NCBI GenBank assembly: GCA_002938255.1
Contig: PTLB01000004.1
Location: forward strand, 1 to 33,234
Direction of reading: 5' to 3'
Origin: Alphaproteobacteria bacterium MarineAlpha5_Bin3
Lineage (GTDB): Bacteria > Pseudomonadota > Alphaproteobacteria > HIMB59 > GCA-002718135
DNA: 33,234 nucleotides
The notes under the pieces are model-generated. The model did not search any database. It was not told the DNA's origin and saw nothing but the letters and a program-made list of their open reading frames with translations. The position numbers and the translations under genes were made by a program. Positions 1 to 33,234 of the stretch are shown here, piece after piece. The number at the start of each line of letters is the position of its first letter. Positions within the stretch are counted from its first letter, which is position 1.

Positions 1-47
1 CAGAAGGGTTAGGTATTTATGTGGGTGAAATTAATAAAGTTTTGTAA
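1..47 (+). CDS. C-terminal end of a CDS truncated by the window edge (…EGLGIYVGEINKVL*)
   Basis: Open frame from the left edge (codons from nt 3) to TAA at 45-47; too short to assign a family. Confidence 0.3.
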   Translation, partial: EGLGIYVGEINKVL

Positions 48-115
48 CTTTCCTATAAAAATTTTTGCTGTTTCTAGACCAATTCAAGTGGTATCCACCG
101 TTATCCAGATAGTTT

Positions 116-793
116 TCAGTTATTTTCCAAATCATTGCGAATACCTGTTACGACTTTCTTATCTTTATAATTAATAAATTGAAATTTAATGAGTTCTTTT
201 TTTTCATCGTACCAGAGTGTATATTCAGGAAAAGGACCTTTATCTTTTGGATTATCGGAAGCATCAAAAGTAAATTTTAATGTATTGAGTCTAAGATTAT
301 TTATGACAATTTCTTCCTCTCCCAATTTTTTTACCGTTATTTTTCTTTTTACCCCTTTTTGAATATCAAATAATTCTTTTTCAAGTAATATATCTTGATT
401 CCAAAGATTTGATGGAAGAATACTTTTACTCAATCTAATCTCTCCATCCATGCCTTCTGCAATAAATGAATTATCAATATCTTCACCTTTTATAAAATAC
501 TCTCGTTCATCTTCAAAATCAGTATGCCCAACAAATTTGACAAATTCGTTATTACTCCAAGTTTCAGTTGATAAGTGAGAAAATCTATAGGCGGAAAAGA
601 ATAATATATTTACTCTTATATTTATTTTCGTTTTGACAAACAGTTCATCATCTATTTGATCAAAAATTATTTCATGACTACCAATTATTTTATTTTTTCT
701 TATTATATCAAAAGAAGCCTTTCCATCTTTAGGAATTGGGAAAGCATATAAATTGGCACTGATAAGTAGAAGTAATAATAAATATTTTTTCAT
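116..793 (-). CDS. Secreted protein, DUF6134/DUF3108-like
   Basis: 225 aa with N-terminal signal peptide (MKKYLLLLLLISANLYA); sequence resembles DUF6134-type periplasmic proteins. Family from recognition only. Confidence 0.55.
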   Translation of the reverse strand: MKKYLLLLLLISANLYAFPIPKDGKASFDIIRKNKIIGSHEIIFDQIDDELFVKTKINIRVNILFFSAYRFSHLSTETWSNNEFVKFVGHTDFEDEREYFIKGEDIDNSFIAEGMDGEIRLSKSILPSNLWNQDILLEKELFDIQKGVKRKITVKKLGEEEIVINNLRLNTLKFTFDASDNPKDKGPFPEYTLWYDEKKELIKFQFINYKDKKVVTGIRNDLENN

Positions 794-1854
794 AATGAAT
801 TTGGTTTATTAGCATTATTTTTAAATTGATAATAAGCAAATAATAGAGATGCTAATAATAAGACTGAATTTGATTGATGCAGACTTGCAAAACTAATTTT
901 AACATTGCTTAAGAGAGTAAGAATTCCGAGAAAGAATTGCAATGAAGAAAAAAATAATACAGCAAACAAGGATATAGACTTAATTGTAATTATAATTTTA
1001 GAAGATAAAAGAAGATAAATTGTGAACGAAAGAATGTAAATAAATGTAAAACTGCCTATCCATCGATGGTTAAAATTAATAGCAATTGTATTTTCAAAAA
1101 TATTACGCAAGCCATAATCATCAATTATATAGCCATCAGGAATTATTGATCCATTCATCAAAGGAAAAGTATTAAATGATTGACCTGCATTTGTACCAGC
1201 CATAAAACCACCTGAAATAATGGTAATGAAGAGAAGTATGATGCCGAAAAAAAATATTTTTTCAGAGAAGTTAGAGGAATAGAATTTAATTATCTTATTA
1301 TTTGATGAATTTAAGGCGGTCCAAAATAATATTGCAAAAATAATAAGGGCATTAATTAAATGAAAAGTTAATCTATACTGACTGACATAAGGATTGTCAT
1401 TCAGTCCGCTTTTAACCATCCACCATCCTACGAGAGCTTGAAACAGACCAAATGCAAATATAATAATTAAGGTAAGGAATAATCTTTTAGGGATTGCTTT
1501 TTTTACTACAAAAAAAATTAGAGGTAGTATGAATACTATACCAATAAAGCGAGCAAAAAAACGATGAAACCATTCCCACCAAAAAATATACTTAAACTCA
1601 TCAAGGTTCATTGATTTATTAACAATAATGAATTCAGGTGAAGCTTTATAAGCAGAGAAAACTTTTAGCCAGTTTTCATTACTTAAGGGAGGAATAATAC
1701 CCAAAATAGGCCTCCAATCAACCATTGATAAACCTGATTCAGTTAGACGAGTTAATCCTCCAATAATAATCATCAAAAAAGTCAAGAAAGTTAAAAAAAA
1801 GAGCCATATAGCAACATTATTTTGGTTTTTAGTTGTTGTGACATAAAATAACAT
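790..1854 (-). CDS. ctaA: Heme A synthase, COX15/CtaA family
   Basis: Multi-TM protein with GGLTRLTESGLSMVDWRPILGIIPP, EFKYIFWWEWFHRFFAR, FQALVGWWMVKSGL, HRWIGSF and LHQSNSVLLL. The ORF-track start (1989) overlaps the divergent MarR gene and operator; MLFYVTTTKNQN at 1854 is the more likely start. Confidence 0.93.
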   Translation of the reverse strand: MLFYVTTTKNQNNVAIWLFFLTFLTFLMIIIGGLTRLTESGLSMVDWRPILGIIPPLSNENWLKVFSAYKASPEFIIVNKSMNLDEFKYIFWWEWFHRFFARFIGIVFILPLIFFVVKKAIPKRLFLTLIIIFAFGLFQALVGWWMVKSGLNDNPYVSQYRLTFHLINALIIFAILFWTALNSSNNKIIKFYSSNFSEKIFFFGIILLFITIISGGFMAGTNAGQSFNTFPLMNGSIIPDGYIIDDYGLRNIFENTIAINFNHRWIGSFTFIYILSFTIYLLLSSKIIITIKSISLFAVLFFSSLQFFLGILTLLSNVKISFASLHQSNSVLLLASLLFAYYQFKNNANKPNSL

Positions 1855-1930
1855 AATTGCTATATAATCTTTAATAATTATATGAAAAGAGCCTAATTTT
1901 TGTATAAAATAGACTTGACTATTCATATAA

Positions 1931-1942
1931 TTTGTATACAAA
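1931..1942. promoter_or_regulatory. Perfect 12-bp palindrome TTTGTATACAAA, candidate MarR operator (distal copy)
   Basis: Same 12-mer repeated 15 bp upstream of the first copy; a TTGACT -35-like hexamer lies at 1915-1920. Confidence 0.65.
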
Positions 1943-1945
1943 TAA

Positions 1946-1957
1946 TTTGTATACAAA
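1946..1957. promoter_or_regulatory. Perfect 12-bp palindrome TTTGTATACAAA, candidate MarR operator (proximal copy)
   Basis: Self-complementary 12-mer 3 bp upstream of the MarR ATG. Confidence 0.65.
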
Positions 1958-1960
1958 TTA

Positions 1961-2416
1961 ATGGCAGACACTTCTCTATCAGAGAGCAAAATTGGATTAT
2001 TGATATGGCAAACTTCTAATTATTGGCAATCTCGATTAAGAAAAATTCTCAAATCATACAAATTATCTCTTAACGAGTTTCTAATTTTGGAATCTATGTA
2101 TCACTTACATTCAATAAAAACCAAAACTCATCAAAATGTTATATCAAGTTTTATTGGTATTGATGTGTCTGTTGCTAGTGTGACATTTAAGTTACTCGAA
2201 AATAAAAACTATATTTCTCGTCAAATTGAAAGCGATAATAGAAAGAAAATTGTTAAAATGTTAATTAAAGGTAAAAATTTGTTTGAGGATATTAGTCCTT
2301 TAATTAAAAAAGAAGAGCAGCTTATTTTTGAAAAACTTAAAAATGAAACTTTTAATTTCACAAATTCTTTAAAGTTGCTATTGGGTAAAAAAATTAGAAT
2401 TCAGGCCAAACAATAA
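1961..2416 (+). CDS. MarR-family transcriptional regulator
   Basis: 151 aa winged-helix pattern (LNEFLILESMYHL … IGIDVSVASVTFKLLENKNYISRQIESDNRKKIVKMLIKGKNLFEDI). Confidence 0.85.
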   Translation: MADTSLSESKIGLLIWQTSNYWQSRLRKILKSYKLSLNEFLILESMYHLHSIKTKTHQNVISSFIGIDVSVASVTFKLLENKNYISRQIESDNRKKIVKMLIKGKNLFEDISPLIKKEEQLIFEKLKNETFNFTNSLKLLLGKKIRIQAKQ

Positions 2417-2420
2417 GAAA

Positions 2421-4007
2421 ATGAAAATAGATCAAAAAAAACATCAATTATTGAAAGCCTGGCCTTTTCAAGAAGCATTACGCATAATTAAAAATCATGG
2501 TGATTTTATAAACTTCAATATTCCACAAAAAAAATATATATTATTTGAGACAGGTTATGGACCATCAGGCTTACCTCATATTGGCACATTTGGTGAAGTT
2601 GTTAGAACGACAATGGTTAGAAAAGCGTTAGAATCATTAATTGATTGCGAGACAAAATTAATTACTTTTTCTGACGATATGGATGGTTTGCGTAAAATAC
2701 CAGATAATGTTCCAAATAAAGATATGTTAAAAAAATATATTGGCAAACCTTTGACATCTATTCCAGATCCTTTTGAGAAATTTGAAAGTTTTGGACATCA
2801 TAATAATGCTCTACTTCGTTTTTTTTTAGACGAATTTAATTTTGAGTATGATTTTGTAAGTTCGACAGAAAAATATCAAAAAGGTGATTTTGATAATACA
2901 CTTATCCAAATTCTTCAAAATCATGATTCGATTTTATCAATAATTCTTCCGACTTTACGGTCTGAAAGAAAGGTCACTTATAGTCCATTTCTACCAATAA
3001 GTCCTATTAGTGGTGAGGTTTTGCAAGTTAAAATTGAAGAATACCGACCTAAAACAAATTCTATTATTTTTGTAGATCCAGCTAATAATAAAAAAACTGA
3101 GATAATTGTTACGGGCGGAAATTGCAAGCTACAGTGGAAAGTTGATTGGGCTATGCGATGGATGGCATTAGGAGTTGATTATGAAATGTGTGGCAAAGAT
3201 TTGACAGAAAGTTTTGAATTGGCGTCAAAAATTTGTCGATTGATGAATACACAACCGCCTGTCAATTTAATTTATGAAATGTTTTTAGATGAAAAAGGTG
3301 AAAAAATTTCAAAATCTGTTGGAAATGGCATTAGTGTCAATGAATGGTTGCGCTATGCTTCTCCCGAAAGTCTATCTTTGTATATGTTTCAAAAACCAAA
3401 ATCGGCTAAAAAATTGTTTTTTGATGTTATACCAAAGAGCGTTGATGAGTATTTTTCATATTTAAAAAAGTTTCATCATGATGAAGAGAAAGAAAAATTT
3501 AATAATCCTGTATGGCATATTCATGATGGCAATCCTCCTAATGTTAACAGTGAGATTACTTTTAATTCCCTAATAAATCTAGTTAGTGTTTGTAATTCAA
3601 ATGAAAAAGAAGTGATTTGGGGTTTTGTAAGAGAATATGATGCATCACTGAATGCTAAAAATAATCAAGAATTTGATCGATTAATAGACTATGCAATTAA
3701 TTTTTATACAGATTTTGTGATGCCTAAAAAAAAATATATACTAATTGATAATTCTAATCAGGATATTTTTCTTGATATTGTGAGTTTTTTAAAAAAAATC
3801 GATGCCGACTCATCATCTGAAGATATTCAAACACAAATTTATGAAATAGGCAAAAAATATAATTTTACAAATTTAAGGGATTATTTTAAACTTATTTATC
3901 AAGTATTGTTTGGGCAAGAGCAAGGGCCTCGTCTAGGGTCATTTATCAAGTTATTTGGCATAGAAAAAACTATTAGTTTGATTGAAGGCTTACTTAAGCA
4001 AAAATGA
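2421..4007 (+). CDS. lysK: Lysyl-tRNA synthetase, class I
   Basis: HIGH-like motif GPSGLPHIGTFGEVVRTTMV and KMSKS-like GEKISKSVGNG; class I LysRS architecture. Confidence 0.95.
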   Translation: MKIDQKKHQLLKAWPFQEALRIIKNHGDFINFNIPQKKYILFETGYGPSGLPHIGTFGEVVRTTMVRKALESLIDCETKLITFSDDMDGLRKIPDNVPNKDMLKKYIGKPLTSIPDPFEKFESFGHHNNALLRFFLDEFNFEYDFVSSTEKYQKGDFDNTLIQILQNHDSILSIILPTLRSERKVTYSPFLPISPISGEVLQVKIEEYRPKTNSIIFVDPANNKKTEIIVTGGNCKLQWKVDWAMRWMALGVDYEMCGKDLTESFELASKICRLMNTQPPVNLIYEMFLDEKGEKISKSVGNGISVNEWLRYASPESLSLYMFQKPKSAKKLFFDVIPKSVDEYFSYLKKFHHDEEKEKFNNPVWHIHDGNPPNVNSEITFNSLINLVSVCNSNEKEVIWGFVREYDASLNAKNNQEFDRLIDYAINFYTDFVMPKKKYILIDNSNQDIFLDIVSFLKKIDADSSSEDIQTQIYEIGKKYNFTNLRDYFKLIYQVLFGQEQGPRLGSFIKLFGIEKTISLIEGLLKQK

Positions 4008-4031
4008 ATAAGGTGCGTTCAATTATATAAA

Positions 4032-5087
4032 GTGCAAAATATAATCTTAAAACTCCTTAGAAACTTACCCCCTGAATTAGCCCACGTGCTAACTTTAAAA
4101 TCATTGCAATTCAACTTTAGAAATAAAAAAATATTTGATGATCCAATACTATACCAACATTTATTTGGTTTAGATTTTAGTAATCCACTAGGACTTGCAG
4201 CAGGTTTTGATAAGAACGTTGAAGTTGTTAATTCTTTATTAAACTTAGGTTTTGGTTTTATAGAAGCGGGAACAGTTACTCCTAAACCACAATATGGTAA
4301 TGAAAAGCCAAGGGTGTTTAGGTTGGTGGAAGATTCTGCTGTTATAAATCATTTAGGATTTAACAATAAGGGTTCTGAATATGCAAAACAAAAACTCCGT
4401 ACAATGAATCTTAATGCTCTTTCTAAAGGCATTGTGGGTATAAATATTGCAATAAATAAAGATACAACAAATTATCTTGATGATTACAATTATTGTTTAG
4501 AAAAACTGGGTCCCTTAGCGCATTATGTTACCATTAATATATCGTCTCCAAATACTCCGGGATTGCGCGATCTTCAAAATAGAGGTCAAATAGAGAGTTT
4601 AGTACAGACATTAAAAGGTAAAAAAAACAGTACACCTACATTAGAGTCAACGCCTATTTTTTTTAAAATTGCCCCTGATATGAATGAAGAACAAATAAGG
4701 GATATAGCCCTAATGAGTTTAGCAAATAATGTAGATGGTTTAGTAATAAGCAATACAACCACAGATAGACCAAAATCTTTAAAATCGTCTTTTAAGAATG
4801 AGGTAGGGGGATTAAGTGGAACCCCGCTCTTTTTAAAATCTACCTTAATATTAAAAAAAATATATTCTCTTACCAATGGTCAAATTCCTTTGATAGGAGT
4901 AGGTGGAATTAGCAATGGTTTTGAGTGTTATGAAAAAATAAAAGCGGGAGCATCATTAGTTCAGTTGTATACCGCTATTATTTATAAAGGCCCCCAAATT
5001 ATTTCTAAAATTAAACTAGATCTTACCAATTCACTAAAAACTGATGGTTACAAAAATGTTAAAGAAGCAATTGGTAAAGAAGTGTGA
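4032..5087 (+). CDS. pyrD: Dihydroorotate dehydrogenase (quinone)
   Basis: NPLGLAAGFDKN, GFIEAGTVTPKPQYGNEKPRVFRL, NISSPNTPGLR, GGLSGTPLF, LIGVGGISNG; GTG start. Confidence 0.95.
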   Translation: MQNIILKLLRNLPPELAHVLTLKSLQFNFRNKKIFDDPILYQHLFGLDFSNPLGLAAGFDKNVEVVNSLLNLGFGFIEAGTVTPKPQYGNEKPRVFRLVEDSAVINHLGFNNKGSEYAKQKLRTMNLNALSKGIVGINIAINKDTTNYLDDYNYCLEKLGPLAHYVTINISSPNTPGLRDLQNRGQIESLVQTLKGKKNSTPTLESTPIFFKIAPDMNEEQIRDIALMSLANNVDGLVISNTTTDRPKSLKSSFKNEVGGLSGTPLFLKSTLILKKIYSLTNGQIPLIGVGGISNGFECYEKIKAGASLVQLYTAIIYKGPQIISKIKLDLTNSLKTDGYKNVKEAIGKEV

Positions 5088-5965
5088 ATAAAACAGAGAG
5101 TATCGTTGGCCTAAAAGACATTATTGATAGATATGATGTTTTTATTTTAGATCAATGGGGAGTTATGCATAATGGTGAAGAGGGATATACAGCAGCAATT
5201 AAATGTGTTGAAACACTTTATAAAGTTAATAAAAAATTAATTATAATCTCTAATTCATCCAAAAGAAAACATTCAACAGCTGTAAGATTATCTGATTTCG
5301 GATACAGAAAAATTTATTTTTTGGAGATTATGACAAGCGGGGAGATGATTTGGCAAAGTCTGGTTAATTTGAATCATGATTTTACAAAAAAATTACAAAA
5401 AAACTGTTTTCACATTTATGATAAAAGCAAAGAAGATGGAAAAAAATATTTAGAAGGTTTAGAACAATTTAACTTTGTTGCAAATATTGAAGAAGCGGAT
5501 TTTATTTTAGGTTGTACGCCTCAATTTAATACAACAACAATAGATTATATACCTCTTTTAACGAAAGCAATTAAAAATAAGTTACCTTTTGTGTGCGCAA
5601 ATCCAGATTTTGTTTCGATAGAAAACGATTTTGGTAAGCCTATTATTTGTATGGGTACGATTGCAGAATTATATAAAAATATGGGTGGAGAAGTTTTTAT
5701 TTTAGGGAAACCTAGTTGTGAAATTTATGAAGAATCAACAAAAAAAATATCAAATATAGATAAATCAAAGATACTCGCAGTAGGAGACTCCATTCATCAT
5801 GATATAGTAGGAGCAAATAATTTTGGTATTGATAGTTTATTGATTACATCAGGAATCCATCATGATTGTTTTGATCAAAGCAGCCCTCAATGGCAGTCGG
5901 ATAGAAATAAATTACAGAAATTCGGAAATGAACCTACTTTTGTTTGTTCCAATTTCAATAATTAA
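5084..5965 (+). CDS. HAD-superfamily hydrolase, class IIA (TIGR01459-like)
   Basis: DVFILDQWGVMHNGEEGY, IIISNSSKRK, AVGDSIHHDIVGANNFGIDSLLITSGIH; GTG start overlapping the pyrD stop. Confidence 0.88.
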   Translation: MNKTESIVGLKDIIDRYDVFILDQWGVMHNGEEGYTAAIKCVETLYKVNKKLIIISNSSKRKHSTAVRLSDFGYRKIYFLEIMTSGEMIWQSLVNLNHDFTKKLQKNCFHIYDKSKEDGKKYLEGLEQFNFVANIEEADFILGCTPQFNTTTIDYIPLLTKAIKNKLPFVCANPDFVSIENDFGKPIICMGTIAELYKNMGGEVFILGKPSCEIYEESTKKISNIDKSKILAVGDSIHHDIVGANNFGIDSLLITSGIHHDCFDQSSPQWQSDRNKLQKFGNEPTFVCSNFNN

Positions 5966-5975
5966 CATAACTTTC

Positions 5976-6004
5976 TTGACAAAAAAAATTTTAACAAATA
6001 GTAA
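5976..6004 (+). promoter_or_regulatory. Possible sigma70-type promoter for rpmB
   Basis: Perfect -35 TTGACA at 5976-5981 with a weak -10-like TAGTAA about 17 bp downstream. Confidence 0.4.
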
Positions 6005-6016
6005 TCCGATCATATT

Positions 6017-6298
6017 ATGTCTATGAAATGTGAACTTACTGGTAAAAAATACCAAAGTGGGAATAATGTTAGTCATGCCAAAAACAGAACAAAACGTCGT
6101 TTTTTGCCTAACCTGCAAAAAATTTCATTTCTTAGTGAAAAACTAGGTAAACAAATTCAACTAAAAGTTGCGACTAGTACTATTAGAACAGTTGAAAAAA
6201 AAGGAGGATTAGATGAGTTTCTTCTTAATACTTCCAATGTAAAGCTTCCACCATCAGCGCTAAAAATTAAAAAACTTATTCTTTCCAAAACCAACTAA
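6017..6298 (+). CDS. rpmB: 50S ribosomal protein L28
   Basis: CELTGKKYQSGNNVSHAKNRTKRRFLPNLQ … STIRTVEKKGGLDEFLL. Confidence 0.96.
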   Translation: MSMKCELTGKKYQSGNNVSHAKNRTKRRFLPNLQKISFLSEKLGKQIQLKVATSTIRTVEKKGGLDEFLLNTSNVKLPPSALKIKKLILSKTN

Positions 6299-6308
6299 AA
6301 GGATTAGT

Positions 6309-7115
6309 TTGAACTTCATTGAGGGACTTTTTCATCTTATTCTGTTTAATTTTGGAGGTTTTGTAGATTCTTTAAATAAAACTCCTGTTATCATTACTTG
6401 GTTTGTATTTCTTTTTTTCTGTCTAATAGTTATTTTATTTTTTTTAAAATTTTTTGGTGAAGCGGGAATGTATGTTTATACCGTTTTAGCTATTATAGGG
6501 GGTAATATACAAGTACTTAAAATTGTAGAATTCCCTTTTTTCCCCAATCCTATTGCTCTAGGAACTATTTTATTTGCCACTACTTTTTTGGCAACTGATA
6601 TTTTAGCTGAGTATTATGGAACAAGATATGCAAGAAAAAATATACTCATCGGTTTTGCTGGCTTTCTATTAATGACACTCATTATGTTGTTTACTTTAGG
6701 TTTTACCCCTCTAGATATTAATACAGCTGGAGAAAAATATTCTTGGGCATTATCTGTTCAAAATAATTTGATGGGAGTATTTTTACCTCTCCCTATTTTT
6801 TTTGCAGCTAGTATGATTGCATATATATTTAGTCAATATTTTGATGTTTGGTTGTATGAAACGATATCTCACTTTACTCAAAAAAAGTTTTTATGGATAC
6901 GCAATAATATTTCCACGATGACCTCTTCTTTGTTAGATAATACTATTTTTAGTGTATTTGCTTGGATAATTTTTAACCCTAATCCTCTTGACGTTAATAC
7001 AGTCATATTTACGTATATTCTAGGAACTTATTTTCTAAGAATAACAATAGCAATTTTCGATACTCCATTTATATATTTGGCAAAATATTTTGTACCAAAA
7101 AATGTGAATGACTAA
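6309..7115 (+). CDS. yhhQ: Queuosine precursor transporter, YhhQ/VUT family
   Basis: Multi-TM protein with ATTFLATDILAEYYGTRYARKNILIGFAGF; TTG start; overlaps tgt by 8 nt. Confidence 0.88.
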   Translation: MNFIEGLFHLILFNFGGFVDSLNKTPVIITWFVFLFFCLIVILFFLKFFGEAGMYVYTVLAIIGGNIQVLKIVEFPFFPNPIALGTILFATTFLATDILAEYYGTRYARKNILIGFAGFLLMTLIMLFTLGFTPLDINTAGEKYSWALSVQNNLMGVFLPLPIFFAASMIAYIFSQYFDVWLYETISHFTQKKFLWIRNNISTMTSSLLDNTIFSVFAWIIFNPNPLDVNTVIFTYILGTYFLRITIAIFDTPFIYLAKYFVPKNVND

Positions 7116-8307
7116 TTTCAGTTGGAAAGTTAATAAAACCTCATCAGTATCGAGAGCAAGAACAGGAGTTATAAATACACCGCATGGTGAAATTAACACT
7201 CCTGCTTTTATTTTTTGTGGAACGAAAGCAGCCCTTAAATCGTGTAGTGCTGAAGAAGCAATAAGAAACAATACACAGATTATTTTATCAAATACATATC
7301 ATTTAATGTTGCAGCCAGGAAGTGAGATTATTTCAAATCATGGAGGATTGCATAAATTTATGAATTGGCATGGTCCAATGTTAACTGATAGCGGAGGTTT
7401 TCAAATTTTTTCTTTAGGCTATGGATCAGTTGCGGATGAAATAAAAGGACGTAATCAAATGATGATTAGAAACAAATCATTATTAAATATTTCTGAAGAA
7501 GGGGCTCTTTTTAAATCGTACATTGATGGATCAAAACATTTATTAACCCCAGAAAAATCCATTGCAATTCAAAGAGATATCGGTGCCGACCTAATACTCG
7601 TCTTTGATGAATGTACCCCTTTTCACGTTGAAAAATCCTATACCGCAGAGTCTATGAGACGCAGTCATAGATGGTCTACAAGATCATTAAACAGTTTTGA
7701 ATTAGCTAGAAAATTTAAATCAACAGAAGGATCTGCCGGATCACAATCTATTTATGGTATTATCCAAGGAGGTATTTTTTATGATTTGCGGGATGAAAGT
7801 ATTGATTTTAATCTTCATTCAAAAAATTTTTTTGGTTTAGCTATAGGTGGCAGTCTCGGCTGTTCAAAAGAAGAAATGCATCAAGTTGTTGAGTATATAG
7901 CTTCAAAACTTAAAGATAAACACCCAGTTCATTTACTTGGAATAGGCGATCCCTCAGATATATGGAGTTTGGTTCGTTGGGGGGTCGATACCTTTGATTG
8001 TGTTAGTCCTACACGTTTAGCCCGGCACGGTGCCGCATTAAAAAAAACACGATTGGGTAAAATTAATATTAAAAATTCAAAATATAGAGAAGATTTAAAT
8101 CCTATTGATAGTAAATGCCAATGTAAAACATGTGCCAAATATTCCTTATCTTATTTACATCATTTGCTTAAGTCGGATGAATTACTAGGATTGCAGTTAA
8201 TAACTAATCATAACATTTATTTTATGAATGATTTGATGCTTTATATTAGAAAAGCAATTAATGAAGATAAATTGTTAGAAGCAGAAAAAGATTGGTATCA
8301 AGATTAA
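7108..8307 (+). CDS. tgt: tRNA-guanine/queuine transglycosylase
   Basis: [50 protein letters not shown], zinc site CQCKTC…H. Carries the insertion [14 protein letters not shown]. Confidence 0.94.
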
Positions 8308-10106
8308 TTATATTTTTTTTTAGTAACAAAAATATTGGAAAGTTCATTCAATAATACTTCTCCTAGTTGGTCAACATCCATTATTGTAACCGCGTTAGAA
8401 TAATATCTAGATACATCATGACCAATTCCTATGGCCACTAATTCAATATTGCTATTATTCTCAATATCGCTAATTGTATCCCGTAAATTTTTTTCCAAAT
8501 AATTTCCAGGGTTAACCGATAACGTTGAGTCATCAACGGGTGCTCCATCACTAATAACAATCAATACTTTTCTTTTTTCTTGCCGTATCCTTAATCTATT
8601 ATAAGCCCATAACAGCGCTTCCCCATCCACATTTTCTTTCAGTATGCCTTCACGCAATAAAAGTCCGAGGTTTTTTTTAGAGCGTCTCCATGGAGCATCA
8701 CCTGCTTTATATATGATATGGCGTAAATCATTAAGTCTCCCTGGTTTACTAGGCTTTTTATCGTTTATCCATTTTTCTCTTGATTGACCCCCCTTCCAAG
8801 CTTTTGTAGTAAAGCCTAAAATTTCAGTTTTAATGAGGCATCGTTCTAGAGTTCTTGCTAAGATATCTGAACATAAAGCTGCAACAGTTATAGGCCTTCC
8901 GCGCATAGACCCTGAATTATCAATTAATAAAGTAACGACAGTATCTTTAAACTCAATGTTTTTTTCTTTTTTAAACGATAGTTTGTGAGTTGGGTTGGCA
9001 ATGATCCTTGCTAAGCGTGAAGTATCAAGATAGCCTTCTTCAAGATTGAATTCCCATTGTCTGGTTTGTTGAGCTAGCAGTTTTCTTTGTAATCGATTGG
9101 CGATTTTGGCAATAAGGGGCTTAAAAGTAAATACTTGTTGATCCAGAGATAATCGTAATCGATCTAATTCTTTTAAGTCACAGAGTTCTTCTGCCTTTAC
9201 TACTTCATCAAATTTATCAGTATAAAATTTATAGTTTTCAAGTTTATCTAGAGATTCAATTTTTGGAAAGTATTCAAGATCATTTTCATTTGCTTCATCT
9301 CCCATTTTTTGATCTTCATCCATTGAACTTGCTTGTTGGAGGTCTGAAGAAGAGGCTTCATCATCATGTTTTGTATCCGTTTTACTATCTTGATTTTTCG
9401 ATTTATTGTCCTCATCATGTAGGTCCTTATCCTCATTGCTATTTTCATTATCAATACCATCTTGTTTATTGTTATGATCATAATAACCCAAATTATCTAA
9501 AAAAGTTTGCAGTAGATCAGCAAAATTTTTTTGATTGGTTATATTGTTTCTAAGTTTTTTGAAAAAATCATTATATTCATGACCTAATTTTTTTTGGATT
9601 AGTTTTTTATATGCACTAAATTTACCACCTAGTATTTCACCAGTTAACTCACTGTAGCTCACATAGCGAAAAGCTTCAATAATTTCCTTGTAGTCTTCTT
9701 TATCCTTATTATTTTTATCTTCGGTATTTTGAATATCGAATTTATGCTTATTTAATATATTTAATTTAATTCCTTTGAAGATATGCGATCCTTGAGCCTC
9801 AATGCGTGATTGCTCAACAGCATTAAATATTTCATTTACAACATCATTGTTGCCTAGATACTCTTGATGAATTTCTTTTGTATGAAGTCGAATTTCTAAT
9901 GCCATTGAGTCTGCTTCAGCCCGCATATAATTTAAATTTTTCTTAAGAGATTGAAGATTTGGCTCATTTAAATTAATAATATCTCCATCTATAGAAGGGC
10001 CATCTTGAACAAAGTTAACTTCTATAGTGTTAGACTTACCTATGGATTTAATTGTTGCAGAGAGTGATTTCTTAAATTGGTCGACTATTTCGTCATTCTC
10101 CAACAT
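8304..10106 (-). CDS. cobT: CobT-type cobaltochelatase subunit (VWA/MIDAS protein)
   Basis: C-terminal VWA with [27 protein letters not shown] and acidic central linker; adjacent to cobS. Confidence 0.92.
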
Positions 10107-11085
10107 TAACTACCTTGGCATCCGATAAATCAATTCCAAATGAACGTTGATAATACTCTTCAATTATTGATCTTTCCAATTCATCACATCTGTTTAAGAA
10201 TGCTAATTTAAATGAATATTCAATATCATTGAATAACAAATAATTCTCAGCCCATGTTATTACAGTTCTTGGACTCATTACAGTAGAAATATCACCATTA
10301 ATAAAACCAGAACGAGTCAAATCAGCCGTACTAACCATACAGCGAATAATTTCCTTACCTTCTTTATTATTAAGTTTTTTATTTTTACTTAAAACAATCC
10401 CCTCTTCTTCTATGTTGTTTAAATAATTTAAGGTTGTAACAATATTCCATCTATCCATTTGACCTTGATTTATTTGTTGCGTGCCGGGATAAAGACCTGA
10501 AGTATCACCTAGTCCAACAGTATTAGCTGTAGCAAACAACCGAAAAAATCTGTTTGGATTAATTATTCTGGATTGATCAAGTAAAGTTAATTTACTGTCT
10601 GACTCTAAAATTCGTTGGATAACAAACATCACATCAGGACGTCCTGCATCATATTCGTCAAAAACCAATGCCACCGGATTTTGGTAAGCCCAAGGTAGCA
10701 TACCTTCTTGAAATTCAGTTATTTGTTTTCCATCCCTAATAACGATTGAATCTTTTCCAATAAGATCAATTCGGCTAATATGACTATCAAGATTAATACG
10801 TACACATGACCAATTTAATCTTGCTGCGACTTGTTCTATGTGAGTTGATTTTCCGGTACCATGATATCCTTGTATGATAACTCTTCTGTTATCTGCAAAG
10901 CCTGCCAATATAGCTCGTGTTGTTTCTGGATCAAATTTATAATCTTTATCAATTATAGGAACATGATCATTTTTTGACTTGAATCCACACACCTTAAAAG
11001 GACATTCTATTCCAAATATTTCTTTTGTATTTATTTCCTGATCAGGAACTATACTTAAATCAATATTTTTTTTCGTATCATTCAT
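10093..11085 (-). CDS. cobS: CobS-type cobaltochelatase AAA+ ATPase subunit (MoxR-like)
   Basis: Walker [21 protein letters not shown], Walker [57 protein letters not shown]. Confidence 0.93.
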
Positions 11086-11668
11086 TTCTTAAAAATTTTT
11101 TTAATAAGGTTTTATATGCTTCTGTAATTTCTTTGAATTTTCTTTCTGCGTTTTTATTATCATCATTTACATCAGGGTGAAAAATTTTCACTAGTTTTTT
11201 ATATCTTTTTTTAATTTCATCAACTGAAATAGGCATTTTTAGTTCTAATATATTTAGGCTTTTGTGCTCCTCATTTGTTATATTTTCATCTACTAATTTA
11301 TTTCTTAAGAAATCATGGATTTCTTTTTCTTTTTCAAAAAGACTGTAATCATACATTAAGAATTCCTTTAATTGATCCATTACTTTGGCTGGATTCCCCT
11401 TTAATGGCCATGAAGGCCTATCCCAGACTGTGTCTTTGCGAATAGATAATTCTATTTGATCCACACTGAGGCCTTTATAAAAATCCCATGATTTATTGTA
11501 TTTAGTGACATGCTTTAAACAAAAAAAATAATAATTGTTCAAATTAGACCTTGATTTTGGCGCTCTATAATCCCCTTTGTCTTCACAAGCTTCTTTATCA
11601 CATAAACGTATTTGGTGGTTTTCCCATGAAAGGTTATTTTTTGCTATATCATATTTAAATCTAGTCAT
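11078..11668 (-). CDS. DnaJ-domain protein
   Basis: C-terminal J domain with [45 protein letters not shown]. Confidence 0.9.
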
Positions 11669-11691
11669 TTATTTTGTATATACCATAAAAT

Positions 11692-11949
11692 ATGAATCGA
11701 AAAAAAAGAATTGAATCTTTACTTTTAAAAAATTTTATTAATTGGAAATTTACAGTTATTGATAATTCTGCTCAACATAGTGGGCACAATAATTTTGATG
11801 GTACCCAAGAAACCCATTTTTGTATAATTATAAAAAAGCCTTTTAGTTCTAAAGATAATAGAATATCAATTCATAGAAAAATATATAAGTTACTAAAAGA
11901 TGATTTCCAGAATGGGTTGCATGCCTTAGAAATAAAAATTGCTAATTAA
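11692..11949 (+). CDS. bolA: BolA-family protein
   Basis: 85 aa: ESLLLKNF…TVIDNSAQHSGHNNFDGTQETHFCIIIKKPF…HRKIYKLLKDDFQNGLHALEIKI. Confidence 0.9.
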   Translation: MNRKKRIESLLLKNFINWKFTVIDNSAQHSGHNNFDGTQETHFCIIIKKPFSSKDNRISIHRKIYKLLKDDFQNGLHALEIKIAN

Positions 11950-13198
11950 TTTGAGAAATTTCTACTCGTAATATTTGTTTTCGTGAGTGCGAGATAACTT
12001 TATAATTGAAATATTTATCATTTATTATTTCACCATATAAAGGTATTTTCTTGGCCAAATCCATGATATATCCCCCGATAGTTGAAGACTCAATGTTCGG
12101 CAACTCAAGATTAAATTTCTTATATAGATCCTTTACATTTTGATTACCTTCAGCAATTATTTTATTCTGACTATTTAGTTTAAATTGTTGCTGGGGCGTG
12201 TCTATTTCGTCAACAATTTCACCAACAATTTCTTCTATGATATCTTCCAGAGAAATTACGCCCAATAATTCCCCATATTCATCAACAACGAAAGACAAAT
12301 GCTCTCTTTGTTTTTTGAATTCAACTAATTGATCCAATAAATTTGTGGATTCAGGAATAAACCAAGGCTTGCTAAGCTTATCTAGAATAATTTTTCTGTC
12401 ATTTTGATAGTTATTTATATTAATATCTAGAGATCTAATATTAAGAAGTCCTATAATATTTTCAGGATTATTTTTCCAAAATGGTATGCGCGTAAATTTT
12501 GAAAGATTAATTTTTTTTATTATTTCATCTAACCCTAAATTAATATCAATAGAGTAAATATTTTTTCTATGGGTAAAAACCTCTTCTACTATTGTATCAT
12601 TTAATTTTAAAATACTTTGAAGCATCTCTTTCTCATGTTCAGAATCTGGGTTAGAGGTTTGATACAAATCAATAACCCCTTGTAATTCCTCCTCTGATTG
12701 TTCATCAGAGTCTGTTAAATCCTTTTGATCTTTATTTCTAATAATCAAGTTTACAATTTTGTTAATTAAAAAAACGAAAGGTAGTAATATTTTGTTTAGA
12801 TAATAAATTGTAGGGGCAATTATTAGCGCGGTTCTTGTGGGTTTGTTTATGGAATATGTCTTAGGCAATACTTCTGCAAAAATAACTAAAAGAAATGTCA
12901 TCAAAAGAGTTGCATAAAATATTCCAGTTAGCCCAAATAGGTCGTAAAAAAAAGCAGTTGCCAATGATGAGGCTAAAATATTAACAAGATTATTTGAGAG
13001 AAGGAGAGATGAGATAATGCTATCTTTGTCATCGATAATCATTTTGACATATTTGGCTTTCTGATTACCTTTTTTAATTTTTGAAATTATTCTTGCTTCG
13101 GAGGTAGCGGTTATTGCTGTTTCAGAACCCGATAAAAATCCTGAAACTAAGATTAATAAAATAATTACTATAAGTAATAATAAATTTAGAAATGTCAT
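11942..13198 (-). CDS. HlyC/CorC-family transporter (DUF21 + CBS pair + CorC C-terminal domain)
   Basis: LVSGFLSGSETAITATSEARI, FAEVLPKTYSI, LSFVVDEYGELLGVISLEDIIEEIVGEIVDE. Confidence 0.92.
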   Translation of the reverse strand: MTFLNLLLLIVIILLILVSGFLSGSETAITATSEARIISKIKKGNQKAKYVKMIIDDKDSIISSLLLSNNLVNILASSLATAFFYDLFGLTGIFYATLLMTFLLVIFAEVLPKTYSINKPTRTALIIAPTIYYLNKILLPFVFLINKIVNLIIRNKDQKDLTDSDEQSEEELQGVIDLYQTSNPDSEHEKEMLQSILKLNDTIVEEVFTHRKNIYSIDINLGLDEIIKKINLSKFTRIPFWKNNPENIIGLLNIRSLDININNYQNDRKIILDKLSKPWFIPESTNLLDQLVEFKKQREHLSFVVDEYGELLGVISLEDIIEEIVGEIVDEIDTPQQQFKLNSQNKIIAEGNQNVKDLYKKFNLELPNIESSTIGGYIMDLAKKIPLYGEIINDKYFNYKVISHSRKQILRVEISQIN

Positions 13199-13205
13199 TT
13201 GAGTT

Positions 13206-14273
13206 TTAATTTAATAATTTTTTAATTCTTTCTTTATCTAATCCGCGTTCAAAATATGCTTGACCAATTTTTTTAAGTAGAACTAGATTAATTTTTTCTT
13301 CTGTATTTTTCTTATCAGATTGCATTAGCTTATAAATTTTATTTGAATTAATTCTTTTATCATGATGAGGTAAGCCAATTATTTTTAGATGACCAACTAT
13401 CTTATTGTATTCAAATTCTGTTATGTTTTTTATCTTGTAAGAAATCTTTGCCGCAAAAGCCATTCCAATAGAAATTGCTTCACCATGTGTGAGCGTTGTA
13501 TTGTAATTATTCATTGTTTCTAAGGCATGCCCAAAAGTATGCCCAAAATTTAACATTGCTCTTGAAGAAGGATTTATTAGGGTTTCTTTTTCATCAAGAT
13601 GAACAAATTTAGCCTTGATTCTAATACTTTTGACAATAGCTTTCGTGATATATTTTTTATCAAGATCAAGTATGTTGCGGTGGCATTTAATTAGCCATTT
13701 ATAAAAAGCTTTATCATTTATTAGAGAGTGCTTTAAGATTTCTGCATAACCGGATTTTAATTCTCTTTTAGATAAAGAATATAATACTTTTGGATCAATA
13801 ATTACTTTATCAGGTTGAAAGAAGGTGCCTATTAGGTTTTTTCCATTTGGGGTGTTGATGCCATTTTTACCCCCAATAGAACTGTCTACTTGAGACAATA
13901 ATGTAGTGGGGACTAATACAAATCTTATTCCTCGCAAAATAGTACTAGCAACAAAACTGGATAAGTCACCAACTGTTCCACCACCAATAGCTATTAAGGT
14001 TGAGGACCGATCAATTTTTAATTTTAAAAGGAGTGAAATTATTTTCCAATAATAATTGATTGATTTAATTTTTTCAGAGCCATTAATTTTTATTATATTA
14101 ATGTTTTTATTTATTTCTAATTTCTTCAAAATATATTTAACTTTTTTATCAATTATTATGAAAATCTTTTTTTTAGACTTTTTTTCAATTTTAATGAATG
14201 GGATAATTGAATTCTCTTCAACTACGATAGAGTAGTTTTTGTTTTGAGTTTTAATTTGAATTATATTTTTCAT
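13206..14273 (-). CDS. aroB: 3-dehydroquinate synthase
   Basis: AIGGGTVGDLSSFVASTILRGIRFVLVPTTLLSQVDSSIGGKNGIN, KSGYAEILKHSLI, LNFGHTFGHALE, THGEAISIGM. Confidence 0.96.
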   Translation of the reverse strand: MKNIIQIKTQNKNYSIVVEENSIIPFIKIEKKSKKKIFIIIDKKVKYILKKLEINKNINIIKINGSEKIKSINYYWKIISLLLKLKIDRSSTLIAIGGGTVGDLSSFVASTILRGIRFVLVPTTLLSQVDSSIGGKNGINTPNGKNLIGTFFQPDKVIIDPKVLYSLSKRELKSGYAEILKHSLINDKAFYKWLIKCHRNILDLDKKYITKAIVKSIRIKAKFVHLDEKETLINPSSRAMLNFGHTFGHALETMNNYNTTLTHGEAISIGMAFAAKISYKIKNITEFEYNKIVGHLKIIGLPHHDKRINSNKIYKLMQSDKKNTEEKINLVLLKKIGQAYFERGLDKERIKKLLN

Positions 14274-14817
14274 AAAATTCTATATACTTTTTTCTAAATT
14301 CAGCAAGTGCATCAGTTATGGTAAGATGATTCTTTAAAGTTATATCTGCTAATAAATAAAATTTCCGCCTAATAGCATCTAATTCTTTAATTTTTTCTTC
14401 TATATTTGTATCATTTATTAAAGGTCTGCGCTTGGATTTTATTAGTCTTTTTGAAAGAATAGCAAAATCTACATCTAAGAATACAGTTAAAAAATTACCT
14501 TTTAAAGCCTTTCTTATTTTTGGGCTTAATATAGATCCGCCTCCCAATGATAAAACTAATTTTTTTTGATAAATTGTTTCTAAAATCACATTTTCTTCAA
14601 TTAATCTAAAATAAGACTCACCCTTAGTTTGAAAAATTTCATTAATTGTTTTATTTGATTTTTTTTCTATTAATTTATCGCTGTCAACATGATTAAAATT
14701 GAGTTGTTTTGATATTAATTTTCCTAATACAGATTTGCCTGAGCCCATATGGCCCATTAAAGCTATATTTTTTTTTTGCTTATCCATGATATTTTTCGCT
14801 AATTTGTCAAGTTTCAT
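14251..14817 (-). CDS. aroK: Shikimate kinase
   Basis: P-loop MGHMGSGKSVLGKL, DSDKLIEKKSNKTINEIF, GESYFRLIEE, LSLGGGSI, RPLI. Confidence 0.95.
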   Translation of the reverse strand: MKLDKLAKNIMDKQKKNIALMGHMGSGKSVLGKLISKQLNFNHVDSDKLIEKKSNKTINEIFQTKGESYFRLIEENVILETIYQKKLVLSLGGGSILSPKIRKALKGNFLTVFLDVDFAILSKRLIKSKRRPLINDTNIEEKIKELDAIRRKFYLLADITLKNHLTITDALAEFRKKYIEFYEKYNSN

Positions 14818-14909
14818 ATTTGTGACAATATTCTAACTGATTAAAAAAAACTTAAAAATTATTGAATAAACTATATTAAGCTATTTTATCATTTATTGCA
14901 TAACCTTAT

Positions 14910-15038
14910 ATGAAAAAAATCTATTTAATATTATTTACTATAGTAATTGTAATTTTTCTTTTAATTGGACTATATTTTGTTAAGATACCTTCGCCTTCCA
15001 AATTAATATTTGAAAAGTATAAATTGATTATAAAATGA
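14910..15038 (+). CDS. 42-aa single-pass membrane protein (not in the supplied ORF track)
   Basis: MKKIYLILFTIVIVIFLLIGLYFVKIPSPSKLIFEKYKLIIK*; stop overlaps the next start as ATGA at 15035-15038. Confidence 0.6.
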   Translation: MKKIYLILFTIVIVIFLLIGLYFVKIPSPSKLIFEKYKLIIK

Positions 15039-16912
15039 AAATTTGGCTATTTATAATTATTTGCTTTTTATTTAGCAATAGTGTTTTTACAAGTGAAATT
15101 ACAATCATTAAACTTCACAATCAGTCAATTGATCAAGCTCTTTTAAATAATTTAGAAGAATCACAAGAAGATTCTGAATTAAATGAAGTAAATATTTTGG
15201 ACAATAATATCGATCAGGAAAGTGATGGCAATGTAGAAGAAAACTATGATGATGCTAATGTAGAAGAAAGTGATCTTGATACTAATGTAGAAGAAAATGA
15301 TAATGAAGCTAAAATAACTATTTCTGATGAAAACTTGTCAACTGTAAATGAAGTTATTTTACTTCCTGATCTTTGGAAAAAAACAAATGAAGAAGATTTA
15401 AATTTTTTATTGGATAATATAACTGATATTAATTCTCCTACTTTAAGATATGAATTATTATCACTGTTAAATATTGATAATCTTCCTCCAAAAAATTTGG
15501 ATAAAGTTGATTTTGAAAATCTAGTTATTCGTAGTCTTCTAAAATTTGGTGATAGAGATAAAGCTTATAAAATCTTTAATACATTCTCAGACCCAGAAAG
15601 TACTAAATACAATCTTTTTTATAAGAAATTTGAGCTTAATTATTTATTATCAACTTATAATCTTAGTGAGGCATGTGATTTTCGAAATAATTTTAAAAAC
15701 ACAGATTTAACAAGTAATAATAATTATTTTCTTAAAATTGATATTTTTTGTCTTATTCTTGAAGAAAACTTTAATGAAGCTAACTTGTTAAACGCACTAT
15801 TACAAGAAACTGGAAATATAAATGATGACTACTTTCAATATCTTTATGATAAACTTAATCAACCTAATTTAGAGGATTCAGATCCCAATAGTTTTGAAAT
15901 TAATGAAAAGGAAATTTTTTTATATAGTGCAATGCATAGAGTAGGGAATATAGCTTTAAGTCAAAAGCTTCTTCAATTAGATCCAATTAATTTATCAATG
16001 CCAATTATTTTAAGTAGCTCAACTGATATTGAATTGCGCTTAAAAGCTGCTCATGCTGCATACAACAATGGCATTCTTAAAATTGATAGTTTGGCAGCTT
16101 TATACCAAATCGTTGATTTTAGCTCTGAAGAATTAAACGATCCATCAAGTGTTGTATCAATAACTAATGGTAATATTGAGATGGGGATGGCTTATTATTA
16201 TCAATTGAGTAATATTCAACTGTTGCCAGTTAATAGATTAGAAGCAATTTTGAGTTTCTGGAAATTTGCAGAAAAAAATAATTTAGAGTTAATAGCATAT
16301 TCATTATCACAAAAGGGTCTTGATACAATTGAACCTTCTAATGAATTATCTAAATACGGAGCTGAAGTTGTTAAAGCGTATGTGCGTAGTGGCAATATCG
16401 ATAAGGCTGAAAAATGGTTATTATTTTCGGAAAATTATTCTGAAGATTTAACAAATTTACACAAACTACAATCAGCAGTATTATTATTAAATTTATTTAA
16501 AGTTGATGAATCATCACAATTTATTGATATTTTGTTAAAAAATTTACAAAACATGGAAAAGATTTCTATCAATAATAATGATCAAACCAATGCTCTTAAA
16601 AATGAAATACTATTTGTGGTATTTTCTCTTTTGAATAATAGAGATCAAAATCCTTTTAATTTGAATAGAAAAGTTGATGAACCAAGGTTCATACCTTCTG
16701 CATATATAATGAATAATATAAGAGATTGTATTAAAAATAATAATCATGCGGAATTATTATTATCAATTCTTGTATCTCTTGACGGTAAAAATTGGGCTGA
16801 ACTTCATCCTGAACATTTACGTTTGATTATAATTGCACTTGAAGAGTATAAAGATGGCTTTCTTTTAAATGATATTATCATGGAAATTTTAGAACAAAAT
16901 AAAATTATTTAA
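15035..16912 (+). CDS. Secreted helical-repeat (TPR-like) hypothetical protein
   Basis: 625 aa; signal peptide MKIWLFIIICFLFSNSVFTSE; acidic repeat segment followed by a mostly helical body. No specific family recognised. Confidence 0.6.
   Translation: MKIWLFIIICFLFSNSVFTSEITIIKLHNQSIDQALLNNLEESQEDSELNEVNILDNNIDQESDGNVEENYDDANVEESDLDTNVEENDNEAKITISDENLSTVNEVILLPDLWKKTNEEDLNFLLDNITDINSPTLRYELLSLLNIDNLPPKNLDKVDFENLVIRSLLKFGDRDKAYKIFNTFSDPESTKYNLFYKKFELNYLLSTYNLSEACDFRNNFKNTDLTSNNNYFLKIDIFCLILEENFNEANLLNALLQETGNINDDYFQYLYDKLNQPNLEDSDPNSFEINEKEIFLYSAMHRVGNIALSQKLLQLDPINLSMPIILSSSTDIELRLKAAHAAYNNGILKIDSLAALYQIVDFSSEELNDPSSVVSITNGNIEMGMAYYYQLSNIQLLPVNRLEAILSFWKFAEKNNLELIAYSLSQKGLDTIEPSNELSKYGAEVVKAYVRSGNIDKAEKWLLFSENYSEDLTNLHKLQSAVLLLNLFKVDESSQFIDILLKNLQNMEKISINNNDQTNALKNEILFVVFSLLNNRDQNPFNLNRKVDEPRFIPSAYIMNNIRDCIKNNNHAELLLSILVSLDGKNWAELHPEHLRLIIIALEEYKDGFLLNDIIMEILEQNKII
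15230..15310 (+). repeat. 27-bp tandem repeat, 3 units, encoding NVEENYDDA/NVEESDLDT/NVEENDNEA
   Basis: AATGTAGAAGAA recurs at 15230, 15257 and 15284 with exact 27-nt spacing, in frame. Confidence 0.85.
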
Positions 16913-17853
16913 TGATTAAATATTTTGATTTCGAAAAAGCTGTTGAACAGATAGACAACAAGATCAAAGAGTTACAAGATAGTGATGATGCCGAGAATAG
17001 TAAGACAATTGATAAATTAAATATAGAAAAAAAAAATATTATTACAAAAATTTATTCCAATTTAAATTCATGGCAAAAAGTTCAAATTGCCAGACATCCT
17101 GATAGACCACATACCACAGATTATATTAACAATATTTTCTCTAATTTTATTCCTTTGTCTGGAGACAAAAAATTTGGTGAAGATCCTGCTATTGTTTGTG
17201 GAATGGGAAAAATATTAGATCAATCTGTTTTAATAATAGGTAATGAAAAAGGAAGTTCAATGGAAACTCGTATCAGACATAATTTTGGAATGGCAAAACC
17301 TGAAGGCTATCGAAAGGCTCAACGCATTATGTATTTGGCAGAGAAGCTTAATCTTCCCATAGTTACTTTTGTTGATACGGCTGGAGCTTTTCCAGGCAAA
17401 GAAGCTGAAGAACGAGGACAGTCAGAGTCTATTGCTTCTTCAATTGCTACATGTTTAAAAGTGAAAACACCTATAATAACTGTAATTATTGGTGAAGGAG
17501 GGTCAGGGGGAGCTATTGCAATAGCAACTGCAGATAAAATTCTTATGTTGGAAAATTCAATATATTCAGTAATTTCACCGGAAGGATGTTCTTCTATATT
17601 ATGGCGCAGTCCTGATTTTGTTCGACAAGCAGCAGAAGCATTAAAATTAACAGCTGATGACTGCTTAGGTTTAGGTATTGTTGATGAGATAATTCCAGAA
17701 GTAGCTGGAGGGGCACATAGATTTGCTAATCAACAAATTGAAATCGTTAAGAAAATTATTTTAAAAAAATTAAACGCATTAAAAGGTATTTCTCTTGATA
17801 ATTTGGTTTTAAAACGTAATGAAAAATTTTTGAATATTACTTCAAATAATTAA
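16912..17853 (+). CDS. accA: Acetyl-CoA carboxylase carboxyltransferase subunit alpha
   Basis: [81 protein letters not shown]. Confidence 0.97.
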
Positions 17854-20372
17854 TTACCATGACAAGTTTTGTATTTCTTACCTGAGCCACAAGGGCATGG
17901 CTCATTGCGACCTATTTTTTTTGTAACAATATTTTTAGGATCAATTTTTTTTACAACAGTTCTATCTTCATTGGATGCTATTAATTCCAAGTTGAAAAGT
18001 GTTTTAAGAACTTTTTCATCCTGCTCAGATAGCATTTGATTAAAATAATCAAAAGATTCTTTTTTATACTCATAAAAAGGATCCTTACCTCCCATAGCCC
18101 TCAAATTAACACTACTTCTTAAAGTATCCATTGCCGCTAAGTGTTCCCTCCAATTCTTATCTATATGAAACAACATTACTCTTTTTTCTGCAAAAGCGAG
18201 CAATTCTTTAGAATATTTATTTCTTTTTTCTTCATATTTTTGATTTACTTGATCTAAAATTCTTTTTTTAATTTCTTCTTCATCTACTTCATCTTCATTA
18301 AACCAATTTTCAATTGGTAAATTAATAAAAAAAGTATCTTTGACTTTCTTTTGTAGAAGAGGAGCATTCCACTCATGGCTATATTTTTTTGGGGGTATGC
18401 ATTCCAGAATGATATCACTAACAAAATCAATAATTATATCTTGAACAATATCCGATTGATCATTGGTGGCTAAAATTTCTTTTCTGTTTTTGTAGATAAT
18501 TTTTCTTTGATCATTAAGAATATCATCAAATTTCAAAATTTGTTTTCTGATATCATAATTATGAGATTCAACTTTTTGTTGCGCCCTCTCTAAAGATTTG
18601 GTTATTAGAGAATGAGTAATGACTTCACCCTCTTTAACGCCTAGCTTAGACAAAACATTTTCAAGAGTTTTAGATCCAAAAATCCTCATCAAATCATCTT
18701 CTAATGATAGAAAAAATACACTTTCACCAATATCTCCCTGCCTTCCTGATCGTCCTCGCAATTGGTTATCAATGCGACGGCTTTCATGTCTTTCAGTGCC
18801 TATAACCAATAGACCTCCAGCTTTAATTGATATTTCTTTATTTTTTGCACTCAGATCATCATCGCCGCCTAACTTAATATCTGTTCCCCTTCCAGCCATG
18901 TTGGTAGAGATAGTGACATTACCAGGCATTCCTGCTTGTAGGATTGTTTCCGCTTCCTGATCATGGACTTTTGCATTAAGCACATTGTGTTTGATATTAT
19001 TTTTTAATAGCAGTTTGGATAAAATTTCAGAATTATCTACAGAGGTAGTGCCGATTAATATGGGTTGTTTAATTTGGTGACGTTCAAGAACTAATTGCAG
19101 GACAGCATCATATTTTTCTTTTTTTGTCATATAAATTTGATCTTCTCGATCATTGCGATTGACAGGAAGATTGGGAGGGATTTCTACAACTTGCAAATTA
19201 TAAATACCTTCAAATTCTGCAGCTTCCGTGTTTGCCGTACCCGTCATTCCACTTAATTTTTTATATGTGCGAAAAAAATTTTGATAAGTTACTGAGGCTA
19301 TCGTTTGATTTTCTCTTTGAATCACCAAACCTTCTTTTGCCTCAATGGCCTGATGTAAACCATCACCATATCTGCGGCCTTCCATTGGCCTTCCTGATAA
19401 ATCATCGATAATAACAACAGATTTATCTTTAATAATATAATCTTTATCCCTTATAAATAAATGGTGAGCTCTTAATCCCTGAATAATATTATGGTTCAGT
19501 CCCATATTATCAAGATCTTGTAATGTGCCGCCTTTTATCAAATGATTTTTCAGCAATAATCTTTCAGTAACCTCCATTCCGTTACTAGATAGAAGAACTG
19601 ATTTACTTTCTTCATTAATTTCAAAATCTTCATCTTTAAGAAATTTAACGATGGAGTTGATTTTGGGATATATATCAACGGAATTGTCAGATTGGCCAGA
19701 GATTACTAAAGGAGTGCGGGCTTCATCTATTAAAATACTATCAACCTCATCAACAATTGCAAATCCTTCTTTTTTAAAGCATAGAGATTCATAGCTATTT
19801 TTTAGATTATCACGCAAATAATCAAATCCAATTTCATTATTTGTTGCGTAAATAATATCGCAATTATATTGTTTTACTTTATCTACTTCTTCCGTTTTTG
19901 ATGTTACACAACCCACTGTTAAACCTAAAAATTTATATATTTCACCCATCCAATGGGAGTCTCTGTCTGCAAGATAATCATTAACCGTAACAATATGCAC
20001 TGGATCTCCAGATAATGAATTTAGATAGGCAGCAAGTGTAGCCACAAGTGTTTTGCCCTCACCTGTTTTCATTTCAGCAATCATTCCTTGATGCAAAATT
20101 ATTCCACCAATTAATTGCACATCAAAATGTCTTAAGCTAAGTGTTCTCTTGGAAGCCTCTCTAACGACCGCAAATACTTCAATTAAAAGATCATCAAGAG
20201 CCGATCCTTCTTTAATAAGATTTTTAAAATATTCAGTTTTGTCCTGTAACTCTTGATTTGATAAATTAATTAATTTTTCTTCAAAACTGTTTATGGACTC
20301 TATTGTTTTAGAATAAGTTTTAATCTGTCTTTTGCTAGCAGATCCAAATAGTTTGTTTACAAAATTTAACAT
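17850..20372 (-). CDS. secA: Preprotein translocase ATPase SecA
   Basis: [54 protein letters not shown]-terminal zinc motif [18 protein letters not shown]. Confidence 0.98.
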
Positions 20373-20397
20373 TTTTATGATATGGGGCTGTTATCAC

Positions 20398-21672
20398 ATG
20401 GTCAAAAATAGATCTACCAAGGATTTAAGCCTTTCAAGTAATGAAAGATTATATCATACCAAAAAAAATTTCTCTATTTTCAAATTTCCAATAATTAAAA
20501 ATTTAACCTCGACTCATGTTAAATTTTATACATTTCACACAGGTTTTAAAAAAAAACGAGAGGATTTATTAATTGTAGTTTTTGATAGCTCAGTTCCAGT
20601 TGCGGCTGCATATTCAAAGACATCTACTCCTTCAGCACCTCTTATCTGGGATAAAAAAAACAACAAAGGTTTTTGTAAAATTTTGATTGTTAATTCAGGT
20701 AATGCAAATGCCCATACAGGAATGAGAGGCATTAAAGTTATTGATAACTATGTAAAGAGGGCAGCAATAAAATTTAATTGTTCTATTGAACAAATATTAG
20801 TTTCTTCAACAGGTGTAATTGGTGAGCAATTAGATGCAATAAAAATCATCAATAAATTCCCCCTCGTAAAAGATTCCAATAACAAAGACTTACTGTCGGC
20901 TGCAAAGGCAATTATGACTACAGATACCTTTCCAAAAACAATAATGAAAAAAATTAGAATTGGCTCAAAAAATATCCGTATTTTTGGTTTTGCCAAGGGG
21001 TCAGGAATGATCGCTCCTAATATGGGTACATTGTTAGCGTACATTTTTATTGAAGCAAATTTTTCAAAAAATGTTTTAAAAAATTTATTACATTCACATC
21101 TTGAGACTAGTTTTAATTCGATTAGTGTTGATGGAGATACTTCAACAAGTGATACAATAATGTTATTTTCTACAGTTAATCCTAAAGATAAGAAAGTAGT
21201 CAAGGAAACTGATATAAAAAAAATCTCTAAAACTTTGAAAGAAGTAATGTTTCAGCTGGCTCTCCAAGTGGTGTCTGATGGTGAAGGGATATCAAAATTA
21301 ATGGAAATTAATGTATCAAGAGCTAAAAATTATCAGCAGGCATCCTCCGTTGCTTTTTCTATAGCTAATTCGCAATTGGTCAAAACGGCAATAGCGGGAC
21401 AAGATGCCAATTGGGGACGTATAATTATGGCTGTTGGAAAGGCAGATTCTAAAGTTAATCAAAATAAGATAAAATTAAAATTTGGAAAATTACTTGTTGC
21501 TTGCAATGGTCAGATGTTCAATAAAATTAATATTAAAAAATTAGACATTTATATGAAAAACAAAATTATTAAAATTAATTTGGATCTGGGTATCGGGGAT
21601 TTCAAGAGAACGGTGTATGCTTCAGATTTAACGCATGAATTTGTCAGAATAAACGCCGATTATCGTTCATAA
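20398..21672 (+). CDS. argJ: Bifunctional glutamate N-acetyltransferase / ornithine acetyltransferase
   Basis: NSGNANAHTG, VSSTGVIGEQL, GSGMIAPNMGTLLAYIF (autocleavage region), SVDGDTSTSDTIML, AGQDANWGRIIMAVGKA. Track start at 20332 overlaps secA; ATG 20398 (MVKNRSTKDL) is more likely. Confidence 0.94.
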   Translation: MVKNRSTKDLSLSSNERLYHTKKNFSIFKFPIIKNLTSTHVKFYTFHTGFKKKREDLLIVVFDSSVPVAAAYSKTSTPSAPLIWDKKNNKGFCKILIVNSGNANAHTGMRGIKVIDNYVKRAAIKFNCSIEQILVSSTGVIGEQLDAIKIINKFPLVKDSNNKDLLSAAKAIMTTDTFPKTIMKKIRIGSKNIRIFGFAKGSGMIAPNMGTLLAYIFIEANFSKNVLKNLLHSHLETSFNSISVDGDTSTSDTIMLFSTVNPKDKKVVKETDIKKISKTLKEVMFQLALQVVSDGEGISKLMEINVSRAKNYQQASSVAFSIANSQLVKTAIAGQDANWGRIIMAVGKADSKVNQNKIKLKFGKLLVACNGQMFNKINIKKLDIYMKNKIIKINLDLGIGDFKRTVYASDLTHEFVRINADYRS

Positions 21673-21677
21673 ATTTT

Positions 21678-21750
21678 TTACACTTTTTGGTAAATTTGTT
21701 CCTACCTTGCCAAGGTTGAAGTCGAGGGTTAGAATCCCTTCCCCTCTCCA
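21678..21750 (+). pseudogene. Degenerate tRNA-Gly(GCC) relic
   Basis: CTACC-TTGCCAA-GGTTG anticodon arm, T arm GAGGG-TTAGAAT-CCCTT, 3' end CCCCTC-T-CCA; only the D-loop GGTA remains on the 5' side and no 5' acceptor strand pairs with CCCCTC. Confidence 0.65.
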
Positions 21751-21907
21751 AATTCCAAATATCCTCTTATTTATTTTTTAACTTAGATACCTTACAATCT
21801 CGCAAAAGTTTTGTTAAATTGTTATTCTTACCATCCTGAGATGTATATGACCTCTATCTGGGCAATGAGTTTTTTATTAATTGAGTATTGTTTACAGTAC
21901 ATATTTT

Positions 21908-22620
21908 CTACTTTTTTAAAGTAATTTTTTTTTCAAATGTTAATTTTCTATCACAATAAATATTAGAGTTTTCCATATATCGCAAATCTTTAAGAAGGTC
22001 ATAAAAATTATTGTAGTAAAATTTAAGTGTATCCCTTTCAATCACAGGATTTTGGAAATTATTTTTTTTTAAAAGATAATTTATTTTTTCAATCGAATAT
22101 AATTCCATAAATCTTCGGTACACTCCTTCATACATTTCTATATCTGCTTCAATCATGGAACTTTTTTGTTCAGGAAGGGTGTTGATACCTGGAAGAGTGG
22201 CAATAAAAAAACCATTGTTATTAAGAGAATAATTAATATTTTTAAGTAAAAGATCGAAGCTCTTAGAAAGATGAAGGTAATAATTACAAATAATTAAATC
22301 AAAAATTTCTTCCTTGAAAGCCCATTCATCGTGATCAAAGCAAATTTTGGAATGATTAGATAAAATTTTATTTAGAATGCTTAGTGAAATATCGGAAAAA
22401 TGAAAGTTTACATGAGGATACTTAAAACAGATATACTCTTCTATTTTTTACTATGAAATCCTATTTCTAAGCAGTTGTTTATTGACAAATTTATGACGTC
22501 AATTGATAAATTAATTCGACTACAAATTTCATTATATATAAATTTATCTTTATCTTTATTTATCTTATTACGTTGAAGAATATGGTATTGCTTATTGATT
22601 AATTGATCATGTTTAATATT
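21908..22620 (-). pseudogene. Frameshifted SAM-dependent methyltransferase (BioC/NDUFAF5-like)
   Basis: Reading the minus strand through one frameshift at 22444-22449 gives …VINLSINNCLEIGFHSKK/IEEYICFKYPHVNFHFSDISLSILNKILSNHSKICFDHDEWAFKEEIFDLIICNYYLHLSKSFDLLLKNINYSLNNNGFFIATLPGINTLPEQKSSMIEADIEMYEGVYRRF…NPVIERDTLKFYYNNFYDLLKDLRYMENSNIY. The track shows only the last 82 aa. Confidence 0.75.
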
Positions 22621-22637
22621 AAGTGTAATATCTTATT

Positions 22638-23111
22638 ATGGAGCATTTAATTGTAGAAATTGATAGCATAATATCTAATTGCAACAAAAAAATTAATGAT
22701 AAAATTATTGGTGTAAATTACTTAGAAAAATTGAAATTTTTTCTAATTGACTCTTTAAAAGAAAATGATTTTGCTTCTTTTGATAATATTTCTAACGTAA
22801 CTCATACAGAACTTAATAAAACATATGGTGAGAATAATTTAGTTATTACTATCCAACAGTACCAAGAATCTCTCTCAAAGATGAAAAATGAATGCATAAA
22901 TGACTTATTGAACGTTGTTTTGCAAGGTTTTATATCTCTTGATATTTATCAGAATCATAAAGAAAATGATTTGCATTCATTAAGCTTATTTCCAAAAACA
23001 GGCATAGTTTTAAGCAAAAATACATTTATTAGTGAAAAAATAATAAAAGATAGCCTAATTTTAAAGATTGTAAATATTAGAGATACTTCTAATATTAATA
23101 TTGAAATTTAA
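22638..23111 (+). CDS. Hypothetical protein, possibly cupin-like
   Basis: 157 aa ORF in a gap between annotated genes; C-terminal beta-rich segment loosely cupin-like. No firm family. Confidence 0.5.
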   Translation: MEHLIVEIDSIISNCNKKINDKIIGVNYLEKLKFFLIDSLKENDFASFDNISNVTHTELNKTYGENNLVITIQQYQESLSKMKNECINDLLNVVLQGFISLDIYQNHKENDLHSLSLFPKTGIVLSKNTFISEKIIKDSLILKIVNIRDTSNINIEI

Positions 23112-23135
23112 AAGTTTGATATAATATTATATTAC

Positions 23136-23555
23136 GTGATAGTTTTTAATTTAATTTGTTCAACGTGTGAAATTGAGTTTGAAGGATGGTTTGGTAGTTC
23201 TTCTGATTTTCAAGAACAAAAAAGAAAAAAATTAATCAATTGTCCAAGCTGTAACAGTTTATCCGTTACAAAATCTTTAATGACCCCTAATTTATCTTCT
23301 AAAAGTAATATTAAAAAAACACCTAGATTAAAAAAAGCTATGGTAAATGATATCAAGAAATATAAAAAAATTATTGAGAAAAATTTTGATTATGTTGGTG
23401 ATAATTTTACTGAAGAGGCAAAAAAAATGAAGTATGGTGAAATAGATGAAAGACCTATTTATGGTGAAGCAACATTAGAGCAAACGAAGGAACTTTTTGA
23501 TGAGGATATAGGAGTAGTACCTTTGCCATGGTCTTCAACAAAAAAAATTAACTAA
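23136..23555 (+). CDS. DUF1178-family protein
   Basis: FNLICSTCEIEFEGWFGSSSDFQEQ…INCPSCNSLSVTKSLMTPNL; GTG start. Confidence 0.88.
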   Translation: MIVFNLICSTCEIEFEGWFGSSSDFQEQKRKKLINCPSCNSLSVTKSLMTPNLSSKSNIKKTPRLKKAMVNDIKKYKKIIEKNFDYVGDNFTEEAKKMKYGEIDERPIYGEATLEQTKELFDEDIGVVPLPWSSTKKIN

Positions 23556-24259
23556 CTTAATTTAGCAGTAGAAAAATAATTAATTGGATAAATATTTTTA
23601 TTTAATTTCCATTGTTTTGATAAAGGATTATAGTTTATTCCTGTTGTATCCAGTACATTAAAATTATTTTTACATAATATCTCTGATAATTCATTAGGTG
23701 TAATGAATTTATCGTAATCATGTGTATTTTTTGGAACCCATTTCAATATATTTTCTGCTAAAAAAATAGCAAAAATTTTTGAAAGTGACGTTTTATTTAT
23801 GGTAGAAATAATAAGCAATCCTTCAGGCTTTAATATATTCTTTATTATTGGAATCGTAGACTTCCAATTATCCAGATGCTCTAATATTTCTAGTAAAAGT
23901 ATTATGTCAAATTTTTTTTTAATTTTAAGTGAATCAAGATCATCATGAATGTAGTTAATTTTTAATTTTGATATTATTGCATGATTTTTAGCTACTTCGA
24001 TATTTTGTTGCACAAAGTCGATACCAGTTACTTTAGCTTTTAGTCTAGCAAGAGGCTCGCAAGTAAGGCCACCGCCACAACCCAAATCTAGTATTTTAAG
24101 ATCCTTAATTTTTTTTTGATTAATCATTTTTAGTATATATTTTATTCTTAAAGGTGTGATTTCATGTAATATTTTGAACTTACCATTGGGGACCCACCAT
24201 TCTTTTGCAATTTTGGAAAAATGATTAAATTCTCTGTTTTTTGAAGAATTATTTCTCAT
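23552..24259 (-). CDS. ubiG: Ubiquinone biosynthesis O-methyltransferase
   Basis: FSKIAKEWWVPNGKFKILHEITPLRIKYI, LKILDLGCGGGLTCEPLARLKAKVTGIDFVQQNI, HDYDKFITPNEL. Start set to MRNNSSKN at 24259. Confidence 0.93.
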   Translation of the reverse strand: MRNNSSKNREFNHFSKIAKEWWVPNGKFKILHEITPLRIKYILKMINQKKIKDLKILDLGCGGGLTCEPLARLKAKVTGIDFVQQNIEVAKNHAIISKLKINYIHDDLDSLKIKKKFDIILLLEILEHLDNWKSTIPIIKNILKPEGLLIISTINKTSLSKIFAIFLAENILKWVPKNTHDYDKFITPNELSEILCKNNFNVLDTTGINYNPLSKQWKLNKNIYPINYFSTAKLS

Positions 24260-24325
24260 AAAACTTGTTACTTTAACGTAAAAATAATAAGAGCCTCTCA
24301 AATAATTGAAAGTGATATTAAGTCA

Positions 24326-25540
24326 ATGAAGATAGTAGTGATGAAGTTTGGAGGTACGTCCGTTGCTAATTTATCAAAGATTAGGGATGTTGCAAAAATA
24401 GTTGAAGAAAACTCTCAAAAAAATAAAATTGTTGTAGTTTTATCGGCTATGTCTGGTGTTACTAATCAATTACAATCATATGTTGAAGAAGTGAGTTCCG
24501 AACCTTCGCGGGAAACAGATTTGGTTATTACTTCAGGAGAACAAGTAACAGTTGGTCTTTTATCAATGATATTAAATAGGGAAGGAGTTAAAAGCCTTCC
24601 TTTACTGGGATGGCAAGTTCCTATTATTACAGATGAGAATCATGAAAAGGGCAGAATATTGAATATTAATAATGAGACTATTTACCATCATTTTAAAAGT
24701 AATGATGTTATTGTTTTAACTGGATTTCAGGGGATTAGCGTTAATGGAGTTATTACCTCCCTTGGAAGAGGTGGCTCAGATACAACCGCAGTGGCAATAG
24801 CATCTTCATTAAAAGCTGTACGCTGTGATATATATACTGATGTAGAAGGAGTTTATACTGCTGATCCAAATGTTGAAAAAAATGCAAAGAAAATTAACAA
24901 AGTATCTTACGAAGAAATGTTAGAAATGTCATCAATGGGAGCAAAGGTTTTGCAAACACGGTCGGTTGAATTAGCAATGAAAAATAATTTAACTTTGCAA
25001 GTATTGTCTTCTCTTACTAATACTGAAGGTACTTATATTGTTAATGAAAATAAATTAATTGAGAAAGAGATTGTTAGCGGTGTTTCATATAGCAAGAATG
25101 AGTCTAAGATAACTATTTCAGGTATACCCGATAAACCAGGAATATCAGCCAAAATATTTGGTTTAATGGCAAGCAATAATATTAATGTTGATATGATCGT
25201 ACAAAATATATCTCAAGATGGAGTTAGTGCTAATATGACTTTTACTGTTCTTACTAAAGATATCGAATTAGCCAAAAAAACTTTAGAGAGGAATAATAAT
25301 GAATTGAATTACACTAATCTTTCTACTGACTCAAATATTGCAAAAATTTCAGTAATTGGAATGGGAATGATGTCACAATCAGGTGTGGCTGAAAAAATGT
25401 TTAAAACTTTGGCAGATAAACAAATAAATATTCTTGCAATTTCTACTTCTGAAATCAAAATAAGTGTTTTAATTGATAAAAAGTACACTGATCTTGCTGT
25501 TAAAACTCTACATAGTGTATACAAATTAGACAATAAGTAA
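24326..25540 (+). CDS. lysC: Aspartate kinase
   Basis: VMKFGGTSVAN, ITSGEQVTVGLLSM, LGRGGSDTTAVAIAS, DIYTDVEGVYTADP, two C-terminal ACT domains. Confidence 0.96.
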   Translation: MKIVVMKFGGTSVANLSKIRDVAKIVEENSQKNKIVVVLSAMSGVTNQLQSYVEEVSSEPSRETDLVITSGEQVTVGLLSMILNREGVKSLPLLGWQVPIITDENHEKGRILNINNETIYHHFKSNDVIVLTGFQGISVNGVITSLGRGGSDTTAVAIASSLKAVRCDIYTDVEGVYTADPNVEKNAKKINKVSYEEMLEMSSMGAKVLQTRSVELAMKNNLTLQVLSSLTNTEGTYIVNENKLIEKEIVSGVSYSKNESKITISGIPDKPGISAKIFGLMASNNINVDMIVQNISQDGVSANMTFTVLTKDIELAKKTLERNNNELNYTNLSTDSNIAKISVIGMGMMSQSGVAEKMFKTLADKQINILAISTSEIKISVLIDKKYTDLAVKTLHSVYKLDNK

Positions 25541-25579
25541 TAAATAGAACGTATTAATTAATTATTAAATAACTAAATT

Positions 25580-26431
25580 ATGGAAACTGTAGGAGAATCT
25601 TTTAAGAGAGCCAGAAAAAGTCAAAAAATTGATCTAAATACAGTCTCACAAGATTTGAAAATTTCCGAAAGTCTTTTGGGAGATATAGAGAATAATCAAT
25701 TTCCAAGTTACATTAATGTTACTTTCCTTATTGGGCACATTCGTTCATACGCCAAGTATCTAAATTTGGATGAAAAATTATTGATAGAAAATTTTAAAAT
25801 TCAAATCTCATTTGATGATAATAATCTAAATAATGAAATGCGCAAACCAAATACACCGGTTATTCAATTTTCTTTTTTTAAAGCTTTATCATTTGTTTCA
25901 ATTATTGCTATTTCTTTAAGTTTTTATTTTTTATTTATTCCATCTAATGATTTACAACCAGAGTATGCTATGACTCCTAATATTCCTGAAAACCTTGAAT
26001 CTACTCTGGAGGAAATTGAAATGAAACTTTCTTTGGAAAAAAAATTGATTGTTGATACATTGGATAATACAAGTCAAATAATTGCGGATTCATCTCAAAT
26101 TATTGAAGATAAAGATACTTTGATTTCTTCAACGAGTGCAATTGCATCTTTGCCAATTTCAAATGATAAAAATTTAGCTGATAAAATAGTTACACTCAAA
26201 TTTTTAAATCCTACATGGGTTCAATTAAGGGATTCAAAAAATAATGTTATTATTAGTAAATTGATGAGTAAAAAGGATGAATTTTCCTTTAAAATATCAG
26301 AGAATTTAAATTTAACTACAGGTAATGCTGGCAATATTATAATTTTAGTTGATGGAGTTGTGAAAGGTAAGGTTGGAAAAATTGGAGAGGTAATAGATTC
26401 TTTAATTATTGATAATCGTTTTTACAATTAG
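25580..26431 (+). CDS. RodZ-like protein (cytoplasmic HTH, TM, DUF4115)
   Basis: [37 protein letters not shown]…[10 protein letters not shown], one TM helix, DUF4115-like C-terminus. Confidence 0.8.
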
Positions 26432-26438
26432 TTTTTTT

Positions 26439-27539
26439 ATGTGGCGTTCATATCAGCAAATTGATAGGCGTAAATCACGATCTATAAATGTAGGCAATGT
26501 TAAAGTTGGAGGAAAAGCTCCTATATCCGTTCAAACTATGACCAATACCCTTACTTCAGATGTAAACGCTACTGTTGCTCAAATTAAAAGAGTAGTTAAA
26601 ACTGGGGCAGATATAGTTAGAGTATCGGTTCCAGATCAAGATTCATCGTATGCTTTAAAAGATATATGTAAAAAAAGCACTGTACCAATTATTGCAGATA
26701 TTCATTTTCATTATAAGAGAGCAATTGAGTCTGCTGTTAATGGTGCAGCTTGCTTAAGAATTAATCCTGGAAATATTGGCTCTAAAGAAAAAGTTAATGA
26801 AGTTATAAAGGCAGCAAAAGATTATAATTGTTCAATACGAATTGGTGTAAATGGAGGAAGTTTAGAAAAAAAAATTCTCGAAAAATACTCTGAACCTAAT
26901 CCTCAGGCGTTGGTGGAAAGTGCCCTGAATAATATAAAAATACTAGAAGATAATGATTTTTTTAATTTTAAAATAAGTGTTAAGGCCTCAGATATTTTTT
27001 TAACAATTAAGGCTTATGAAAAATTAGCATCTATTTGTGATTATCCTTTGCATTTAGGCATTACCGAAGCTGGCAGTAAAAGAGCGGGTTCAATTAAATC
27101 TTCCATTGGTTTAGGGCAATTATTACTAAACGGTATTGGTGATACTATTAGGGTATCCTTATCGGATGAACCAGAAGAAGAAGTAAAAGTTGGTTACGAA
27201 ATTCTTAAAAGTTTAGGTTTGCGTAACAGAGGCGTAACAATTATTTCTTGCCCATCATGTGCGCGACAACAATTTCCAGTTATAGAAACAGTAAAAAAAT
27301 TAGAAAAATCTCTTGAAGATATTACTACACCTATTACAGTTTCTATTATCGGTTGTGTTGTTAATGGACCAGGAGAGGCTAAGATGACGCAAATCGGCAT
27401 TACAGGAGGTGGAAATGACACTCACATGGTTTATATCAATGGCGAAAAAAATCATCGAATAAAGAATGAAGATCTGCCAACATATCTTGAAAAGATAATT
27501 AGAAATCAGGCTTCAGAACAGTCGAATAGCAACACATGA
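26439..27539 (+). CDS. ispG: 4-hydroxy-3-methylbut-2-en-1-yl diphosphate synthase
   Basis: [54 protein letters not shown]. Start more likely MWRSYQQ at 26439 than 26409. Confidence 0.95.
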
Positions 27540-28771
27540 AGATTCAATCAGTAAGAGGAACGCACGACCTTTATGCCCAACAGCTAGAAAAATTCAAATT
27601 TATTATAGAAATTGTTAATACATACGCACATATATATGATTTTAATGAAATCATAACACCTATCTTTGAGCTTACTGAGCTTTTTCTAAAACCTTTGGGT
27701 GAGCATAGTGATGTAGTATTAAAAGAAATGTATACATTTGATGATCGTAACAATTCATCTTTAACCTTAAGACCTGAATATACAACGCCCATAATTAGGG
27801 CAGCTATTTCAAATAATCTTTTAGAAAGGTTGCCAACCAAACTATATGGAATTGGACCAATGTTTAGACGAGAAAGACCTCAAAAAGGTAGATTTAGGCA
27901 ATTTAATCAAATAAATTTTGAAATATTGGGAACGAATGACATGGCAGCCGATGTAGAATTAATTTTATTAGCAGATGATATTTTGAAAAAAATTTTTCTT
28001 AATAAAAAAATTAAATTAGTAATTAATTCATTAGGAGATAAGGATACTTTAAAAAAATTTAAGCATTATTTAAGTGTTTACTTTAAAAAAAATAAATCTA
28101 AATTATCTATAGATTCTCTGAATAGAATTGAATCAAATCCTCTAAGAATACTAGATTCTAAAAATAAAAATGATAATGATGTTAGTCAAGAAGCTCCTAA
28201 AATATCGGATTTTTACTCAGAAGAGGCCAAAAATAAATTTGAGGATATAAAAAATTTATTAACAAATCGTTCAGTAGAATTTGAGGTAAACCATAGTCTT
28301 GTTAGAGGGCTTGATTACTATTGTCATACTGTATTTGAATTTAAATCAAATGAATTAGGGTCACAAGATACGCTCATCGGAGGTGGACGTTATGACGGAT
28401 TAACTAAAACCTTGGGAGGCCCAGATATACCGGGAGTTGGTTGGGCTGGAGGTGTTGAGAGAATTATGATGTTAATTGAAAAAGATATTAAAGTTCAGCA
28501 AAAAATTCATCTGGTTGTGATGAAGGAAGATTTTAGATCTTATGGTTTAGATATATTAAATAAATTGAGAAAAAATAATATCCCTGTTTTTTTTGATTAT
28601 AAATATAATTTAAAAAAATCTTTATCCTTTGCTAATAATGTGAATGCCAGATATGCAATTATTATTGGTGAAGAAGAAGTTAAAAAACATTCTTATACAA
28701 TAAAAGATTTAAAAAAAAATACACAAAAAACTATTTTACTTGACCCATTAATTTCATTGTTAAAATTATGA
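27536..28771 (+). CDS. hisS: Histidyl-tRNA synthetase
   Basis: [74 protein letters not shown]. Confidence 0.96.
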
Positions 28772-29844
28772 AGGATTTTAATTTCCAGCTTGATGCTATT
28801 TTAAAGAAATATAAAGAAATAGAAAAACAATTGTCTAACCAAGCTGTTTTGGAAAGAAATAAACTTATTGAATTGAACAAGAAATACTCTGAATTAACAT
28901 CAATAGTTGAGGTAATAAATAGGTTTAATGGCTATAAACAAGATTTATTAAATTTAAATGAACTACTTAAGGATGCTGATTCATCAATTAGAGAAATGGC
29001 AGAAGCAGAGATCAAGGAGAAAAACGACCAACTAAAGTTAATAGAGGTCGAATTACTTAAATCTTTAATTCCAAAAGATGTTAATGATGAAAAAAATTCA
29101 ATATTAGAAATCAGAGCTGGCACAGGTGGTGTCGAAGCATCCTTATTTGCTGCTGATTTATTCACTATGTACCAAAAATATTCGGAATTAAATTCCTGGA
29201 AATTTGATATTTTATCAATTTCAGAGACCGGCCTGAAAGGTATTAAGGAAGCCATATGCAATATCTCTGGAAGAAATGTATTCTCGAAAATGAAATTTGA
29301 GTCAGGCGTGCATCGTGTTCAACGTGTGCCAGCTACAGAAAATAGTGGAAGAGTCCATACATCTGCAGCAACAGTAGCAGTTTTACCTGAAGCAGAAGAA
29401 ATTGATGTAAAAATCGAAGAGAAAGATTTGCGCATAGATGTTTTTCGTTCAAGTGGTCCAGGAGGTCAATCAGTTAACACAACGGACAGTGCCGTGAGAA
29501 TTACTCATATTCCAACAGGTCTAGTTGTATCTCAGCAAGATGAGAAATCACAACATAAAAATAAAGCAAAAGCTTTAAAAATTCTAAGATCGCGTGTTTT
29601 AGATAAAGAAATTCAATTAAAAGACCAAGAGAGAGCAAAGGATAGGAAGTCACAAGTAGGTACCGGTGACAGATCTGAAAGAATTAGAACCTATAATTTT
29701 CCTCAGGGTCGCGTTTCCGATCATCGAATAAATCTTACATTGTACAATTTAAGTGAAATACTTGAAGGACAGTTAGACGAATTAATTATTCCGTTATGTG
29801 CGGAAGCAGAGTCAAAAAAATTATCAGAACTTAATAATGAATAG
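28768..29844 (+). CDS. prfA: Peptide chain release factor 1
   Basis: [74 protein letters not shown]. Confidence 0.97.
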
Positions 29845-30688
29845 TTTTTTACAGGACAATCTTAACTTATTACAAAACAAAAATATTCCATGTCCAGAAT
29901 TAGAACTACGAGTTTTGTTAAATAAAACTTCAGTTATAGATAAAGAAATTATATTTAGTAATTTTGAATTAAATTCCATTGACCTTAAAGCTTTTCACCA
30001 AGCAATAAAAAGAAGAGCAAATAACGAACCTATATCTAAGATATTTAATGAAAAAAAATTTTGGAAATATAGTTTTTTTGTTAATAAGAACGTGCTTGAT
30101 CCCAGACCAGAGACAGAATTAGTCATAGAAAAGGTCATCAAATATTTTCCAAAAAAAGATGAAAAATTAAAAATTTTAGATATATGCACAGGTTCAGGAT
30201 GCCTGGCAATTTCTCTGGCTAGAGAATACAGAAATGCAAAAATAACAGCAACTGATATTTCTTCCGATGCTTTAAAAGTAGCTCAAATAAATGCAAATAA
30301 ACTGTGTAGCGATAAAGAAATTCAATTTGTTAAATGTAACTTGATAAAAAATATAGATACATATGATATTATAGTTTCAAATCCACCCTACCTATCAGAT
30401 TTAGAGTATAAAAAAACAACAAAAGAAATTCAATCATATGAACCAAAAATAGCCTTAATCGGGGGAATTGATGGCTTGAAATTTTATAGAAATATTGCAA
30501 ACTTTTTAACTGAAATTTTATCTTCAACCTCTATCGTATTTATAGAAATCGGTAACAATCAGGCTAAAGAGGTGATGAAAATTTTTAAGAGCAAAAAAAT
30601 TAAATGTCTAGAATTAGCAAAAGATATTCAACAATTAAATCGTTTATTAATATTACAAAAAAATCAATACAAAATAAATGTTGATTAA
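29837..30688 (+). CDS. prmC: Release factor glutamine methyltransferase
   Basis: [39 protein letters not shown]. Start MNSFLQDNL at 29837 overlaps the prfA end. Confidence 0.94.
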
Positions 30689-30780
30689 TTAATGAATTTA
30701 TATACTAGTGTAGACAGATTATATAGTTGAAAACTAAATTGGTAATTTTAAAGTTTTCTGATTAATTTTAACAGTAGTAT

Positions 30781-31236
30781 ATGTACATAAAAAAAAATGC
30801 GCGAGTGACGTTTAGATCAAATAGAAGATCGAATTTTAAACGAAATAATAACTATTCTGGTAATAAGCCAAGAAATAAAGGCAATGTTATGCAGCTATAT
30901 AATAAATATCTAAAACTTGCTAAAGAGTTTTCGTCTTCTGGAGATAGGATACAGTCAGAATATTATTATCAATTTACAGATCACTATTATCGATTAATGT
31001 TAGAGTTGGGCATTACTCTTGAAGACAATGAGACAACACAAGATAATAAAATTTCTAGTGATGTAAATCATGAGAATCAGATTTCTAACGAAAATAACAA
31101 TGAAAAAAATGATTCCGAAGTCAATGATTTCAATGAAACATCTGATAGTGATGATGTCGATTCAATTGAGTCAATCCCTTTTATGGCTGAACCAGCTAAA
31201 AAAAAATCAACTAAAGCAAAAAAGGCATCTGCCTAA
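30781..31236 (+). CDS. DUF4167-family protein
   Basis: Basic N-terminus then GNVMQLYNKYLKLAKEFSSSGDRIQSEYYYQFTDHYYRLM; acidic tail with Lys-rich C-terminus. Confidence 0.88.
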   Translation: MYIKKNARVTFRSNRRSNFKRNNNYSGNKPRNKGNVMQLYNKYLKLAKEFSSSGDRIQSEYYYQFTDHYYRLMLELGITLEDNETTQDNKISSDVNHENQISNENNNEKNDSEVNDFNETSDSDDVDSIESIPFMAEPAKKKSTKAKKASA

Positions 31237-32571
31237 TCACTCATATAGGGTAAACAGATATTTTGCATAAATAGCTTTAGTTTCATCTTTAAATCTTTCA
31301 AGTTCACTTCCCGATAATATTTTGCCAGAGGGTAATTTCATTTTCATTGGATTTATTTGTTTATTTTGAAACAAGATTTCGTAATGAAGATGAGGTCCCG
31401 TGGAACTTCCTGTACTACCAACGTAACCAATAATATCTCCCTGATTAACTCTTTTGCCTTTGGATACCCCTTTTTGGAAGCCTAATAAATGTGCGTACAC
31501 TGTTTTGTATGCGTTATTGTGGCGAATACGAATATATTTTCCATACCCTCCGTTATGACTCGCATACTCAATTATACCATTACCTCCAGCATAGACAGGA
31601 GTGCCCTTGGGAGCAGCAAAATCTACCCCTTTGTGCATTTTACTGTAACCAAGAATAGGATGTTTTCTCATTCCAAAATTAGACGATAATCGAGCTCCAT
31701 CAATAGGAGTTTTCAATATTGATTTTTTAACATTTTTTCCCTGTTGATTGAAATAATCAAAAAATCCATCGTCAGTTTTAAATTGGAAATATTCTAAGGT
31801 ATTATTTTGGAGTTTCAGATTGATATATTGTATATCTCCATAGGTAATATTTTTTCTTTCATCATTAAACAACTCTTCGTAAGAAATAGAAAATTTTGTA
31901 TTTTTTTGAATATCTCTCTGAAAATCTATATCAAAGCTATATAATCGTATTGCATCTGTTAAAATTTTTAATGGAATACCAGATTTTATCCCATCTTCAT
32001 ATAAAGATGAAAAAATAGTGAATTCTGATGAAATAGTTTCTTTAGTAATACTAATTTTTTCTTTCGATAAAGAAATAGAACCATTTGATACAATAATTAT
32101 TAGGTCAGTTGAAAAACTAATTGGTAGGACTATTTTATTAGTATTGTTCTCTTCATCCTTATAAAAATATATTTTTTGTCCTATACCAAGATTACGTAAA
32201 TTATATACTTTATTCAACTCTTCAATTATTGAATTTTTAATTCTATTATTATGAAAGAATGGATCAATGATTTTGGAAAATGTATCATTTTTTTTGACAG
32301 TGATAATTATTTTTTTTACCTTTTGTTTTTCATTTTCGTGAATATTTTGAGTTACAAATAAATTTTTTTCTTCATTTATATCTTTATTGATATGTAATTT
32401 TTCTTCATTAGACTCAGTATTATTCTTTAAATCGCTTGGTACATATAATTTTTTTTCATCTAAAGTTAAATCTTTTAAAATTTTATTACCATTAAAAATA
32501 TAAAAAATACCAACAAATAAAAATATAATAGTTACGATATATTTAATAGAATTTAAAATCTTAATTGCCAT
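31237..32571 (-). CDS. M23-family peptidoglycan endopeptidase
   Basis: N-terminal TM, LysM/OapA-like middle (VKKNDTFSKIIDP…LRNLGIGQKIYF), LytM domain GMRKHPILGYSKMHKGVDFAAPKGTPVYA…GSTGSSTGPHLHYEI. Confidence 0.93.
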   Translation of the reverse strand: MAIKILNSIKYIVTIIFLFVGIFYIFNGNKILKDLTLDEKKLYVPSDLKNNTESNEEKLHINKDINEEKNLFVTQNIHENEKQKVKKIIITVKKNDTFSKIIDPFFHNNRIKNSIIEELNKVYNLRNLGIGQKIYFYKDEENNTNKIVLPISFSTDLIIIVSNGSISLSKEKISITKETISSEFTIFSSLYEDGIKSGIPLKILTDAIRLYSFDIDFQRDIQKNTKFSISYEELFNDERKNITYGDIQYINLKLQNNTLEYFQFKTDDGFFDYFNQQGKNVKKSILKTPIDGARLSSNFGMRKHPILGYSKMHKGVDFAAPKGTPVYAGGNGIIEYASHNGGYGKYIRIRHNNAYKTVYAHLLGFQKGVSKGKRVNQGDIIGYVGSTGSSTGPHLHYEILFQNKQINPMKMKLPSGKILSGSELERFKDETKAIYAKYLFTLYE

Positions 32572-32587
32572 AATGGATAAATTATAA

Positions 32588-33052
32588 TTATAGGTAATTA
32601 GAATTAAGATAAACTAAAGGTCTAAGTTTTGTGTTTATTTGTCCCTCCAATATTTTACAAATAAAAATTATATGGTCACCATGACTAAAAGTTTTATTAT
32701 TTTTACAATTAAGATTGGCTACAGATCCTTCTATTAAAGGAATATTATTCTTACTAAGAAAAAATTTTGTATCCCCCCACTTTGGTTTTAATTTTGAAAA
32801 GAAAATAGATAATTTTTTTTGCTTTCTCGAAAGAATATTAATTCCAAAAAATGAGGATTTTGTATAATCTTTCAAAGAAGAAGATTGTTTTTCCAGAGAG
32901 AATAATACTAAAGGAGGGTTAAGTGATACTGATGCAAATGAGTTAACAGTTTTGCCAAAATAATTATTATTATTATTTATTGTAATTATTGCCACCCCTG
33001 TGGGGAATTTGCTCATTACAGATTTAAAAAGAGAAGAATTAATTTTTTTCAT
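32588..33052 (-). CDS. Flavin reductase domain protein
   Basis: MSKFPTGVAIITI…GKTVNSFASVSLNPPLVLFSLEKQSSSLKDYTKSSFFGINILSRKQ … HGDHIIFICKI. Confidence 0.85.
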   Translation of the reverse strand: MKKINSSLFKSVMSKFPTGVAIITINNNNNYFGKTVNSFASVSLNPPLVLFSLEKQSSSLKDYTKSSFFGINILSRKQKKLSIFFSKLKPKWGDTKFFLSKNNIPLIEGSVANLNCKNNKTFSHGDHIIFICKILEGQINTKLRPLVYLNSNYL

Positions 33053-33134
33053 TAATTATATTGTACATTTAAAAAATGATATAGTTTGTATAGATTTATT
33101 ATTATATTAGAATATTTAATTTATAATTTTTTAT

Positions 33135-33209
33135 GGGTGCGTAGCTCAGCGGTAGAGTACTGCCTCGACACGGCAGGGGTCACAGGTTCAAATCCTGTCG
33201 CACCCACCA
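33135..33209 (+). tRNA. tRNA-Val(GAC), CCA encoded
   Basis: Acceptor GGGTGCG/CGCACCC, anticodon arm CTGCC-TCGACAC-GGCAG (anticodon GAC), T arm ACAGG-TTCAAAT-CCTGT, then ACCA. Confidence 0.95.
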
Positions 33210-33234
33210 TTTATCTAAAGAAATCCTCACTCAT

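Follow-up and report, generated by a model that had tools for sequence, protein, structure and literature searches.

Gene erosion in AT-rich genomes has been described in the insect endosymbionts Buchnera and Blochmannia, where indels in A tracts come early and the same gene is lost in several lineages (PMC3017870). The published cases of rescue by slippage concern genes in which one indel lies in a long homopolymer and the frame is otherwise maintained (PMC3017870). Streamlined marine bacteria are described as poor in pseudogenes (PMC10308909), so that gene loss is usually visible only as the presence or absence of a gene. Here we describe a locus that represents an intermediate, a methyltransferase gene that is intact in one genus, broken but still readable in the genome G000, and cleanly gone in the congeners of G000. 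The locus shares with the endosymbiont cases the early A-tract indels, the AT-rich genome and the loss of the same gene in several lineages. It differs from them in that its relatives, represented by single-cell or metagenome assemblies, are probably free-living marine bacteria and not insect endosymbionts, and in that the gene carries several lesions instead of a single rescuable one. Its value is that of a small and clear example of repeated loss of one gene and not of a new mechanism. A further described system is the human enzyme NDUFAF5, which hydroxylates an arginine of the complex I subunit NDUFS7 (NuoB); the bacterial arginine is reported to be unmodified (PMC4938201).

The stretch of DNA analysed here, called the window, is 33,234 nucleotides long and comprises an entire contig (C34) of G000, an AT-rich genome (about 30% GC) of 874 kb in 81 contigs that is 80% complete and probably derives from a marine bacterium. 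The comparison set included three congeners (G001-G003), which are among the closest relatives compared and whose argJ is 66-67% identical to that of the window, and four species of the same family, each from another genus (G004-G007). It further comprised a sister genus with many genomes (g6) and a second family (f2). A tree of seven concatenated proteins grouped G000 with G001-G003 (support 100) and this group with G004-G007 (support 94), leaving g6 outside. According to this species tree, the intact methyltransferase copies are all found outside the G000-G007 group.

Synteny and loss of the methyltransferase gene

The gene order around the locus is nearly invariant in the family and reads accA-secA-argJ-(methyltransferase, opposite strand)-g157-DUF1178-ubiG-lysC-rodZ-ispG. 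In the window, the intact argJ gene (20332-21672, plus strand) serves as synteny anchor on one side of the methyltransferase. The other side is occupied by g157 (22638-23111, plus strand), an intact gene of 157 aa whose position between argJ/methyltransferase and DUF1178 is conserved across the family; its product has no Pfam match and is only 27-40% identical across the family. Beside accA lies an intact open reading frame of 625 aa (15035-16912, plus strand), for which no significant NCBIfam match was obtained. Relatives of the methyltransferase were located using an alignment of the intact family together with the argJ anchor; a peptide-pattern scan of the genome contigs with the broken protein as query found no relative.

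The original prediction had called for a comparison with the homologue in relatives, and this comparison revealed intact copies in g6 and f2 and no copy in G001-G007 and G018. Within g6 the syntenic methyltransferase is intact, with 65 genomes carrying a match of more than 220 bits and zero internal stops. In f2 it is found between secA and DUF1178, and argJ is not at the locus. In G001-G003 as well as in G004-G007 no methyltransferase remains, and argJ lies almost next to g157. G018, a member of g6, likewise lacks the gene with all flanking genes present, argJ and g157 being about 7 bp apart. If the placement of G018 in the tree (support 75) is right, this is an independent loss. A homologue lies downstream of argJ on the opposite strand at 53 of 80 alphaproteobacterial argJ loci. 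Consequently, the position of the methyltransferase is old, and the gene is an ancestral part of the argJ neighbourhood. The simplest history starts from an ancestral gene that at least three lineages have lost cleanly and that persists as a broken copy in the window.

The window copy carries three frame-breaking changes

We read the minus strand of 21828-22632 in all frames. A profile of six intact family members matched the locus in three pieces that lie in three different frames. Together they make up a syntenic pseudogene of a class-I, BioC/NDUFAF5-like methyltransferase (21828-22610, minus strand), extending from the original ATG to the stop that follows YISGW. The N-terminal segment (22447-22602, minus strand; family positions 1-52; 36 bits) is open, with the start codon out of frame. 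The middle segment (21911-22447, minus strand; family positions 53-226; 133 bits) spans 179 codons from stop to stop and matches Pfam Methyltransf_23 (E 4e-8). After the TAG at 21908, about 34 C-terminal codons continue in a third frame down to 21828; this segment, KKNYFKKVENMYCKQYSINKKLIAQIEVIYISGW* (21828-21932, minus strand; family positions 224-256), scores 16.3 bits. The N-terminal and the C-terminal scores were reached by none of 1000 shuffles each. The original prediction had recognized a methyltransferase homology that crosses a frame change at an A6 run (22444-22449), and the scores upstream and downstream of this run bear this out. It had, however, placed the gene at 21908-22620 and described it as interrupted only at the poly-A run. 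Both statements needed correction, since the true ATG lies at 22610, the C-terminal segment reaches 21828, and further breaks are found after the start ATG and at an A9 run.

Compared with the intact orthologues, the window methyltransferase thus shows three changes that break the frame. Lesion 1, the only one outside a homopolymer, appears from the comparison with intact relatives to be an 8-nt near-tandem duplication (ATCAATTA followed by ATCAATAA) directly after the start codon (22592-22610, minus strand). Here the window reads ATG ATC AAT TA ATC AAT AAG CAA, and intact relatives read ATG ATA AAY AAA AAA (MINKK). The frame is shifted to ATG-ATC-AAT-TAA, with a stop at codon 4 and only three codons translated. 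The original ATG is at 22610-22608, and the second ATCAAT copy is in register with the MINKKY of every intact relative. We infer the duplication from this single sequence, set against orthologues that are 31-41% identical to it. An interpretation of the start lesion as an ATG-to-TTA change was dropped after DNA comparison, because an ATG 8 nt upstream with a short duplication is simpler. The claim that no ATG, GTG or TTG lies upstream therefore holds for the frame in which it was made, but not for the other frame that contains this ATG. Lesion 2 falls at the A6 run (22444-22449, minus strand), where the frame shifts and then ends at an in-frame TAG (22443-22441), as the original prediction had stated. 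Lesion 3 lies at the A9 run (21925-21933, minus strand), where the frame shifts again, as is evident from the frames of the middle and C-terminal segments.

The longest start-to-stop reading frame left at the locus encodes 82 aa (21908-22156), beginning at the first ATG of the middle segment (22156), and is devoid of the SAM-binding half. Since no product longer than about 82 aa is possible, the methyltransferase copy is most likely non-functional. The locus combines two marks of a pseudogene, an intact orthologue at the same place in relatives and disabling changes that preclude a full-length product.

Inactivation is probably recent

In-frame stops are absent from all three segments (0 of 52, 0 of 174 and 0 of 33 codons), against 2 to 26 stops in each of the other frames of this DNA. 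Since the in-frame segments are still free of stops, the loss is likely recent, in agreement with recent inactivation, one of the three options of the original prediction. Plain decay with many additional inactivating changes had been named there as a finding that would refute the prediction; two further frame changes were indeed present, but in-frame stops have not yet appeared. From the eight intact relatives we derived 44 invariant residues, 34 of which are kept in the window segments. The protein distance between the G000 methyltransferase and the intact ones is 2.65-2.97 times the housekeeping distance, and intact pairs at similar distance show 2.1-2.7 times; the nearest intact orthologues are 31-41% identical to the window methyltransferase, with synonymous sites saturated. 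These data suggest that the gene was under constraint during most of its history and that any relaxed phase was short. The slightly raised rate and the lost invariants could alternatively reflect the more distant position of G000 and not relaxed selection. Inactivation seems recent when compared with the split from G001-G003, and the loss in the lineage of the window was probably independent of theirs.

We conclude, with a probability of about 0.93, that the broken methyltransferase is a recently inactivated pseudogene caught before its deletion. In this model, an intact gene for a class-I SAM-dependent methyltransferase would have stood between argJ and g157 in the family ancestor, and selection on the gene would have lapsed in the lineage of the window. 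This lineage took the three frame-breaking hits described above, the 8-nt duplication next to the ATG as well as indels in the A6 and A9 runs; the likely process is replication slippage at A runs and at short direct repeats in a genome of about 30% GC. The next stage would be outright deletion, as seen in G001-G003, G004-G007 and G018.

The original prediction had also considered a sequencing or assembly indel, in which case the gene would be intact in the cell and the contig would carry false homopolymer indels. Indeed, two of the three lesions lie in A runs, the usual site of such errors. However, three separate errors would be needed within one gene of 780 bp, one of them an 8-nt duplication, and the affected gene is just the one that is absent in G001-G007. 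The error background was sampled in the window and 20 more contig stretches, 325 kb of G000 in all, which were set against 400 kb of G002. Zero frameshifts were found in 101 other orthologous genes of the genome, which hold 429 A/T runs of at least six within 80 kb of aligned genes. The power of detection was 84%, as judged from a control in which one base was removed per gene and 74 of 88 changes were recovered. The upper bound is about 0.8% per run, and two hits among the 8 runs of the gene would have a chance near 0.002. In the window itself, the intact reading frames contain 221 A/T runs with a length of at least six, 14 of which measure nine or ten; all of these runs are unbroken, and no second broken gene was seen in the 33-kb contig. 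Since the lesions are separate, the background is clean and the nearest relatives have lost the same gene, this indirect evidence makes three errors in one gene hardly credible, and we regard this explanation as very unlikely.

It had further been suggested that the gene is rescued by slippage. In such a case, a functional full-length protein would be restored by RNA polymerase slipping on the A runs or by ribosomes changing frame there. This would fit the good preservation of the in-frame segments and the length of the A9 run, which is in the range discussed for endosymbiont slippage (PMC3017870), but two events per message would be required, one at only A6, and neither of them bridges the stop three codons past the ATG. 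Slippage that is efficient at A6 would also garble many genes, given the 221 runs in the intact reading frames of the window, and close relatives manage without the methyltransferase gene altogether. Unlike the published cases, in which a gene has one indel and keeps its frame elsewhere, the window copy has two homopolymer breaks and an 8-nt duplication that cuts off the start. Its frameshift is also not conserved across related species, in which the gene is either intact or gone. Rescue by slippage is hence rejected and is the least probable of the explanations considered. A shorter functional gene, with the 82-aa reading frame (21908-22156) as a new or domain-level product, is hardly more plausible and less so than a sequence error. 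This reading frame does start with an ATG, but it has neither the SAM-binding half nor the C-terminal segment that all intact relatives share, and it has no counterpart in the nearest relatives, whose locus is gone.

Relationship to BioC and NDUFAF5

Judged by its sequence, the intact protein is a divergent member of the class-I methyltransferases and comes nearest to BioC among the named families. TIGR02072 (BioC) was the best named-family match, with the middle segment of the window reaching 57 bits and thereby remaining well below the curated cut-off of 184.95. All eight intact relatives match TIGR02072, at best with E 2.8e-24, and one of them has a score of 60.4 bits. Compared with BioC/NDUFAF5-like alphaproteobacterial methyltransferases, the family described here is divergent even where it is intact, and the window copy is dead. 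SAM-binding motif I of the intact copies reads ELGIND or ILGNHG and not GxGxG, and the f2 copies have no clear motif. Because even intact copies are without the usual GxGxG, the enzyme may be catalytically unusual. A relationship to NDUFAF5 is plausible from the position and the family of the gene.

The nuoB gene is kept in G002-G007 and in G018, all of which are without the methyltransferase; it was not found in G000, a genome that is only 80% complete. Possibly, although we consider this rather doubtful, the same methyltransferase was lost in at least three or four independent events in one streamlined family while NuoB, its alleged complex I target, was kept. If repeated independent loss is true, the lineage would provide a natural test of the purpose of a bacterial NDUFAF5-like enzyme and of the conditions under which it is dispensable.

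A tRNA-Gly remnant and related islands

The ends of argJ and the dead methyltransferase are separated by a spacer of 156 bp in the window, and the two genes nearly touch in g6. Within this spacer, which is nearly absent in relatives, we observed the 3' half of a tRNA-Gly(GCC) gene without its 5' half (21703-21752, plus strand). The T loop of this remnant is mutated and the acceptor stem is one base short. It is probably a decayed attachment site. The remnant raised the idea that an integrative element had delivered the methyltransferase; this was rejected because other genera and the next family carry the gene at the equivalent position and have no tRNA remnant there.

In four related genomes that were examined, perfect 48-bp repeats of the tRNA-Gly 3' half bound islands of about 6-13 kb at an intact tRNA-Gly gene. 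One island (L244; G008, contig C1, 256000-269000) encodes a DNA methylase and a ResIII-type helicase, and another (L245; G121, contig C2, 121000-134500) contains a complete type I restriction-modification set (HsdM, S and R). The remaining two are located in G007 (L246; contig C31, 1-14500) and G069 (L247; contig C4, 43500-52500). A tyrosine integrase was detected by Pfam in three of the four islands. Repeats of the 48-bp type occur at similar spacing in many further genomes of the order, and tRNA-Gly(GCC) appears to be a hotspot of integration there.
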